NCBI GenBank assembly: GCA_021323755.1
Contig: JAJPKJ010000065.1
Location: 62,001 to 126,000 of the forward strand
Reading direction: 5' to 3'
From: Chitinophagales bacterium
GTDB lineage: Bacteria > Bacteroidota > Bacteroidia > Chitinophagales > Chitinophagaceae
Length of the DNA: 64,000 nt
Below are positions 1 to 64,000 of the stretch, piece by piece. A program made the position numbers and the translations under genes. Numbering within the stretch: position 1 is the first letter of the stretch; every line of letters starts with the position of its first letter. A model generated the notes under the pieces. That model saw nothing but the letters and a program-made list of their open reading frames with translations, was not told where the DNA came from and did no database searches.

Positions 1-1140
1 CTGGGAGAAATGAACGTGAAGACAGAACGGACGGCGAAAGATACCTGCACTTTCCAGGCAAACGATGTTGACATTGATTTTTTACACAGCGAAACGTATC
101 GTAAAAAAAGCGGGAGATTAAGAGGTTCTGTAATGCTTGCCGGGCCTTTGCTCGCACGTTTCAGAAAAGCTTTTATTCCAAAACCCGGCGGCGACAAGAT
201 CGGAAGAAGAAGGCTCGATACGCATATCATTGGCTTTGAAAAACTCGGAGCCACATTTGATTATAATACACAGGATGGTTTCTTTCATCTCGAAGCGCCC
301 AGACTTCAGGGGACTAATTTATTAATGGATGAGCCATCTGTCACCGGAACAGCCAACATTATTATGGCTGCGTCAATGGCAAAAGGAACAACAACAATTT
401 ACAATGCGGCCTGCGAACCATATATTCAGCAATTATGCAAAATGCTAAACAGCATGGGCGCAAGAATCAGCGGCATTGGCAGCAACTTATTAATTATTGA
501 AGGGGTAACTTATTTGAAGGGAACAGAGCATCGCATGTTACCGGACATGATCGAAATTGGTTCTTTCATCGGGCTTGCAGCCATGACGCAAAGTGAGATT
601 ACCATTAAAAATGTAAGTCTTGAAAATCTCGGAGTCATTCCCGATAAATTCAAACAGCTTGGAATACAGATGGAATTTTTGGGAGATGATATCCATATTC
701 CCGAACAGGAAGTTTACGAGATTCAAAATTTTCTTGATGGGTCAGTGCTGACCATTTACGATCATCCGTGGCCGGGATTTACGCCAGATTTATTAAGCAT
801 TGTTTTGGTTGTTGCCACGCAAGCAAGAGGAAGTGTGCTTGTTCATCAAAAAATGTTTGAGAGCAGGTTGTTTTTTGTTGATAAATTAATTGATATGGGT
901 GCGCAAATAATTTTGTGCGATCCGCATCGAGCAGCAGTAATTGGATTGGCGCGCGAGCAAAAATTACGCGGCATTACGATGAGCAGCCCGGATATCAGGG
1001 CTGGCGTGGCTTTGCTCATTGCCGCATTGAGCGCTGAAGGAAAAAGCCTGATTCAAAATATTGACCAGATCGATCGCGGTTATCAATACATTGATGAAAG
1101 ATTAAAAAAACTGGGCGCTGAAATAAAAAGAGTACAATAA
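1..1140 (+). CDS. murA: UDP-N-acetylglucosamine 1-carboxyvinyltransferase, 5' partial
   Basis: MurA transfers enolpyruvate from PEP to UDP-GlcNAc, the first committed step of peptidoglycan synthesis, in the cytoplasm. The frame is open to base 1 (Leu-Gly-Glu precede the Met at base 10), so this is the C-terminal 379 residues of a protein usually about 430 long; roughly 50-60 N-terminal residues lie outside the window. GSVMLAGPLLAR and PGGDKIGRRRLD are the conserved active-site region. In E. coli the loop reads PGGC with Cys115, the target of fosfomycin; here it is Asp (codon 193-195), a substitution known from naturally fosfomycin-insensitive MurA enzymes. gmk follows 90 bases downstream on the same strand. 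Confidence 0.95.
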   Translation: MGEMNVKTERTAKDTCTFQANDVDIDFLHSETYRKKSGRLRGSVMLAGPLLARFRKAFIPKPGGDKIGRRRLDTHIIGFEKLGATFDYNTQDGFFHLEAPRLQGTNLLMDEPSVTGTANIIMAASMAKGTTTIYNAACEPYIQQLCKMLNSMGARISGIGSNLLIIEGVTYLKGTEHRMLPDMIEIGSFIGLAAMTQSEITIKNVSLENLGVIPDKFKQLGIQMEFLGDDIHIPEQEVYEIQNFLDGSVLTIYDHPWPGFTPDLLSIVLVVATQARGSVLVHQKMFESRLFFVDKLIDMGAQIILCDPHRAAVIGLAREQKLRGITMSSPDIRAGVALLIAALSAEGKSLIQNIDQIDRGYQYIDERLKKLGAEIKRVQ

Positions 1141-1230
1141 CGGATAATTGGTCGATTCAACAATTGGAATCAAACAACTAAAAGGATTTGCAGATCGATT
1201 TTTGACTTTTCAATTTTCACTGACACTAAA

Positions 1231-1809
1231 ATGGCTGAGAAAATTTACAATAAACTCATCATCATTACCGCTCCTTCCGGCGCAGGCAAAACTTCCATCA
1301 CAAAATATTTGCTCGATAAATTTCCGCAATTGGCTTTTTCTGTTTCGGCAACCACAAGAACACCAAGAGCCGGTGAAAAAAATAACATAGATTATTATTT
1401 CATTGGTGTTGATGACTTTCAACAAAAAATCCAGCATAACGAATTTGTAGAATGGGAAATGGTTTACCAGGGAAAATATTATGGAACATTGAAGACAGAA
1501 TTGCATCGCATTTGGAATAATAATCAGGTACCGGTTTTGGATATCGATGTAAAAGGCGCGATTCATGTTCAGCAAAAACTGGTTTTTAATTGTCTTTCCA
1601 TTTTTATTGAACCGCCATCGATTGAGGTTTTGAAAAAACGCCTTGAATCCAGGGGAACAGAAACTGCAGAAGCACTTCAGGACCGCATTAATAAAGCATC
1701 CTATGAAATATCTTTCAAGGATAATTTCAACAATCTGATTGTTAATGATGACCTGCATAAAGCCTGCGAGGAAGCAGAGAAAATTGTTCAAGATTTTCTG
1801 GCTGAATAA
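1231..1809 (+). CDS. gmk: guanylate kinase
   Basis: Converts GMP to GDP with ATP in purine nucleotide supply; cytoplasmic. The 192 residues match the usual length. The P-loop APSGAGKT is at residues 14-21, followed by the GMP-binding stretch SATTRTPRAGE near 39-49 and the Asp-Tyr-Tyr-Phe region near 54-57. The ATG at 1231 gives the canonical short N-terminus before the P-loop; a longer antisense frame over the same bases is a shadow. Same strand as murA and the following CNNM gene, so possibly cotranscribed. Confidence 0.96.
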   Translation: MAEKIYNKLIIITAPSGAGKTSITKYLLDKFPQLAFSVSATTRTPRAGEKNNIDYYFIGVDDFQQKIQHNEFVEWEMVYQGKYYGTLKTELHRIWNNNQVPVLDIDVKGAIHVQQKLVFNCLSIFIEPPSIEVLKKRLESRGTETAEALQDRINKASYEISFKDNFNNLIVNDDLHKACEEAEKIVQDFLAE

Positions 1810-1892
1810 CGGTTAGGGTATCCACTGATCAACGTCTTTCCCCACCAAAGGCATTTCAATTTTTCGCCTTTTCAAACTATATTCGTATTTGC

Positions 1893-3170
1893 ATGATCAA
1901 CAGTTATACATTAGCAGGAATAATAATTGCGTGGTTGATGATATTCTTTTTTGCAGGTATCGAGATAGCATTCATCAACATCAATAAACTTTCTGTTGAA
2001 TTAAAAAAGAAACAAGGCAGAAGCAGCAGCCGCATTATTTCCGGTTTTATAGAAAACCCTGCTCAGTTCATCGGCGCTACATTAATTGGTTTCAATATTT
2101 TTCTGGTGATATTCGGATTAATGGTGGGAGAAACTTTTCTTCCTTTCTGGAACTGGCTCATTACCAAAATTCATATTCCCAGTTCCTATGTTAATTCCAT
2201 GCGTCTTTTTTTTGAGACATTATTATCAGCGGTGTTCATCGTAATATTCGGTGAGTTTTTACCAAAAGCCATTTTCAAACCACACAGTAACGGCTTGCTC
2301 AGTTTTTTTGCAGGCACAACAGATTTTTTATATGGATTCTTCAGACCGATCGCCGGATTTTTTCGGGCAATTGCAGAGTGGATTCTGGTATATATTTTTA
2401 ATGTCAGGATTGATGATAGCCGCGAAATGTTTTCGCGTTCCGATGTTGAACATTTTTTTCAACAAACCAATGAAGATGCGCCGGATAATCAGGAATTGAA
2501 TACGGAATTGTTTGAAGCGGCGCTTTCTTTACCAAAAATAAAGGTGCGCGAATGCCTTGTTCCCCGCAAAGAAATTGAAGGTGTTGATTTGAATTTGCCA
2601 ATCGAAGAAGTGCGAAAAAAATTCGTAAGTACCAAACTCAGTAAGCTGGTTGTATACGATAATAATCTTGATCATATCACTGGTTATATTCATCAGCTTG
2701 ATCTATTCAAAGCGCCGCCGTTTATTAAATCAATTTTATTACCCATTCCGGCTGTTCCGGAAAGCATGGGCGCGACCGATCTGATTAATAAGTTTACCAA
2801 AGAAAGAAAGAGCATTGCCTGGGTTGTTGACGAATTCGGCGGAACGGCCGGTATTGTAACTATGGAAGATCTGCTGGAAGAGATCTTTGGTGAGATCAAA
2901 GATGAATATGACACCGAAGAATTTGAAGAAAAGAAATTATCAGGGGATGAATTTATTTTTTCAGGAAGACTGGAACTTGATTATCTCAACGAAAAATATG
3001 GATTGGAGTTCCCAGAAAATAACTCGGAAACCTTATCTGGCTTCATTATTAACCAACATGAGGCGATCCCTCGCTTAAGAGAGCACATCATCATAGATGA
3101 CTATGAATTTGAGATTTTAAATGTCAGCGACACAAGAATTGAAATGGTAAAACTGAAAATTCTCAAATAA
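1893..3170 (+). CDS. CNNM/CorC-HlyC family membrane protein, GldE-like
   Basis: A 425-residue inner-membrane protein in three parts: an N-terminal CNNM (DUF21) domain with about four membrane helices (roughly residues 1-180), a CBS pair (about 215-330) carrying the signature VDEFGGTAGIVTMEDLLEE, and a C-terminal CorC/HlyC domain (about 345-425). The family is linked to Mg2+/Co2+ transport or its control; in Bacteroidota one branch is GldE, a paralogous accessory of gliding motility. Length and VRECLVPR just before the CBS region fit GldE, but no other gld gene is in the window, so I leave the symbol empty. A TATATTCG box at 1878-1885 would place transcription start almost at the ATG. Confidence 0.85.
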   Translation: MINSYTLAGIIIAWLMIFFFAGIEIAFININKLSVELKKKQGRSSSRIISGFIENPAQFIGATLIGFNIFLVIFGLMVGETFLPFWNWLITKIHIPSSYVNSMRLFFETLLSAVFIVIFGEFLPKAIFKPHSNGLLSFFAGTTDFLYGFFRPIAGFFRAIAEWILVYIFNVRIDDSREMFSRSDVEHFFQQTNEDAPDNQELNTELFEAALSLPKIKVRECLVPRKEIEGVDLNLPIEEVRKKFVSTKLSKLVVYDNNLDHITGYIHQLDLFKAPPFIKSILLPIPAVPESMGATDLINKFTKERKSIAWVVDEFGGTAGIVTMEDLLEEIFGEIKDEYDTEEFEEKKLSGDEFIFSGRLELDYLNEKYGLEFPENNSETLSGFIINQHEAIPRLREHIIIDDYEFEILNVSDTRIEMVKLKILK

Positions 3171-3378
3171 TCATTCCCCGATGGGTGAACTTCTGATAAC
3201 CCGGTCTCGTTAATCCATCGTTAAGGCATCGTTAATCAGCCCGCTTTTTTTTTGCGTATTTATATTTTTATTCAACTTACAGCCATCAAAGGAATTCACT
3301 TAACTGGCTGAACAACCCAAAAATATTAAACTCTTCTTATAGAGAATTTTTTTCATAGGTCAGTTAGGAGTAAACAAT

Positions 3379-3408
3379 GCACTCCGTCTTGGAGTGCTTG
3401 TTTTTTTA
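3379..3408 (+). terminator. intrinsic terminator, + strand
   Basis: A perfect 7-bp stem (GCACTCC 3379-3385, GGAGTGC 3391-3397) with a 5-base loop is followed by TTGTTTTTTT. It lies 209 bases after the CNNM stop and faces away from the convergent TPR gene, so the 3' transcript is long or a separate small RNA ends here. Confidence 0.75.
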
Positions 3409-3445
3409 TATACCTGCTCAAAAAGTTTTAGAAAGATAATAATGC

Positions 3446-3955
3446 CTATTGGTCGTGCTTTTTGCTAATCTGCATTTTCATATTGCAGCGTTCGATATCC
3501 TGGTTGTAGTCTTTTATTTTTTCATCATTTTGGCTGGCGAGCACAGCTCTTTCAAAATAATAGATCGCTTTTTCGAAATTCAATTTTAATTCTTCCATTA
3601 GTGCATAGCGGCCATAAACCCATGATTTATCAATCGTCCTGACCTTTAGACATTTTTCCAGAAATTGCTTCAACTCATCGAATCTTTCCATATCCATGAA
3701 AAGTGCCGCCATATGAAAATAGGAGTGAGGATACAGTGGATCGCACTTCATTGCAGTATTAAAGTGATTTTCTGCTTTTGCATAATCATCAAATTGCGTT
3801 TTATATAACCATCCCAATGAATTATGCGCAGGTGCGCTGTCTGGTTCTTCATACAAGATGCTCTCATATTTTCGAAATGCTTCTGCGTAATTATTATTCT
3901 TGATATCAGCTTCCGCCTCAAGATACAGTTCTTCTGAATGAATATGCATAGGCAT
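3446..3955 (-). CDS. tetratricopeptide repeat protein
   Basis: About 169 residues forming roughly four TPR units, with typical pairs such as SEELYLEAEADIKNNNYAEA near the N-terminus and FHMAALFMDMERFDELKQFL in the middle, ending in a charged tail. No signal peptide or membrane segment, so probably cytoplasmic and a protein-interaction scaffold. I chose the ATG at 3955, which begins five bases after the stop of the deoxyhypusine-synthase-like gene; an in-frame ATG at 3979 would overlap that gene by 19 bases. The tight spacing implies one transcript and perhaps a shared function. Partner unknown. Confidence 0.8.
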   Translation of the reverse strand: MPMHIHSEELYLEAEADIKNNNYAEAFRKYESILYEEPDSAPAHNSLGWLYKTQFDDYAKAENHFNTAMKCDPLYPHSYFHMAALFMDMERFDELKQFLEKCLKVRTIDKSWVYGRYALMEELKLNFEKAIYYFERAVLASQNDEKIKDYNQDIERCNMKMQISKKHDQ

Positions 3956-3960
3956 AATTT

Positions 3961-4938
3961 TTACCACGATAATATCCATGCAAAGATAAGCGGAGCGACA
4001 ATTGTAGCATCGCTTTCAACGATAAACTTTGGGGTATTGATGTCTAATTTTCCCCAGGTAATCTTTTCATTGGGCACGGCGCCGGAATAGGATCCGTAAG
4101 AGGTGGTTGAATCTGATATCTGACAAAAATATGTCCAGAAAGGAACATCATGCCATTCCAGGTCCTGGTACATCATCGGCACAACGCAAATAGGAAAATC
4201 ACCCGCAATTCCTCCGCCGATCTGAAAAAACCCAACCCCTTTTCCTGAGGAATTCTTTCTATACCATTCGCTCAACTCCACCATATATTCGATACCGCTT
4301 TTCATGGTACTTGCTTTTAATTCTTTTTTGATCACGTAGGATGCGAATATATTTCCCATCGTACTATCTTCCCAACCGGGAACAACTATAGGGATATTTT
4401 TTTGTGCTGCGGCGAGCATCCAGCTATTTTTTGGATCAATCTCGTAATATTGTTCCAGGACACCGCTCAATAGCATTTTGTACATGTATTGGTGCGGAAA
4501 AAATCGTTCTCCTTTTTCATCTGCTTCTTTCCAGATCTTATAAATGTGCTGTTGTAATCGGCGAAATGCTTCTTCTTCAGGAATGCAGGTATCGGTTACC
4601 CGATTGTAATGATTTTCCAAAAGCTCCCATTCCTGTTGCGGACTAAGATCTCGATAATTGGGAACGCGTTTGTAATGACTGTGCGCAACAAGGTTCATGA
4701 TATCTTCTTCGAGGTTTGCACCGGTACAACTGATGATGGCCACTTTATCCTGTCGTATCATTTCAGCAAAACTAATTCCCAGCTCGGCGGTACTCATTGC
4801 TCCTGCAAGAGTTACCATCATTTTTCCGCCTTCCAATAAATGTGTTTCGTATCCTTTTGCAGCATCCATTAGTGCTGCTGCATTAAAATGACGATAATGA
4901 TGTTCAATGAATTGAGAGATCGGTCCTTTATTGCTCAT
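3961..4938 (-). CDS. deoxyhypusine synthase-like protein
   Basis: A 325-residue NAD-dependent enzyme of the deoxyhypusine synthase family. Eukaryotes and archaea use it to modify eIF5A with the aminobutyl group of spermidine; bacterial homologues lack that partner, and some are thought to make homospermidine by moving the aminobutyl group onto putrescine. The catalytic Lys is conserved in NEKITWGKLD (Lys297), and SDSTTSYGSYSGAVP just before it is the usual family segment. No signal peptide. First gene of a two-gene unit with the TPR protein. The substrate in this organism is an inference; family membership is firm. Confidence 0.88.
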   Translation of the reverse strand: MSNKGPISQFIEHHYRHFNAAALMDAAKGYETHLLEGGKMMVTLAGAMSTAELGISFAEMIRQDKVAIISCTGANLEEDIMNLVAHSHYKRVPNYRDLSPQQEWELLENHYNRVTDTCIPEEEAFRRLQQHIYKIWKEADEKGERFFPHQYMYKMLLSGVLEQYYEIDPKNSWMLAAAQKNIPIVVPGWEDSTMGNIFASYVIKKELKASTMKSGIEYMVELSEWYRKNSSGKGVGFFQIGGGIAGDFPICVVPMMYQDLEWHDVPFWTYFCQISDSTTSYGSYSGAVPNEKITWGKLDINTPKFIVESDATIVAPLIFAWILSW

Positions 4939-5042
4939 AAAAAAATATTGAATTGTTTACCTGCGGCCGCAAAAGTAAATTTTTTTTCATAGTAACAATA
5001 ATGAACAAAATATTACCCTTCCTTTATGAAACGGATAATGTG

Positions 5043-5073
5043 TAAAAAGAGAAAGTCCCGCGCGAAGCGGGAC
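5043..5073 (-). terminator. intrinsic terminator, - strand
   Basis: Perfect stem GTCCCGC (5055-5061) / GCGGGAC (5067-5073) with a GCGAA loop; on the minus strand it is followed by ACTTTCTCTTTTT. It ends the transcript of the small secreted protein gene at 5109-5555. Confidence 0.85.
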
Positions 5074-5108
5074 CGACTCATTCTTCCAACTAAAAACAAC
5101 TGAGAAAA

Positions 5109-5555
5109 CTATATTTTTCTGATTTTTTTGTACGTATACCACTCATTGAAATTGTTTGATTTCAAGATCAGGGTTTCGTCACCATTTTGTAGCGTCACAT
5201 AATACGATGTCTGACCGTCAGCTGCCAGTTCAAACAACTCAGATATCCAATATTTACTGAAATCTTTTTTAAGACTCGTTAATAAATTAATCGGTAATTG
5301 TTCTGAAAGAATATTACGAGCAGTTGCAATTAGATCGCCGGTTTCGTTGTAATAAGCAAACATCACCTGGTTATTTAAAGTAAATGTTGCTTTTGAATAT
5401 TCTTTTTGGCTGTTCCAGCTTACATTTTTCGCTGTTACAAAATCTTTGCTGAATGATGACGATATTTTCTTACTTACACCTTCGTTATCTTTAGCGAAGG
5501 CTCCGGTCAATCCCACCGTAAGCATCATTGCCATTGCTAAAATTGTCTTTTTCAT
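5109..5555 (-). CDS. small secreted protein, paralog 1 (PepSY-like fold suspected)
   Basis: 148 residues with a clear Sec signal peptide (MKKTILAMAMMLTVGLTGAFA), so periplasmic or secreted. The mature part has a repeating beta pattern: an NVSWNSQKEYSKATFTLN strand pair, YYNETGDLIATARNI, then a C-terminal half with YYVTLQNGDETLILKS. It resembles the small PepSY-like periplasmic proteins common in Bacteroidota, but I cannot name a function. The protein at 8617-9084 is a paralog with the same plan (NVQWAKYGDHFSVSF, YDKEGNLLSSIRYY, LPLNILFNVKKEY against LPINLLTSLKKDF). The ATG at 5555 is preferred over 5624 because it begins the signal peptide. Its promoter and terminator are both visible. Confidence 0.82.
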   Translation of the reverse strand: MKKTILAMAMMLTVGLTGAFAKDNEGVSKKISSSFSKDFVTAKNVSWNSQKEYSKATFTLNNQVMFAYYNETGDLIATARNILSEQLPINLLTSLKKDFSKYWISELFELAADGQTSYYVTLQNGDETLILKSNNFNEWYTYKKIRKI

Positions 5556-6135
5556 TTTTTTTGTTTTATAGATTAGAAATTTTTTCTTTATTAATAAGAC
5601 GCAGTTCCCGTTCCGATGTTGCACTCATTTCAAATTATTTTTTCGCTTTCACTTTTCTTTTACAATTCGCTACCATTCTAATTCTTAACAAAGATAAAAT
5701 GTATCAAAATCGAACACAAGTGTCTGTAGACGATACACTATTTTTTAGCGGCGAAACATAGAATTGTTTCGGCGAAATATCCTCATTATATCATTTTATG
5801 AGAAAATTTCTGAAATGAATATGGAAAAGAACTCGTTTCTATTAATAAGATGCAGCAAAATTATTTCGGCTACGCACTTGTTTCAAGCCAATAATGATTA
5901 ACGGAAGTCTATGTTAAGTTATCATGAACAATCATGCCACCAGGTTGCAATTTCATTTTTTTAGTGATGCTGAAGCCCTTATCCACAAAGCGTTTCAGGC
6001 AATCACTAAACATTTATTAAAGCTTAGTTAAGCATTTCTTAAAATGAGGACCGGTTAATAGCAGATTTGACTTGATTTTAAAAATGATTTTATTAATCGG
6101 AAATTTGCCTATTAAACGTTCCAAGACAATTCCAG
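5556..6135. other. 580-base intergenic region between divergent genes
   Basis: Separates the minus-strand secreted protein gene from acpH. It contains the promoter element listed at 5689-5715 and, at 5720-5741, an imperfect GTGTC...ACAC inverted repeat. Short frames here look non-coding by composition. No RNA gene recognised; nothing clear just ahead of acpH. Confidence 0.6.
5689..5715 (-). promoter_or_regulatory. promoter with conserved upstream element (paralog 1)
   Basis: Reading the minus strand: GTTCGATTTTGATACA (5715-5700), three bases, then the Bacteroidota -7 box TATCTTTG (5696-5689). A CTTG at 5720-5717 may serve as the -33 box with a 20-base spacer. The same 16-base element, with one change and the same 3-base offset to a -7-like box, precedes the paralog at 8617-9084. 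Predicted 5' UTR about 125 bases. Confidence 0.6.
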
Positions 6136-6729
6136 ATGAACTATCTCGCTCATGCATACCTGTCGTTTGACGAACCAAAGATTTTGGTTGGCAATATGAT
6201 CAGTGATTTTGTGAAAGGGAAAAAAAGATTTGAATATGACGATATTGTTCAGAAAGGGATCATGTTGCATCGCGCGATCGATGAATTTACGGATACTCAC
6301 GCTGCAACAAGACAAGCAAAGATATTTTTTAAACAGGATTATGGTTTATATAGCGGCGCATTCGTTGATATTGTTTACGATCATTTTTTAGCAAATGATA
6401 TAAATGCGTTTCCCGGACAATCTTTGCATAAATTCACTTTACACACCTATGAGCAGTTAAGCATTTATGAGCATATGTTCCCTGAAAAATTCAGTCGTTT
6501 ATTTTATTATATGCAAAAAGAAAATTGGCTTTTTAATTATCAATTTTCTCAGGGTATATACAAAAGTTTTGGTGGCTTGGTAAGGCGCGCAACCTATATG
6601 CACGAGCATCAAACAGCATTTACTATTTTTGAAAAAAATTATGATGATTTAAAAAATTGCTACAATATATTCTTCCCCCAGGTAAAACAATTTGCAATTG
6701 AAAAAATGAATCAATTATTGCTACGGTAA
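6136..6729 (+). CDS. acpH: acyl carrier protein phosphodiesterase
   Basis: A 197-residue AcpH-family protein, near the usual 190-200. AcpH removes the 4'-phosphopantetheine arm from holo-ACP, working against ACP synthase in the cytoplasm. MNYLAHAYLS at the N-terminus, GNMISDFVKG and GIMLHRAIDEFTD are characteristic; the family is an HD-related metal-dependent hydrolase, consistent with the His and Asp residues in these motifs and YDHFLA near residue 81. ATG at 6136 begins directly with the conserved MNYLAH. asnB starts 44 bases downstream. Confidence 0.9.
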   Translation: MNYLAHAYLSFDEPKILVGNMISDFVKGKKRFEYDDIVQKGIMLHRAIDEFTDTHAATRQAKIFFKQDYGLYSGAFVDIVYDHFLANDINAFPGQSLHKFTLHTYEQLSIYEHMFPEKFSRLFYYMQKENWLFNYQFSQGIYKSFGGLVRRATYMHEHQTAFTIFEKNYDDLKNCYNIFFPQVKQFAIEKMNQLLLR

Positions 6730-6773
6730 TAAATGCATTTGGCATTTGAATGGGGAACTTCGATATTTACACC

Positions 6774-8624
6774 ATGTGTGGAATTGCCGGCATCATATCA
6801 AAAGATTCATCGGTTATTAATGAGGTATTGCTTAAAAAAATGACTGATTCCATAGCCCATCGTGGTCCGGATGGCGAAGGTTTTTGGATAAACAGAAATA
6901 ATACAACTGGTTTGGGTCATCGGAGGTTATCAATAATTGATCTTTCTAACGCTGCCGCACAACCGATGCATTTTCTTGATCGCTATACCATTATTCATAA
7001 TGGTGAAATCTATAATTACATTGAACTAAGAGAACAACTGATTAAGCAGGGATATTCTTTTCGTTCCCAATCAGATACTGAAGTTATTCTTGCCGCATAC
7101 GACAAGTACAAGGAGGCATGTCTTCAGCACTTTGACGGCATGTTTGCTTTTACCATATGGGATGAGAAAGAACAAACCCTGTTTTGCGCTCGTGATCGTT
7201 TCGGGGAAAAGCCTTTTTATTATTCATTTTCAGAAGAGCAATTTCTTTTTGCATCGGAAGCAAAAGCATTATGGGCAGTAGGCCTGGAAAAAAAGATCAA
7301 TTACCCGTTGTTGCTTAATTATCTTGTTTTGGGTTACACCCAAACAGCTGCAGATAAGACAATAACTTTTTTCCAAAACATATTCTCGTTACCGGCAGCA
7401 CATTATCTCAAATTTAGCACCCGGAGTTTTTCATTTGATATCAATAACTATTGGGATTGTGATAAAGAAACAAAACTCTCCATTACTGAAAAAGAGGCCG
7501 TAGAAAAAATCAATGAATTATTTTCTAATTCGGTAAAAAGAAGATTGCGAAGCGATGTTTCTGTTGGGACATCATTGAGCGGTGGATTGGACAGCTCCTC
7601 GATCGTAGCAACCATAAATAAAATACAAAGCACAAATTCACTGCAAACGTTTTCTGCCGTGTTTCCGGGTTTTGAAAAGGATGAATCACCGTATGTTCGA
7701 TCTGTGACAGAAAGATTCAACCTGAAAAATTATACCGTTACTCCCACTGTTGAGGATTTCATAAAAGATCTTGGATCTTTATGCTTCCATCATGAGGTCC
7801 CTTTTTCTTCATCAAGCATCTTTGCACAGTACAAGGTTTTTGAATTGGCAAAACAGCAAGATGTAAAAGTATTATTGGACGGACAGGGAGCTGATGAAAT
7901 ATTGGCAGGCTATAATAAATATATCCATTGGTATTTACAGGAACTATTGGCTGCGCGCAATTTTAAATTCGTCAGGGAAAAAAATGACCTGAAAAAAAAT
8001 AAAATGGATTTTAGCTGGGGCATAAGAAATTATCTCGCTGCATGGTTTCCCGCGCAGACTACTTATCGTTTGGAAAAAAGAGAGATAAAAAAATTATCCC
8101 GATTCCCTGATATAAGGGATGAATTCAGAAATGAGTACCTCGATAAACAATCGATCTTCAAGCCGATTGTTTTTAAACTTAATGATATTTTATATTATTC
8201 CGTTTTTCAGTCGGGTTTGGAAGAATTATTAAGATATGCAGATCGCAACTCAATGGCTCATGGCAGAGAAGTGAGGTTGCCTTTTTTAAACCATGAACTG
8301 GTGCAATTTATCTTTTCACTTCCTTCAACATATAAGATACATGAAGGTTATACAAAATGGATATTGAGAAAAAGCATGGAAACTGTTTTGCCCGGATCAA
8401 TTATCTGGCGCAAAGAAAAAATAGCTTTTGAGCCTCCGCAAAAGAAATGGATGGAAAATGCCTTACTGGAAGAATTTGTCCGTGAAGCAAAACAAAAATT
8501 GGTCAAAGAAGGTGTCTTAAGATCTTCCGCATTAAATAAAAAAATTCAGCCGCACAATGCGTATGCGGCTGAAAACCATGATTGGCGCTATCTTATAGCA
8601 TCAACTTGCATGAATATCATTTAG
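6774..8624 (+). CDS. asnB: asparagine synthase (glutamine-hydrolysing)
   Basis: A 616-residue class II glutamine amidotransferase: residues 1-200 are the N-terminal nucleophile glutaminase (Cys2 after MCG, RGPDGEG near 30), and the C-terminal synthetase has the ATP-pyrophosphatase motif SLSGGLDSSS and LDGQGADEILAGY. It makes asparagine, or a related amidated product, from aspartate, ATP and glutamine. The start is fixed at the ATG of 6774 because Cys must be residue 2; an ATG 24 bases upstream would block the active site. Members of this family also act in polysaccharide and exosortase clusters, but no such neighbours are here. The 3' end overlaps the convergent gene by 8 bases. Confidence 0.93.
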   Translation: MCGIAGIISKDSSVINEVLLKKMTDSIAHRGPDGEGFWINRNNTTGLGHRRLSIIDLSNAAAQPMHFLDRYTIIHNGEIYNYIELREQLIKQGYSFRSQSDTEVILAAYDKYKEACLQHFDGMFAFTIWDEKEQTLFCARDRFGEKPFYYSFSEEQFLFASEAKALWAVGLEKKINYPLLLNYLVLGYTQTAADKTITFFQNIFSLPAAHYLKFSTRSFSFDINNYWDCDKETKLSITEKEAVEKINELFSNSVKRRLRSDVSVGTSLSGGLDSSSIVATINKIQSTNSLQTFSAVFPGFEKDESPYVRSVTERFNLKNYTVTPTVEDFIKDLGSLCFHHEVPFSSSSIFAQYKVFELAKQQDVKVLLDGQGADEILAGYNKYIHWYLQELLAARNFKFVREKNDLKKNKMDFSWGIRNYLAAWFPAQTTYRLEKREIKKLSRFPDIRDEFRNEYLDKQSIFKPIVFKLNDILYYSVFQSGLEELLRYADRNSMAHGREVRLPFLNHELVQFIFSLPSTYKIHEGYTKWILRKSMETVLPGSIIWRKEKIAFEPPQKKWMENALLEEFVREAKQKLVKEGVLRSSALNKKIQPHNAYAAENHDWRYLIASTCMNII

Positions 8625-9084
8625 CCTTGTCAAAACTATCTTTTACGGTGAGGTTTCCTTCAACATCAGAATGCAAAATAGTCCAGCCTTTGTCATCTTC
8701 CAATTGAATTATGTAAGCCGTTCCTTCTGGCACAGAAACTTCTGTAACAACATCAATTTTTTCATTGGCATATTCTTTTTTCACATTGAATAAAATATTC
8801 AAAGGCAGCCGTTCCGCGTTATAATAGCGAATTGAGCTTAATAAATTACCTTCCTTATCATACTCTGCCCGCACGATAATTTGATCCTGCAAAAAACTTA
8901 CAGAAAAATGATCCCCGTATTTTGCCCATTGAACATTGGACGCGCCGTTAAAAACGGAATGAAAGGATTTCAATACTTTTTCATTTACCGTTGAATGATC
9001 ATCTGCCGGATTTGCGTTAACGCAAAAACTGCTCAGCAAAAAAATGCCGCAGATTGAAGCGATTGTTAAAAAATTCTTTTTCAT
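8617..9084 (-). CDS. small secreted protein, paralog 2 (PepSY-like fold suspected)
   Basis: 155 residues with an N-terminal signal peptide (MKKNFLTIASICGIFLLSSF, cleavage likely after VNANA-like VNAN). Mature part: coil, NVQWAKYGDHFSVSFLQ, YDKEGNLLSSIRYYN, LPLNILFNVKKEY, then VPEGTAYIIQLEDDKGWTILHSD. This is the same order of strands and helix as the gene at 5109-5555, so the two are paralogs flanking acpH-asnB. Function unknown; periplasmic location likely. The stop overlaps the asnB stop region by 8 bases on the opposite strand. The upstream region shares a promoter-like element with paralog 1. Confidence 0.82.
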   Translation of the reverse strand: MKKNFLTIASICGIFLLSSFCVNANPADDHSTVNEKVLKSFHSVFNGASNVQWAKYGDHFSVSFLQDQIIVRAEYDKEGNLLSSIRYYNAERLPLNILFNVKKEYANEKIDVVTEVSVPEGTAYIIQLEDDKGWTILHSDVEGNLTVKDSFDKAK

Positions 9085-9218
9085 GACTATACTTTTAAAA
9101 ATGATAAAATAAAAAATTCACTAACCGAAAATAGCATGGCAACCAGGCGAAGTCAAGCAGATCTTTATAACCGGGCCCAGTTGTTAATGACGCTAACATT
9201 TTTTTCAAAATCCTTATG

Positions 9219-9234
9219 TACGATTTTGTTCGTA
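9219..9234. promoter_or_regulatory. inverted repeat TACGA-N6-TCGTA
   Basis: A perfect 5-bp inverted repeat around TTTTGT. Its left half reads TACGATTTTG, close to TTCGATTTTG in the promoter element at 5700-5715, so it may be another binding site for the same regulator. It lies within the predicted leader of paralog 2. Confidence 0.4.
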
Positions 9235-9344
9235 TTTATCGACAGAACCCTTGCCCGGCGTGCGTTTCAAATATGTTGCACAATATTATCTTTTCGCGGT
9301 TAAGCTTCTGTTAAACTACACATCGAGATTTTACATGGAGTCAA

Positions 9345-9371
9345 TAAATTTATTTTGTATCATAATCGAAC
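9345..9371 (-). promoter_or_regulatory. promoter with conserved upstream element (paralog 2)
   Basis: On the minus strand: GTTCGATTATGATACA (9371-9356), three bases, then TAAATTTA (9352-9345), a one-mismatch -7 box. It matches 15 of 16 bases of the element before paralog 1, with identical spacing. The 5' UTR would be about 255 bases. The same site lies 56 bases upstream of the plus-strand PLP enzyme and could also affect it. Confidence 0.55.
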
Positions 9372-9426
9372 ACTAAATGATATAATAATTGTTCATCTTT
9401 GCCGTAAAGATTAATTGACGATAATT

Positions 9427-10566
9427 ATGAAACTAGCAACAAAACTTATACACGCCGGCATTGAACCTGATCCATCTACCGGTGCAATCATGACGCCGAT
9501 ATATCAAACATCTACATATGTTCAAGCCGCGCCGGGAAAAAATAAAGGATATGAATATGCGCGTTCTCAAAATCCAACACGAAAAGTGTTGGAAGATGCC
9601 TGTGCTGCAATTGAAAATGGCAAATTCGGTTTGTGCTTCAGCAGTGGTGTTGCCGCAACGGATGCAGTCATAAAATTACTCCAGCCAGGCGATGAAGTGA
9701 TTGCCTGCAATGATATGTATGGCGGCACATATCGGCTGTTCACCAAGGTATTTGAAAAATTTGGAATAAAATTCCATTACATCAATATGCAAGATGCAGC
9801 CAATGTAAAGAATTTTATCAATGCTAATACAAAACTGATCTGGATTGAGACCCCAACAAATCCGTTAATGAACATCATTGATATTGCTGCTGTTTCCGCA
9901 TTGGCCAAAGGGCAAAACATTTTGGTTTGCGTTGACAATACTTTTGCTTCTCCCTATTTGCAAAATCCGCTGGATCTCGGTGCGGACATTGTTTTACATT
10001 CCGCCACAAAATATCTTGGCGGTCACAGCGATCTTATTCATGGATGTTTGGTGATCAATGACGCTGACCTGCGTGAGAAATTATATTTTCTTCAAAAAAG
10101 TTGTGGCGCCGTTCCCGGGCCTCAGGATTGTTTTCTGGTTTTGCGCGGGCTGAAAACTTTGCACCTGCGCATGCAACGTCATTGTGAGAATGGAGAAAAA
10201 GTAGCTGGATTTTTGCGCACCCATAAAAAGATTGACCGCGTTTACTGGTGCGGGTTTGAAGATCATCCGGGTTACGATATTGCAAAAAAACAAATGCGGG
10301 GCTTTGGCGGCATGATGAGTTTTGAATTAAAAGATAACAGCAAAGAAGCCGTAACAAAAGTTTTATCATCCACCAAAATATTTGCATTGGCAGAAAGTTT
10401 AGGTGGAGTTGAATCGCTCATCAATCATCCTGCTTCGATGACCCACGCTTCCATTCCACGTGAAGAAAGATTAAAAAATGGTTTGACAGATTCATTGATA
10501 AGACTGAGTGTTGGCATTGAAGACATTGATGATCTGATTGATGATTTGCAGCAAGCAATAGGATAA
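9427..10566 (+). CDS. cystathionine gamma-synthase / gamma-lyase family PLP enzyme
   Basis: A 379-residue Cys/Met metabolism PLP enzyme, acting in the cytoplasm in transsulfuration. The PLP-binding Lys is in HSATKYLGGHSD (Lys195); YARSQNPTR, FSSGVAATDA, VDNTFASPYLQ and SLGGVESLINHPASMTH are family signatures. Sequence alone does not separate gamma-synthase from gamma-lyase or methionine gamma-lyase with certainty. The ATG at 9427 is preferred to the in-frame TTG at 9415. The next gene starts two bases after the stop, so they are cotranscribed. Confidence 0.9.
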   Translation: MKLATKLIHAGIEPDPSTGAIMTPIYQTSTYVQAAPGKNKGYEYARSQNPTRKVLEDACAAIENGKFGLCFSSGVAATDAVIKLLQPGDEVIACNDMYGGTYRLFTKVFEKFGIKFHYINMQDAANVKNFINANTKLIWIETPTNPLMNIIDIAAVSALAKGQNILVCVDNTFASPYLQNPLDLGADIVLHSATKYLGGHSDLIHGCLVINDADLREKLYFLQKSCGAVPGPQDCFLVLRGLKTLHLRMQRHCENGEKVAGFLRTHKKIDRVYWCGFEDHPGYDIAKKQMRGFGGMMSFELKDNSKEAVTKVLSSTKIFALAESLGGVESLINHPASMTHASIPREERLKNGLTDSLIRLSVGIEDIDDLIDDLQQAIG

Positions 10567-10568
10567 AA

Positions 10569-11342
10569 ATGATTCGTAATAATCTTAAGGAATTTCTTGA
10601 TAAAAAGGTTGATGAATATGATCAGCCTTTTTTTATTAAAGACGATCCTATTTCTATTCCTCATCAATTCGGCAAAAAACAAGACATTGAAATTGCGGCT
10701 TTCTTCACTTCGATCTTTTCCTGGGGGAACCGCACAACCATTATTAAAAAAAGCAAAGAGCTGATGGAATTAATGGACAATGCGCCGCATCAATTTTGCC
10801 TGAATCATAGTAAAGAAGAATTGAAAAGATTATTAACATTCAGGCACAGAACATTTAATGCCACCGATCTTTTATATTTTATTGAATTTTTCAAATTTCA
10901 TTATTCCAATAATCCCTCTCTCGAAAATGCTTTTACAAAATGGATGACAAAAAAAGACGAAACAATTGCCAATGCATTAACTGGTTTTTACCATTATTTT
11001 TTCTCTCTTGAAGAGGCTCCGAGCAGAACGTTCAAGCATATTGCCTCTCCAGAAAAAAATTCGAGCTGTAAGAGGTTGAATATGTTCTTGCGGTGGATGG
11101 TTAGAAAGGATGATCGCGGCGTTGATTTCGGAATCTGGAAAAATATTTCGCCATCACAGTTGATTTGCCCGGTTGATATCCATGTGGCACGAGTGTCGAA
11201 AAGGTTTGGGTTGATAACAAGAAATCAGATCGACTGGCAGGCTGCCTTGGAACTGACTTCGTATTTGCGTAAATTGGATAAAGATGATCCGGTTAAATAT
11301 GATTTCGCCTTATTTGCACTTGGCGTTATAGAAAATTTTTAA
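10569..11342 (+). CDS. TIGR02757 / DUF2400 family protein
   Basis: A 257-residue protein of the TIGR02757 (DUF2400) family, typical of Bacteroidota, function unproven. Recognised by FRHRTFNATDLLYF near residue 93, SCKRLNMFLRWMVR in the middle, and CPVDIHVARVSKRFGL followed by a helical tail. The last two segments resemble the helix-hairpin-helix region of DNA glycosylases, suggesting a distant HhH-GPD relative, but I see no clear catalytic residues. No signal peptide. Starts two bases after the PLP enzyme stop, and another small gene follows 11 bases downstream. Confidence 0.82.
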   Translation: MIRNNLKEFLDKKVDEYDQPFFIKDDPISIPHQFGKKQDIEIAAFFTSIFSWGNRTTIIKKSKELMELMDNAPHQFCLNHSKEELKRLLTFRHRTFNATDLLYFIEFFKFHYSNNPSLENAFTKWMTKKDETIANALTGFYHYFFSLEEAPSRTFKHIASPEKNSSCKRLNMFLRWMVRKDDRGVDFGIWKNISPSQLICPVDIHVARVSKRFGLITRNQIDWQAALELTSYLRKLDKDDPVKYDFALFALGVIENF

Positions 11343-11353
11343 ACCCATTATTT

Positions 11354-11683
11354 ATGGAGAATGAAGTGTTATTGGCAACCTTAAAGAATGCCCTGCAAAT
11401 TGATATTATTGAAAAGATCTCATTTGAAAACATAAAAGCAACTCTGGCTAACCGCATTGATCATCTTATCCATAATAATTTCGATGAGCTGATCAACCTC
11501 CTGTATAAGGTTGATGTGAATGAAAATAAGTTGAAAAAATTATTAAAAGAAAACGCAGACGCTGATGCTGCTGGTATTATTGCGGATTTGATAATAGAAA
11601 GGCAACTACAAAAAATTGAAACGAGAAGTGAATTCAGGGCTGCGAATAAAAAAGATGAAAATGGGGACGAAGAAAAATGGTGA
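11354..11683 (+). CDS. small helical hypothetical protein
   Basis: 109 residues, strongly helical and charged, no signal peptide or membrane segment, with a highly acidic and basic tail (KKDENGDEEKW). I do not recognise a family. It is the third gene of a plus-strand run, 11 bases after the DUF2400 gene, and its stop lies one base from the stop of the convergent hydroxylase. The tight operon spacing and good codon usage support it being real. Confidence 0.65.
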   Translation: MENEVLLATLKNALQIDIIEKISFENIKATLANRIDHLIHNNFDELINLLYKVDVNENKLKKLLKENADADAAGIIADLIIERQLQKIETRSEFRAANKKDENGDEEKW

Positions 11684-11684
11684 G

Positions 11685-12380
11685 TTATGAAACCTTTTGT
11701 TTCGGGGTTTTTATGATAGTTTTCCTGAACATCAGTTCTTTTACTTTCTCCTTATCTTCTTTTTCTTTTTTCAGGTCGAACATCGTTCCAAAAAAACGGT
11801 CCCAAAGCGTTGTGCTAACGCCAAAACCCTGATGATCATTCTTATAATGATGAAGATGGTGATTACGCCATAGCGGTTTCAGCCATTTGAATGGCGGGTT
11901 CCATGCATGGATCGCATAGTGCATGGTCCCATACATTAAATAGCCAAGTATAAATCCCGGAAAAAACATAAATACCAATTGACCAATAATCAAATACATC
12001 AGTGAAAAAATAATGGATGCCAGAATTATTGATGGAACGGGCGGCATGAACAATCTTTCCCTATCCCGGGGATATTCGTGATGATTTCCATGCATTACAT
12101 AAACAAACTTCCTTGCGCGATTGCTTTCGGCCACCCAGTGAAACATAAAACGATGCATGATGTATTCAAAAAATGTCCAGAAAAATGTTCCTGCAATGAA
12201 CATCAATACTATCATTTCAGCAGAAAAATTAAGTTTTACGCTGCTCCGATATATACAAAATACCATAACTGGCAGATACATTCCCCAAATCACAAGCGGA
12301 TGCGTCTTGGTGAGCATTTCCAGGTACTCATTCTTAAACAATTGAGCCTGTCCCTTATTATGTATTTTTTCGAACTTCAT
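11685..12380 (-). CDS. sterol desaturase / fatty acid hydroxylase family protein
   Basis: A 231-residue membrane di-iron oxygenase. The histidine clusters that bind iron are all present: HRFMFH, HGNHHEYPRD, HYAIH and HHLHHY, between about four membrane helices. The layout matches the fatty acid 2-hydroxylase (Scs7-like) branch, which hydroxylates ceramide or fatty acyl chains; Bacteroidota make sphingolipids and 2-hydroxy lipids, so that role is plausible but inferred. Acts in the inner membrane. Single gene convergent with the operon to its left; its 220-base upstream region is shared with the divergent FAH-family gene. Confidence 0.88.
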   Translation of the reverse strand: MKFEKIHNKGQAQLFKNEYLEMLTKTHPLVIWGMYLPVMVFCIYRSSVKLNFSAEMIVLMFIAGTFFWTFFEYIMHRFMFHWVAESNRARKFVYVMHGNHHEYPRDRERLFMPPVPSIILASIIFSLMYLIIGQLVFMFFPGFILGYLMYGTMHYAIHAWNPPFKWLKPLWRNHHLHHYKNDHQGFGVSTTLWDRFFGTMFDLKKEKEDKEKVKELMFRKTIIKTPKQKVS

Positions 12381-12545
12381 TATTGAAACTGGGAGCGTAA
12401 AAGTACAAAAAACTACTCAATTATCCTCATCTAATTGTCATTTTACTGTTTGATTTACCCCTGTCCAGCAACTAATCCATCAAACAATTTACACCAAACA
12501 TTTAACATTGCATATTATCTCACAGCTATCCCTAGTTGTTCCCCC

Positions 12546-12575
12546 TTTGGAGCTCACACATATTCCCTAATTTTA
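12546..12575 (+). promoter_or_regulatory. promoter of the FAH-family gene
   Basis: TTTG (12546-12549), 18-base spacer, TAATTTTA (12568-12575): a Bacteroidota promoter with one mismatch in the -7 box, 25 bases before the ATG at 12601. Confidence 0.5.
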
Positions 12576-12600
12576 CCCACTTTCAAAAAAAAGCATCATT

Positions 12601-13608
12601 ATGAAATTTGTTTCTTACCTGAATGAAGAACATGATCAATTGGCCATTTTGGTTGATGGATTATTATTCGATATGGAAATCATTCATCCGGATCTTCCGG
12701 GCAATATGCAAATGTTCTTAAATTATTGGGATGATTTTTTGCCCATCGTTCAGGCGGGAGAAATTTCAATAATCGAAGGCAATATTTCAAAAGAAAAAGG
12801 AATAAAATATGAATCGGTACAATTATTACCACCCGTGCCTTTACCAACATCATGCAGGGATGCATACGCCTTTCGGCAACATGTTGCCGCTGCGCGTCGC
12901 AATCGCGGATTGGAAATGATCAATGAATTTGACCAATACCCCGTTTTTTACTTCACCAATCATCACAGTGTGCAGGGCCCGGGCGAAATAAAATGTATGC
13001 CCGATCATTTTGAAAAACTTGATTTTGAACTGGAGGTTGCCATCGTTATTTGTAAACATGGCCGCAACATCCGCGCAGAAGAAGCTGAGGAATATATTGG
13101 CGGATTAATGATCATGAATGACATGAGCGCAAGAAAATTACAAATGGAAGAAATGTTGCTCAACCTCGGACCGGCAAAAGGAAAAGATTTTGCAACCGTT
13201 GTTGGACCCACTCTGGTTACATTAAACGAGTTGCAGCCATTTGCAGTGAATGGCAAAGAAGGTCATGTTGGTAAAAGCTGGAATCTTCGCATGCAATGCC
13301 GCGTTAATGGAAAAACAGTGAGCGACGGAAACCTATCCGATATGGATTGGACCTTTGCGGAGATCATTGAGCGTGCGTCCTATGGCGCTGATCTGTTTGC
13401 AGGAGATATCATCGGCAGCGGAACTGTTGGAACAGGTTGTTTTCTTGAATTGAATGGAACCGGGAAATTGAATGATCCCAATTATCCAGAACAATGGCTG
13501 CAAGAAGGCGATGAAATTGAAATGGAAATTGACGGATTGGGCATTCTAAAAAATAATATTGTAAAGGATGAAGATGACTTTTCAATTTTATCAAAAAAGA
13601 AATCATAG
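12601..13608 (+). CDS. fumarylacetoacetate hydrolase family protein
   Basis: A 335-residue FAH-superfamily enzyme; these hydrolyse or decarboxylate 2-keto acids with a divalent metal, often at the end of aromatic degradation. Metal-ligand region EKLDFELEVAIVI (around residue 140), then GLMIMNDMSAR, GPAKGKDFATVVGPTLV and GDIIGSGTVGTG near the C-terminus are typical. An N-terminal domain of about 75 residues precedes the catalytic fold. No aromatic pathway genes flank it, so the substrate is unknown; the length fits the branch often annotated as fumarylacetoacetase. Confidence 0.88.
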   Translation: MKFVSYLNEEHDQLAILVDGLLFDMEIIHPDLPGNMQMFLNYWDDFLPIVQAGEISIIEGNISKEKGIKYESVQLLPPVPLPTSCRDAYAFRQHVAAARRNRGLEMINEFDQYPVFYFTNHHSVQGPGEIKCMPDHFEKLDFELEVAIVICKHGRNIRAEEAEEYIGGLMIMNDMSARKLQMEEMLLNLGPAKGKDFATVVGPTLVTLNELQPFAVNGKEGHVGKSWNLRMQCRVNGKTVSDGNLSDMDWTFAEIIERASYGADLFAGDIIGSGTVGTGCFLELNGTGKLNDPNYPEQWLQEGDEIEMEIDGLGILKNNIVKDEDDFSILSKKKS

Positions 13609-13722
13609 CTGAAAGATCTGTTCCCGATAAACCATGATAAATTGCCAACATGCAGCACTACAATCTCAAAACGATAAACCGAAAACTAACTTACCTTCGC
13701 AAAAATTTTGAAGAAACAGAAT

Positions 13723-15249
13723 ATGAGTACGCAACATCTTTCTGAGCAGGAAATCATTCGCCGCGAGAAATTAGCTGAACTTCAGCAATTGGGAATCAAC
13801 GCATACCCGGCACCGTTATACCCGGTGAATACTACAGCTGCCTTTATCAAATCAAATTATAAAGGCGAAGAAAATAAATCAGATTTTGCAGATGTTTGTG
13901 TCGCCGGACGAATCATGAGCATTCGCGATATGGGCAAGGCTTCATTTGCCGTGTTACAGGATAGTTCCGGGAAAATCCAGTTGTATGTAAAAAGGGATGA
14001 GATTGCACCCGGCGAAGACAAATCTTTATACGATAAAGTTTGGAAACATTTATTGGACATGGGCGACATTATCGGGGTGAAGGGGTACGTGTTCACTACA
14101 AAAACGGGAGAGACCTCTATTCACGTTCATGAATTAACGCTATTATCAAAAGCGCTTAGGCCATTACCGATCGTAAAAGAAAAAGAAGGCGAAACTTTTG
14201 ATGCCGTAACCGACCCGGAATTTCGTTACCGTCAGCGCTATGCTGATCTAATCGTTAATCCGCAGGTAAAAGAAACTTTTATCAGCCGCACAAAAATGAT
14301 CAATTCCATCCGCGAGTTTCTAAATGAGCGCGGAGCCATAGAGGTTGATACGCCAGTGCTGCAAAGCATTCCTGGCGGAGCAGCGGCAAAACCTTTCATT
14401 ACTCATCACAATGCATTGGATGTTCCTTTTTATTTGCGCATTGCAAATGAGTTATATTTAAAAAGATTGATTGTTGGGGGTTTTGATTGGGTTTATGAAT
14501 TCAGTCGCAACTTCAGAAATGAAGGAATGGACAGAACACACAATCCTGAATTCACCATCCTCGAATTTTATGTTGCCTACAAGGATTATTTCTGGATGAT
14601 GGAAACAACGGAACAACTTTTAGAAAAAGCTGCGTTGGCAATAAACAGTAAAACAAAGACATGGGTTGGTAATGTTGAAATTGATTTCAAAGCACCATTT
14701 AAGCGCATAAGCATTTACGATGCGATTAAAGAGCACACAGGCATTGACGTTAGTGATATGAATGAAGAAAGGTTAAATGAAGTTTGCCATCAACTAAATA
14801 TTCATGTTGATAATTCAATGGGCAAAGGGAAATTGATCGATGAAATATTCGGTGAAAAATGTGAGCATCATTTTATTCAACCGACATTCATTATAGATTA
14901 TCCTGTTGAAATGAGCCCCCTTACAAAAAAACACAGAAGTAAACCAGGGTTGGTAGAGCGCTTTGAATTAATGATCAATGGTAAAGAAATTGCCAATGCA
15001 TACAGTGAATTGAATGATCCGATCGATCAGCGTGAGCGTTTTGAAGAGCAACTGAAATTGATGGCGCGAGGTGATGATGAGGCCATGTTCATCGATAATG
15101 ATTTTTTACGGGCGCTGGAATATGGAATGCCGCCTACTTCGGGGATTGGTATCGGGATAGACAGATTATGCATGTTACTGACCAATCAGCCATCCATACA
15201 GGATGTACTTTTATTTCCTCAGATGCGTCCTGAAAAAAATTTAGATTAA
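13723..15249 (+). CDS. lysS: lysyl-tRNA synthetase, class II
   Basis: Charges tRNA-Lys in the cytoplasm. 508 residues: OB-fold anticodon-binding domain (about 55-160, with [19 protein letters not shown]), then the class II catalytic core with motif 1 around [18 protein letters not shown], motif 2 [20 protein letters not shown] region and motif 3 [14 protein letters not shown]. The ATG at 13723 is chosen over an in-frame TTG at 13708. A TACCTTCG at 13692-13699 is a possible -7 box. Single gene. Confidence 0.97.
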
Positions 15250-15290
15250 CCCCCGTTTCATCCAATTGTTTCTTTTCTTCCAAATTAATT

Positions 15291-15321
15291 TTTGAAAAAG
15301 CCTTAAAAAAAATTAAATTAG
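15291..15321 (+). promoter_or_regulatory. candidate promoter of the DoxX-like gene
   Basis: TTTG (15291-15294), 19-base spacer, TAAATTAG (15314-15321), one mismatch from the TAnnTTTG consensus, 22 bases before the start codon. Confidence 0.4.
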
Positions 15322-15342
15322 AAGGAACTAAACGATTGTCAT

Positions 15343-15720
15343 ATGAACAACACAACCATCTCCAGGATCGGCACCATTTTATATGCCTTGGTGATAGGCT
15401 TTTTCGGTGTCAATCATTTTCTGCAAGGAACAGGAGTACAAAAACAAATGCCACGTTTTATTCCGTACAGCATTTTTTGGGTCTATTTAACCGGTGTTTT
15501 ATTGATTGCCGCAGCAATTGCTTTATTAATCGGGAAATATGTTCGTGTAGCGGGATTATTGCTGGCTCTTTTTCTCATTCTTATTGTCTTGACCGTTCAT
15601 ATCCCAGCTATGATAAACGGAACGGGTGCCGAACATGTAAGTATCATTGTTACTAACCTGGTAAAAGATACCGGGCTTGCGGGTGCCGCGCTTATCATAG
15701 CCGGAAGGAACAGCAGTTAA
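15343..15720 (+). CDS. DoxX-family integral membrane protein
   Basis: 125 residues with four predicted membrane helices: about 8-28, 44-64, 70-90 and 100-120. Charge and helix layout, with GFFGVNHFLQGTG after helix 1, fit the DoxX/SURF4-like family of small membrane proteins, some linked to quinone and thiol redox balance. Function here not established. Stands alone between lysS and the convergent SDR gene. Confidence 0.75.
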   Translation: MNNTTISRIGTILYALVIGFFGVNHFLQGTGVQKQMPRFIPYSIFWVYLTGVLLIAAAIALLIGKYVRVAGLLLALFLILIVLTVHIPAMINGTGAEHVSIIVTNLVKDTGLAGAALIIAGRNSS

Positions 15721-15783
15721 ATATTACAAGTCAAGAAAACGCTGAATGCAAAAGCAAAGACATTTTGAGTTCGGCGTTTTGTA

Positions 15784-16605
15784 TTATATAAAGAGATCTC
15801 CCATTAGTTTGTGTTCGGGGTTAACGGCGTATTTTACAAAGTCAGTTATACCTTCTTTTTGCAACACTTCTTCATCAATAAAAAAATTACCGGTGCATTC
15901 AAAAGATGGTTTTTGCAAAATGTAAAAAGCAGCATCTGCAACAATATCAACAGTCCGGCTTCTTTGCATCAAAAAATCTCCGCCCAATAAATTTTTCACT
16001 GCCGCCGTTGCAATGATTGTTTTTGGCCACAATGCATTTGCTGCAATTCGAAACTTTTTCAATTCTTCTGCAAGACCTAAAACAATCATGCTCATCCCAT
16101 ATTTACTCATCGTGTATGCAAGATGATTGCCAAACCAGTTTACATCTAAATTAATTGGCGGGGAAAGATTTAAAATGTGCGGATTGGCGGAATTTTTTAA
16201 AAATGGAATACAGGCTTTGCTCATAAAAAAAGTTCCGCGGACGTTAATATTATTCATCAGATCAAATCGCTTCACTTCTGTTTGCTCTATGGGAGTGAGA
16301 TTAATTGCGCTTGCATTATTTACCAAAACATCAATTCCGCCAAAAGTATTTACTGTGGTTTCCACCGCGCGTGTAATATCTCCTTCGAACCGAATGTCCG
16401 CCTGTAAAGGTAAAACCTTACCGGGTCCCGCTTTTGCCACTTCTTCGGCGGCTGTATAAATCGTTCCTTCCAATTTGGGATTAAGCTCAACCGTTTTCCC
16501 CAGCAATGCAATATTGGCGCCTTCACGTGCAAGCCTTATGGCTATTGATTTTCCGATGCCGCGCGAACCTCCGGTTATCAATATGGTTTTATTTTCAAAA
16601 ATCAT
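15784..16605 (-). CDS. SDR family oxidoreductase (HSDL2-like)
   Basis: A 273-residue short-chain dehydrogenase. Rossmann motif TGGSRGIG at residues 11-18, NNAS near 92, the catalytic Tyr-x3-Lys in YTMSKYGMS (about 165), and a Ser-containing LNLSPP just before. The long insertion after strand 2 (LGKTVELNPKLEGTIYTAAEEV) and the NP-H residue pattern are typical of hydroxysteroid dehydrogenase-like protein 2 relatives. Cytoplasmic; substrate unknown. Monocistronic on the minus strand, convergent with the DoxX gene. Confidence 0.88.
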   Translation of the reverse strand: MIFENKTILITGGSRGIGKSIAIRLAREGANIALLGKTVELNPKLEGTIYTAAEEVAKAGPGKVLPLQADIRFEGDITRAVETTVNTFGGIDVLVNNASAINLTPIEQTEVKRFDLMNNINVRGTFFMSKACIPFLKNSANPHILNLSPPINLDVNWFGNHLAYTMSKYGMSMIVLGLAEELKKFRIAANALWPKTIIATAAVKNLLGGDFLMQRSRTVDIVADAAFYILQKPSFECTGNFFIDEEVLQKEGITDFVKYAVNPEHKLMGDLFI

Positions 16606-16814
16606 TTCGATGGTTTAAAATTATCAATCTTGCTTGAACTAAAATAGAGCTATTTACAATGTATGCAAAAAGAAACGAAGTATTACGAAAGTGCGACTAG
16701 TAATTTTACTAAAATTAGAGTAAATAGTGAATTTTATTAATTGGGCAATTGTGCTCTTGTGCTGCGCGCATTCGAATTGTATGTTTGTGTTGTTAAGATG
16801 ATTGATAAGCAAAG

Positions 16815-16965
16815 ATTCAAATCCAATTTCCGAAAAAACCAAATCCACAGGAATCCTTAGAAAGACAAAATCTAGAATCCTGAAAAACCAAAACTAACGA
16901 ATCAAGATTATCAGTCAAAACTGACAACCGTTAAAATCCAAAATCCAGTAATCCAAGATCCTAAG
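16815..16965. repeat. degenerate AATCC-type short repeats
   Basis: The word ATCC, mostly as AATCC or AATCCA/T, occurs about eight times in 150 bases (for example AAATCCACAGGAATCC and AAATCCAAAATCCAGTAATCC), with A-rich spacers. Spacing is irregular (7 to 24 bases). This is not a CRISPR array. Confidence 0.5.
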
Positions 16966-17023
16966 AAACAGAATTAAAATTTGTACCTATTGATGGCCAA
17001 GAAATGTTGGTTTGGTATCGTAC

Positions 17024-17058
17024 AAAAAAATTGAAAGCCCCGAATTTTCGGGGCTTTC
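17024..17058 (-). terminator. intrinsic terminator of the efflux operon
   Basis: Perfect 10-bp stem GAAAGCCCCG (17033-17042) / CGGGGCTTTC (17049-17058); on the minus strand a run of seven T follows. It lies 28 bases after the transporter stop. Confidence 0.9.
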
Positions 17059-17086
17059 ATCTTTTAGTAGTTTCTGGGAAAAAATG

Positions 17087-18634
17087 CTAATGTGCATCAA
17101 CAACCATGGCTGGTCTTTTCTTAAATTTTTGCAGAAAAATGATTGGTATACAAAACAAAGTGAACACACCGATAATAAGATAGAGATTATCGTAAGTGAG
17201 CAACATGGTCTGTCTCACTATTCTTCCTTCCATCGCCTGATTGGCCATTTGCTGCGCAGTTAACTGGCTGAAACCCTTACTCATAAAATTTTGAACCATT
17301 CCCTGATTATCCTGAACGTAAGCCGGATTGTATGGATTAACATATTCGATCAGTGAATTTCTTACGACACCGGATCTAATATGAATTAATGTAGTGATAA
17401 TAGCAATTCCGAAAGATCCACCCAATTGGCGCATCATATTATTCAATCCGGTTCCCTGCCCAATGTCAGGACCTTTCAAATCCTGCAATGCAAGTGTTGT
17501 TAGCGGAACAAATAAAATGCTCATTCCCAACCCGCGAATGATCAATGGTAAAAAGAAATCATTTGTTCCTGAGTTTAACGTTGAGTTGGACAACATCCAG
17601 GTAAAAATGAAAAACATGATGAATCCTCCTGCAGACATGATCTGCGCCGGCACTCCCCGTTTAAGCATCATGCCCACAAAGGGCATCATGCAAATAGTCG
17701 CTAAGCCTCCGGGAAATAATAGAAATCCTGTTTGCTGTGCAGAAAAACCAAGAAGATTTTGACAAAAGACCGGGAAGATAAATACGGAACCATATAAGGC
17801 AAACCCAAGCGTAAATGTAGTTACGATGCCAATTGCAAAACTTCGCGTTTTTAATATCCTAAAATTAACTACAGGATGATCTGTGGTTAATTCTCTCCAA
17901 ATGAAAATGATTACTGAAACTATGGTGACGAAGGTAAGGACAGCAATATAGGTTTTAGCAAACCAATCCTCTGATTCTCCTTTTTCCAGGACGACTTGCA
18001 AACTGCCGACGGCGGTCGCAAGAAATAAAATCCCCCACCAGTCGATCGGTTTCCCCTTTGCATATTTTGGCGACTCTTTTACAAAGGTTGAGACAAGAAA
18101 TGCTGCAATTGCACCAACAGGAATATTTACATAAAAAATATAAGGCCAGCTAAAATGATTCACAATATATCCGCCAATGGTAGGGCCAACAGTTGGTCCA
18201 ACAACAGCGCCTAAACCAAACAATGCCGTTGCCATTCCTATTTCTTCGCGTGGCCATGTTTCCATTAATATCGCCTGCCCGGTTGAGAGTAGACCCCCAC
18301 CCGCGAGCCCCTGAATTATTCGAAATATGATCAGCTCTGATAAACTATGGGCTTGCCCGCAAAGAAAAGACGCGAACGTGAACAGCAATATGGAAGTGAT
18401 AAAATAATTCTTTCTTCCAAACCTATCCCCAAGCCAACCAGACATTGGCAATATAATTACATTGGCCACAGCATAACTGGTAACTACCCACCCTGCGTCT
18501 TCAAGTGTTGCACCAAGATTTCCCATGATATCGGGCAATGCAACGTTAACTATGGTCGTATCAATGAGCTCGAGCAGTGCAGCGATGATAACTGTTATTG
18601 TAATGATCCATTTCCTAAAACCATGTTCTGCCAT
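17087..18634 (-). CDS. DHA2-family MFS multidrug efflux transporter (EmrB/QacA type)
   Basis: A 515-residue proton-driven exporter with about 14 membrane helices. GWLGDRFGRKNYF is the loop 2-3 motif A, GAVVGPTVGPTIGG is motif C of antiporters, and the N-terminal helix has LLELIDTTIVNVALPDIMG, the DHA2 signature. Inner membrane; likely pumps drugs or toxic metabolites through the HlyD adaptor and TolC channel coded just upstream. Last gene of the tetR-tolC-hlyD-MFS operon, 78 bases after hlyD, and followed by a strong terminator. Confidence 0.93.
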   Translation of the reverse strand: MAEHGFRKWIITITVIIAALLELIDTTIVNVALPDIMGNLGATLEDAGWVVTSYAVANVIILPMSGWLGDRFGRKNYFITSILLFTFASFLCGQAHSLSELIIFRIIQGLAGGGLLSTGQAILMETWPREEIGMATALFGLGAVVGPTVGPTIGGYIVNHFSWPYIFYVNIPVGAIAAFLVSTFVKESPKYAKGKPIDWWGILFLATAVGSLQVVLEKGESEDWFAKTYIAVLTFVTIVSVIIFIWRELTTDHPVVNFRILKTRSFAIGIVTTFTLGFALYGSVFIFPVFCQNLLGFSAQQTGFLLFPGGLATICMMPFVGMMLKRGVPAQIMSAGGFIMFFIFTWMLSNSTLNSGTNDFFLPLIIRGLGMSILFVPLTTLALQDLKGPDIGQGTGLNNMMRQLGGSFGIAIITTLIHIRSGVVRNSLIEYVNPYNPAYVQDNQGMVQNFMSKGFSQLTAQQMANQAMEGRIVRQTMLLTYDNLYLIIGVFTLFCIPIIFLQKFKKRPAMVVDAH

Positions 18635-18642
18635 AAAAAATT

Positions 18643-18685
18643 TACGATTTTAGATTTATGATGTACGATTTTTTAAATCGAACAA
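18643..18685. repeat. short direct repeat between hlyD-like and MFS genes
   Basis: TACGATTTT occurs at 18643-18651 and 18664-18672, 21 bases apart, followed by TAAATCGAACA. The whole gap is built from these words. It could be a spacer or a weak operator; the words resemble the element upstream of the two secreted paralogs (TTCGATTTTG). Confidence 0.35.
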
Positions 18686-18712
18686 GCATTTATTAATTGT
18701 CAATTGCTTAAT

Positions 18713-19756
18713 TTATTTCGTGTGTACAACCACACTGACACTCATTCCGGGACGAAGTGTATTCATAACCGATGAATCCGCCTGGAGCGTGATTTTTACC
18801 GGAATACGCTGAACCACTTTTACAAAATTTCCTGTCGCATTATCTGGCGGCAATAATGAGAACTTTGCCCCCGTTGCTCCTGAAAAGGATTGTATTTGCC
18901 CGGAAATTGTTTTTCCTGAAAATGCATCCACATCAATGTCTACTTTATCTCCAATTTTCAAACTTCCCATTTGCGTTTCTTTAAAATTTGCCGTTACGTA
19001 AACATTATTATCATGCACAATTGCAAAAAGAGTTTGTCCACCTTGAACCAATTGTCCGATTTGGATGTTGCGTTTTGAAATGATCCCATTGACCGGTGCA
19101 ATTATAACGGTGTAGGATAGCTGTAATCTTGCATAATCAATATCGGATTGACGAGTGGCCAGATTTGATGCAGTAGCGCCGACCTGTGTTTGATTTGTGC
19201 TTACTCTTTTTGTTTGAACCGGAACCTGGCTTTGGGCAATCACTAATTGGGCTTCTGCTGCGTCCTTCGCGGCTTTTGCATCATCAAATTGTGCTTTGGT
19301 TATGGCATGATCATTATACAAATTCTGGTAGCGATTAAAGTCTTCAGTCGTTTTCCAAACCTGGACTTTCGCTGCTTCTACATTTGCTTCTGCAGTGGTA
19401 ATGCCGGTTTTAGCCTCTGATACATTTGACTGTGATACACTCACCGATTGTTTTGCAGAACTTAATGCAGACATGGCCTGCTGTAATCTTATCTTATAAT
19501 CCCTGTCATCAAGTACCACCAGGGTATCCCCTGCTTTTACATATTGATTATCCTGAAAACGTATTTCATTTACATATCCGCTGACGCGTGCAACGACCGG
19601 GCTGATGTCTGCATCTATTTGTGCATCATCGGTTGTCTCATGGTTTTGATAATAGAGATATTCTTTGATGGTAAATATCAAAGCGCCCACCAAGACCAAT
19701 CCGAGAATTATCGGGAAAATGATTTTTCTTTTCTTTTTAGGTTGATTGTCGTTCAT
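18713..19756 (-). CDS. HlyD/EmrA-family periplasmic adaptor
   Basis: A 347-residue membrane fusion protein: short cytoplasmic N-terminus rich in Lys, one membrane helix (about 9-29), lipoyl-like half motifs (DADISPVVARVSGYVNEI and APVNGIISKRNIQIGQLV), a long coiled-coil hairpin (about 85-195) and a beta-barrel domain. It bridges the inner-membrane pump and TolC across the periplasm. EmrA-like rather than RND-like, because it is membrane-anchored and paired with a DHA2 pump. 46 bases downstream of tolC. Confidence 0.92.
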   Translation of the reverse strand: MNDNQPKKKRKIIFPIILGLVLVGALIFTIKEYLYYQNHETTDDAQIDADISPVVARVSGYVNEIRFQDNQYVKAGDTLVVLDDRDYKIRLQQAMSALSSAKQSVSVSQSNVSEAKTGITTAEANVEAAKVQVWKTTEDFNRYQNLYNDHAITKAQFDDAKAAKDAAEAQLVIAQSQVPVQTKRVSTNQTQVGATASNLATRQSDIDYARLQLSYTVIIAPVNGIISKRNIQIGQLVQGGQTLFAIVHDNNVYVTANFKETQMGSLKIGDKVDIDVDAFSGKTISGQIQSFSGATGAKFSLLPPDNATGNFVKVVQRIPVKITLQADSSVMNTLRPGMSVSVVVHTK

Positions 19757-19802
19757 AATTGATTCTTTAATTCGTTTTATAAATAAGTAGTTTAGTTTAT
19801 GA

Positions 19803-21125
19803 TTACGGTTGTATATGACCGATAGATTTTAATAATGCGTAATACGCAATTGTTGCATCTGATTTTGCCAATTCAAGATTGATGCGCGATTGGTATAATA
19901 AGGTTTGCGCATCAATTCTGTCCGTTGTTGTTGCGAGGTTATTATGAAACTTCGATTCCATTTCGCGTTCATTTTCTGCCGCCTGCGTCACAGCATCTTG
20001 CAATACTTTTATTTTTTCAAGAGCTAAACCATATTCCTGGTAGCTTTGATTCACTTGCGTTTTCACCTGGTCAACCTGAATGTCTTTAGTAATTTCCACT
20101 TGTCTTTTTTGAATATTTGCTTCGTTAAGTTTATTCTTGTTTTTATATAAAGTAGAAATATCCCAGCTCGCATTGATCCCGATTACAAAAGGGGCAAGAA
20201 ATCCACCGCTGCTGGGTATTATGGATTTTGTGAGATTGAAATAATACAAATTGCCGCCGACGCCAACCGTAGGTAATTTTTCGTCATGGATCTTCTTAAC
20301 ATTGATATCGGCAATTTCAGATTGATAAATTATCGAGCCAAATTCTTTCCTGTCTCTTAATGCTTGCTGCAAATACTGATCTAAAGGATTATTCATATCT
20401 AGCTTATAACTTACTTCCTGAACCTGCAACACCGTGCTGTCGGGCAATCCAAGCAACACATTCAAATTATAGTTTGCTATTTTTCTGTTATTTTCCAATT
20501 CAATGGCCACCAGTTGTGTGTTTGATTTTTGTAATTGAAACCGAAGCACATCATTTAATGTTGCCAAACCCTGGTTTTCATATTTGGTAATTTCATCCAG
20601 TTTGTTTTGAATGTCCTGCAGATCCTGTGAAACAATATCCTGGTTTTGTTTTATCTTATAATAGTTGAGATAAGAATTGATCACGGTGTAAACCACTTCA
20701 TCCTTGTCTTTTTCCGCATCGAGCTTGCTCATCTTTATCAATAAGTCCGCAGATTTTTGTGCGTACTTATATTGATTGCCTGCAAAAATTGGTTCATTCA
20801 CGCTAAGCGTTGCCTGGTACAAGGGGTTATCGAAGGGAAGTTTTATTGTTCCCGATTTTGCAGTGTCCCCTGGAATTTTTAATGATTGAGTGAGCATCAA
20901 TGCATGTTCGTATCCAACGCTAACTTTTGCAGATGGCAATGCCGCATCTTTTGTTTGTTCAAACTGCGATAGCGCCTGATCTATCTTGCTTTGGGATAAT
21001 TTTAGCTGTTTGCTGTTTTGTACCCCTAATTGCACGGCCTCATCAAGACTTAATGTTTTTGTTTGTGCAGTCAGTGTAAATACAGTCATCATCAAAAAAG
21101 AAAAAATCCATACTTGCCTTTTCAT
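19803..21125 (-). CDS. TolC-family outer membrane channel
   Basis: 440 residues with a signal peptide (MKRQVWIFSFLMMTVFTLTA) and the two OEP repeats typical of TolC: long coiled-coil helices such as LDEAVQLGVQNSKQLKLSQSKI-type segments and the second-repeat region around 340-430. Forms the trimeric outer-membrane exit duct for the pump. Sits 14 bases downstream of tetR and 46 upstream of the adaptor gene. Confidence 0.92.
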   Translation of the reverse strand: MKRQVWIFSFLMMTVFTLTAQTKTLSLDEAVQLGVQNSKQLKLSQSKIDQALSQFEQTKDAALPSAKVSVGYEHALMLTQSLKIPGDTAKSGTIKLPFDNPLYQATLSVNEPIFAGNQYKYAQKSADLLIKMSKLDAEKDKDEVVYTVINSYLNYYKIKQNQDIVSQDLQDIQNKLDEITKYENQGLATLNDVLRFQLQKSNTQLVAIELENNRKIANYNLNVLLGLPDSTVLQVQEVSYKLDMNNPLDQYLQQALRDRKEFGSIIYQSEIADINVKKIHDEKLPTVGVGGNLYYFNLTKSIIPSSGGFLAPFVIGINASWDISTLYKNKNKLNEANIQKRQVEITKDIQVDQVKTQVNQSYQEYGLALEKIKVLQDAVTQAAENEREMESKFHNNLATTTDRIDAQTLLYQSRINLELAKSDATIAYYALLKSIGHIQP

Positions 21126-21139
21126 GTTCGTTGATTTTA

Positions 21140-21757
21140 TTATTCTTCATTTTTTATATCCAGATGAGCACGCAATAGTTGCTTCAAATGAGATTTTAAC
21201 CTGGGAGTTATTTTTTTTCGGTAGGCTTCGTCATTGTTTTTTTCGATATTAAAAATCGAATTATAAAAATGACGTGCGATCGTAGTTTGAGAAATCGTTC
21301 CCATTACTGTGCCAACAGTTAGTTCAATATCTACTTTTCTAAAGAATTTTTTCTTTTGTCCATCAAGAAGTATCTTTTTGATCTGCTCGAAATTTCTCAG
21401 TTTGATCTTCGTGACAAGCTCTTTAATTTCATCGGAACGACTGTTATTTCCCTGTTGCATAATATTATGCAGGCATAAATTGCTCATGATCTTATCTACA
21501 TAAAAATCAATTACCCGGTCAATTTTTTCCCAGGGCGTCAGCGATTCATCTTTATTCAGCGCTTCCAAAATCGTGTAGTTGGCTCTTTGTTCCAATAATG
21601 CCTCCAGCAATTTTTCTTTCGAGCCAAAATAATAAGAGATCATTGCCAGATTCACATTTGCATGCTGCGCGATGTCTCTTACTGATGTTCCGTCAAATCC
21701 ATTATCTCCAAAAAGCCTCTCGGCCACCAGGAGAATTTCCTCACGTTTATCTGCCAT
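21140..21757 (-). CDS. TetR/AcrR-family transcriptional regulator
   Basis: 205 residues. The N-terminal helix-turn-helix (about 5-52) reads DGTSVRDIAQHANVNLAMISYYFGSKEKLLEAL, classic TetR; the C-terminal part resembles the ligand-binding TetR_C domains of CerR/AcrR relatives. First gene of the efflux operon, so it probably represses itself and the pump until an inducer binds. Two palindromic sites lie 30-56 bases upstream of the ATG. Confidence 0.93.
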   Translation of the reverse strand: MADKREEILLVAERLFGDNGFDGTSVRDIAQHANVNLAMISYYFGSKEKLLEALLEQRANYTILEALNKDESLTPWEKIDRVIDFYVDKIMSNLCLHNIMQQGNNSRSDEIKELVTKIKLRNFEQIKKILLDGQKKKFFRKVDIELTVGTVMGTISQTTIARHFYNSIFNIEKNNDEAYRKKITPRLKSHLKQLLRAHLDIKNEE

Positions 21758-21780
21758 AACATTTTAATTTAAGGGCCAAA

Positions 21781-21813
21781 ATTAAACAAACGTTTGAATT
21801 AAACAAACGTTTA
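21781..21813. promoter_or_regulatory. two-site TetR operator
   Basis: A 15-base direct repeat, ATTAAACAAACGTTT, at 21781-21795 and 21798-21812 (17-base period), each containing the palindrome AAACGTTT; the first is part of CAAACGTTTG. The 17-base spacing places the two palindromes about 1.6 helical turns apart. Located just upstream of tetR, consistent with autoregulation. Confidence 0.75.
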
Positions 21814-21869
21814 ATCAATTTTTTTCAAAAAATTTTCCCCCTTTCATTTTATGCTATGCCGGAATGCCT

Positions 21870-21877
21870 TAACTTTG
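21870..21877 (+). promoter_or_regulatory. candidate -7 box for metH
   Basis: TAACTTTG fits TAnnTTTG; the -33 position has only TTTT. It predicts a 5' leader of about 200 bases before the ATG at 22090. Confidence 0.35.
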
Positions 21878-22089
21878 CGTTCGCAACAGGCAGATTTGTT
21901 TATTGTTCAGCCTGTTGAAAATAAAAACTGAACTAATAAACGAAAACACTTCAGCAAACCCGCACTGCAAGTTTCTCGTTAAATAGTCAGGAAAAATTTT
22001 GGTGATGCCAGCGATATTTATCCATTTAAACATTGTTGAGTCACTCATTTGTACGGCAACAATTCTATTCATCGATAAAAAATAGAAAT

Positions 22090-23112
22090 ATGCAAACAAT
22101 TCAGGATTGTCTTAGAGAACGCATACTGATCATTGACGGAGCCATGGGCACAATGATACAACGCTATAAATTGAGTGAGGCCGATTATCGTGGCGAACGT
22201 TTTAAAAACTGGCCATCCGATGTAAAAGGCAATAATGATCTGTTGAGCATCACGCAGCCCCATATCATTAAAGAGATCCACAAACAATATTTACAGGCAG
22301 GTGCTGACATTATTGAAACAAACACCTTCAATTCGCAGCGGATCTCTTTGGCCGATTATAATATGCAGGAGCTCGCCTATGAACTCAATGTTGCCGCGGC
22401 AAAATGTGCCAAAGAGGCTGTTGATGAATTTTACAATTCACCATTGAACACTCACGATTCACAAAAATTCGTTGCCGGTGCAATCGGCCCGATGAATAAG
22501 ACATTATCGCTTTCCCCCGATGTGAATAATCCCGGATTTCGTTCGGTAACATTTGATGAAGTTGCTGCTGCCTATTACGAACAAATAAAGGGCTTGGTCG
22601 ATGGCGGTGTTGACCTGTTATTGATTGAAACCATTTTCGACACGCTGAATGCAAAAGCGGCAATCTTTGCCATCAAAAAATATTTCCGGGATACAAAGCA
22701 GAAACCTTTGCCGATAATGATCAGCGGAACGATCACAGATGCAAGCGGCCGGACATTGAGCGGGCAGACACTCGAAGCATTTTATACATCGGTGATGCAT
22801 GCCAATCCTTTGAGCATTGGATTGAATTGCGCGCTGGGGGCCGAACAAATGCGGCCGCATATTGAAGAGCTTTCACAAATCGCCTCTTGTTATGTGTCTG
22901 CATATCCGAATGCAGGTTTGCCCAATACGATGGGTGAATATGACGAACAGCCGGCTCAGACCGCCCATTTTATTGAAGATTGGGCACAGGAAGGCTTTGT
23001 AAACATTGTGGGTGGTTGCTGTGGTACAACACCTGATCACATAAAGCATATTGCAGATCAAGTAAGAAATATAAAGCCGAGAGAATTGCCCGTGGTAGAA
23101 GAAGTGTTGTAA
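22090..23112 (+). CDS. metH: methionine synthase, homocysteine-binding subunit (split MetH, N-terminal part)
   Basis: A 340-residue homocysteine S-methyltransferase domain, equal to the first module of E. coli Met[12 protein letters not shown] near the N-terminus and the zinc-binding cysteines [10 protein letters not shown] and [10 protein letters not shown] are present. It accepts the methyl group from cobalamin onto homocysteine. The other modules are in the next gene, 132 bases downstream. ATG 22090 chosen over 22033 because MetH proteins begin just before [10 protein letters not shown]. Not a recent frameshift: both proteins have complete domain boundaries. Confidence 0.93.
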
Positions 23113-23244
23113 CAATTGAGCGGCAGTTTTGCCGGACAAAAATCAAATTGGGTCTTACCGTTGCCAAAGGGTTGAAGAGGATGGTAATTGTTCAAGGAGT
23201 AGGGTGCAAAAAGGCCAAAAAGTCAAATAAAAGCTGATCACATC

Positions 23245-25947
23245 ATGCCGGAAGAAATTATTATAAAACCATTTTTAAGATTGGCAGGACTAGAACCCTT
23301 GGTTGTTCGCCCTGAAACAAATTTTGTGAATGTTGGTGAACGGACCAATGTAACGGGTTCAAAAAAATTCGCCCGGTTAATTCGAGAGAATAAATACGAA
23401 GAAGCATTAAGCGTGGCACGGCAACAAGTGGAAAGTGGTGCGCAGATCCTTGATGTGAACATGGATGATGCATTGCTTGATGGCGAAAAAGCGATGCAAA
23501 CATTTTTGAATCTATTGCAAGCCGAGCCTGATATTGCGAAGATTCCGATAATGATCGACTCCTCTAAATTCTCCATTATCGAGGCGGGGTTAAAATGTGT
23601 GCAGGGGAAATGCATCGTGAACTCCATTTCGATGAAAGAAGGGATTGAAAAATTTATTGAACAGGCGATCATTTGTAAGAGTTACGGAGCAGCAGTTGTC
23701 GTAATGGCTTTTGATGAAAAAGGACAGGCTGACACTTTAGAGCGTCGCGTCACCATTTGTGAAAAAGCATATAAAATATTAACGGAAGAAGTTGGCTATG
23801 ATGGCCAGGATATAATTTTCGACCCCAATATTTTTGCTATTGCAACGGGAATTGAAGAGCATAATAATTATGCAGTCGATTTTATAGAAGCCACTAAAAT
23901 CATCAAACAAAAAATGCCCCTTGCAAAAATCAGCGGTGGGGTGAGTAATATTTCTTTTTCCTTTCGCGGAAATGAAACGGTAAGAGAAGCGATGCACAGT
24001 GTGTTTTTGTATTATGGCATCAAGGCCGGAATGGATATGGGCATCGTAAACGCCGGGCAGTTGGTTGTATATGATGAGATCGAGCCGGAGTTAAGAAAAT
24101 TGTGTGAAGATGTGATCTTAAATAGAAATGCAAACTCGACAGATCAATTGCTTGCATTTTCAGAAACGGTAAAAGCAAAAGGCAAAACAGCAATAAAAGA
24201 TGAAGCATGGAGAAGTGGCCCGGTAGAAGAAAGATTGAAACATGCATTAATAAATGGCATCACCGATTATATCGATGCGGACACTGAAGAAGCAAGACTA
24301 AAATATCCGAAGCCATTGGAAGTGATCGAAGGTCCGTTAATGGCAGGAATGAATGTAGTGGGTGATCTATTTGGGAGTGGGAAAATGTTTTTACCGCAGG
24401 TGGTAAAAAGCGCAAGAGTAATGAAGAAATCTGTTGCTGTTCTCACGCCTTATATCGAAGAAGAAAAAAAGAATAATCCGAAAGCGCAACAAGGCGGTGC
24501 TGCCAAAATTTTAATGGCGACCGTGAAAGGAGATGTTCATGACATCGGAAAAAATATTGTCGGTGTTGTGCTCGGGTGTAATGGTTACGATATTATTGAT
24601 CTGGGTGTAATGGTGCCGACAGATAAGATCCTGGAAACGGCAAAAAAAGAAAAAGTTGATATCATTGGACTCAGCGGATTAATTACTCCCTCTCTTGATG
24701 AAATGGTGCATGTAGCAAGGGAAATGAAACGACAACATTTTGAAGTGCCGTTACTGATCGGCGGCGCAACTACATCCCGCATGCACACTGCGGTTAAGAT
24801 CGCGCCTGAATATGATCTTGGTGTAGTGCATGTTTTAGATGCATCGAGGAGTGTGACAGTTGCAGGTTCTCTATTAAGCAAAGAACAAAAACCTGGCTTT
24901 TTAAAAACGATCAGCAATGAGTATGCGAAGTTGAAAGAAGATTTTGGCAATAAGAAAACAGCAAAACAATATTTAAGTTTTGCACAGGCTCAGCAGAATA
25001 AAACAAAAATTGACTGGGGTCATTTTGTTCCTGTTACCCCTACGTTTACGGGTACAAAAGCATTTGATGATTATTCGCTTGCGGATATTGCCCGTTATAT
25101 TGACTGGCAACCCTTCTTTATTGCCTGGGAAATGCATGGAAAATTTCCACAAATATTGAGTGATGAAAAAATTGGCAAGGAAGCGACAAAATTATTTGCT
25201 GATGCAAATGCTTTATTGAAACAGGTCATTCATGAAAAATGGCTTACTGCAAAAGGGGTGATCGGTTTTTGGGAAGCTGCCTCTGATGGGAAAGACACGG
25301 TCAATGTCAGAAGTGAAGCAGGAAATGTGAGTTTAGAATTTTTGAGGCAACAAATAAAAAAAGCGTCAAACCAGTCAAATACTTCCCTGGCAGATTTTAT
25401 AAGACCGGCTAACCTGCCCCCCCTCACCTACCAGGATCATATTGGCGCATTTGCCGTTACTATCCATGGTATTGAAGAGCATGTAAAACGGTTTGAAAAA
25501 AATCATGATGATTATAATAAAATAATTTTGCAGGCGCTTGCAGACCGTTTGGCAGAGGCATTTGCCGAGTTGCTCCATGAAAAAACGAGAAAGGAGTTCT
25601 GGGGTTATATGAAAGATGAAGATCTTTCCAATGAGGAATTAATAAAAGAGGAATATTCAGGTATTCGTCCGGCGCCTGGTTATCCGGCGTGTCCGGATCA
25701 TACAGAGAAATACAAGCTTTTTAATTTATTGAATGCAGAAAAAAATACCGGAATTATTTTAACCGAATCACTCGCTATGTTTCCCGCATCCTCGGTTTGC
25801 GGATGGTATTTTGCAAACCGGGAAAGTAAATATTTTGGCGTAGGTAAAATTGAGAAAGACCAGGTAGTGGATTATGCGAAAAGAAAAAATATGCCGGTTG
25901 AAGAAATTGAAAGATGGCTAAGTCCAATTTTGGAATATGATGTTTAG
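23245..25947 (+). CDS. metH: methionine synthase, folate/cobalamin/activation subunit (split MetH, C-terminal part)
   Basis: A 900-residue protein with the other MetH modules: pterin-binding domain (about 20-290, [19 protein letters not shown]), helical cap (about 315-410), cobalamin-binding domain with [10 protein letters not shown] (His432 as lower ligand) and [13 protein letters not shown], then the SAM-dependent reactivation domain (about 570-900) with [15 protein letters not shown]. It carries methyl from 5-methyl-THF to the cofactor. Together with the upstream gene it makes a complete B12-dependent methionine synthase. Cytoplasmic. Confidence 0.95.
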
Positions 25948-26182
25948 ATAATTTGCCAATTTGAAAATTCAATAATGGCACCGGTATGCAACGCAACGAT
26001 GACGCTAAGAAAAACAGCAGACGGAGCAAGAGCCGGTTAATATATAACTGATCATTATTTGTGAATCATCAAGAAGAAATAAATCCGGCATTCCAAATCA
26101 CACTATCAATTAACAAGCTGCTTGCAAATTATTTTTTAACTTGCGCAATTGTTGTTGATTCGCTTATGAAATAATTGAAATC

Positions 26183-26998
26183 ATGAAAAAAAGAAAGATT
26201 AATGTTGTTGTTTTGGTATTTTTTCTTGTTGCCATCCCATCAATAATTTTTGCTCAGCAAAAAGAAACAAAGAGAAAACACGAAATATATTTTTCATGGG
26301 GATATAACGAAGAGTGGTACACACACAGCACTATTCATATTTCCCAACCTTCCCTGGGTAATAATTATTCATTGAACAAAGTCACGGCAGGCGATCATCC
26401 GGGTTGGGATGAGGGTATTTTTAACAGAGGCATTACCGTGCCGCAATTCAATGTTCGCCTTGGTTATGTTATTAATGAAGAAAAGGGATGGATATTTGAA
26501 TTGAATTATGACCATCCGAAATTCATTGTCAATCCTCAAAATGTACATTTAACCGGAAAGCTGAATAACCGACAGGTTGATACTACCATTTTGTTCACGC
26601 AGCCAAATGGATTTCATTATTATTTAAATAATGGTGCAAACTTTTTTCTTTTTGACATAGTGAAAAGACTACGCCTTTATAGAACGCACGATCAAAAATT
26701 TAAACTGGACTTTCTTGGAAAATTTGGTGTCGGTTTTACTGTTCCCCATGTAGATAATCAGTTATTTGATAGTACAAACAATCCGCATTTTCAAATTGGT
26801 GGATGGAACACGGGAGTGGAAGCAGCGATAAGGACCACATTTTTCAAATATCTTTACCTCGAATATGGAAACAAACTCGATTATGCCCGTTATTCGGGTT
26901 TGAAGATCTTCAAAGGAACAGCGCACCAGTCTTTTGGAACTTATGAAATGATGTTGACTTTGGGTTTGGTCTTTCCTGCAGGAAAAAAAATCAATTGA
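26183..26998 (+). CDS. secreted/outer-membrane beta-barrel-like hypothetical protein
   Basis: 271 residues with a signal peptide (hydrophobic segment 9-24, cleavage after IIFAQ). The mature part alternates short strands with aromatic ends (EIYFSWGYNEEWY, FNVRLGYVINEEKGWIFELNY, KYLYLEYGNKLDYARY) and ends in YEMMLTLGLVFPAGKKIN, as expected for a small outer-membrane beta-barrel. I do not recognise a named family. Monocistronic. Confidence 0.72.
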   Translation: MKKRKINVVVLVFFLVAIPSIIFAQQKETKRKHEIYFSWGYNEEWYTHSTIHISQPSLGNNYSLNKVTAGDHPGWDEGIFNRGITVPQFNVRLGYVINEEKGWIFELNYDHPKFIVNPQNVHLTGKLNNRQVDTTILFTQPNGFHYYLNNGANFFLFDIVKRLRLYRTHDQKFKLDFLGKFGVGFTVPHVDNQLFDSTNNPHFQIGGWNTGVEAAIRTTFFKYLYLEYGNKLDYARYSGLKIFKGTAHQSFGTYEMMLTLGLVFPAGKKIN

Positions 26999-27068
26999 TG
27001 ATAGATAAATAATAAAAAGTTCATCATTCTCAAAATATCAGATCCTCAATAGTGTAAATTCCTTATTC

Positions 27069-27785
27069 TCATTCCCAAAAATATTTTTTGATCTTCACTT
27101 TATAATTTGCTCTGATGAATGTGTGAATATGGTGCATGGCTTCGTCAATACTGTCGGTGACCAATACCAGCGACATATCATCCTTTGAAATGGTTCCTTC
27201 ATTTGCCATAAATTCTATATCCTTCATCAATGGTTCAAAAAAATCTTTCCCAAATAAGACAATTGGAAACTGTGTAATGCTTTTTGTTTGCACCAATGTT
27301 AATGTTCCATAAAATTCGTCCATCGTTCCAAAGCCTCCGGGCATTACTATAAAAGCATAGGAATATTTCAGCAACATTGCTTTTCGGATAAAAAAATAAT
27401 CGAAGGTTATCCATTTTTGCATGTAAGGGTTTGGTTTTTGTTCGAATGGCAGTTTGATATTGCATCCAACCGATCTTCCTCCATTTTCAAAAGCCCCGCG
27501 ATTGGCTGCTTCCATTATTCCCGGACCGCCGCCGGTCATGGTTGTGAAACCAATTGCCGCAATGCGTTTGCCAAATTCTCTTGCAGCCTGATAATACTTA
27601 TTATCTTCTTTAAATCGCGCCGAACCAAAAACAGTAATGCTAGGTCCAACAAAATGTAATGTTCTTATCCCTCTAAATAACTGCGCAAAAACTTTGAATA
27701 CAAACATTAATTCGTAGGATCGGCTTTGCGGACCTTCTAAATAAACGGCTTCCTTTGATGGAATAATTCTTTCGGAACTATGCAT
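27069..27785 (-). CDS. LOG-family protein (nucleotide 5'-monophosphate phosphoribohydrolase type)
   Basis: A 238-residue Rossmann-like protein of the LONELY GUY family (TIGR00730). VFGSARFKEDNKYY, MTGGGPGIMEAANRGAFENGG and the signature PGGFGTMDEFY are all present. Relatives cleave cytokinin riboside monophosphates or other nucleoside monophosphates to base and ribose 5-phosphate; the bacterial role is mostly housekeeping. Cytoplasmic. Divergent from xth over a 62-base gap. Confidence 0.9.
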   Translation of the reverse strand: MHSSERIIPSKEAVYLEGPQSRSYELMFVFKVFAQLFRGIRTLHFVGPSITVFGSARFKEDNKYYQAAREFGKRIAAIGFTTMTGGGPGIMEAANRGAFENGGRSVGCNIKLPFEQKPNPYMQKWITFDYFFIRKAMLLKYSYAFIVMPGGFGTMDEFYGTLTLVQTKSITQFPIVLFGKDFFEPLMKDIEFMANEGTISKDDMSLVLVTDSIDEAMHHIHTFIRANYKVKIKKYFWE

Positions 27786-27847
27786 AATAATTGAAATGAT
27801 TATTTACAAATAGTAAATTGCGTGGCTAATTTAATTCAAACATCGTT

Positions 27848-28624
27848 ATGTCTTCACTTCGAATCATTAGTTATAATGTTAACGGCATAAGAGCTGCGAT
27901 GAAAAAGGGCTTTATTGAATGGTTAAAAACAAGTCCGGCAGATATTATCTGCATTCAGGAAACAAAGGCGTTAAAAGATAATGTAGATCATAAACAATTC
28001 ACGGAGCTTGGTTTTCATGATTATTGGTTCAGCGCTCAAAAGAAAGGATATAGCGGCGTTGCTGTTTTCACAAAAATACAACCCGATCATGTAGAATATG
28101 GAACAGGTCATAAAGTGAGTGATGATGAGGGAAGGGTCATTCAATTGGATTTTGGAGATATTCGGCTGATCAATGCCTATTTCCCTTCGGGAACTTCCGG
28201 TGATGAGCGACAGCAATTCAAGTATAAATGGCTAGATGAACTTTTTTTGTATTTGGATAAGTTACAAAAAAAATATCCCAAAATAATTTTGTGTGGCGAT
28301 TATAATATTGCACATAAAGAAATTGATATTCATGATCCGAAAGGAAATAAAAATTCATCTGGTTTTTTACCGGAAGAAAGGGTATGGATGGATAAATTTT
28401 TCGAAAAGGGCTGGATCGATGCATTTCGTGAAATACACGCCGAGCCTCATCGTTACAGTTGGTGGAGTCAACGATTTCCTTCTGTACGATTGCAAAATAA
28501 AGGCTGGCGCATCGACTATATTAATGTGACTGAAAATTTAAAAAAAAATATCGTTGATGCAGAAATCTATCCTTCAATAAAGCACAGTGATCATTGTCCC
28601 GTATATCTTGAAATAAAAAGTTAA
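27848..28624 (+). CDS. xth: exodeoxyribonuclease III (AP endonuclease)
   Basis: 258 residues, the usual length. Repairs abasic sites and trims 3' ends. Conserved motifs in order: NVNGIRAAMKKG, IQETKA (metal-binding Glu), GDYNIAHKEIDIHDPKGN, and the C-terminal SDHCPV with catalytic Asp-His. Cytoplasmic. Starts with an ATG 62 bases from the divergent LOG gene. Confidence 0.96.
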   Translation: MSSLRIISYNVNGIRAAMKKGFIEWLKTSPADIICIQETKALKDNVDHKQFTELGFHDYWFSAQKKGYSGVAVFTKIQPDHVEYGTGHKVSDDEGRVIQLDFGDIRLINAYFPSGTSGDERQQFKYKWLDELFLYLDKLQKKYPKIILCGDYNIAHKEIDIHDPKGNKNSSGFLPEERVWMDKFFEKGWIDAFREIHAEPHRYSWWSQRFPSVRLQNKGWRIDYINVTENLKKNIVDAEIYPSIKHSDHCPVYLEIKS

Positions 28625-28921
28625 GAGATCGTTGTGCAGTACTTGTGGAAAAGAATTTAAAATAAAAAACGGTATCAAAAATAGTTGTACATTCCTCAAA
28701 CCTTCCACTGGCAAGCATTTCAGGCATTGCATGTTGAAATCCACGTCAGTAAAGGATTTCAGCTTATCCGTTAATTTTTTTAAAAAATAAAAAAAATCTT
28801 GAATTTTCTGCAACGCTTACCCCATGCGGTTTATAGCAGTTTTACAAAACCATAAAAAAATTTTGCGGGATGCAAAAAGCGGCTATATTTGTTCTCGCTA
28901 AATTTTAAAACAAATTACACT
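28625..28921. other. 297-base gap before the HU gene
   Basis: Holds the HU promoter (28862-28891). Otherwise low-complexity AT-rich sequence; I see no gene or RNA structure in 28625-28860. Confidence 0.55.
28862..28891 (+). promoter_or_regulatory. Bacteroidota promoter of the HU gene
   Basis: TTTG (28862-28865), 18-base spacer, TATATTTG (28884-28891): a full match to TTTG-N17-23-TAnnTTTG. Transcription would start near 28898, giving a 24-base leader. Confidence 0.85.
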
Positions 28922-29191
28922 ATGAACAAAGCTGAATTAATCACGAAACTCGCCGATGATGCCGGCATTACAAAAACTCAGGCAAACTCTGCACTTGATT
29001 CTTTTGTTGAAGCAGTTACTAAAACTTTAAAAGGTGGTGGTAAAGTTACTCTGGTTGGATTTGGAACTTTCTCTGTTTCTAAAAGAGCTGCGCGTAACGG
29101 TCGCAACCCACAAACTGGTGCTGTTATCAAAATCAAAGCAAAAAAAGTAGCTAAGTTCAAAGCTGGAAAAGAATTGTCTGCGAAATTATAA
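28922..29191 (+). CDS. HU-family DNA-binding protein
   Basis: An 89-residue histone-like protein that bends and compacts DNA. KAELITKLADDAGITKTQANSALD forms the helical base, and GFGTFSVSKRAARNGRNPQTG is the DNA-binding arm with the conserved Asn-Pro-Gln-Thr-Gly turn. ATG at 28922 is chosen over 28889 because HU proteins start MNKAEL and the promoter lies between them. Strong promoter and terminator suggest high expression. Confidence 0.95.
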   Translation: MNKAELITKLADDAGITKTQANSALDSFVEAVTKTLKGGGKVTLVGFGTFSVSKRAARNGRNPQTGAVIKIKAKKVAKFKAGKELSAKL

Positions 29192-29210
29192 TGCTACACC
29201 TACTGCATTT

Positions 29211-29257
29211 AAAAGCTCCGATGCTGCGCTGCTTGCGCGTACCGGAGCTTTTTATTT
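29211..29257 (+). terminator. intrinsic terminator after HU
   Basis: 10-bp perfect stem AAAAGCTCCG (29211-29220) / CGGAGCTTTT (29243-29252) with an inner GCGC hairpin in the loop, then T-rich bases. Confidence 0.85.
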
Positions 29258-29298
29258 GGTCTTGAAATGTTATCAAAAAAAAATTAAATATTTTCAAA

Positions 29299-29409
29299 AT
29301 GGGCAAGGGAGATAAAAAAACAAAAAAAGGAAAGATCTTTAAAGGTTCTTTTGGCAAAAGCAGACCTGCAAAAGTGAAAAAGAAAGTCGCTCCTAAAAAA
29401 GAGAAATAG
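29299..29409 (+). CDS. 30S ribosomal protein bTHX
   Basis: A 36-residue, very basic protein: MGKGDKKTKKGKIFKGSFGK then a Lys/Pro/Val tail. It matches the short ribosomal protein THX first seen in Thermus, which sits in a cavity of the 30S head and is common in Bacteroidota. The conserved start MGKGDKKTKKGKI is diagnostic. It lies 42 bases after the HU terminator and is easily missed because of its size. Confidence 0.88.
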   Translation: MGKGDKKTKKGKIFKGSFGKSRPAKVKKKVAPKKEK

Positions 29410-29506
29410 AATTTATTTAAGGTGGTGATAGGTTGAATGGCTAAGAAGAAAATTCATCACCAGGAATTGGGAAAGCAAAATTTTAGCTGATCAGCCTTTC
29501 GATACA

Positions 29507-30151
29507 TTACGGCGCCAACCTTTCCATAATCCATTTACCATTATCCTGCAAGGTATATTGAACTCTGTCGTGCAGGCGATTTGTTCTTCCCTGCCAGAAT
29601 TCAATGGTAACAGGCATTACCCGATAACCACCCCAATTGGGGGGTCTTGAGATTTTTTCCTTGGTAAACTTCTCCCGGATTTTTCTTTCATTTTCATCAA
29701 GCCAATCGCGGCTCGCGATAACATGACTTTGGGGTGATGCCCAAGCTCCTATTCTGCTTCCTTCGGGACGACTGTTGAAATAATCATCGCTTTCTTTTTC
29801 GGAAGTTTTGGAAACTATTCCTGTAATTCTTACTTGTCGTTGTATTTCCTTCCAGAAAAAAACCAAACAGGCACGAGGGTTTTCAAGCAACTGTTGCCCT
29901 TTGTAGCTATCGTAGTTACTAAAAAAAATAAACCCATTCTCATCAAATCCTTTTAGCAAAACAATTCGCGCGGAAGGCAAACCATCGCTCGATGCTGTGG
30001 CCAATGTCATGGCATTGGGTTCTTCAATATGTGCTTCCAATGCATCCGTCAGCCAGGTGTTGAATTGTAAAAAAGGACTGTCAGAAACCGTTTTTTCAGA
30101 AAGCGTTTGCAACTGGTAATCTTTGCGCATATCCGTTAATGCATCCATCAT
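29507..30151 (-). CDS. pdxH: pyridoxamine 5'-phosphate oxidase
   Basis: A 214-residue FMN enzyme that oxidises pyridoxine or pyridoxamine 5'-phosphate to PLP. SARIVLLKGFDENGFIFFSNYDS binds FMN, and RPPNWGGYRVMPVTIEFWQGRTNRLHDR is the C-terminal signature. Usual length. Two adjacent ATGs at 30151 and 30148 are possible; I give the first. Cytoplasmic. Confidence 0.95.
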   Translation of the reverse strand: MMDALTDMRKDYQLQTLSEKTVSDSPFLQFNTWLTDALEAHIEEPNAMTLATASSDGLPSARIVLLKGFDENGFIFFSNYDSYKGQQLLENPRACLVFFWKEIQRQVRITGIVSKTSEKESDDYFNSRPEGSRIGAWASPQSHVIASRDWLDENERKIREKFTKEKISRPPNWGGYRVMPVTIEFWQGRTNRLHDRVQYTLQDNGKWIMERLAP

Positions 30152-30182
30152 TAATAATTTCAGTGCGTAAAATTACCAAAAA

Positions 30183-30211
30183 AGAAAACGACCTGTTGTA
30201 AAAACAGGTCG
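30183..30211 (-). terminator. intrinsic terminator, mainly - strand
   Basis: 9-bp stem CGACCTGTT (30189-30197) / AACAGGTCG (30203-30211), followed on the minus strand by TTTTCTTTTTT. It ends the coiled-coil gene; on the plus strand the tail CTCTTATTTTATT is weaker. Confidence 0.8.
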
Positions 30212-30241
30212 CTCTTATTTTATTTACCAAATACCGTGATT

Positions 30242-31294
30242 TTAGATTTGTTCGTTTTCGTTATGAAATTCATTTTGCTCAGGACCGGATTTTGCCAATA
30301 ATGTCTCCATTTCGCTGATCCGGCGCAACTGGCTCTCCAGCTTTTTATTATGTTCTGAAACCTGTTGCAGATCATTGTTTAACTCATCAAGAAAAGTCAC
30401 TTTCTTCTGCAATTGCTGGCGCTGAAAATTTGCTTCTTTCAGTTTGTCCTCTGTATCAGATAATATTCTGCTCAAGCGTTGATTTTCTTCCCAAAAAGAT
30501 TGCTGACGTACTTTTAATTCATCAAAATCTTTTGTGATCTTAAAATAAGATAATTGCAATTCTTCATAATCATTGCCGGAACGTGATTGAATGATACGGC
30601 TGTCGAGTTTCTGCAATTTATCTTGCAATAAGTTAAATTCAGAATATGCCTTATCCAGGCGAATTGACATTTCATCTGTCAGTCGCTGCTGATGTCGCAA
30701 ATGGTTAATCTCATTCTCTTTATCAGATATTGATTTATGTAGTGTTGCGAGTTGATCGTTTAGCTGCCCGTTGGTTTTTAAAACATCCTGGTATTTTATT
30801 TCAAACTCTTTAAGTAGATCTATTTGTTCCAGCAAACGACCGATCTGTTTATTATGTTCTCCGAAATTTTCCTGTGCTGATTTAAGTTGAGAAAAATAAT
30901 CTGTTGTTTCTGTTGTTGAAAGTTTATTGAGTATCGTTTCAGATGATTGTTGCTCTGAAAAACTGATCTTATTCTTTGAGGAAGTGAGTTCCTTACGCAG
31001 TTCGTCAACTTCGATGTTCAATATTTGTTCATTTTCCCTGGCTTCAGCCAAACGTTCGCGCAACTGTTGTTGTGCGCGTTCCTGCATATCCATATCATTA
31101 TAATACTTCAGCTTCCAGTTATCATTTTCATTGATACCTTCAGTTGCAGCCGAATCATCTACACGTATTGATTTTCTTGAACTCCAGAAAAAGTGGATGC
31201 AAAAACCCAAGATGAGTGCCACGAGCAAAAAGACGATTATCTCGGGCAAACCAACGGTAAGCTGTATATCTAATATGCGCAAAGGTATGTTCAT
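30242..31294 (-). CDS. membrane-anchored coiled-coil protein
   Basis: About 350 residues: one membrane helix near the N-terminus (LPEIIVFLLVALILGFCIHFF), then roughly 300 residues of Glu/Gln/Lys/Leu-rich coiled coil. Probably an inner-membrane protein with a long cytoplasmic or periplasmic rod, such as a structural or division-associated factor, but I recognise no family. Start taken at the ATG at 31294; 31318 is also possible. It follows pyrH on the same strand 180 bases later and has its own terminator. Confidence 0.75.
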   Translation of the reverse strand: MNIPLRILDIQLTVGLPEIIVFLLVALILGFCIHFFWSSRKSIRVDDSAATEGINENDNWKLKYYNDMDMQERAQQQLRERLAEARENEQILNIEVDELRKELTSSKNKISFSEQQSSETILNKLSTTETTDYFSQLKSAQENFGEHNKQIGRLLEQIDLLKEFEIKYQDVLKTNGQLNDQLATLHKSISDKENEINHLRHQQRLTDEMSIRLDKAYSEFNLLQDKLQKLDSRIIQSRSGNDYEELQLSYFKITKDFDELKVRQQSFWEENQRLSRILSDTEDKLKEANFQRQQLQKKVTFLDELNNDLQQVSEHNKKLESQLRRISEMETLLAKSGPEQNEFHNENEQI

Positions 31295-31497
31295 AATGGT
31301 TCGGAAATGTTTTACCAAACTATAATTAAATAATTAGCTACGATCAAACATTATGGCTTTCAACGGATGAGATAAACACAGGAAGAAGTTATAAAAAAGC
31401 CACCTCAGGGGTGGGTTTTCATGGGTTCTAAAGTACTAAGCTTATTGCAGATTTGCAAATCCACAGTAAAATTATTTTAAAATAGCTTGATTATTAA

Positions 31498-32211
31498 TCA
31501 GTCTTTTACCAAAGTGCCCACTTTTTCTCCCCCAATCACTTTGAGTAGGTTGCCGGGCTTATTCATATCGAATACAATTATCGGCAATTTATTTTCCATA
31601 CACAAAGTAAAAGCCGTCATGTCCATTACCCGTAGGTTTTTTGAAATACATTCCTGGAACGAAACGACTTCATATTTTTTAGCAGTAGGATCTTTTTCAG
31701 GATCAGCCGTATAAATGCCGTTGACGCGGGTACCTTTTAAGATCACATTTGCGTTTATTTCTATGGCGCGGAGTGATCCGGCGGTATCTGTGGTAAAGTA
31801 AGGATTACCTGTTCCTGCCCCGAAAATGACGACTCTGCCTTTTTCAACGTGCCTTATGGCCCTGCGCCGGATATAAGGTTCTGCAACCTGCTCCATTTTT
31901 ATGGCACTCTGCAAACGCGTGTAAACACCAATTTTTTCAAGTCCTGCCTGTAAGGCCATGCCATTGATAACGGTTGCCAGCATGCCCATATAATCTCCAT
32001 GGGCACGTTCAATTCCGGTTTCAGCTTCGTTCATACCGCGGTAGATATTTCCGCCTCCGATCACAATGGCCACCTGAACACCAAGATTAACCACACTTTT
32101 GATATCCTGAGCATATTGAGCAATCACACTATTATCAAACCCAAAATTTTTATCTCCCATCAACGCTTCACCAGAGAGCTTTAACAGAACACGTTTATAT
32201 TTTGGCAGCAT
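31498..32211 (-). CDS. pyrH: uridylate kinase
   Basis: 237 residues of the amino acid kinase fold; phosphorylates UMP to [12 protein letters not shown] near the N-terminus, GGGNIYRG (about 55-62), and [20 protein letters not shown] are characteristic. Located after tsf on the same strand, as in many bacteria where rpsB-tsf-pyrH are linked, although the frr gene that often follows is absent here. A terminator separates it from tsf. Confidence 0.96.
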
Positions 32212-32345
32212 GTTTAATTTATGATTTAGACCTGCTTATCGCAAGTTGGTTTTCGATTATACGTTACCGTTATTAATAATCATTAATGATGAATTAATGT
32301 TTTTTCTGCTGCAAAGAAAAGATTTTTTTATAAACAAACGGGCAT

Positions 32346-32373
32346 AAAAAAAGAGAGTATCAAACTCTCTTTT
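32346..32373 (-). terminator. intrinsic terminator after tsf
   Basis: Perfect 10-bp stem AAAAGAGAGT (32349-32358) / ACTCTCTTTT (32364-32373) with a 5-base loop; on the minus strand T-rich sequence follows. It lies 10 bases after the tsf stop. Confidence 0.85.
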
Positions 32374-32382
32374 AAAATTCGT

Positions 32383-33231
32383 TTATCCTAATTGCACTCT
32401 TTTAAATGCCGTAATTTTAACCGTTGGATCCACACTTTTCAAATAATCGCCAACCGTTTTTGTGGAATCTTTTACAAAAGCCTGCGCGAGTAATGTGTTT
32501 TCCTTAAAAAATGCATTTAATTTACCCACAGCAATTTTATCAATCATCTCGTCCGGTTTTCCTGCCATTTTCGGATCATTTTTAATTTGCTCGGTAACAA
32601 TTGCTTTTTCACGGGCAACTGTCTCAGCTGAGACCGAATCAGCATCTACAGCCACGGGATTCATCGCTGCAATTTGCATCGCCAGATCCTTACCAGCTTC
32701 AAGGATGCTGTCGGTGTTCTTTGTTAATCCGACCAGCACACCCATTCTATGCGCACCGTGGATATAGGCAGCTACTGCTTCTGCGTCTACGCGTTCAAAA
32801 CGGGTCAATTGAATCTTTTCGCCAATTTTTGCAACCTGATCGTTGATCTTATCTGCTATTGATGCTCCATCCAATTGTGCGCCCAGCAGTTCATCCAGGG
32901 AATGTAAATTATTTTTAACAGCAACATCCATTATGCTTTTGGCAAAATGAACGAAGTCGGAATTTTTTGCGACAAAATCCGTTTCGCAGGCTAATGTTAT
33001 AATAAAGCCTGTTTTATTATCTGCTGTTGTTTTAGCAATGATAACACCTTCTTTTGCTTCTCTGTCGCTGCGCAAGGCTGCCACTTTTTGACCTTTTTTG
33101 CGGAGATAATCAATTGCTTTTTCAAAATCTCCATCACTCTCTACCAATGCTTTGCGACAATCCATCATTCCTGCGCCGGTTGTCTGGCGGAGTTTATTAA
33201 TTTCTGCCGCAGTTATTGTTGCTGTTGACAT
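32383..33231 (-). CDS. tsf: translation elongation factor Ts
   Basis: 282 residues; nucleotide exchange factor for EF-Tu. The N-terminal UBA-like domain has LRQTTGAGMMDCRKALVESDGDFEKA, with the core domain after. Length is normal. Second gene after rpsB on the minus strand, 136 bases away. Confidence 0.97.
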   Translation of the reverse strand: MSTATITAAEINKLRQTTGAGMMDCRKALVESDGDFEKAIDYLRKKGQKVAALRSDREAKEGVIIAKTTADNKTGFIITLACETDFVAKNSDFVHFAKSIMDVAVKNNLHSLDELLGAQLDGASIADKINDQVAKIGEKIQLTRFERVDAEAVAAYIHGAHRMGVLVGLTKNTDSILEAGKDLAMQIAAMNPVAVDADSVSAETVAREKAIVTEQIKNDPKMAGKPDEMIDKIAVGKLNAFFKENTLLAQAFVKDSTKTVGDYLKSVDPTVKITAFKRVQLG

Positions 33232-33367
33232 AAAATGTTTTTTAAGAATTTTTTTCGATGTTCAAGCTGGTTGAAAATATTAAGCGCTTGTAATTGTATT
33301 GATACGATTACACATTTAGGCAATACTCTATTTCAAGCAAAATTCAACCCGCATGAAGTATTAATAA

Positions 33368-34255
33368 TTATTTTGCCCCTGTGCGTCTTGGCGGAGCCCC
33401 TCCACCTACGCGGCGTTTGAACTGGCCACCACCACCACCGGTCTTACTCTTATCGTTATTACGTCCTCTGCCACCTTCGCTTTCTGCTTCGGCAAGTAAA
33501 CGTGCAGCTTTCTTCTCATTTTCATCGGTATTGACATCTTCCACTTCTTCTTCTCTGGCTGCCTGTCTTTCAGCAAGTCCTTCAGCAATTGCTGCAGTAA
33601 TGTAATTAGCGATAATAGCGATCGATTTTGTGGCGTCATCATTAGCCGGAATCGGAAAATCAACTTTATTGGGATCACAATTGGTATCGACCATACCAAA
33701 AGTAGTAATGCCCAAACGAATAGCTTCTGCCAATGCAATATGTTCGTGACCAATATCAACAATAAACAATGCTGCCGGCACTCGTCCTAATTGGGAAATA
33801 CCGCCGAGCACTTTTTCCATTTTTTCTTTATCGCGACTTAAGGTCAGGCGTTCTTTTTTGGTAATGCTGTCAAAGCTCCCGTCATTAAGCATTTTGTCAA
33901 TGCTTTGCATTTTCTTCACGCTTTTTCTTACGGTATTGAAATTGGTAAGCATACCGCCAAGCCAACGTTCTGTGGCATAAGGCATGTTCACTTTTTTAGC
34001 ACATTCCGTAACAATTTCTTTTGCTTGTTTTTTTGTTCCGACAAACATTATTTTTTTACCGGTCTTCGCAATTTGTTTCAGTGCTGCTGCTGCTTCCTGA
34101 AGACTTTCGGTAGTTTTATTAAGATCAATGATGTGAATGCCTTTTTTTTCTGCAAAAATATAAGGCAACATTTTCGGGTTCCACTTCTTACGCAAATGAC
34201 CAAAGTGTACACCTGCTTCAAGTAGTTGTTGTTGTAATGAAGTGTTTTGTTCCAT
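33368..34255 (-). CDS. rpsB: 30S ribosomal protein S2
   Basis: 295 residues, longer than the 240 of E. coli S2. The core matches ([55 protein letters not shown]). The last 55 residues are an added tail with an acidic stretch ([15 protein letters not shown]) then a Gly/Arg/Lys-rich end ([19 protein letters not shown]). Assembled late on the 30S back. Upstream is a large imperfect hairpin (34266-34348). Confidence 0.96.
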
Positions 34256-34265
34256 GTTTTATTTG

Positions 34266-34348
34266 CTGTTGGCTATCAGCTACTAGCTGCTAGCGGTTAA
34301 TAATTAAGAATTGCGCGTTGCCAGTAGCTAATAGCTAATAGCAAACAG
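34266..34348. repeat. large imperfect inverted repeat between rpsI and rpsB
   Basis: Two 29-base arms (34266-34294 and 34320-34348) pair at about 24 of 29 positions, with a 25-base loop. Both arms are built from the short words AGCTA and TAGC, giving a (GCTA)n-like appearance. It lies 11-93 bases upstream of the rpsB start. It could be a transcript-processing or regulatory structure or a repetitive element; no T-tract follows it. Confidence 0.7.
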
Positions 34349-34354
34349 TTTTTA

Positions 34355-34744
34355 CTAACGTTTACTGAACTGGAAGCTCTTTCTTGCTTTTTTGCGTCCC
34401 GGTTTTTTACGTTCTACTGATCTTGGATCGCGACGAAGCAAACCTGCTGCTTTCAATGCCGGACGAAAATCCGCATTAATTTGCAGCAAAGCGCGAGCAA
34501 TACCCAATTTGGTTGCTTCAGCCTGCCCTTTTATTCCACCACCAGAAGCATTTACAACCACATCGAACTTATCAGATGCTTCAATGGTTTTTAATGGAAG
34601 TTCTACCTGGTTTTGCAGATATTCCAACGTAAAATATTCTTTGTAGTCCTTATCGTTTATTTTGATCTTACCATTACCTTTTGTAAGAAACACGCGGGTA
34701 ACAGCTTCTTTACGACGACCTACTGAATTTTTTTGTTTTTCCAT
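34355..34744 (-). CDS. rpsI: 30S ribosomal protein S9
   Basis: 129 residues. N-terminal NSVGRRKEAVTRVFL and C-terminal RDPRSVERKKPGRKKARKSFQFSKR with the tRNA-contacting terminal Lys-Arg. Cotranscribed with rplM, 28 bases apart, as in most bacteria. Confidence 0.97.
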   Translation of the reverse strand: MEKQKNSVGRRKEAVTRVFLTKGNGKIKINDKDYKEYFTLEYLQNQVELPLKTIEASDKFDVVVNASGGGIKGQAEATKLGIARALLQINADFRPALKAAGLLRRDPRSVERKKPGRKKARKSFQFSKR

Positions 34745-34772
34745 TTTATAAGTTTATTGCTAAAAGCGGATT

Positions 34773-35216
34773 TTAGAATTTAAATTCTTTTGGTTGTTGT
34801 GCAGTATGCGGGTGTTTATCTCCTGCATAAACAAAAAGTTTCTTTACCAATTTGCGACCCAGGCGATTTTTTGGCAGCATGCCTTTGACCGCTCTTTCGA
34901 TAACTGCTTCTGGTCTGCGCTTCAGCAAACTTTTTGCAGATTCTTCTTTTTTGCCACCGGGGTAACCGGAGAAATTGATATAAATTTTGTCATCAATCTT
35001 ATTGCCGGTAAAAATTACTTTATCAGCATTAATAACGATAACGAAATCACCGCAATCAACGTGCGGCGAAAAATAAGTTTTGTTTTTACCGCGCAATACA
35101 GCGGCAATCTTGCTGCACATACGGCCAACGGTTTGATTAGTACCGTCAACAACGTACCAGTTACGCTGCACGGTAGCCTCGTTCGCATGTTTTGTTGTAA
35201 AATGTAATTTGCTCAT
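34773..35216 (-). CDS. rplM: 50S ribosomal protein L13
   Basis: 147 residues; early assembling 50S protein. WYVVDGTNQTVGRMCSKIA, GDFVIVINADKVIFTGNK and GMLPKNRLGRKL are typical. First gene of the rplM-rpsI-rpsB-tsf run on the minus strand, with a visible promoter and leader hairpin upstream. Confidence 0.97.
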   Translation of the reverse strand: MSKLHFTTKHANEATVQRNWYVVDGTNQTVGRMCSKIAAVLRGKNKTYFSPHVDCGDFVIVINADKVIFTGNKIDDKIYINFSGYPGGKKEESAKSLLKRRPEAVIERAVKGMLPKNRLGRKLVKKLFVYAGDKHPHTAQQPKEFKF

Positions 35217-35231
35217 TTGTTTAATTTTTGC

Positions 35232-35251
35232 GTAGTTGCTATCCCAACTAC
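35232..35251 (-). promoter_or_regulatory. leader hairpin of rplM
   Basis: Perfect 7-bp stem GTAGTTG (35232-35238) / CAACTAC (35245-35251) with a 6-base loop, between the promoter and the rplM ATG. It is a candidate autoregulatory ribosomal-protein leader. Confidence 0.5.
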
Positions 35252-35268
35252 TTAATTTTTAAGGATGG

Positions 35269-35301
35269 CAAAGGTAAGGTTAAATAGAATGACGGACCAA
35301 G
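35269..35301 (-). promoter_or_regulatory. promoter of rplM-rpsI
   Basis: On the minus strand CTTG (35301-35298, three of four matches to TTTG), 21-base spacer, TACCTTTG (35276-35269), a full match to TAnnTTTG. The leader would be about 45 bases. Confidence 0.7.
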
Positions 35302-35440
35302 AAAATACACAGTAATTTTTTATCGTACCTTTATAAATAATTGATAATCAGTAAAAATTTTGTCCAACAAAATAAATTGCCGCGCATTTTGGATAATCAT
35401 TAGCCCTGTTTCACTTAAATTTATAAGCAAATTTTAAAAA

Positions 35441-36049
35441 ATGTCAGAGACAGTTCAACCTCTTGGTCGCAGCGAATTTGGTAATCCTGCAAATGCCGGG
35501 AATTTATTAACTATTGAAGATGCCACCGCCTTACTCAATCAGTGGGTCAATAATGACAGATTGCGTTTACACATGCGACAGGTGGCGGCTGTGATGAAAG
35601 CCTGGGCAATTGAAAAAGAAGATGCGGATGAACAGATTGCCATGAAATGGGAGTTAGCCGGCTTATTGCATGATGCGGATTGGGAAAGGTTTCCCCATGA
35701 CCATTGCCGTATAATCATCGAAGAATTGGAGCAAAGAAATATTGATCCTGAGATCATTCATTGCATTGCATCCCATGGCCCCAGATATTTCGGGGTAGAA
35801 CCAAATAATAGGATGGATAAGATGATCTATGTTTTTGATGAGCTATCTGGTTTTATTCATGCTTCCGCATTGATCCGTCCCACCAGATATGAAGGCATGG
35901 ATGTAAAAAGTGTAATGAAAAAATTAAAGACCCCATCATTTGCAGCGCAGGTAAACAGGGATGATATTACCGATTCCCTTTCCAGGATTGATTTTTCTCT
36001 CGAAGAGATCATAGAATTTATCATTCGCATTCAGCAACACGTTCAATGA
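35441..36049 (+). CDS. HD domain-containing hydrolase
   Basis: 202 residues with the HD metal motif in HMRQVAAVMKAWA, LLHDADWERFPHDHCR and SHGPRYFGVEP, so a probable metal-dependent phosphohydrolase. N-terminal 25 residues look disordered. Cytoplasmic, substrate unknown. Not next to CRISPR or nucleotide-signalling genes, so no special role is implied. Confidence 0.82.
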   Translation: MSETVQPLGRSEFGNPANAGNLLTIEDATALLNQWVNNDRLRLHMRQVAAVMKAWAIEKEDADEQIAMKWELAGLLHDADWERFPHDHCRIIIEELEQRNIDPEIIHCIASHGPRYFGVEPNNRMDKMIYVFDELSGFIHASALIRPTRYEGMDVKSVMKKLKTPSFAAQVNRDDITDSLSRIDFSLEEIIEFIIRIQQHVQ

Positions 36050-36084
36050 TCCACTATTAATGACTGCAACAATTTATTCTTAAA

Positions 36085-36092
36085 TATATTTG
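36085..36092 (+). promoter_or_regulatory. candidate -7 box of the SRPBCC/GyrI-like gene
   Basis: TATATTTG, full match to TAnnTTTG, 30 bases before the ATG at 36123. The -33 region (ACTG at an 18-base spacing) is poor. Confidence 0.4.
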
Positions 36093-36122
36093 CAATAGTG
36101 TACATTATCTGCCATATATAAA

Positions 36123-37085
36123 ATGAAACGAAGAATTGTTGTAATAGTTTTTATTTTTCTACTTGTATCTGTTGGTGTTTTGTTTTTTGCTCCTATCACT
36201 TTTGCAATAAAAAAACAAATTACTATCTCCGCTTCAATCACTGCGGTTGCAGATCAAATTACTGATCTGCGAAATTGGCCAAATTGGAATGAAGAATTGA
36301 AAAAGGAAAATATTCCCTCGTTGCAAAACGCCGCTCAAATCAATAAAACACGATCTCATCTGCACTATGCCAATGTAAGTTATGATTTGATAAGACAAAG
36401 CGCTGCCGCTGTCCTTGTTAAAGTAGATGATAATGGAGCAAAAAAATATCATTCCATTTTTATATTGCCTGATTCAAATATCAACTTCACTACTGTGTTT
36501 TGGATTGAAAATCTTAGCCCGGCAAGCTGGATTAAAGAAAAAATCCATTCTTCCGGAAAAATAGAAGTCAACTTGAATAGTCTAAAAAACTATATGGAAG
36601 ATCCCAGACAATATTATGGTTTCAACATAATACTGGGAAAGGTCGAGGACTCAGTTGTGATCACGGAGATTACGACAGTTGCGAAGAATAACAAATCAAA
36701 AACCCTGTCTGCACTTTACCAGGACATAGTCTCAAAAGCAAATGCGAATAATATTAGGATCGATGAAACCAATTCAAGAATTGCCCATTTTTATCAAATT
36801 GGCAAAGACAGCCTTAGAATAATGGCTGCTATTTCCGTTGACAAAAGACAAAATCCAAAAAACGATCTTGATTTTCTTGAAATGCCTCCACAAGGAAAGA
36901 TGTTATATGGATATTATGAGGGTGCTTATAACGGGATTCAAAAATTGTACTACGCAATGAACAAATACATGGACGACAAGCATCTGAAATTGATCGCGGT
37001 CCCTTATGAGAAATATCTTTCCAATCCACGATCTGCTGAAGATAGTCTTCACATGAAAATAAAACTTTGCTACCCTGTCCTTTAA
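36123..37085 (+). CDS. SRPBCC / GyrI-like effector-binding protein with membrane anchor
   Basis: 320 residues: an N-terminal membrane helix (about 5-28), then a SRPBCC-like domain (ISASITAVADQITDLRNWPNWNEEL marks its start, about 35-180), then a C-terminal GyrI-like small-molecule-binding domain (about 195-315, MPPQGKMLYGYYEGAYNGIQKLYYAM). In Bacteroidota such fusions are common but uncharacterised. It overlaps the convergent ASPIC lipoprotein gene by four bases. Confidence 0.75.
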   Translation: MKRRIVVIVFIFLLVSVGVLFFAPITFAIKKQITISASITAVADQITDLRNWPNWNEELKKENIPSLQNAAQINKTRSHLHYANVSYDLIRQSAAAVLVKVDDNGAKKYHSIFILPDSNINFTTVFWIENLSPASWIKEKIHSSGKIEVNLNSLKNYMEDPRQYYGFNIILGKVEDSVVITEITTVAKNNKSKTLSALYQDIVSKANANNIRIDETNSRIAHFYQIGKDSLRIMAAISVDKRQNPKNDLDFLEMPPQGKMLYGYYEGAYNGIQKLYYAMNKYMDDKHLKLIAVPYEKYLSNPRSAEDSLHMKIKLCYPVL

Positions 37086-40000
37086 TATCGTAAAAATGCT
37101 AATGCATCATTATTTCTGGCGATGATGATGCATTTTTTCCCATTGATATGAATCAATTTGATATCGCGTATCTCGCCGGTTATTATCGGTTCATTGTATG
37201 GAATTGAACAATTAAAATTTGCACTATTATCACCAAATCCAATGGTCAATGGCATTGCATCATATCGGCCTTCATAAGGCAACACTCCATAAAAATTCCC
37301 TCCTGCCAACAGATCCTTTTTGTTGTCATCGTTAATGTCATCAAGATAAAAACTGAAAATGGGTGCCCATTGCATTTGCATTGGCAAAGGTTGTTGTTTA
37401 AATTCTTTTCCCCGCTCATTGATTAAGATCATTGATTGCATATTTGCCGCTTGTAATAACGACGCTGATTTTAACTTTTCTCCAAAAATTTCTTCCGTCG
37501 TTTTGCCAGCCATTTTCTTATAGCTGAGAAATTCTTTCTTTAAATAGGGTAATTGTTTTTCCAGATCTTCTTTCCCGAGAAAAGGATAGTACTTTCCTTT
37601 TCTGGGTATTGAAAGAATCTGCTCAGGAATTCCATTATTATCAAAATCGCCGGCATACATCCTTATGGGGAATGAAGTTGACGCTTTTAGTTTGGAATTC
37701 AATCCGTAATTACCAAGCAATAGATCGGGATATCCGTCACCGTTAATATCCTCGCTTTTGACGCAAGTCCACCATCCGGTAAGTTCATCTAACCCGGCAT
37801 TTTGTTTTTCTAATTTCCCGTTGTGGTTAATGAAAATCGTCGGCGCCATCCACTCGCCCACCACAACCAAATCAGGTTTCCCGTCTTTATTGATATCAGT
37901 CCAGCAAGCATCTGTCACCATTCCGATTTTACTTAATCCATTGGCTACATCATCTGTTACAATCGAAAAATTCCCATGACCGTCATTATGCAATAAATAT
38001 GAAGTCGGCGTCGATCCGTAAAACGCTGTATTGACTCTTCCTCCGATAAATAGGTCCTGGAAGCCATCTCCGTCAAAATCCGCAGCCCGGACAACCGATT
38101 TATTTCCATACATGGGTGGCAGATTCTTTGACAAACTGAAATTTCCGTGACCATCATTTATATACAACCTGTCGAGCAATTGATCTACATTTCCCACATA
38201 CTCATTTCCGCCACTTGCTACATAAAGGTCAAGATCGCCATCATTATCCGCATCAAAAAAAATAGCATCGACTTTTTCGCAAGTGGCATCTTTTGCAAAC
38301 AAAGAATCATTGGTTGATTGAAAAGTCCCATCGGGTTTTTGAATGAATAATTTTCCTGGCTGATTTTTTGCGCCACAGACAAAAAAATCTTCTAATCCAT
38401 CTCCATTCACATCCCCAACCGCAAGTTTTGGTCCGGCAGTGGAAATTTCATGAGGGATAAGAAGCTGGCGATTGAAATCGTTGAAATAAATATCTTCCTG
38501 GTGCTTAAAATTTACTTTAACCTGCGAAGAAATATCTTCAAAAAGGCGCTCACCTTGTTGATGTAATATATTATTTATGAAAGAGGAGTAATTGATTATC
38601 GAATCAACATTTTCTTTTTTAAAACTAATGGATAATTTTTGATCTGTCTTGATTTTATTTAATTGCTGGTAGGTATTATTTGGCCAGATGATGATCATGC
38701 TATCCATCAACTCTTTTTCACCCACGCCAAAATGAATAATCGGTTCGACGCTGCTCATGAATCCACGGGTAGGCTGCAATTCCTGCATGAAAATTCCTTT
38801 CTTATCAAACAAGAAAACTTTTGCTCCGGTCGCAAAAAAGTTTGGTGCCTGATATTTTAGCTGAATGTTGAGATAATGTTGCTGCGGCTGTTGGGTGCGA
38901 ATATTATTTTTGTAGATGCCTGCCGGCGAATTCATGTCATTGGTAATAATATCCAAGGCGCCGTCATTGTCCAGATCAGCATAAGCTGCCCCCTGTGACA
39001 AAGTTGCATCCGAAAAACCCCAATCATTTGAACGATCTGTAAATTTCAGATCGGTTTTCCCCTCAAAAATATAGTTATGCCATGCTCCCGGCGGCTGATG
39101 CTGCAAGATTTCTTTGTCAAAGTCCCTTGAGCCAGATGCCGAAAATTTCAAGTTGAGGTTGGAAAGAAATTTTTCATAATCAAGATCATTCAAACGATTT
39201 TTTATTCCGTTGGAAATAAAGATATCCTGGATCCCGTCCAAATTGAAATCCGCAATCAAAGGACTCCAACTCCAATCTGTTGCTGCAATGCCGCTGTACA
39301 ATGCTATATCAGAGAATTTCTTTCCTCTTCCGATATTTAACTGCAAACAATTTCGGGAATATTGGTAATGATATCCTGCCCGGATCTTTTGATTATAATT
39401 ATCAAGGGATTCATCCCCGGCCGAGGATTTTAAAACCGTTTCATCTTCAGGCAACATATCCAGGGTAATGATGTCGGGCCAGCCATCATTATTGATGTCG
39501 GCGATATCATTGCCCATTGAAAATTTTGATTCATGGGCAAAAGCATCTTTATTCATTTCTTTAAATGTGCCGTTGCCCTGATTTACATAATAATAATCAT
39601 TTTCATGAAAATCGTTACCGACATATATATCATCAAAACCATCGTTATTCAAATCTGCAACACTGACTCCCAATCCGTATCCCAATGAACTGCTGATGAT
39701 ACCCGATTCTTTGGTGACATCCGTAAAATGATCTCCATCATTGCGAAATAATTTGCCGCCGCTGATCAAACTATATTTTTTTCTGGTCGAAGTGTCACCG
39801 TAATTATCTGTTTGATGAATGGAATGTTGAAGCAAAAACATATCCAGATCCCCATCTTTATCGTAATCAAAAAAAACAGCCTGGGTATTATATCCTGGAA
39901 TGTCCAAACCCCATTTTTTTGCCTGTTCTGTAAAAGTCCCGTCCCCATTATTAATAAATAGCTGGTTATGAGAATCCGTAAAATAAGTGTGAGAGATCCC

Positions 40001-40459
40001 GGAAAAATTTGCAGGCGTGTGGTTTGACACGGCACAAACATAAATATCGAGTAATCCGTCTCCGTTTACATCAGCCATGGTAACACCCGTTGCCCAATCC
40101 GCCTTTCCTTTAACGCCCGCCTTTTCTGTGATGTCTTCAAAATGCCAGTTGCCTTTGTTTAAATAAAGTTTATTGCCGCCCGTATTCGAAACAAAAAAAA
40201 TATCCGGCAACCCATCATTATTAATATCTCCGACAGCGACACCTGCCCCATTGTAGTAATACAGATAGTCAAGAATATTCAATGAATCTGTATCAACATT
40301 TTTATTCATGAAGTCAATGCCTGTTTCCTGGGGGGTAAGTTTTGAAAATAACTTTTTTTGATCTTTGCAGGAAGAAAAAAATATTATACAGCCTAATATT
40401 AAAGGTGTAATAAGAATATTACTGTAGGAAGAAATATTTTTTTCAGGCTTATTCAACAA
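37082..40459 (-). CDS. FG-GAP/VCBS repeat and ASPIC/UnbV lipoprotein 1
   Basis: 1,125 residues: signal peptide with lipobox-like FFSSC near residue 30, then two seven-bladed propeller-like blocks of FG-GAP/VCBS repeats with at least 13 Ca-binding DxNxDGxxD motifs (for example DINNDGLPDIF, DVNGDGLLDIY), separated at about 510-600 by an ASPIC/UnbV domain (QPTRGFMSSVEPIIHFGVG, IIIWPN). Probably an outer-membrane-anchored surface protein that works with SusD. The start is a TTG directly after the stop of lipoprotein 2, in the same frame; no ATG precedes the signal peptide. Last gene of the SusCD locus. Confidence 0.85.
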   Translation of the reverse strand: MLNKPEKNISSYSNILITPLILGCIIFFSSCKDQKKLFSKLTPQETGIDFMNKNVDTDSLNILDYLYYYNGAGVAVGDINNDGLPDIFFVSNTGGNKLYLNKGNWHFEDITEKAGVKGKADWATGVTMADVNGDGLLDIYVCAVSNHTPANFSGISHTYFTDSHNQLFINNGDGTFTEQAKKWGLDIPGYNTQAVFFDYDKDGDLDMFLLQHSIHQTDNYGDTSTRKKYSLISGGKLFRNDGDHFTDVTKESGIISSSLGYGLGVSVADLNNDGFDDIYVGNDFHENDYYYVNQGNGTFKEMNKDAFAHESKFSMGNDIADINNDGWPDIITLDMLPEDETVLKSSAGDESLDNYNQKIRAGYHYQYSRNCLQLNIGRGKKFSDIALYSGIAATDWSWSPLIADFNLDGIQDIFISNGIKNRLNDLDYEKFLSNLNLKFSASGSRDFDKEILQHQPPGAWHNYIFEGKTDLKFTDRSNDWGFSDATLSQGAAYADLDNDGALDIITNDMNSPAGIYKNNIRTQQPQQHYLNIQLKYQAPNFFATGAKVFLFDKKGIFMQELQPTRGFMSSVEPIIHFGVGEKELMDSMIIIWPNNTYQQLNKIKTDQKLSISFKKENVDSIINYSSFINNILHQQGERLFEDISSQVKVNFKHQEDIYFNDFNRQLLIPHEISTAGPKLAVGDVNGDGLEDFFVCGAKNQPGKLFIQKPDGTFQSTNDSLFAKDATCEKVDAIFFDADNDGDLDLYVASGGNEYVGNVDQLLDRLYINDGHGNFSLSKNLPPMYGNKSVVRAADFDGDGFQDLFIGGRVNTAFYGSTPTSYLLHNDGHGNFSIVTDDVANGLSKIGMVTDACWTDINKDGKPDLVVVGEWMAPTIFINHNGKLEKQNAGLDELTGWWTCVKSEDINGDGYPDLLLGNYGLNSKLKASTSFPIRMYAGDFDNNGIPEQILSIPRKGKYYPFLGKEDLEKQLPYLKKEFLSYKKMAGKTTEEIFGEKLKSASLLQAANMQSMILINERGKEFKQQPLPMQMQWAPIFSFYLDDINDDNKKDLLAGGNFYGVLPYEGRYDAMPLTIGFGDNSANFNCSIPYNEPIITGEIRDIKLIHINGKKCIIIARNNDALAFLRY

Positions 40460-43400
40460 TTATTTTCTTTTATGAAAAATTTGCAATGCCTCGTTATTAC
40501 GTGCTACGATAATATAATTTTCCTTTTTTGTACTAATGATTTGTGCATCGCGGACTTCGCCTTTAATAAATAAGCCACTTGCTGATGGAGAGATATAGGT
40601 GAACTGATTTTTTTTATTGCCAATAAGGGTTGCGCCATAACTTGCGTCAAAGCGGCCAACCTCGGGTTTTAAGCCATAAAAGTTCCCGCCTAAAAAAATA
40701 TCCTTTATCCCGTCCCCATTCAAATCCGTTACCACAATTCCATAAACGGGTGAAAGCTGTGCCATTACTGGCAAAGGCTGCACACTAAAATTCCCTTTTC
40801 CATCATTCATAAATACACAGGTTTGTGTTTGTTCCACCGTTAAAACATTTGCCTCGGCAAGCTGATCTTTGTCTAAGATTTCATCAATGCCTTTTCCGGC
40901 ATAAGCATCATAACGTAAAAACTTCTTTTTCAAAGCCGGGATTTGGGCAACCATATCGCTTCGCAAATAATACGGATATGCTTTACCGTCAGTTTTAAAA
41001 TAAACGGGTATACATTCGCTCTGACCATTTTTATCAAAATCGCCAACGTATAATTTTGCAGGATGCTGGATATCTGCTTTGATTCTTGAATTCAGTCCGA
41101 AATTTCCTGCCACCAGATCAGGATATCCATCTCCGTTAATATCGGCAACGGTCAGGCAATTCCACCAACCCGATGAATTCGGGATCTCCCTGATTTTTTT
41201 TAATTTCCCGTTTTCATATTTTAACACAGTCACCGCCATCCAATCGCCAACAACAACCAATTCTTTTTTTCCATCGCCGTCAATATCTACCCACTGCGCA
41301 TCCGTTACCATCCCCAGCTGCAATAGATCTGGCGCCATTGTTTTGGTAACATCAGTGAATCTGCCCTTACCCTCGTTATGCAATAAAACGCTTGATGGTA
41401 TTTTTCCATAATCGCCCGGGATACTTCTGGCGCCAATAAAAACGTCCTGTAAACCATCTCCGTCGATGTCATTAACTCTTACGCAGGATGCATTGATGGA
41501 AATTAATGGCCAACTAAAACTTCTTGTAAAATTCCCCTTTCCATCATTAATATATAAACGAGAAAGCAAATTTTGAGAACCCAGCTGATCCTGATTGCCT
41601 CCCGAAACAACCACCAGGTCAAGATCTCCATCATTATCCGCATCAAAAAAAGTTGCGCCGATATCTTCATTGTCTTTATCCAGTGCAAATACAAATTCTG
41701 GTTTTTGAATAAACTTTCCATCGGGTTGCTGAAGAAATAGTTTAGCCGTATCGTTCTTTGCGCCACCCATAAAAAAATCCTGAAGCCCATCTCCATTGAC
41801 ATCACCAATTGCCAGTTTGGGGCCTTCGGCAGAAAGCATTTTAGGAATTAATCTTTCTGCATCAAAATCATTAAAATAATTTTCTTTGTGATTTATGTTA
41901 CCGGAGATATTATTTGCGGTAATGTTTTCATATAATGGATCCGGTTTCGTCACGGGCAATTTTAGTGGAATGTTTGCATCAGTCTGCTTTAGGGTTATTG
42001 TTTTATTTGCAGGAATATTTTTTATTACTTGCATTTTCATATTTGGCCACCACACGATCAAACTGTCAACTTTTATCTCGGTACCCAATCCAAAATTTAA
42101 GACGGGCTCCACGCTGCTTTGAAAACCGCGCGTTGGTTGTTGTTCCAGCATTTGTTGCATACCATTTGTAAAAATTGATACCCGGGCTCCTATTCCAAAC
42201 GTATTGGGCGAAGTTCCATCCAGTTTTACTTTAAGATAATGCGCATGCAAATTTTCAGAAGCCATATTGCGATAAATAAATGCTCCCATGTTTTCATTGT
42301 TTACGACCAAATCCAAATCTCCGTCGCCATCCAGATCCCCATAAGCTGCGCCATTACTGAAGCTCAGGGTTGATAATCCCAGTTCTGTTGTTTGGTTTTT
42401 GAACGTAAGATTTTTTTGATTGATGAAACCATAATTAGAAATTGGTGTCGATACCATTTTATCCAACATCGCCTTATAATTAAATCCACCGTGCCTTGCC
42501 TCGTTCATTACTTCTTCGCTTGCAAAATAATCCAGGAAATCCTGGTTGGTTAAATCCTTGCTGATCCCATTGCTTACAAATAGATCCTTCCACCCATCAT
42601 TGTTAAAATCAAAACCTAAAGCGCCCCAACTCCAGTCGGTCGCATCGACTCCGGCTAACTGGGCAATTTCACTGAATGTTCCGTCACCATTATTTAATTG
42701 CAAACAATTGCTGGTGAACTGGTGATGAAAATCATTTTGCAGTTTAGCATTATGTACGTCATAGTCATCAAATTTAGTAGTGGTCTTAAGACGGTAATCA
42801 TTCTCAGGTAACATATCTGTTGTGAAAATATCTAAGAACCCGTCGTTGTTAATATCCATTATGTCTGAGCCCATTGAAGAAAGACTGATATGTCCTGTAG
42901 CGTCGGTAATCGCTTCTTTGAATGTCCCATCATGTTGATTGATGTATAAATAATCTCTTTCAAAAAAATCGTTTGAAACATAAATGTCATCCCAACCATC
43001 ATTGTTAAGGTCTGCAACCGTTACACCCAAACCAAATCCGATCTCACTTCCATAGATGCCGGCCTGTTCACTCACATCAACAAAATGCCCGTTATCATTT
43101 CTATATAATCTGTGCCCTCCTTTTGGATTTCGAATATTTCTTTGTTCCCGGTTAAAGCCAAAACTTTCAATGGGGCGGTAACTATTATTCAGAACAAAAC
43201 AATCCAGGTCTCCGTCGTGATCATAATCAAAAAAAGTAACCTGTGTGGTAAGTCCTTTATCATCTAAACCATATAGATGCGCTTCTTCTTTAAAAGTTCC
43301 GTCTTTCTGATTTATATACAATTCATTTGCTCTGTCATCACCTTCAATTTCTCCGCTGTTAGAAACATAAATATCGAGCCATCCATCGCCATTAATATCA

Positions 43401-43768
43401 ACCATGGTCACGCCGGTATGCCATTTATGAATTCCTGCTACGCCGGCTTTGTCGGTAACATCTTCAAACTGCCAATTGCCTTTATTTATGTATAGGCGGT
43501 TCTTTCCCTCGTTTGAGGTAAAAAAGATATCCGGTTTGCCATCATTATTTACATCGCCAATCGCAACGCCGCCACCGTTATAAAAATTTCTGTATTTAAA
43601 AACATTGAAGTCTTTTGTGTCCTCGACCTTATTATTAAAATCAATTCCGGTTTGTGAAGAAGGCATTAGTTGAAACAAAGGATTGTCAACCTTCAATTCT
43701 TTTTTTGAATTACAGGAGAAAATAAAAAAGATAAAAAGGAAATAGAACCCGATATATTTTTTCTTCAT
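40460..43768 (-). CDS. FG-GAP/VCBS repeat and ASPIC/UnbV lipoprotein 2
   Basis: 1,102 residues with the same plan as its neighbour: lipoprotein signal (FFIFSC, Cys about 19), FG-GAP/VCBS repeats with many DxDxDG motifs (DVNNDGKPDIF, DINGDGWLDIY, DADNDGDLDLV), an ASPIC/UnbV domain at about 510-600 (EQQPTRGFQSSVEPVLNFGLG), and a second repeat block. Secreted and lipid-anchored to the outer membrane. Family members are typical partners of SusC/SusD in Bacteroidota. Ligand unknown. ATG at 43768, 82 bases after susD with a terminator between. Confidence 0.88.
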   Translation of the reverse strand: MKKKYIGFYFLFIFFIFSCNSKKELKVDNPLFQLMPSSQTGIDFNNKVEDTKDFNVFKYRNFYNGGGVAIGDVNNDGKPDIFFTSNEGKNRLYINKGNWQFEDVTDKAGVAGIHKWHTGVTMVDINGDGWLDIYVSNSGEIEGDDRANELYINQKDGTFKEEAHLYGLDDKGLTTQVTFFDYDHDGDLDCFVLNNSYRPIESFGFNREQRNIRNPKGGHRLYRNDNGHFVDVSEQAGIYGSEIGFGLGVTVADLNNDGWDDIYVSNDFFERDYLYINQHDGTFKEAITDATGHISLSSMGSDIMDINNDGFLDIFTTDMLPENDYRLKTTTKFDDYDVHNAKLQNDFHHQFTSNCLQLNNGDGTFSEIAQLAGVDATDWSWGALGFDFNNDGWKDLFVSNGISKDLTNQDFLDYFASEEVMNEARHGGFNYKAMLDKMVSTPISNYGFINQKNLTFKNQTTELGLSTLSFSNGAAYGDLDGDGDLDLVVNNENMGAFIYRNMASENLHAHYLKVKLDGTSPNTFGIGARVSIFTNGMQQMLEQQPTRGFQSSVEPVLNFGLGTEIKVDSLIVWWPNMKMQVIKNIPANKTITLKQTDANIPLKLPVTKPDPLYENITANNISGNINHKENYFNDFDAERLIPKMLSAEGPKLAIGDVNGDGLQDFFMGGAKNDTAKLFLQQPDGKFIQKPEFVFALDKDNEDIGATFFDADNDGDLDLVVVSGGNQDQLGSQNLLSRLYINDGKGNFTRSFSWPLISINASCVRVNDIDGDGLQDVFIGARSIPGDYGKIPSSVLLHNEGKGRFTDVTKTMAPDLLQLGMVTDAQWVDIDGDGKKELVVVGDWMAVTVLKYENGKLKKIREIPNSSGWWNCLTVADINGDGYPDLVAGNFGLNSRIKADIQHPAKLYVGDFDKNGQSECIPVYFKTDGKAYPYYLRSDMVAQIPALKKKFLRYDAYAGKGIDEILDKDQLAEANVLTVEQTQTCVFMNDGKGNFSVQPLPVMAQLSPVYGIVVTDLNGDGIKDIFLGGNFYGLKPEVGRFDASYGATLIGNKKNQFTYISPSASGLFIKGEVRDAQIISTKKENYIIVARNNEALQIFHKRK

Positions 43769-43788
43769 TATAATAAAATCATGATTGA

Positions 43789-43817
43789 AAAAAAAGAGCA
43801 GTAAAATTACTGCTCTT
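43789..43817 (-). terminator. intrinsic terminator between susD and the ASPIC genes
   Basis: 11-bp stem (43794-43804 / 43807-43817), built on AAGAGCAGTAA, followed on the minus strand by eight T. It would allow only partial read-through from susCD into the lipoprotein genes. Confidence 0.9.
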
Positions 43818-43850
43818 ATATAAAGAAGAAATTAGTTTAACTAAATTCTG

Positions 43851-45545
43851 TTAATATCCAGGATTTTGGCTCAGGTTCGGATTAGCTGTTATCTGCTGAG
43901 ATGGTATTGGGAAAAGTTGCCAATGCGCATCGGCGTCAGCAGTTTTTGCAGGATTTCTTGCAGCGCCAAAATACTGATCGTGTGTGCCGTTCTCAACATC
44001 AAATCTGATCAAATCATTTCTTCTCCAACCTTCCCATGCTAATTCTCTGGCTCTTTCTGCAAGCAAACTTGTTAAAGTAACCTGTGGAGCGGTCCAATTG
44101 TGAGAAGCGTCGCCGCTGTATGCTCTTGTTCTGACTGCATTAACATATCCTAAAGAAGTACCTGAAACTGTTGCATTTGCTCTCAAATCTGCTTCTGCTC
44201 TCATCAAATATATATCAGCCAAACGGAAAATAACCATGTCATTACTTTGATTACCTGAAGTACCGGCATCAGGATAATATTTGATATTACGCAGACCTGC
44301 AGCTCTGAATGGACCAGATGGATCAGAAATTGCTGATACAACCGGATTAAATATAAGCGGAATACCAAACTGGAGATCATTAATCTTCAAAGAGGGGTCT
44401 GCTGAATATACCACATTGGTGCTTGGCGGGTAAGTAAACTGAATCTGATATTGTTGCCCAATTAAGTATTGACCTGCACGCTGATCCAGGAAAGTGCGGT
44501 AAACTGTTGTTCCTTTAGTGGAGTATACAGACGATGTATCGAAATTACTGTAATAGTCTGCTGTGCTGCAGAAACCATTCCATGGGCTGCCTGAAAGAGG
44601 CAGGTTTAAATTATTCTGATAGTGAAGGGTTGCCATTTCCCAGTTATTCCCTCCGATATTTGCTTTATCAAAAGGAACCACGAAAATGCTTTCATTTCCA
44701 CTACCTGTAAGATTGCTATTGTTTGGAGCGAAAATATCAAAATAATTTGGCTGCAAATTGTATTGTGATGAAGCAATGATAGAATCGCACATATCCATAC
44801 ACTTTTGCCATGCCGGACCTGCACTTGTAGTTTTATCCCCTGTTTTTGTTGCTGTATATACTTCCTGGTTCAAATATAATTTTGCAAGCAAGGCAAAAGC
44901 CGCCCATTTTGTAAAATGACCATAGGTGGTCGCGTCAACATTTGCCGGAAGTAATTCAATATTTGCGTTTAATTCAGCAATCAATGAATCATAGATCTGA
45001 GCCCCGGAAATTGTTTTAACTGTTGACGGGTCAACATTGAAACTCGTTACATAAGGCACATTGCCAAATCTGTCTACAGCTAAGAAATAAAAGAAGTCTC
45101 TGAGTGATTTAAGTTCTGCATTGATCGCTGCCAAATTCGGTGGGGGTGTAGGTAAGGCATTTACAATACTCAAAGTAAAATTCGCCTTCCCAATACCGCC
45201 GAAAATATCATTCCACATTCCATTCATGCTTGGGTTATCCGGCGTCCAATTGTGAAGCCACTCCTGAGTATGCTGATTTCCATCTAACCAGTCAGCTCCA
45301 CGGATGGGTATTACCATTTCATCACTGGAAGCTGCGACCAACTCCAGGTCACCCTCTGGAATATTTGATAAAGCCGCGTAAGCAGGCGCAATACCTGCCG
45401 CAATTTCAGCGGGCGTTTGCCAAAACTCCGAGTTGGGCACAACGCTATAAACTTTTGAATCGAGCTTGGTGCAAGATGATATGCCAATACTGGTGATTAT
45501 ACCTGCCAGTATTGTGAAAACCATAACCATTTTTTTCGTTATCAT
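43851..45545 (-). CDS. SusD/RagB-family surface glycan-binding lipoprotein
   Basis: 564 residues: lipoprotein signal (VFTILAGIITSIGISSC), SusD N-terminal region (about 45-200, with EFWQTPAEIAAGIAPAYAAL), and the C-terminal SusD domain ending in LLAERARELAWEGWRRNDLIRF and FPIPSQQITANPNLSQNPGY. It caps the SusC barrel and captures the nutrient at the cell surface. 83 bases downstream of susC, so cotranscribed. Confidence 0.95.
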   Translation of the reverse strand: MITKKMVMVFTILAGIITSIGISSCTKLDSKVYSVVPNSEFWQTPAEIAAGIAPAYAALSNIPEGDLELVAASSDEMVIPIRGADWLDGNQHTQEWLHNWTPDNPSMNGMWNDIFGGIGKANFTLSIVNALPTPPPNLAAINAELKSLRDFFYFLAVDRFGNVPYVTSFNVDPSTVKTISGAQIYDSLIAELNANIELLPANVDATTYGHFTKWAAFALLAKLYLNQEVYTATKTGDKTTSAGPAWQKCMDMCDSIIASSQYNLQPNYFDIFAPNNSNLTGSGNESIFVVPFDKANIGGNNWEMATLHYQNNLNLPLSGSPWNGFCSTADYYSNFDTSSVYSTKGTTVYRTFLDQRAGQYLIGQQYQIQFTYPPSTNVVYSADPSLKINDLQFGIPLIFNPVVSAISDPSGPFRAAGLRNIKYYPDAGTSGNQSNDMVIFRLADIYLMRAEADLRANATVSGTSLGYVNAVRTRAYSGDASHNWTAPQVTLTSLLAERARELAWEGWRRNDLIRFDVENGTHDQYFGAARNPAKTADADAHWQLFPIPSQQITANPNLSQNPGY

Positions 45546-45628
45546 AAAATTTCGTGTTATACAGTTATATATGGAATCGTTTTAATAAATACGCTAAAAT
45601 CATTAAACAGTTTGTTCAAATATTTTTA

Positions 45629-48622
45629 TTATAAAGATAAATTCAAGCCAACGATGAAACTACGTGTTCTTGGGTAATAAGCATCTCCTCCATAAGTAGC
45701 ATCAATATAAGATTGATTACTACCAGTCACAGGATCATAAGCATTTCTAATTTCCGGGTCTAATCCATCATATTTGGTAATTACAAAAAGATTTCTTCCC
45801 GTCAAATAGACTCTCAGACTTTGAATTCCTTTGATCTTACTAAAGCTATATCCAATTGTTGCATTATCAAGACGCAGATAAGATGCTTTCTCCAGATAAA
45901 GATCAGAAGATGTTGCATTATCTCTGATGCCATTTGTCAATGCAGCTTTAAAGACATTGTTACCTGGTAAACGCGTAATATTTGCGTAGTTTAATGCGGT
46001 ATTATTAAATATCTTTTGACCATAAACTCCTCTGGCAAAAATGGTAAGGCTCCAATTGTCATAAGTTACTGTTGTATTTATTCCGTAGTTGAACTTGGGA
46101 GCAGGGTCAGTATAATAATTTGTCGCATTATTATAAGGAACTTTTGCAACACCAGCAGAATCGAATAATTGGTTACCGCTTTTATCCACACCTTCGTAAT
46201 GAGGTAAATAGAAAACATAAGGAGAATAACCAACTTTAAGGAAAGTAATCGGGTTGGTGCTCAATCCTCTTCCTTCAGCATATCCGCCCGGGATATTATT
46301 CGTACTCAATTTATATCCCCCTGAATAAGTTCCGGATAAGCTGGTAACAGTTGTTTTAACAAAGCTGATTTGACCACCCATCGACCAAGTAACATGTTGT
46401 TTGTTTACAATTTTTGCATTTAAAGAGAGCTCAAAGCCTTTATTGGTAAGTGATCCGACGTTAGCCAATATGGTGCTTAAATAAAACGGTGGCACAGGTA
46501 CTGTGTAATAATATAACAGGTTGCTCGTCTTATCATTAAAATAGTCCATATCACCTGTAATAATATTATTGAACAGAGCAAAATCAAGCCCTACGTTTCT
46601 CCCTTTTCTTTCTTCCCATTTAAGATAAGGATTTGCATTTTGAGATGGGCTATATGGTTTTGGATATTGGTTAGCGCTATTTGATGGATCGAAATAAGAA
46701 TTGTTACCCGCGCCCAACAAGAATAAGGAACTATATGGAGTAATTTGATCCTGGTTTCCCGTAACTCCATAACCCGCTCTGATTTTCAAATAATTTACCC
46801 AGGTAACATTTTTCATGAAGTCTTCTTTTGTAATCGCCCAGGCGATATCTGCAGAAGGGAAATTACCCCAACGATTATTTGCACCTAATTTGGAAGAACC
46901 ATCTCTGCGGAAGGATGCAGTAGCATAGAACCTGTTATCATAGTTATAGTTTACTCTTCCAAGATATGAAATCAGGTAGTACTCCTCTTTAAATGAAGTA
47001 GGGTAATTCAGTGTTGAATTTCCACCCGCTAAATAATAACTCTGAAGTTGTGGCACCAGGTATTGCTGTCCTGCCACGCCAAAGTTATCATCGCTAAAAT
47101 AGTTATATTCATAAACCGCAATAGCAGCTAGATTATGTTTTCCCCATTGGTTGCTATAATCAACATGAAAATCTCCTTTTTTGGAATCTGTGTTATATTG
47201 ATATGCATTAGCCTGGGTAAAAGTGTTTTCTACCGGAAATGAAGGAGCAAAATATGTTGTTTGTTTGTTGAAATGAGATGAAGATCCTGTTACCCCTATT
47301 TTCAGGCCTGTGATCAAAGTATAATTAGCAGTACCTGCCAATTGCGTCAGATATTCTTTCCCCTGATTTAATTCTTCGTTTAAGTGTTCAACAGGGTTGG
47401 CTTCTGAGAAATCGGCAAAAGCATAGTATTTGCCGTTTTTATATACCGGATAGGAAGGGGGGTTAAAAAATACAAAAGCAAAATTGCTGTAATCAGTATA
47501 GTGCCTGCTATAAGAGGTATTGACAATTGACATGGTAATGTCCAATTTGTCATTTAATGCTTTTTGTTCAGCATTGAGTCTAAGTCCAATTCCTTTTTTA
47601 TCACTATTGATTACTATTCCCTGCTGGTCAAGATAGGTTATTGAACCACGATAATTAAAACTTCCTGTTCCACCTGAAATGGCAATATTGTGGCTTTGCG
47701 TGTAGGCTGTACGCGTAATCGCTTTTTGCCAATCCGTATTCCCACCCTGATCATATGTTGACACCAGATTCTGTGCAGAATCCTGAGAATATTTAAGATC
47801 ATTAACAAGATGATTTATTGATGCCGATTTCCACTGGGCGGCATTTAATAATGGATAATATGCAGATTGCTTATCCATGCTTACAAAGGTGTTATATTCA
47901 ACCGTTGTTCTGCCGGCATGTCCTTTTTTTGTATTGACTATGATAACTCCGTTTGCAGCGCGCGTACCATAAATGGCAGCGGCAGAAGCGTCTTTTAAAA
48001 CATCGTATGAAGCGATATCATTCGGAGGAATGTTTGAAAGCTGGTTTGGATCGTCAAGCGGTATACCATCAAGTACGATCAGCGGGCTTTGACCACCTGT
48101 TAAAGATGCCTGACCACGTAAATGGATAATGAGGTCCCCGTTTGGATCACCACCCTGACTGGTGATGCTCAATCCCGCAACCTTACCTTCAATAGATTCC
48201 AAAGGCGATGTTACGCCCGGGCTAAAATCTTTTGAAGAAATACTGGATATGGCACCAGTTACATCTTTCTTACGTGCAGTAGTGTATCCGGTTACCACTA
48301 CTTCATTCAGACTGGCATTTGAAGGAGTCAACGCAACAGATACATCCGTCTTATCACTTATGTCAATTTCCGTGGAAGAAAATCCAACGGAACTGACAAC
48401 TAATGTCTTTGCATTCGCTGCAACTGAAAGCTTGAAGGATCCCGTTGCATCAGTAGCCGTACCGGTTCTTGAACCTTTAATGGTTACTGTAGCTCCTTGT
48501 ACCGGACTTCCTTTATCGTCCAATACCTTACCAGTAACTGTTTTTGTTTGAGCGAAAGAAATTTGTGTTAATAGTACACAAAGGATGAGAAAGGACATTT
48601 TCCCAAGCAATCGTTTGGTCAT
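45629..48622 (-). CDS. SusC/RagA-family TonB-dependent outer membrane transporter
   Basis: 997 residues: signal peptide (about 1-24), CarboxypepD_reg-like beta domain (about 25-100, VTGKVLDDKGSPVQGATVTIKG), plug domain (about 110-225, with SSSISSK-type and DVLKDASAAAIYGTRAANGVIIV), then a 22-strand barrel ending in a hydrophobic C-terminus. Imports oligomeric nutrients with TonB energy. ATG 48622 chosen; 48628 is an in-frame TTG. Promoter at 48650-48683. Confidence 0.95.
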   Translation of the reverse strand: MTKRLLGKMSFLILCVLLTQISFAQTKTVTGKVLDDKGSPVQGATVTIKGSRTGTATDATGSFKLSVAANAKTLVVSSVGFSSTEIDISDKTDVSVALTPSNASLNEVVVTGYTTARKKDVTGAISSISSKDFSPGVTSPLESIEGKVAGLSITSQGGDPNGDLIIHLRGQASLTGGQSPLIVLDGIPLDDPNQLSNIPPNDIASYDVLKDASAAAIYGTRAANGVIIVNTKKGHAGRTTVEYNTFVSMDKQSAYYPLLNAAQWKSASINHLVNDLKYSQDSAQNLVSTYDQGGNTDWQKAITRTAYTQSHNIAISGGTGSFNYRGSITYLDQQGIVINSDKKGIGLRLNAEQKALNDKLDITMSIVNTSYSRHYTDYSNFAFVFFNPPSYPVYKNGKYYAFADFSEANPVEHLNEELNQGKEYLTQLAGTANYTLITGLKIGVTGSSSHFNKQTTYFAPSFPVENTFTQANAYQYNTDSKKGDFHVDYSNQWGKHNLAAIAVYEYNYFSDDNFGVAGQQYLVPQLQSYYLAGGNSTLNYPTSFKEEYYLISYLGRVNYNYDNRFYATASFRRDGSSKLGANNRWGNFPSADIAWAITKEDFMKNVTWVNYLKIRAGYGVTGNQDQITPYSSLFLLGAGNNSYFDPSNSANQYPKPYSPSQNANPYLKWEERKGRNVGLDFALFNNIITGDMDYFNDKTSNLLYYYTVPVPPFYLSTILANVGSLTNKGFELSLNAKIVNKQHVTWSMGGQISFVKTTVTSLSGTYSGGYKLSTNNIPGGYAEGRGLSTNPITFLKVGYSPYVFYLPHYEGVDKSGNQLFDSAGVAKVPYNNATNYYTDPAPKFNYGINTTVTYDNWSLTIFARGVYGQKIFNNTALNYANITRLPGNNVFKAALTNGIRDNATSSDLYLEKASYLRLDNATIGYSFSKIKGIQSLRVYLTGRNLFVITKYDGLDPEIRNAYDPVTGSNQSYIDATYGGDAYYPRTRSFIVGLNLSL

Positions 48623-48649
48623 AATCAAATGGTTTAAGCAATTAAAGTT

Positions 48650-48683
48650 CGAATTTAGAAAAATTATCTGTTATTTAACCAAA
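48650..48683 (-). promoter_or_regulatory. promoter of susC
   Basis: On the minus strand TTTG (48683-48680), 22-base spacer, TAAATTCG (48657-48650), one mismatch in TAnnTTTG. It would start transcription about 20 bases before the susC ATG. Confidence 0.6.
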
Positions 48684-48880
48684 AAAATTTTGTCATCACA
48701 AAAGTTCAACTCAAAATTATTCTAGTTTTATAAAAAAGTGACCCTTTAGACAAGCATGATGACAACCTGATCCCAAATAAAGCTGCACAAAACCAACCCA
48801 ACAATTGTTATTGTCGATATCCAAACAGAAGACTTTCTCACAAGTACAAGCTGAAATAAATGCCTGTTATATTTCTCAAA

Positions 48881-48895
48881 GTGTAATTCTTACAC
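48881..48895. promoter_or_regulatory. perfect inverted repeat, candidate NrtR-like operator
   Basis: GTGTAA (48881-48886), TTC, TTACAC (48890-48895). It is the longest perfect inverted repeat I noticed in the susC upstream region, 100 bases after the regulator stop; no T-tract follows, so it is not a terminator. Linkage to the regulator is a guess. Confidence 0.35.
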
Positions 48896-48999
48896 AATGA
48901 TTGATATTTTTTTTCACTCTGCCAATTTTTCGGGATAGTTTTTGTAAAATAAATTTCCTAAGAGAATAAACCGGACAAAATATTATTCCGGCGATGATA

Positions 49000-49737
49000 T
49001 CAAAAATCAATACCAAACCATGTTTTCCTTTCTTTCTTTTGGTATTTCTCATAATTGAATCTGTACAATTTACCGGGCCGGTGTGGCACGTCAGTTTCCA
49101 TTTCGCCTGTATCTTCCAATACATCCATCGAGAAAAATTTTTTTCGAAAATTGCGCCGGTCCAGTTTTACATCCAATATTGCTTCGTATAAATTCTGCAG
49201 TTCGCGTAAAGAAAATTTTTTGGGTAAAAGGCTGAACCCGAGCGGATGTTCCTGGATCCTTTTTTGTAACCATTCATAGCATATATCCAGTATTTTTTTA
49301 TGATCGAACGCCATTTCGTTCAAAGTGGTTACGCGATGCCAGTGCAATTCATTATCTAAAATTTTCAGTTGATGGTGCTGGATATTTATCAGTGAGCAAT
49401 AGGTCACAGTAACCACTCTTGCCGCAGGATGCCGCCCGACCTCACCAAAAGTTTTTACCTGTTCCAAATAAACATCATCCAGTCCTGTTCTTTCTTTTAA
49501 TATTCGGTAAGCAGCATGATCCAGGTCTTCATGATTATTGATTAAGTCACCCAGTAATGACCATTTGTCCTCAAATCTTTTCAAATCAGATTTTATGAGT
49601 AGGACTTTGAGTTCATTTTCATCAAATCCAAAAATCACACAGTCAACCGAAATACCGATTATTCCATCGCTTTCTAACTGCTTTAAAATTGTTTTAATAT
49701 TTTTTCTTCTGGATGTTATAGCACTTTCAGCGATCAT
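49000..49737 (-). CDS. NrtR/AraR-type Nudix-fold transcriptional regulator
   Basis: 245 residues. The N-terminal half (about 25-150) is a Nudix fold (ISVDCVIFGFDENELKVLLIK), but the Nudix box GX5EX7REUXEEXGU is degenerate: the aligned stretch GDLINNHEDLDHAAYRILKE shows RILKER where REUXEE is expected, so two catalytic Glu are lost. The C-terminal half (about 165-230, FSLRELQNLYEAILDVKLDRRNFRKKF) is a winged helix. This is the NrtR-type design; Bacteroides uses a relative, AraR, to control arabinose genes. It lies directly upstream of susC, so it probably senses a sugar derivative and controls the locus. Confidence 0.85.
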   Translation of the reverse strand: MIAESAITSRRKNIKTILKQLESDGIIGISVDCVIFGFDENELKVLLIKSDLKRFEDKWSLLGDLINNHEDLDHAAYRILKERTGLDDVYLEQVKTFGEVGRHPAARVVTVTYCSLINIQHHQLKILDNELHWHRVTTLNEMAFDHKKILDICYEWLQKRIQEHPLGFSLLPKKFSLRELQNLYEAILDVKLDRRNFRKKFFSMDVLEDTGEMETDVPHRPGKLYRFNYEKYQKKERKTWFGIDF

Positions 49738-49880
49738 TACTTGTAGTTTTCTATCCTGCTAATTTAGTTACAGCGAGTTTAATATCCTATTCAAATTTTA
49801 TGAATCTGCCTAAAAAGATGTTTTTGGCCATATGATCAGGTGCAAAAGCTATTGGCTTAAATTTACGGCAAATTATTTTT

Positions 49881-51980
49881 ATGTATTCTGTTGAGCAAAC
49901 ACAAAAATTGCAAAACCTCACCGCAAGCCTGCAAAAAAAATCAAATAAAAATCCTTTAACAGCAAATGATCTTGAGCACCTGCGCGCAGTTTTACGATTT
50001 CATGAATACCGCTATTATGTAATGAATGAACCGCTGGTGGCCGATTTTGAGTACGATAGCTTATACAAACAACTCGAAAAAATTGAAGCCGCAAATCCTG
50101 AATTGATTACCCATGATTCCCCAACACAACGTGTTGCAAAGGATCTTACCAAAGAATTTCCAACCGTTCAGCATCTTGTTCCCATGTTGTCGCTCGAAAA
50201 TTCCTATAATGCCGATGATCTTATCGACTGGGACAGAAAAGCAAAAGAAATATCCGGGATTGAAAACATAGAATATTGTGTTGAACCAAAGTTTGACGGG
50301 GCAAGCATATCGCTTATTTATGATAATGATCAACTGACTCGGGCAGCGACACGTGGCAATGGAATTGAAGGCGATGAAATAACAACCAATATCAGGCAAA
50401 TTCGCTCTGTGCCCTTGTCGGCAGCGTTCTCTTCATATGGAATTCAACAAATAGAAATTCGGGGTGAAGTATTAATGAACAAAAACAGTTTTAAAAAATA
50501 TAATGACCTGCTTACCGAGCAAAATTTGCCGCCGCTGGCAAATCCACGAAATGCAGCATCCGGATCATTAAGAATAAAAGATCCAAAAGAAGTCGGCCGA
50601 AGAAATCTTGAAGCATTCTTATATCATGTAAGCTATTACACAACACTAAACAGTAAACAATCAACAGTAAATAGTTTGCTGACACACAGCGGATCGCTGG
50701 AAATGTTGTGGAATCTGGGTTTCAGAAGCCCGCAAAAAGAAAAAAAAATTTTCAAAGGAATAAACGCAGTGATCGATTATTGCCATGAATTTGAAAAACA
50801 CCGGGATGAACTTCCCTATGAAATTGATGGCATGGTTATTAAAGTGAATGAAATCGCGTTGCAGGAAAAAATGGGAATGACAACACATCATCCGCGCTGG
50901 GCGATCGCTTTTAAATTCAAGGCTAGGCAGGCAACAAGCAAATTACGAAAAGTGGAATTTCAGGTGGGCAGGACCGGCAGTGTTACCCCTGTCGCCAAAA
51001 TTGATCCGGTGCCTATTGGCGGTATAACGGTAACGTCTATCTCATTATTTAATCAGGATGTTGTACGGGAAAAGGATTTAAAGATCGGGGACACTGTTTT
51101 AGTGGAGCGGGCTGGCGATGTAATCCCATATATTGTGAAGCCATTGACAGAATTACGAAATGGTAAAGAACAAGAAATAATTTTTCCCAGGAAATGCCCG
51201 GTTTGCGGGGATCCTTTGGTAAAACCGGAAGAGGAAGCCGTGTTGCGCTGTGTAAATATTAATTGTAAAGCACAGGTGGTTGAACGCATTATTCATTTTG
51301 CCAGCAAAGATGCAATGGACATACGAAGTTTTGGGGAAGCGAATGTTCGTAAATTTTTTGAGCTGGAGTTCTTAAAAAATATTCCCGGAATTTATGATCT
51401 GCCATTTGAAAAAATAAAGAAACTGGAAGGCTTTGGAGAAAAAAGTGTCACTAATCTGCAAACGGCGATAGAAGCGTCCAAACAGCAACCTTTACACAGA
51501 CTTATTTTTGCGCTTGGCATTCGTTATGTTGGTGAGACGACGGCAAAAGCCCTGGCAAGCGCCGTTACTTATTTGCCTGATTTTGAGAATTTTTCTTTGG
51601 CGGATTTACTGGCGCTCGAGGATGTGGGCCCAAAAGTGGGAGGAAGCATCTTCGAATTTTTTCACAACAGGGATAATATGCAAATGCTACATAAGCTTGA
51701 AGCGCTTGAATTAAATCTTAGCAATAAAAAATCAGAGCGAAATGCGGAAGGTAACCTTAATGGACAAACGTTTTTATTTACGGGCACATTGCCAACTTTG
51801 AAAAGAAGCGAGGCCGAGGAAATGGCAGAAAAGAACGGCGGAAAATTATTGAACAGCGTCAGCAGCAAACTGAATTATCTTGTTGTTGGAGAGGACGCCG
51901 GTTCAAAGTTGGAGAAGGCAAGAAAAATTCCTTCCATCAAAATTATCTCTGAGAAAGAGTTTTTGGAATTGATGAGTTAA
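49881..51980 (+). CDS. ligA: NAD-dependent DNA ligase
   Basis: 699 residues. Adenylation domain with the AMP-accepting Lys137 in EPKFDG, OB-fold, zinc finger CPVCGDPLVKPEEEAVLRC with a second CKA, helix-hairpin-helix region around 470-570, and BRCT domain (about 625-699). Seals nicks in replication and repair. ATG at 49881. Length slightly above the typical 670. Confidence 0.97.
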   Translation: MYSVEQTQKLQNLTASLQKKSNKNPLTANDLEHLRAVLRFHEYRYYVMNEPLVADFEYDSLYKQLEKIEAANPELITHDSPTQRVAKDLTKEFPTVQHLVPMLSLENSYNADDLIDWDRKAKEISGIENIEYCVEPKFDGASISLIYDNDQLTRAATRGNGIEGDEITTNIRQIRSVPLSAAFSSYGIQQIEIRGEVLMNKNSFKKYNDLLTEQNLPPLANPRNAASGSLRIKDPKEVGRRNLEAFLYHVSYYTTLNSKQSTVNSLLTHSGSLEMLWNLGFRSPQKEKKIFKGINAVIDYCHEFEKHRDELPYEIDGMVIKVNEIALQEKMGMTTHHPRWAIAFKFKARQATSKLRKVEFQVGRTGSVTPVAKIDPVPIGGITVTSISLFNQDVVREKDLKIGDTVLVERAGDVIPYIVKPLTELRNGKEQEIIFPRKCPVCGDPLVKPEEEAVLRCVNINCKAQVVERIIHFASKDAMDIRSFGEANVRKFFELEFLKNIPGIYDLPFEKIKKLEGFGEKSVTNLQTAIEASKQQPLHRLIFALGIRYVGETTAKALASAVTYLPDFENFSLADLLALEDVGPKVGGSIFEFFHNRDNMQMLHKLEALELNLSNKKSERNAEGNLNGQTFLFTGTLPTLKRSEAEEMAEKNGGKLLNSVSSKLNYLVVGEDAGSKLEKARKIPSIKIISEKEFLELMS

Positions 51981-52048
51981 TAAGATATTTTTTTAAAGAC
52001 AGAGATAATTCGAAATTCTTTTTCGTAACTTTCATAAAATTGCACACA

Positions 52049-52612
52049 ATGATTAAAAAAAATCCAGATGAAACCTGGAAAACATTAGCGTTTTCGGGCT
52101 GGAAAAAACTAAGAAAGAAGTACGCGGTTTCCTCTCATGGCCGCATTGCAAGCTATTCTGAAAATGTGCTCTCCGATGGCAAATTACTCAACGGTTCACT
52201 GACTACCGGCTACAAGACATTGAACATGCATCGTACCGGAAGCAACGGCACACTGTATCTTCATCGCGAAGTGGCAAAAGTCTTTGCAAAAAAAGTATCC
52301 CCTAAACATAAATATGTCATCCATCTTAATCACAACAAACTAGATAATAATGCAAAGAACATTAAGTGGGCAACCCTGGAAGAAATGATAAAACATCAGC
52401 AAAAAAGTCCGGCAAAGCTTGCTTATAAAAAGGTTCAGGCCAATCGCACATCAGGATTGAAACTTTCCACTGCGCAAGTGAAAAGCATCAAGAAAGTATT
52501 ATCAGATAAGAAAAGACGCCTTACGATTAAAAAGATCGCAGAAAAATTTCGCGTGAGCGAAATGACATTGTATCGCATTAAAAGCGGAGAGAATTGGGCA
52601 AGAGTAAAATGA
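52049..52612 (+). CDS. NUMOD4/HNH-like protein with C-terminal helix-turn-helix
   Basis: 187 residues in three parts: a NUMOD4-like N-terminus (about 10-50, KYAVSSHGRIASYSE), an HNH-like centre (about 70-120) with LHREVAKVFAK and HLNHNKLDNNAKNIKWAT, where the first His and the Asn residues of the usual pattern are kept, and a C-terminal helix-turn-helix (about 145-187, ITIKKIAEKFRVSEMTLYRI). This is the design of homing-endonuclease-like proteins, but here it is a free-standing gene after ligA with no intron or insertion boundary. ATG at 52049; the in-frame TTG at 52040 is unlikely. Function unknown; a DNA-binding or DNA-cutting role is plausible. Confidence 0.75.
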   Translation: MIKKNPDETWKTLAFSGWKKLRKKYAVSSHGRIASYSENVLSDGKLLNGSLTTGYKTLNMHRTGSNGTLYLHREVAKVFAKKVSPKHKYVIHLNHNKLDNNAKNIKWATLEEMIKHQQKSPAKLAYKKVQANRTSGLKLSTAQVKSIKKVLSDKKRRLTIKKIAEKFRVSEMTLYRIKSGENWARVK

Positions 52613-52631
52613 TCAGTACAAAATACAACAG

Positions 52632-52668
52632 AAAAGGAATTGAGTTGATCTTGATTCCTTTTTTATTT
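52632..52668 (+). terminator. intrinsic terminator, + strand
   Basis: 9-bp stem AAAAGGAAT (52632-52640) / ATTCCTTTT (52654-52662) followed by TTTATTT. Ends the HNH-like gene, 20 bases after its stop. Confidence 0.75.
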
Positions 52669-52691
52669 ACCTAAATTGAAGGTTCAATTAT

Positions 52692-53366
52692 ATGGCTATG
52701 TTACAAGCTTCTACAATAAAGTTCTTAAAAGAATTAAAAAAGAATAACAATAAACCCTGGTTTGACGCCAACCGAAAAAAATATGAAGATGCAAAAACAG
52801 ATTTTGCTCAATTTGTGCAAACGGTGATTGATAAACATGCCAAGAAAGATCCTTCACTCAAAGAACTGAAAGCAAAGGATTGTGTTTTTCGCATTAACCG
52901 TGATATTCGTTTTTCAAAAGATAAAACCCCCTACAAATCCAATTTTGGAGCAAGCATTAACCGAGGAGGGAAAAAATCGGTGTTTGCCGGATATTATTTC
53001 CATCTCGAACCCGCAGAAAGCTTTGTTGGTGGCGGCATTTGGATACCCATGCCACCCGAATTAAAAAAAGTAAGGCAGGAGATTGATTACAATCTGGATG
53101 AATTTAAAAAGATCATCGGCTCCAAAAAATTCAAATCGGTTTATGATGAATTATATAAAGGAGAAGATGTGAGCCTCACTAAAGTTCCCCAAGGTTTTGA
53201 CAAAGACAATCCGGCCGCTGATTATCTGAAACTAAAAAGTTTTCTGGCCATGAGGAAATTCAAAGAAGCAGATCTTCTTTCAAAAGACCTGGAAAAAAAT
53301 GTGCTCCAGGCGTTTGAGGCATTACAACCCCTGGTTGAATTTATCAATAAAGCGCTGGAAGAATAA
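52692..53366 (+). CDS. DUF2461 (TIGR02453) family protein
   Basis: 224 residues of the DUF2461 family, found widely in bacteria and fungi, function not established. FLKELKKNNNKPWFDANRKKYEDA, FRINRDIRFSKDKTPYKSNFG and YYFHLEPAESFVGGGIW are the conserved core. No signal peptide or membrane segment. Starts 26 bases after the terminator of the HNH-like gene; the next gene is convergent 21 bases away. Confidence 0.85.
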   Translation: MAMLQASTIKFLKELKKNNNKPWFDANRKKYEDAKTDFAQFVQTVIDKHAKKDPSLKELKAKDCVFRINRDIRFSKDKTPYKSNFGASINRGGKKSVFAGYYFHLEPAESFVGGGIWIPMPPELKKVRQEIDYNLDEFKKIIGSKKFKSVYDELYKGEDVSLTKVPQGFDKDNPAADYLKLKSFLAMRKFKEADLLSKDLEKNVLQAFEALQPLVEFINKALEE

Positions 53367-53386
53367 TTTCAAATAAAAGGCTTTCC

Positions 53387-53887
53387 TCATTTTTGCTTTG
53401 AAAATTCAATTACTTTTTGAAACAAATAATTTTCTGTTCCCGATTCGAATCCTGACTGACGGTAAACTATTTTCCCGTTTTTGATAATGAAAGATTGCGG
53501 CAAATTGGTTGAGTTGAGTGCCTTGCGCAAATCCCCATTAATATCAACAAAAACCTCGAATGTCCAGCCATTCATGATTGCGGTTGGGCGAACGCGGTCC
53601 GCTAATTTTCCTTCTTCCACAGAAACTGCCATCAGTTTAAATTTCACCGCATCCTTCCAGTCCTGAACATGTGGATTTATTGCATTCAACTCATTCACAC
53701 TTTCATCTGAATTCACTGACCAGAAGCAAACCAGGATCAATGAATCTTTTTGTGTGAAAGAAGAAAAAGGCGCAGGTTTGCCACGCATTGGTTTCAGTAC
53801 GGCATCTGACAATGCGGTTTGCGCATGCAAAGGATGATTTGCGATAATAAAACAACAACAGAAGATTATTTTTTTGAAAAGATGCAT
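53387..53887 (-). CDS. secreted thioredoxin-fold protein lacking active-site cysteines
   Basis: 166 residues with a signal peptide ending near HAQ. The mature part has a thioredoxin/TlpA-like layout (SLILVCFWSVNSDESVNELNA, AVKFKLMAVSVEEG, INGDLRKALNSTNLPQSFIIKNGKIVYRQSG), but where CxxC should follow FW there is SVNSDES with no cysteine. So it is not a conventional redoxin; it may be a binding or scaffold protein. ATG at 53887 chosen because 53905 is a TTG. Starts 31 bases after the S41 peptidase stop on the same strand. Confidence 0.8.
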   Translation of the reverse strand: MHLFKKIIFCCCFIIANHPLHAQTALSDAVLKPMRGKPAPFSSFTQKDSLILVCFWSVNSDESVNELNAINPHVQDWKDAVKFKLMAVSVEEGKLADRVRPTAIMNGWTFEVFVDINGDLRKALNSTNLPQSFIIKNGKIVYRQSGFESGTENYLFQKVIEFSKQK

Positions 53888-53917
53888 AAAGATTGTCTGC
53901 ACCAAAGTTCTGAAACA

Positions 53918-55423
53918 TTATTTGTATTGAGCGTTTTGCTGCTCAATTAATTCTTTCACTTTTGCCTCTTTAAAATCAATCCCATTTTTAATTGCCTGTG
54001 CAGAAGGGACTGCATAAACATCAGGCAAAACACCATGTCCATCCTTGGTCCTGTTTTTGTCAACGACCATTCTGAATTTTGGCAATCGAAAACGAACGCC
54101 TGTGTTTGGAAGCGTGACATCCGGGATCATCCATGCATTATTTCCATAATAAGCGCCGCCGGTCTCTTCGCCGACGAGGGTTACATTTTTTTGCCCTTTT
54201 AAAGACCCGGCAAATAAGGTGGTGGCTGAAAAAGAGTTTCCGCCAATGAGCACATATACATTACCGTTAAAATGATTCTTTGTTTTTGGTTTGAAATAAT
54301 GACGTTCAAAATAACCAAAATGATATTTGTCATCGTCGCGCTTACTGGTAACAAAGGTCATCATTAAGCGATAAAGAAAACTATTGTCAATATACTTGTT
54401 GTACCGACTGCTGCGGGTTACCGCGTATAACGAATCGGCGAGTTTAAATTTTTTATTGCTGATAAATCTTGTAAGCAAGGTTGAGTTAGAGGCATCACCC
54501 CCGCCATTTGAGCGAACATCAATAACCAGGTTCCTGATATTTTTTTCCCTGAGCAATTTGAATGAGCTGCGAAAAAATCTTTTTAAGTGATCTCCGTGTG
54601 CAAAGGAATTAACGGTCATAAATGCCGTTTTGCCAACAGTATCTACCTGAAGATTTCTGGCGGCAAATAATCTTTGGGCTTTACGTTCTTTTCTGCTTGG
54701 GCGGTAATGAGGGATGATGATATCAGCCAATTTCCTTGAAGTATCTGTTTTGAAATTATAGGGATGAATGATCGTCTCCTGCTCATTTCCCATAGCATCA
54801 AGATAATGCACATTAATATTTTCAGGGACACCAAAAATATTCCGGTACCAACTTCCAAAATTAAACCCGGTGCTCAAGGACTGATATTTACCGGTCATGC
54901 TATATCCGTCGGTTATTGTGTAATCAAACAAAGTATCACGCAATTGTTGTTGCGTCATTCCATTAATGCTTTTTATCACTGTCCCTCTTTTTAATAAAGA
55001 ATCTTTTCGGTTAATGTTCACCGTTACAATCATCGTGTCGCCCCAAAATTTCAAACCCAGCGGGAATAAAGAAAGGTTTGCAGTATCCAGGTATGCGGAA
55101 TATTGTTTTGAATATCTAACGGCGGTATGACCACAATTTATTTTCGCTACAACATAGCTTAAAATATTTCTGAATTGCGGCTCAGTCATGGAATCGGTTA
55201 TCTGGGAAAATCCTTTATTGAAAAAATAATCCATGCTGTCCCTGGGCGTGTACCAATATAATCCAGGATGAGATTCTTCCAGAATATTCCTGAATATCGC
55301 GTAATCCTCGTTTAATTTTTGCGGGGAATATTTTTTGTATGGATCAAAGGTCTCATGGGTTGTTTTGCAGGAAAAACAAAAAACAATTGTGGTGATAAAA
55401 AAGAGGTAAAAAGCTGTTTTCAT
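53918..55423 (-). CDS. S41-family peptidase, lipoprotein
   Basis: 501 residues: lipoprotein signal (MKTAFYLFFITTIVFCFSC), a helical N-terminal region, a central domain (about 110-270) and the C-terminal S41 protease domain (about 280-490). The catalytic Ser is in GGNSFSATTLFAG and the Lys-supporting turn is KNVTLVGEETGG. Cleaves peptides in the periplasm. No separate PDZ domain is obvious. Upstream of the redoxin-like gene, cotranscribed with it. Confidence 0.88.
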   Translation of the reverse strand: MKTAFYLFFITTIVFCFSCKTTHETFDPYKKYSPQKLNEDYAIFRNILEESHPGLYWYTPRDSMDYFFNKGFSQITDSMTEPQFRNILSYVVAKINCGHTAVRYSKQYSAYLDTANLSLFPLGLKFWGDTMIVTVNINRKDSLLKRGTVIKSINGMTQQQLRDTLFDYTITDGYSMTGKYQSLSTGFNFGSWYRNIFGVPENINVHYLDAMGNEQETIIHPYNFKTDTSRKLADIIIPHYRPSRKERKAQRLFAARNLQVDTVGKTAFMTVNSFAHGDHLKRFFRSSFKLLREKNIRNLVIDVRSNGGGDASNSTLLTRFISNKKFKLADSLYAVTRSSRYNKYIDNSFLYRLMMTFVTSKRDDDKYHFGYFERHYFKPKTKNHFNGNVYVLIGGNSFSATTLFAGSLKGQKNVTLVGEETGGAYYGNNAWMIPDVTLPNTGVRFRLPKFRMVVDKNRTKDGHGVLPDVYAVPSAQAIKNGIDFKEAKVKELIEQQNAQYK

Positions 55424-55460
55424 TGAACACTATCCCTTTTAAAGGTGCCGGTAAAGATAA

Positions 55461-56495
55461 TTATTTTGAGGCGAACGCATTCCAGCCCTGCGCTGTAATA
55501 TCAAACGTATTTCCACCTTTGGTTATTATCTTTTTGCCATTTTCGGGTTCGGTCATGTATCCGATGACACTGATCTGTTCGTTCAGCACCAATTTTTCAT
55601 GGTCAGCCTGTGCAATGGTAAATAACAATTCATAATCCTCACCACCGCTCAACGCACAAGCCGTAGGATCCAGTTCAAATTTGAAAGCCGCTTTACGGGT
55701 TTCCTCCGCAATGGGGATTTTGTCTTCATACAAAATGCAGCCGAGCTCACTTTGTTTGCAAATATGTAAGATTTCCGAGCTTAATCCGTCACTGATATCC
55801 ATCATTGATGTGGGCGTTATTTCTGCGTCACTGAAAAAATCAATAATGTCCTTTCGCGCCTCTGGTTTTAATATACGTCCAATAACATATTTTTCTCCTT
55901 CGAGATCTGGTTTCACGTTTGGGTTTTCCAAAAATATTTTCTTCTCTCTTTCCAAAAAGACCAAACCAAGATAAGCCGCGCCCAGATCTCCGCTGCAACA
56001 AATAAGATCGCCTTTTTTTGCTGTATTTCTTTTTACAAATTTATCCGGCGCTACTTCGCCAATGGCAGTGATGGAAATAATAAATCCCTTTTGAGAAGAA
56101 GAAGTATCGCCGCCGATAAGGTCAATATCATATTTTTCACAGGCGGCGTAAATTCCTTCATAAAATTCATCCAGTGCTTCAATACTGAAACGATTGCTGA
56201 TGCCGATGCTCAATACAATATGTGTAGGCGTTGCATTCATGGCATACACATCGCTGAGGTTAGCGACCACGGATTTATAACCAAGATGTTTAAGCGGAGT
56301 ATAGGCCAGATCAAAATGTACACCTTCGATCAATAGATCTGTAGTAATAACAGTTTGTTTTCCAAAATGGTCAATTACTGCGGCATCATCACCAATGCCT
56401 ACAATAGTTGATGCATTTTTCAACTCTATATTTTTCGTGAGATGGTCAATCAATCCAAATTCTCCGAGCGATGATATTTCTGTTCTTTCTGCCAT
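55461..56495 (-). CDS. thiL: thiamine-monophosphate kinase
   Basis: 344 residues. Phosphorylates thiamine phosphate to thiamine diphosphate, the last step of cofactor synthesis. GIGDDAAVIDHF near residue 42, GGDTSSSQKGFI near 135, and MDISDGLSSEIL (about 225) are the Asp-rich metal sites of the family. Longer by about 20 residues than E. coli ThiL. Cytoplasmic. No other thi genes nearby. Confidence 0.93.
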   Translation of the reverse strand: MAERTEISSLGEFGLIDHLTKNIELKNASTIVGIGDDAAVIDHFGKQTVITTDLLIEGVHFDLAYTPLKHLGYKSVVANLSDVYAMNATPTHIVLSIGISNRFSIEALDEFYEGIYAACEKYDIDLIGGDTSSSQKGFIISITAIGEVAPDKFVKRNTAKKGDLICCSGDLGAAYLGLVFLEREKKIFLENPNVKPDLEGEKYVIGRILKPEARKDIIDFFSDAEITPTSMMDISDGLSSEILHICKQSELGCILYEDKIPIAEETRKAAFKFELDPTACALSGGEDYELLFTIAQADHEKLVLNEQISVIGYMTEPENGKKIITKGGNTFDITAQGWNAFASK

Positions 56496-56507
56496 TAGAT
56501 TTTTAAA

Positions 56508-57281
56508 TCAAATTTTATTGTTAACCCAATCAATCAATTCATCATGAATCTTTCCATTTGTCGCAACAATGTGCGGTTGATATGGTGAATATCTTTTCCC
56601 GCTGAAATCAGATACTCTTCCACCTGCCTCTTCAACAATTAAAAAGCCAGCAGCGCTATCCCAGGCCTGCAATTTGTGTTCATAAAACCCGTCAAAGCGA
56701 CCAGCGGCAACCCAGCAAAGATCCATCGCCGCAGAACCAAGCCGTCGAACCGGGATTCCTTTTCTGATCAATCGCGAAAAAACTTCCAGCGGACCATTTG
56801 GCTGATCCAGGTAGGTATACGGGAAACCCGTTACCAGACAAGCTTTGGCAACCTGCTGTTCATCACTTACCTGAATAAGATTGTCATTGAGTGTTGCACC
56901 AAAACCTTTTTGAGCAAAATAAAATTCATTGATAAAGGGATTATATACCGCACCCATCACCATTTCTCCCTCTTGTTCAACACCAATCGAAACACAACAA
57001 ATGGGTATGCCATGTGCAAAATTCACCGTGCCGTCGATCGGATCAACGATCCATTTGAAACTGGAGTTCGTTACCAGTGCGCCGGATTCCTCGCTCAAAA
57101 TAAAATGATCGGGAAAATCATTTTTGATGACCTCAAAAATTGCTTTTTCAGAAGCGTGATCGGCTTCTGTAACTAAATTATTAATGCCTTCTTTGTTCGA
57201 AATTTTGAAACTGCCTCCAAAAAATTCCTGCATCACTTTTGCGCCTGCTTCGGTTGCTTTGATCAATGTAGATTTTAACAT
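56508..57281 (-). CDS. suhB: inositol monophosphatase family protein
   Basis: About 257 residues. Mg-dependent phosphatase; dephosphorylates inositol phosphate and related sugars. Metal site in LSEESGA (about 67) and DPIDGTVNFAHGIP (about 87), with the C-terminal motif WDSAAGFLIVEEAGG. Start taken at the ATG at 57281; 57305 gives eight extra residues not typical of the family. Follows thiL on the same strand order (upstream in transcription), 12 bases before the thiL start, so likely cotranscribed. Confidence 0.9.
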   Translation of the reverse strand: MLKSTLIKATEAGAKVMQEFFGGSFKISNKEGINNLVTEADHASEKAIFEVIKNDFPDHFILSEESGALVTNSSFKWIVDPIDGTVNFAHGIPICCVSIGVEQEGEMVMGAVYNPFINEFYFAQKGFGATLNDNLIQVSDEQQVAKACLVTGFPYTYLDQPNGPLEVFSRLIRKGIPVRRLGSAAMDLCWVAAGRFDGFYEHKLQAWDSAAGFLIVEEAGGRVSDFSGKRYSPYQPHIVATNGKIHDELIDWVNNKI

Positions 57282-57364
57282 GGCGCAAAGATATGATTCC
57301 AGCATTAGTTTTTCGTGAGATCATCGTTGCGTTCCCCACGATCGGATTTTGCTGATGATTATTT

Positions 57365-57390
57365 AAAAAAGGGAAGTAAAATTACTTCCC
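57365..57390 (-). terminator. intrinsic terminator after the DoxX gene
   Basis: 9-bp stem GGGAAGTAA (57371-57379) / TTACTTCCC (57382-57390) followed on the minus strand by TTTTTT. It ends the arsR-OYE-doxX transcript before suhB. Confidence 0.85.
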
Positions 57391-57422
57391 TTCCACACAT
57401 TAACAACAAAAAAAAACGATGT

Positions 57423-57836
57423 TTATAGCGCCGGCTTTGCAAGAAACAATTGTTTGTAAGAATTGCGATAGCTCCATGCAAGAAATAATTGGGTAACTAT
57501 GATTAAAACACTGATGGTTGTTGGTGTCCCGCCTGGTTCCAGGACGGAATGGAATAATAGAATATTGATACTGATGGGCATCAATACGATCAAGACCAAG
57601 GCAACATACCGGTTTATCAATAAGAAAGCGCCGGCGACTATTTCTATAACTTTTATCAAGGGAAATATATATCCCGATTGAAATAATCCACCCAGAAAAG
57701 CTGCGGCTTTTCCTTCAGGTTGCGAATTACTCGGAATAAAATGAAAAAAGAAATTTAATCCGAATATAAAAAATATGAACCCCAAAATAATTCGGGCGGT
57801 CAATATTGAAATGTTTGTTGATTTAGATGAAGACAT
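57423..57836 (-). CDS. DoxX-family membrane protein
   Basis: 137 residues with four membrane helices (about 10-30, 55-75, 80-100, 105-125) and the family order ILGFIFFIFGLNFFFHF... near the start. Last gene of the arsR-OYE operon, 22 bases after the OYE gene. DoxX-type proteins are linked with thiol or quinone stress in other bacteria; here an inference from the operon. Confidence 0.78.
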   Translation of the reverse strand: MSSSKSTNISILTARIILGFIFFIFGLNFFFHFIPSNSQPEGKAAAFLGGLFQSGYIFPLIKVIEIVAGAFLLINRYVALVLIVLMPISINILLFHSVLEPGGTPTTISVLIIVTQLFLAWSYRNSYKQLFLAKPAL

Positions 57837-57858
57837 ATTTATTGGTTTTTATTAAAGA

Positions 57859-58962
57859 TCATGCTGTTGCCAATTCCTGTTCATAAACCGGATAATCCAG
57901 GTACCCTTTCTCTCCCACAGAATAAAATGTTGAAGTATCAAGGTTTGTTGATAATGGAAGATCATTTTCCAAACGCAATACAAAATCGGGATTATTGATA
58001 AATGGTTTTCCAAACCCGATCAAATCGGCATTTCCATGCTGCAGGTCTGATTCTGCTTTTTGTTTATCATAACCACCTGCCAATATTATCGTTCCGCCAA
58101 ATTGTTCACGAATCGTGTGTTTGATAGATAATGGAACCTTTGGCGCCCCCATGCTGCTATGATCAACAACATGCATATAGACGATGCCGATCTTACCGAG
58201 TTCTTTTGCGAGGTAAGCGTATGTATCATCAATTTCCGGATATGGTTTCATATCACTCGCTACGCCGTAAGGCGAAACCCTGATGCCGACTTTTTCTTTG
58301 CCGATAGCGTTGCTTATTTCCCTTGCAATTTCGATGGCGAATTTTGTTCTGTTTTCAATGCTTCCACCATATTCATCTGTACGCAGATTCGCAAATGGAG
58401 AAAAAAACTGTTCTATCAAATAACCATTTGCCCCGTGCAGTTCAACTCCGTCGAAACCTGCTTCAACTGCATTCTGCGAAGCCTGCACAAATTCTTTTTT
58501 TGCAAGCTGAATTTCCTGGTAAGTCATTGCATGGGGAACGGGAAGATCCTGCATGCCGTTTGAATCAGTCCACATTTGACCGGCAGCTTTTACTGCGGAT
58601 GGAGCCAAAACCCTTGCTCCCTGCGGCAAATTTTTTTCATGACCAATACGTCCGGTGTGCATGAGCTGGACAAAAATTCTTCCGCCTTTTGCATGAACTG
58701 CGTTTGTTACTTTTTTCCAGCCTTCAATTTGCTGACTATTGAAAAGTCCCGGGATTCTGGCATATCCGAGACCATTGGGTGAAGGGGAAGTCCCTTCAGT
58801 AATGATCAATCCGGCATCCGCTCTTTGTGCATAATAAGCCGCGATCACCTCGTTTGGAATATTTTCAATTGCCCGGCTTCTCGTCATCGGTGACATGACG
58901 ATTCTGTTTTTGAGTTCGATCTTGCCCAGTTGGTAATGGCTGAATAATTTATTGGTTGACAT
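57859..58962 (-). CDS. Old yellow enzyme-type alkene reductase
   Basis: 367 residues, FMN and NADPH dependent; reduces activated C=C bonds of electrophiles. NRIVMSPMTRSRA (about 20), HGANGYLIEQFFSPFANLRTDEYGGSIENR (about 165-195) and MHVVDHS are the conserved cores (I quote segments by family and position). NemA/OYE branch. Cytoplasmic. In the same operon as arsR (upstream) and doxX (downstream). Confidence 0.93.
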   Translation of the reverse strand: MSTNKLFSHYQLGKIELKNRIVMSPMTRSRAIENIPNEVIAAYYAQRADAGLIITEGTSPSPNGLGYARIPGLFNSQQIEGWKKVTNAVHAKGGRIFVQLMHTGRIGHEKNLPQGARVLAPSAVKAAGQMWTDSNGMQDLPVPHAMTYQEIQLAKKEFVQASQNAVEAGFDGVELHGANGYLIEQFFSPFANLRTDEYGGSIENRTKFAIEIAREISNAIGKEKVGIRVSPYGVASDMKPYPEIDDTYAYLAKELGKIGIVYMHVVDHSSMGAPKVPLSIKHTIREQFGGTIILAGGYDKQKAESDLQHGNADLIGFGKPFINNPDFVLRLENDLPLSTNLDTSTFYSVGEKGYLDYPVYEQELATA

Positions 58963-59009
58963 AATTTTAAGTTTTTATCAATTAATTCATATATCTACAT
59001 ATTTACAAG

Positions 59010-59020
59010 TATCAATGTAT
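59010..59020. promoter_or_regulatory. ArsR-box-like element before the OYE gene
   Basis: TATCAATGTAT; on the minus strand ATACATTGATA, identical in 11 bases to the element upstream of arsR at 59321-59331. It lies 48 bases before the OYE ATG and 15 bases after the arsR stop. Confidence 0.55.
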
Positions 59021-59034
59021 TACGGCAAAAAAAT

Positions 59035-59316
59035 TTACACGGTCAGTTTTCCCAGATAATTTCTGTATTCATTAAGTACATCTTCATTTAAAGTGTATTT
59101 GTGATTTCGCCCTTCTTTCTCTGGTTCAATCAAACCCGCTTCAACCAGTATTTTCACATGATGTGAGATGGAAGGCTGGGCAAGATCTAGCACATGCTGA
59201 ATTTCAGAGCACTGACCACATCCTCCTTTGTTGGAAATATGGTGCAGTATTTTCAACCGGCTTGCATCGCCGAGTGCTTTTGAAATTTTCTCTATTTGTT
59301 TAAGATTTAATGTCAA
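59035..59316 (-). CDS. ArsR-family transcriptional regulator
   Basis: 93 residues. Winged helix with LDLAQPSISHHVKILVEAGLIE as the recognition region, and a CGQC motif in NKGGCGQCSEI just before it. The thiol pair could sense metals or electrophiles. The start is a TTG at 59316; no in-frame ATG exists upstream. First gene of the operon with OYE and doxX, so it probably represses itself and them. Palindromic half-sites flank its start. Confidence 0.85.
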   Translation of the reverse strand: MTLNLKQIEKISKALGDASRLKILHHISNKGGCGQCSEIQHVLDLAQPSISHHVKILVEAGLIEPEKEGRNHKYTLNEDVLNEYRNYLGKLTV

Positions 59317-59320
59317 AGAA

Positions 59321-59348
59321 ATACATTGATAAATGCAAATGTATCAAT
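59321..59348. promoter_or_regulatory. palindromic operator upstream of arsR
   Basis: ATTGATA (59325-59331), ten bases, TATCAAT (59342-59348): a perfect 7-bp inverted repeat four to five bases before the arsR start codon. Its first 11 bases (ATACATTGATA) recur before the OYE gene. Confidence 0.65.
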
Positions 59349-59399
59349 TTCTTTCAAATCTTCAAAATTTGCTTTTTCTTCGTGTTCATTAATAAGCTT

Positions 59400-60542
59400 G
59401 TGGAACTCTCCATCATCATCGTTAATTATAATGTAAAATATTTTCTCGAGCAATGTTTGTGTTCGGTAAAAAAGGCTATTGGAAAAGTGGAGGCTGAAAT
59501 TCTTGTTGTTGATAATAATTCTACGGACGGGAGCATTGAATACCTAAGACCGAAGTTTTCTTTTGTTCAATTTATTATCAATAAAGAAAATCTTGGTTTT
59601 TCCAGAGCGAATAACCAGGCATTGGCACTCGCAAAAGGTAATTTTATTTTGTTCTTAAATCCGGATACAATTGTCGGGGAAGACAGTTTTGAGAAGTCAA
59701 TATCATTCTTAAAAGGAAATGCGGATGCCGGCGCCCTTGGCGTTAAAATGATTGATGGAAGCGGAAATTATTTAAAAGAATCCAAACGTGGGTTTCCATC
59801 GCCGGGAGTTTCGTTTTACAAATTATCAGGATTAACTGCTTTATTCCCTCACTCAAAAATATTCGGGAAATATTACCTTGGAAACCTGAGCGAAAAAGAA
59901 AATCAAATCATTGATGTAATTGCGGGTGCTTATTTGTTTACAAAAAAAGAGACGCTTGCCAGAACAGGCGGATTTGATGAACAATTTTTTATGTATGCAG
60001 AAGATATTGACTTGAGTTATCGCATTCAGCAGGCTGGTTATAAGAATTATTTTTTTGCAGAAACAACCATTATCCATTTCAAGGGGGAAAGTACAAAAAA
60101 GGATTTCCGCTATGTAAAATTATTTTACAAGGCCATGAGCCAGTTCGCCAAGAAACATTTTAGCAAAGGGGCGTCTGGTCTGTTTTCAATGATGATCCAG
60201 GCCGCAATATGGCTCCGCGCCTGCATTTCAGCAATCAGCAGTGTTTTTACGCAAAAAACAAGCAACGAAGATTTGCATTCAAAATCATGCTTATTCGGGG
60301 ATGCAGCTTCGATTAGCCATCTAAAAGCATTATTGACAATTGAACAAAGGGTAATTACAACAATCAAAAGCGAGTCCGATGAAATTATTTTTTGTGAAGG
60401 TGAGCATTTTTCTTTTAAAGAAATTATAGAAGAAATGCAGCAACATGATGATTCAATGAACAAAAAGATTCATTCTTCAAATAGTTTTTCAGCAGTAGGA
60501 AGTGTTTCTCGAAAAAAATCGGGGGAGATAATTGTTTTATGA
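59400..60542 (+). CDS. family 2 glycosyltransferase with C-terminal extension
   Basis: About 380 residues. GT2 domain with LSIIIVNYNVKYFLEQCL, VVDNNSTDGS, NKENLGFSRANNQAL, FLNPDT and GGFDEQFFMYAEDIDLSYRI: an inverting sugar transferase, rhamnosyltransferase-like, at the inner membrane. After about residue 270 a hydrophobic segment is followed by a C-terminal part ending in SAVGSVSRKKSGEIIVL, which resembles the end of a Rossmann-like domain seen fused to other Bacteroidota GT2 proteins, though shortened. GTG at 59400 chosen: the ATG at 59310 would add a 30-residue hydrophobic leader across the arsR operator. Sugar substrate unknown. Confidence 0.83.
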   Translation: MELSIIIVNYNVKYFLEQCLCSVKKAIGKVEAEILVVDNNSTDGSIEYLRPKFSFVQFIINKENLGFSRANNQALALAKGNFILFLNPDTIVGEDSFEKSISFLKGNADAGALGVKMIDGSGNYLKESKRGFPSPGVSFYKLSGLTALFPHSKIFGKYYLGNLSEKENQIIDVIAGAYLFTKKETLARTGGFDEQFFMYAEDIDLSYRIQQAGYKNYFFAETTIIHFKGESTKKDFRYVKLFYKAMSQFAKKHFSKGASGLFSMMIQAAIWLRACISAISSVFTQKTSNEDLHSKSCLFGDAASISHLKALLTIEQRVITTIKSESDEIIFCEGEHFSFKEIIEEMQQHDDSMNKKIHSSNSFSAVGSVSRKKSGEIIVL

Positions 60543-61280
60543 TTCAGTAACCACTTTGCGGTGCCGGCGGCGGTGTTTTCGTTGATGATCCTTTGATAAA
60601 AGTTTAGGGAGTTTTCTAAAAGTAAGCAAGAAAACAAATAACCAAAATATTCCCCAAATAACTATTGTTTCTGAAAATCCGGTTGTTTGCGAATCTTGCA
60701 AAGGTTTTTTTACCAGCAAATTGTTCATCACGCCGTTGACCCCGAAATGGATAACAAGAAAGGGGATCAAAGCAAATGCGATCACCAATATGACTCTTTG
60801 TTTAATTTCTTTTAAGACATTCATTGAGCGCATTAGCGGCGGCAAAACCAACAATACAATGATAACGGGAAGAATAATATTGATCAAAGTATCATTAGCA
60901 GATGGAGAAAAAATTTCTTTCAGTCCGGTTGGTTCGTCCCCTTTTGTAAAAACAGCAAAGAGTCTTCCCAGCGGCACGGATGCAAAAAAAAGGGCAAATC
61001 CGATTGATTTTTTTTCAATCGAATTTCTTCTGTCCATTAAAGCCCAGCCGGCCAAAATGATCAGGTAATTAAGCAAAGGCGCTGCAAGCCATGCAATGCC
61101 CAAAAAATTCTCGGCAATATCGCAGTGCGGACAAACGGACCATTTTTCAAATCCCTGCGTTCCCCAACAATCGCAAATCCATTCAGCAACTATAGAATGA
61201 ATCCATGAATGCAGTTCGTTTATGACAAATGTCAAAGACAAAAAAGCAAGCAAATAAGAAACAGTTAGTTTTACTTTCAT
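60537..61280 (-). CDS. multi-spanning membrane protein with Cys-rich loop
   Basis: 247 residues, six or so membrane helices. Between helices 1 and 2 there is NELHSWIHSIVAEW then ICDCWGTQGFEKWSVCPHC: four cysteines in a CxC...CxxC arrangement plus His, possibly a metal site. The C-terminus is basic (HRRRHRK). I recognise no family. The ATG is at 61280; 61283 is a TTG. Convergent with the glycosyltransferase, overlapping its end by six bases. Confidence 0.7.
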   Translation of the reverse strand: MKVKLTVSYLLAFLSLTFVINELHSWIHSIVAEWICDCWGTQGFEKWSVCPHCDIAENFLGIAWLAAPLLNYLIILAGWALMDRRNSIEKKSIGFALFFASVPLGRLFAVFTKGDEPTGLKEIFSPSANDTLINIILPVIIVLLVLPPLMRSMNVLKEIKQRVILVIAFALIPFLVIHFGVNGVMNNLLVKKPLQDSQTTGFSETIVIWGIFWLFVFLLTFRKLPKLLSKDHQRKHRRRHRKVVTES

Positions 61281-61302
61281 CAATCAAATATTCTAAAACA
61301 CT

Positions 61303-62085
61303 TTACAATTGCGAATAGGATAAAGGTTCTAAAAAAACTTTAGTGATGCGGGAAACGGAATTGGCGTATTCCGGCGCCTTTGAAATCCGCTGCCAGTCAG
61401 CATCAGCGCTAAATGCAGCCCAATTTTTATCATGCTCTTCCATATTACCGAATGTGATCATGTAAGTGAGACATGGCATATCTTTTCCGGCAATCACTTC
61501 ACCAAAAAAAACGCGATTCAACTTGGTACGATCGAAAATGACGAATTCTTCATCATTGAACATTTTTAATTTTCTTCTTAAAGCGTCTTCGTTATAACCT
61601 TCGTAGGTGCGCAGTTCAAAGATCCGTGGCGATTTTGGTGGAACAATGATCTGGGGCTGATTATCAAATGCGATCATCAGCTTGGTGTTGTAACGTGTGT
61701 AAGGGAATTTTTCTGCAGCAATTTGATCGTAAGAAGCGGAAGCTTTTCTGAAATCCGCGTCCGTTTTCAGCTGGGCATTCGCGCTCCAAAAGTCTTGCTG
61801 CGAAGGATATGGAATAAGCAGGTAAATTTTAGTCGGCTCAGATTTACTCATTTCTTTAAAAACGCCGACATTTTTCACTCCTGATTTATTGAGCGCCGGA
61901 ATTAAAGCGTTTTGAAAATATGCATGCAGATCATTCTCGCTTGTTGCAAAATGCATTTCATATTCCCGCAATTCATAGATCGCTTTCTTATCAGCAGGGC
62001 TATTATCAACAGGAAGTTTTATAGAATTTGCCGAAAATGCCGTGGCAGCAATTAATGATGATTTCACAAATCTTCTTCTTTGCAT
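61303..62085 (-). CDS. NIPSNAP-family protein
   Basis: 260 residues. Starts with a Tat-like RRRFVKSSLIAATAF signal, then two NIPSNAP repeats (IYELREYEMHFATSENDLHAYF, about 40-130, and IFELRTYEGYNEDALRRKL, about 155-255). Such ferredoxin-like dimeric barrels bind small molecules; bacterial function is unclear. Probably exported to the periplasm. Starts 22 bases from the membrane protein gene on the same strand; may be cotranscribed. Confidence 0.83.
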   Translation of the reverse strand: MQRRRFVKSSLIAATAFSANSIKLPVDNSPADKKAIYELREYEMHFATSENDLHAYFQNALIPALNKSGVKNVGVFKEMSKSEPTKIYLLIPYPSQQDFWSANAQLKTDADFRKASASYDQIAAEKFPYTRYNTKLMIAFDNQPQIIVPPKSPRIFELRTYEGYNEDALRRKLKMFNDEEFVIFDRTKLNRVFFGEVIAGKDMPCLTYMITFGNMEEHDKNWAAFSADADWQRISKAPEYANSVSRITKVFLEPLSYSQL

Positions 62086-62201
62086 CAGTTGGTTTTTATG
62101 AGCGGCTTCATGGGCGAAGATAGTAAAGGTGATTTTATAATTTCATAAAACACGCTTATTATTTTAATGCCGTAATTTTGAGTGAACAATTATATTAGCT
62201 G

Positions 62202-63728
62202 ATGGCCTTAATTGATATTGACCTTCCCCGCTCGGTTTCAAAAGCTTTACGGTTGCGCCAAAAATCTCCTCAGCGGCAACAAATCAAAGTATTAAAAAAA
62301 TTATTGAAGAAAGCGCGCTTTACAGAGTTTGGTCAGCACTATAATTTTGATAAAATTTTATTTGATCGCAATCCGGAAAAAAAATTCAGACAAACAGTTC
62401 CCATTTTTGATTACAATACCATTTATGATCTATGGTGGAATAAAACATTAAAAGGCAAGAGTGACATTTGCTGGCCGGGAAAGATCAGGTATTATGCATT
62501 AAGCTCGGGCACTTCCGAAGCGGCCAGTAAATATATTCCCATCACCAATGATCTGCTTCGCGGAAATAGAATGGTGATGATAAAACAACTTTTATCATTA
62601 CGCACCTATCATGATATACCGGTAAAAAGTATTGGCAAGGGTTGGTTAATGATTGGCGGAAGCACTGACCTGCAGCGGGGTTCAGGCTATTATGCCGGCG
62701 ACCTGAGCGGCATCTCTGCAAAAAAGGTCCCTTTTTGGTTCGCTCCATTTTATAAGCCTGGAAAAAAAATCGCCAAGACAAAGGACTGGAACAAAAAAAT
62801 CGAAGAAGTAGTTGCCCAGGCGCCCAATTGGGATATCGGGTTCATCGTTGGTGTTCCAGCCTGGATCCAATTGTGCATCGAAAAAATCATTGAGCGGTAT
62901 CAGCTTAATCATATTCATGAGATCTGGCCAAACCTGGGGTTTTATGTTCATGGCGGCGTTTCTTTCGAGCCTTATAAAAAAGGGTTTGAAAAATTACTGG
63001 GTAAACCGATCACCTATATCGAAACCTATCTTGCATCGGAAGGCTTTATTGCATACCAGGACCGCCAGTACACAAAGAGCATGCGATTGGTTACGGGTGA
63101 ACATATTTTTTTAGAGTTCATTCCTTTCACTGAAAAAAATTTTGATAAAGAGGGAAATGTGGTGAAAGATCCGGAGGTGTTTATGATCCATGAAGTGGAA
63201 GAAAATAAAGATTATGCAATCGTAATAAGCACCAACGCGGGCGCCTGGCGATATTTGATTGGGGATACCGTTAAATTCACAGACAAAGAACGTTGTGAAA
63301 TCATCATCACCGGCCGGACCAAACACTATTTAAGTTTAGTGGGCGAACACCTGAGCGTAGACAACATGAACAAAGCGGTGCAAATGACGAGTGAAGAATT
63401 AAATATTTCGATTCCTGAATTTACCATTGCCGGTGTTCCGCATGGATTATTATTCGCCCATCAATGGTATGTGGCGAGCAATGACAATGTTGATGCGGAT
63501 CTATTGAGAGAAAAAATTGATGATCATTTGAAACAACTAAATGATGATTATGCTGTGGAAAGAAAAAGTGCATTAAAAGATGTGTTTGTAAAAATATTAC
63601 CCGAGTCTGCGTTTATGAATTTTTTAAAGTTGAAAGGAAAAGTAGGCGGGCAACACAAATTTCCGAGAGTCTTAAAAGGAAAAATCCTGCAGGACTGGCA
63701 AGAATTCTTAGCAAAGGAAAAATATTAA
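62202..63728 (+). CDS. GH3-family acyl-adenylate/amido synthetase
   Basis: 508 residues of the GH3 auxin-responsive family (ANL superfamily relative). ALSSGTSEAASKYIPIT is the ATP-binding loop, VHGGVSFEPYKKGFE and IETYLASEGFIAYQ follow, and GDTVKFTDKERCEIIITGR is the hinge. Plants use GH3 to join amino acids to jasmonate or auxin; bacterial members are common in Bacteroidota and unassigned. Cytoplasmic. A TAATTTTG at 62173-62180 may be its -7 box. No partner gene is obvious. Confidence 0.9.
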   Translation: MALIDIDLPRSVSKALRLRQKSPQRQQIKVLKKLLKKARFTEFGQHYNFDKILFDRNPEKKFRQTVPIFDYNTIYDLWWNKTLKGKSDICWPGKIRYYALSSGTSEAASKYIPITNDLLRGNRMVMIKQLLSLRTYHDIPVKSIGKGWLMIGGSTDLQRGSGYYAGDLSGISAKKVPFWFAPFYKPGKKIAKTKDWNKKIEEVVAQAPNWDIGFIVGVPAWIQLCIEKIIERYQLNHIHEIWPNLGFYVHGGVSFEPYKKGFEKLLGKPITYIETYLASEGFIAYQDRQYTKSMRLVTGEHIFLEFIPFTEKNFDKEGNVVKDPEVFMIHEVEENKDYAIVISTNAGAWRYLIGDTVKFTDKERCEIIITGRTKHYLSLVGEHLSVDNMNKAVQMTSEELNISIPEFTIAGVPHGLLFAHQWYVASNDNVDADLLREKIDDHLKQLNDDYAVERKSALKDVFVKILPESAFMNFLKLKGKVGGQHKFPRVLKGKILQDWQEFLAKEKY

Positions 63729-63843
63729 TCTCTAACAAATACATACATAAATTATCAATTGCTTTTTCATTATCATATTTTTTCAGAACTTGTATGCCGG
63801 ATATGAACCAGTAATATTGCATCATTAAACCTGCTCCAGTAAT

Positions 63844-64000
63844 ATGCTTCAGGCTATATTGAAAGGATTGGCGCTTGGATTTGTTCTTGCCTTGTCGGTC
63901 GGGCCTATCATCTTTACCATTATCAAGCAAAGTTTAAATAATGGATACAAAGGCGGATTAAGCTTTGTGGCCGGCGTTTGGCTGAGCGATATCATCTTGG
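63844..64000 (+). CDS. LysE-family exporter, 3' partial
   Basis: The first 52 residues of a frame open to the window end: LQAILKGLALGFVLALSVGPIIFTIIKQSLNNGYKGG, then FVAGVWLSDII. This N-terminal helix with SVGPIIFTIIKQSL and the following Gly-rich loop is the LysE/RhtB amino acid exporter pattern. Inner membrane. ATG at 63844, 115 bases after the GH3 stop; cut by the window end. Confidence 0.8.
   Translation, partial: MLQAILKGLALGFVLALSVGPIIFTIIKQSLNNGYKGGLSFVAGVWLSDIIL

Follow-up and report, generated by a model that had tools for sequence, protein, structure and literature searches.

A 64,000-nt stretch of a Chitinophagales bacterium genome (the window) carries two small genes for exported proteins, gene 1 and gene 2, and upstream of each lies the same 16-mer but for one base: GTTCGATTTTGATACA at 5715-5700 and GTTCGATTATGATACA at 9371-9356, both on the minus strand. 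What reads this element, and does it serve the two genes in common? The initial annotation of the locus had proposed a shared promoter element controlled by one regulator or by a special sigma factor.

A shared element precedes two genes for similar exported proteins

The two genes flank acpH and asnB (Table 1) and, as the initial annotation had held, encode similar secreted proteins (28% identity over 140 residues, E 6e-18). The gene 1 product gave no match in Pfam and that of gene 2 scored below the curated cut-off of PF11396 (28.3 bits); 5 of 20 homologs match this model at E up to 0.05. A structure model of the gene 1 product, with a core pLDDT of about 90, retrieved 4fr9, 4hbr, 4ipb, 4k61 and 3u1w with Foldseek at TMq 0.71-0.74, and a profile match was obtained to 4fr9, 4ipb and 3u1w. 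The predicted fold, a BLIP-like alpha-beta4 repeat, is that of these solved Bacteroides BLIP-like/DUF2874 (PepSY_like, PF11396) proteins, whereas identity to them is just 11-15% and the Pfam score is under the cut-off.

Table 1. Features of the locus, in window coordinates
Feature	Position	Strand	Remarks
gene 1	5109..5555	-	148-aa exported BLIP/PepSY-like protein; ATG at 5555 (from translation)
predicted housekeeping-type promoter, gene 1	5689..5719	-	TTG (5719-5717), N20, TATCTTTG (5696-5689); site 1 within spacer
site 1	5698..5717	-	GTGTTCGATTTTGATACATT; 16-mer core 5700-5715; 145-160 bp upstream of gene 1; 26.0 bits
mirrored, weak second copy	5720..5739	+	22 bp from site 1; 5.8 bits (G013, 11.5 bits)
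acpH (ACP phosphodiesterase)	6136..6729	+	between both genes; PF04336, 199.6 bits
asnB (asparagine synthase)	6750..8624	+	between both genes; PF00733, 246.4 bits
gene 2	8617..9084	-	155-aa exported PepSY-like protein; PF11396, 15.9 bits (cut-off 28.3)
sigma-54-like core match in first codons of gene 2	9035..9081	-	GG 36 bases after ATG; 19.0 bits
palindrome TACGA-N6-TCGTA	9219-9234		TACGATTTTGTTCGTA; distinct from site motif; kept in G013
TAAATTT	9352-9346	-	3 bases after site 2; not conserved in G013
site 2	9354..9373	-	GTGTTCGATTATGATACAAA; 16-mer core 9356-9371; 272-287 bp upstream of gene 2; 23.7 bits
Cys/Met-metabolism PLP enzyme gene	9424..10566	+	divergent from gene 2; PF01053, 524.2 bits

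Both 16-mers are present as described, and the window has no other strong match. Each is the core of a 17-bp dyad, TGT-N11-ACA, and both sites match its consensus TGTNCGNTTTTGATACA. When the window was scanned with a matrix built from 160 sites of relatives, sites 1 and 2 reached 26.0 and 23.7 bits and the next best position 8.6 bits, while the best score in 20 shuffled windows was 14.3 bits; the 5th to 75th percentiles of the training sites span 18.4-28.2 bits. The palindrome upstream of gene 2, which had been considered a relative of the element, does exist, but its sequence is different and it does not rank among the window's top 14 motif scores; it was rejected as a third copy. In the genome it occurs at 7 sites against 4 in the control, a small excess. 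No Rfam family exceeded its threshold between 4500 and 10500.

The motif search that had been recommended was carried out genome-wide. With up to 2 mismatches the originally proposed pattern matched 16 times and its reversed control 2 times; at 3 mismatches the counts were 447 and 326, and because this excess is small only close matches are meaningful. The exact sequence GTTCGNTTNTGATACA has 7 copies in the 4.08-Mb genome, including pairs exactly 22 bp apart. Enrichment was found in all 24 genomes of the genus (273 sites against 22 in the reversed control); 15 relatives from outside the genus showed none (22 sites, control 18). A variant class of sites with GCACG precedes other permeases. A fortuitous likeness of two AT-rich stretches, to which the modest excess at 3 mismatches would lend itself, is extremely improbable and was rejected given the excess of close matches, the genus-wide enrichment, the window scores relative to shuffles and conservation in the sister genome G013. 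The shared element is real and beyond chance.

The element is linked to an NtrC-family regulator and to export genes

The candidate regulator is an NtrC-family response regulator (G000:C73:249940-251295) with receiver, sigma-54 interaction and Fis HTH domains. Its gene stands with that of its histidine kinase, in divergent orientation to a MacA/MacB/FtsX-type export operon, and has adjoining sites of 28.7 and 23.1 bits. Orthologs are found in 23 of 24 genus genomes (72-100% identity), the best match outside the genus having 42%. A site lies upstream of the regulator at 72 of 79 loci (reversed control, 0/79) and is missing at the other 7; a partner at 22 bp (21-23 bp) is present at 37 of the 79. 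In one genome (G003), 6 sites were found against 0 in the control, yet its 80%-complete assembly holds no regulator ortholog. Of 80 site regions, 55 have a gene for an ABC permease, ATPase or adaptor nearest downstream, and 18 have another gene or none there. On these sequence relationships, the element very probably serves as the binding site for a two-component regulator whose main role in these bacteria is to govern export pumps.

The genome has one RpoN match and seven clear sigma-54 activator domains. A different transcription factor that prefers the same sequence, for instance a paralogous regulator of the Fis type, might act at the window sites; the seven activator domains and the GCACG sites before other permeases would fit this. 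We consider it quite unlikely, as strong adjoining sites occur only at the C73:249940 regulator and no site exceeds 14.0 bits near the six other clear enhancer-binding proteins.

The activator loop of the candidate reads GSFTDA in this genome, not exact GAFTGA; among 80 orthologs it is GAFTDA in 71, GSFTGA in 3, GAFTGA in 2 and GSFTDA in 1, with 3 unread. GAFTDA is listed among the loop variants said to retain activity in the available part of one report (PMC4641369), and for one GAFTDA protein no sigma-54 contact was detected according to the accessible part of another (PMC10714721).

A sigma-54-like core accompanies most sites elsewhere and is lacking before gene 1 and gene 2

The 16-mer had been taken for a promoter element or special sigma-factor box. 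Elsewhere it behaves as an upstream site: at most places a separate sigma-54-like core, TGGCAY-N4-TTG, follows about 54 or 76 bp downstream, and the element is usually oriented opposite to the window sites. YGGCAY stands where expected in 56 of 80 regions. Counted by offset, 12 offsets account for 66 occurrences and 113 others for 12, and the same 12 offsets on the other side have 0. Likewise, GGCAY is found in 71 of 72 regulator loci, at the main offsets in 66. Of 123 cores, 47 have a 4-base gap before TTG and 7 have a 5-base gap. The regulon elsewhere thus seems to use an alternative sigma factor.

Each window 16-mer does stand exactly 3 bases before a TAnnTTT box (TATCTTTG at gene 1, TAAATTT at gene 2), and this spacing, shared with gene 1 of G013, speaks for the proposal that 16-mer and box form one extended promoter read by a special sigma factor. 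The box at +3 is no general feature: none of the 89 sites checked in six relatives has it, nor does any of the 72 copies close to the regulator, and it is not conserved at gene 2 of G013. With a separate core downstream at most sites, this reading is very improbable, and it was rejected.

In the gaps before gene 1 and gene 2, searched in both directions, no sigma-54-like core exceeded background. The best scores between site and gene were 4.3 for gene 1 and -3.0 for gene 2 (4.1 and 3.3 in G013), compared to a background 95th percentile of 8.9 per 600 bp. These values count against the sites being enhancers that activate both genes through sigma-54 by looping to a degenerate, distant or gene-2-internal core, as the cores found elsewhere in the regulon could suggest. 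The highest-scoring core-like match in the window does fall among the first codons of gene 2, where G013 reaches 13.2 bits; this makes a sigma-54 role at gene 2 possible. Transcription would, however, start within the signal-peptide codons, the bases concerned encode Gly-Ile-Phe-Leu-Leu, and at this position four other orthologs (L244-L247) score 4.3 or less. The match is probably a coding coincidence, and activation of both genes via sigma-54 is unlikely.

Conservation and promoter context of the two sites

Both sites are kept in G013, a close relative from which alone the conservation support comes. The 16-mer of site 1 has one difference and lies in the 39-bp stretch that ranks first for conservation among 552 windows; in the place of site 2, G013 has a tandem pair with one extra 22-bp copy. 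TAnnTTT keeps its spacing at gene 1 of G013 and loses it at gene 2. As to 22-bp pairing in the window, site 2 is single and the partner of site 1 is the weak mirrored copy, in which TGTATCG is conserved relative to G013.

No site was found at the orthologs of gene 1 or gene 2 examined outside G013. Two genomes (G010 and G015) retain both genes in synteny with acpH, asnB and the gene for the PLP enzyme and have the site at neither. A site was present at 4 of 36 loci of the gene 1 family, two being the window's own, and at 2 of 26 loci of the gene 2 family, one being the window's own; at 3 mismatches the scan of orthologs gave 3 hits against 5 in the reversed control. Homologs of gene 1 in G001 and G015 carry a site together with a core (19.1 and 20.1 bits).

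Site 2 is 52 bp from the start of the divergent PLP enzyme gene and 272 bp from gene 2, and G013 too has it within this divergent gap, which makes the enzyme gene a possible alternative target. It would then be this gene that site 2 controls, and of the two paralogs the regulon would include gene 1 only. Against this, site 1 stands beside the paralog of gene 2, the two further homologs just described have both site and core, and no core points toward the enzyme gene; we hold it to be unlikely. The proposal that one regulator serves both genes gains from the linkage to the regulator, the G013 sites and the two same-family homologs with a core, which point to such common control.

At gene 1 the site is embedded in a predicted promoter that G013 keeps as TTG-N20-TAATTTTG. 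A TTG at -33 forms part of the TAnnTTTG housekeeping promoter. The bound regulator would most likely repress or modulate housekeeping transcription at gene 1, because the site fills the spacer of this conserved TTG-N20-TAnnTTTG promoter. Its action at gene 2 would be less clear.

An export regulon that may extend to two exported-protein genes

Combined with the computed enrichment, regulator linkage, geometry and conservation in G013, the explanation that we favor, and consider probable, is that an NtrC-family regulator binds the 17-bp dyad and that its export regulon was extended to the two exported-protein genes; binding, responding genes and the sign of the effect are what we infer here. 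The Fis-type HTH would contact TGT-N11-ACA. The main targets of the regulator would be ABC export permeases, where sites are often paired in tandem at 22 bp and followed at about 54 or 76 bp by a sigma-54-like core. Here and in G013 it would also occupy sites before two genes for BLIP/PepSY-like exported proteins. More tentatively, a Chitinophagaceae-wide export and envelope regulon could operate by a variant sigma-54 mechanism (GAFTDA activator, 22-bp pairs, near-rigid spacing of 54/76 bp, core one base shorter), rewired in the lineage of the window to housekeeping promoters of the two BLIP-like proteins, which would be coupled to export-pump signalling via repression and not sigma-54 activation; this larger picture is possible but doubtful.

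Among the closest known systems is NtrB/NtrC at glnALG, which has the same receiver, AAA+ sigma-54 interaction domain and Fis-type HTH, and dyad sites that precede a -24/-12-like core. At glnALG, NtrC acts on sigma-70 promoters as well, by repressing them, according to the available part of PMC9731577. In contrast to NtrC, the spacing from site to core is here nearly fixed at about 54 or 76 bp, the core is one base shorter, the loop is GAFTDA in most orthologs, the targets are export permeases, and the window sites have no core before the genes.

In the same phylum, sigma-54 control has been predicted for COG0577 ABC permeases of Bacteroidia (PMC12316311), and the accessible part of that report places FtsX-like export permeases behind sigma-54-type promoters. 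This part names no upstream site, regulator or exported BLIP-like proteins. The TGGCAC-type -24 element is found at our permease targets, whereas the TGGCAC-TTGC rule of 5-7 bases, as given in that part, does not hold there, the spacing here being mostly 4. For Flavobacterium psychrophilum, the available part of PMC9723704 describes sigma-54 (SM4) and sigma-A (TAnnTTTG) promoters, the former tied to envelope stress and exported proteins. Its TAnnTTTG -7 box is the box at gene 1; the family is different, and this part of the report gives no upstream site. The adaptor, ATPase and permease adjoining the regulator match the models for DarC, DarD and DarB of the darobactin exporter DarBCD, all under the curated cut-offs (152.7/450, 296.8/375 and 174.7/700, respectively).

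We found no published report of this regulon in the open-licence PMC literature and little in print on the control of MacB/FtsX-type permease arrays, for which the element offers a motif, a candidate regulator, a near-rigid promoter geometry and a list of targets. The pair of sites in the window may illustrate how such a regulator spreads to small exported proteins, and leads to the prediction of a role for BLIP/PepSY-like proteins in envelope stress or export. MacB/FtsX-type permease gene arrays recur in the stretches examined.

Distribution of the element

The initial annotation had described two 16-mers differing at one base, each followed at the same spacing by a TAnnTTT box, together with a palindrome and two related genes for exported proteins (gene 1 and gene 2); all of these were found as described. 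A genome-wide search with its pattern at up to 2 mismatches returned 16 matches against 2 for the reversed control. At 3 mismatches the excess over the whole genome was modest (447 against 326), and meaning was therefore restricted to close matches. The exact sequence GTTCGNTTNTGATACA is present in 7 copies, among them perfect pairs 22 bp apart. At up to 1 mismatch, the 24 genomes of the genus contain 273 matches in total compared to 22 for the reversed pattern, with each genome exceeding its own control, and 15 genomes from other families of the order contain 22 compared to 18. The element is thus specific to this lineage. No published description of it was found in the open-licence PMC literature.

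Features of the element and its associated loci (G000, the window's own genome)
Feature	Location	Strand	Remark
Site 1	window 5715-5700	-	145-160 bp upstream of gene 1
Site 2	window 9371-9356	-	272-287 bp upstream of gene 2; 52 bp from divergent Cys/Met-metabolism enzyme gene start
Gene 1	window 5109-5555	-	148 aa; most likely start 5555, from translation
Gene 2	window 8617-9084	-	155 aa
Palindrome TACGA-N6-TCGTA	window 9219-9234		kept in sister genome G013 ahead of gene 2
Two more palindrome copies	G000:C22:100280-100317		exactly 22 bp apart
GCTTAAC stretches	window ~6022-6050, ~9298-9325		upstream of both genes
Regulator gene	G000:C73:249940-251295; L050:9941-11299		orthologs L132-L211
Site without core	L053:3473-3488		G000; 24.9 bits
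GCACG-class sites	L054:3130, 18286; L055:4183, 18247; L056:8512; L057:1376, 14278, 18734

A response regulator linked to the element

In G000, a perfect pair of elements separates an adaptor/ATPase/permease export operon from the gene of an NtrC-family response regulator, itself followed by its kinase. The operon's products resemble DarC (adaptor), DarD (ATPase) and DarB (permease), with scores below the NCBIfam cut-offs. Orthologs of the regulator (72-100% identity) are present in 23 of 24 genomes of the genus, the best match outside being 42%; the only genome without one, G003, is an assembly 80% complete and still carries 6 sites compared to 0 in the control. The closest 80 of the 342 named loci found, from Chitinophagaceae and allied records, were taken, 79 of them with enough upstream DNA for site counting. 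The element lies within 500 bp upstream of the regulator (up to 2 mismatches) in 72/79 loci compared to 0/79 for the reversed control, with a second copy 21-23 bp away (up to 3 mismatches) in 37/79. G000 encodes six other clear enhancer-binding proteins; in the stretches carrying them, the best site apart from the regulator's own pair scored 14.0 bits, compared to 28.7 and 23.1 bits for that pair. These findings are read most simply as one response regulator binding the element's sites; we infer the binding, the direction of its effect and the signal from sequence. In many loci the stretch from the sites to the start codon of the regulator gene also includes a conserved leader similar to AAAAAATTnnTTGCCA...TTTGTAnTTATGGTATA.

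Promoter geometry at export-permease genes

On the adaptor-gene side of the regulator loci, GGCAY is found 20-110 bp downstream of the site in 71/72 loci, at a gap of 53-56 or 74-78 bases in 66 of these 71, and is preceded by a TAA-N5-TTGNAAATCA block. From six relatives, 80 regions around sites with up to 1 mismatch (89 sites in all) were fetched: the sites counted for G009, G014, G007 and G023, those of G001 except contig C290, handled separately as L128, and those of G018 except one. The closest downstream open frame encodes an ABC permease, ATPase or adaptor in 55/80; the site lies within a permease-matching frame in 7 further regions, and 18 have another gene or no gene downstream. In 56/80 regions YGGCAY stands at an expected offset. 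The 12 expected offsets account for 66 occurrences and the remaining 113 for 12; on the opposite side, those 12 offsets have none. With the core at the right distance from a site, the bound regulator would activate the export permeases.

Of 123 cores, 47 have a TGGCAY-to-TTG gap of 4 bases and 7 a gap of 5, compared to a stated spacing rule of 5-7 bases between TGGCAC and TTGC (PMC12316311, in the part considered); grpE in G000 has TGGCAA-N5-TTG. The regulator's sigma-54 contact loop reads GAFTDA in 71/80 orthologs and GSFTDA in G000. Because of the N4 spacing and the GAFTDA loop, we say that the regulon appears to work like a sigma-54 system with a sigma-54-like core, and that it may or may not be a full member of that class. 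The relevant part of that survey, from 2025, predicts that COG0577 permeases in Bacteroidia are controlled by sigma-54, and claims the first evidence linking sigma-54 to FtsX-like permeases, without a site motif or regulator. In Flavobacterium psychrophilum, sigma-54 promoters are connected with envelope stress and exported proteins (PMC9723704, in part).

A second site class, mostly GCACG-NTTTT-GATACA (15.7-17.9 bits), precedes permease genes together with another conserved block, CTAATTCATTATGCAACAAT-N11-TTGGTC, GG again being 55-56 bases away. The strong L053 site precedes a 424-aa exported-looking protein, facing it as the window sites face their genes.

Upstream regions of gene 1 and gene 2

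The gene 1 ortholog in G013 is 70% identical, and the 39 bp holding site 1 and its mirrored second copy show, jointly with the 39-bp segment one base on, the highest conservation among 552 upstream segments compared. At gene 1, TTG-N20-TAnnTTTG is kept in G013, with the same TAnnTTT spacing after the element. At gene 2, TAnnTTT is not kept; G013 has a tandem pair of sites at this place, and in the alignment the window has exactly 22 bases fewer. TAnnTTTG is the sigma-A box of F. psychrophilum (PMC9723704, same part). At gene 1 the regulator would sit in the spacer of a housekeeping-type promoter and be expected to interfere with it, by analogy with the NtrC repression of sigma-70 promoters of glnALG described in the portion of PMC9731577 consulted. 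Site 2 may serve either gene 2 or the divergent enzyme gene.

No sigma-54-like core was found in the site-to-gene gaps (best 4.3 and -3.0 bits in G000, 4.1 and 3.3 in G013; background 95th percentile 8.9). The best core-like match anywhere in the window, at 19.0 bits (13.2 bits in G013), falls within gene 2 on the same strand, 36 bases in. It probably is a coincidence, though it may have a role: four other orthologs score at most 4.3 bits at that place, the match coincides with signal-peptide codons, and transcription starting from it would shorten the protein.

Sites are present in 4/36 gene-1-family loci (the window's own two, G013 and G001) and 2/26 gene-2-family loci (the window's own and G013; at 3 mismatches the reversed control gave 5 matches compared to 3), and are absent from the remaining orthologs in these sets even with the same synteny. 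Beyond the window's own two, sites with up to 1 mismatch precede G013 gene 1 and the G001 gene; density predicts ~0.07 upstream of 60 genes. Homologs in G001 (L128) and G015 (L130) have both site and core (19.1 and 20.1 bits), which lends independent support to placing the protein family in the regulon.

Gene 1 was modelled with the two window sequences as input. The predicted structure shows an alpha-beta4 repeat core of good confidence and matches Bacteroides BLIP-like/DUF2874 structures and a related Parabacteroides protein (TMq 0.71-0.74); a family profile search matched 4fr9, 4ipb and 3u1w (E < 0.001). The GCTTAAC stretches, conserved relative to G013 (ATGCTTAACT, AAGCTTAACC), may be another site common to both genes.
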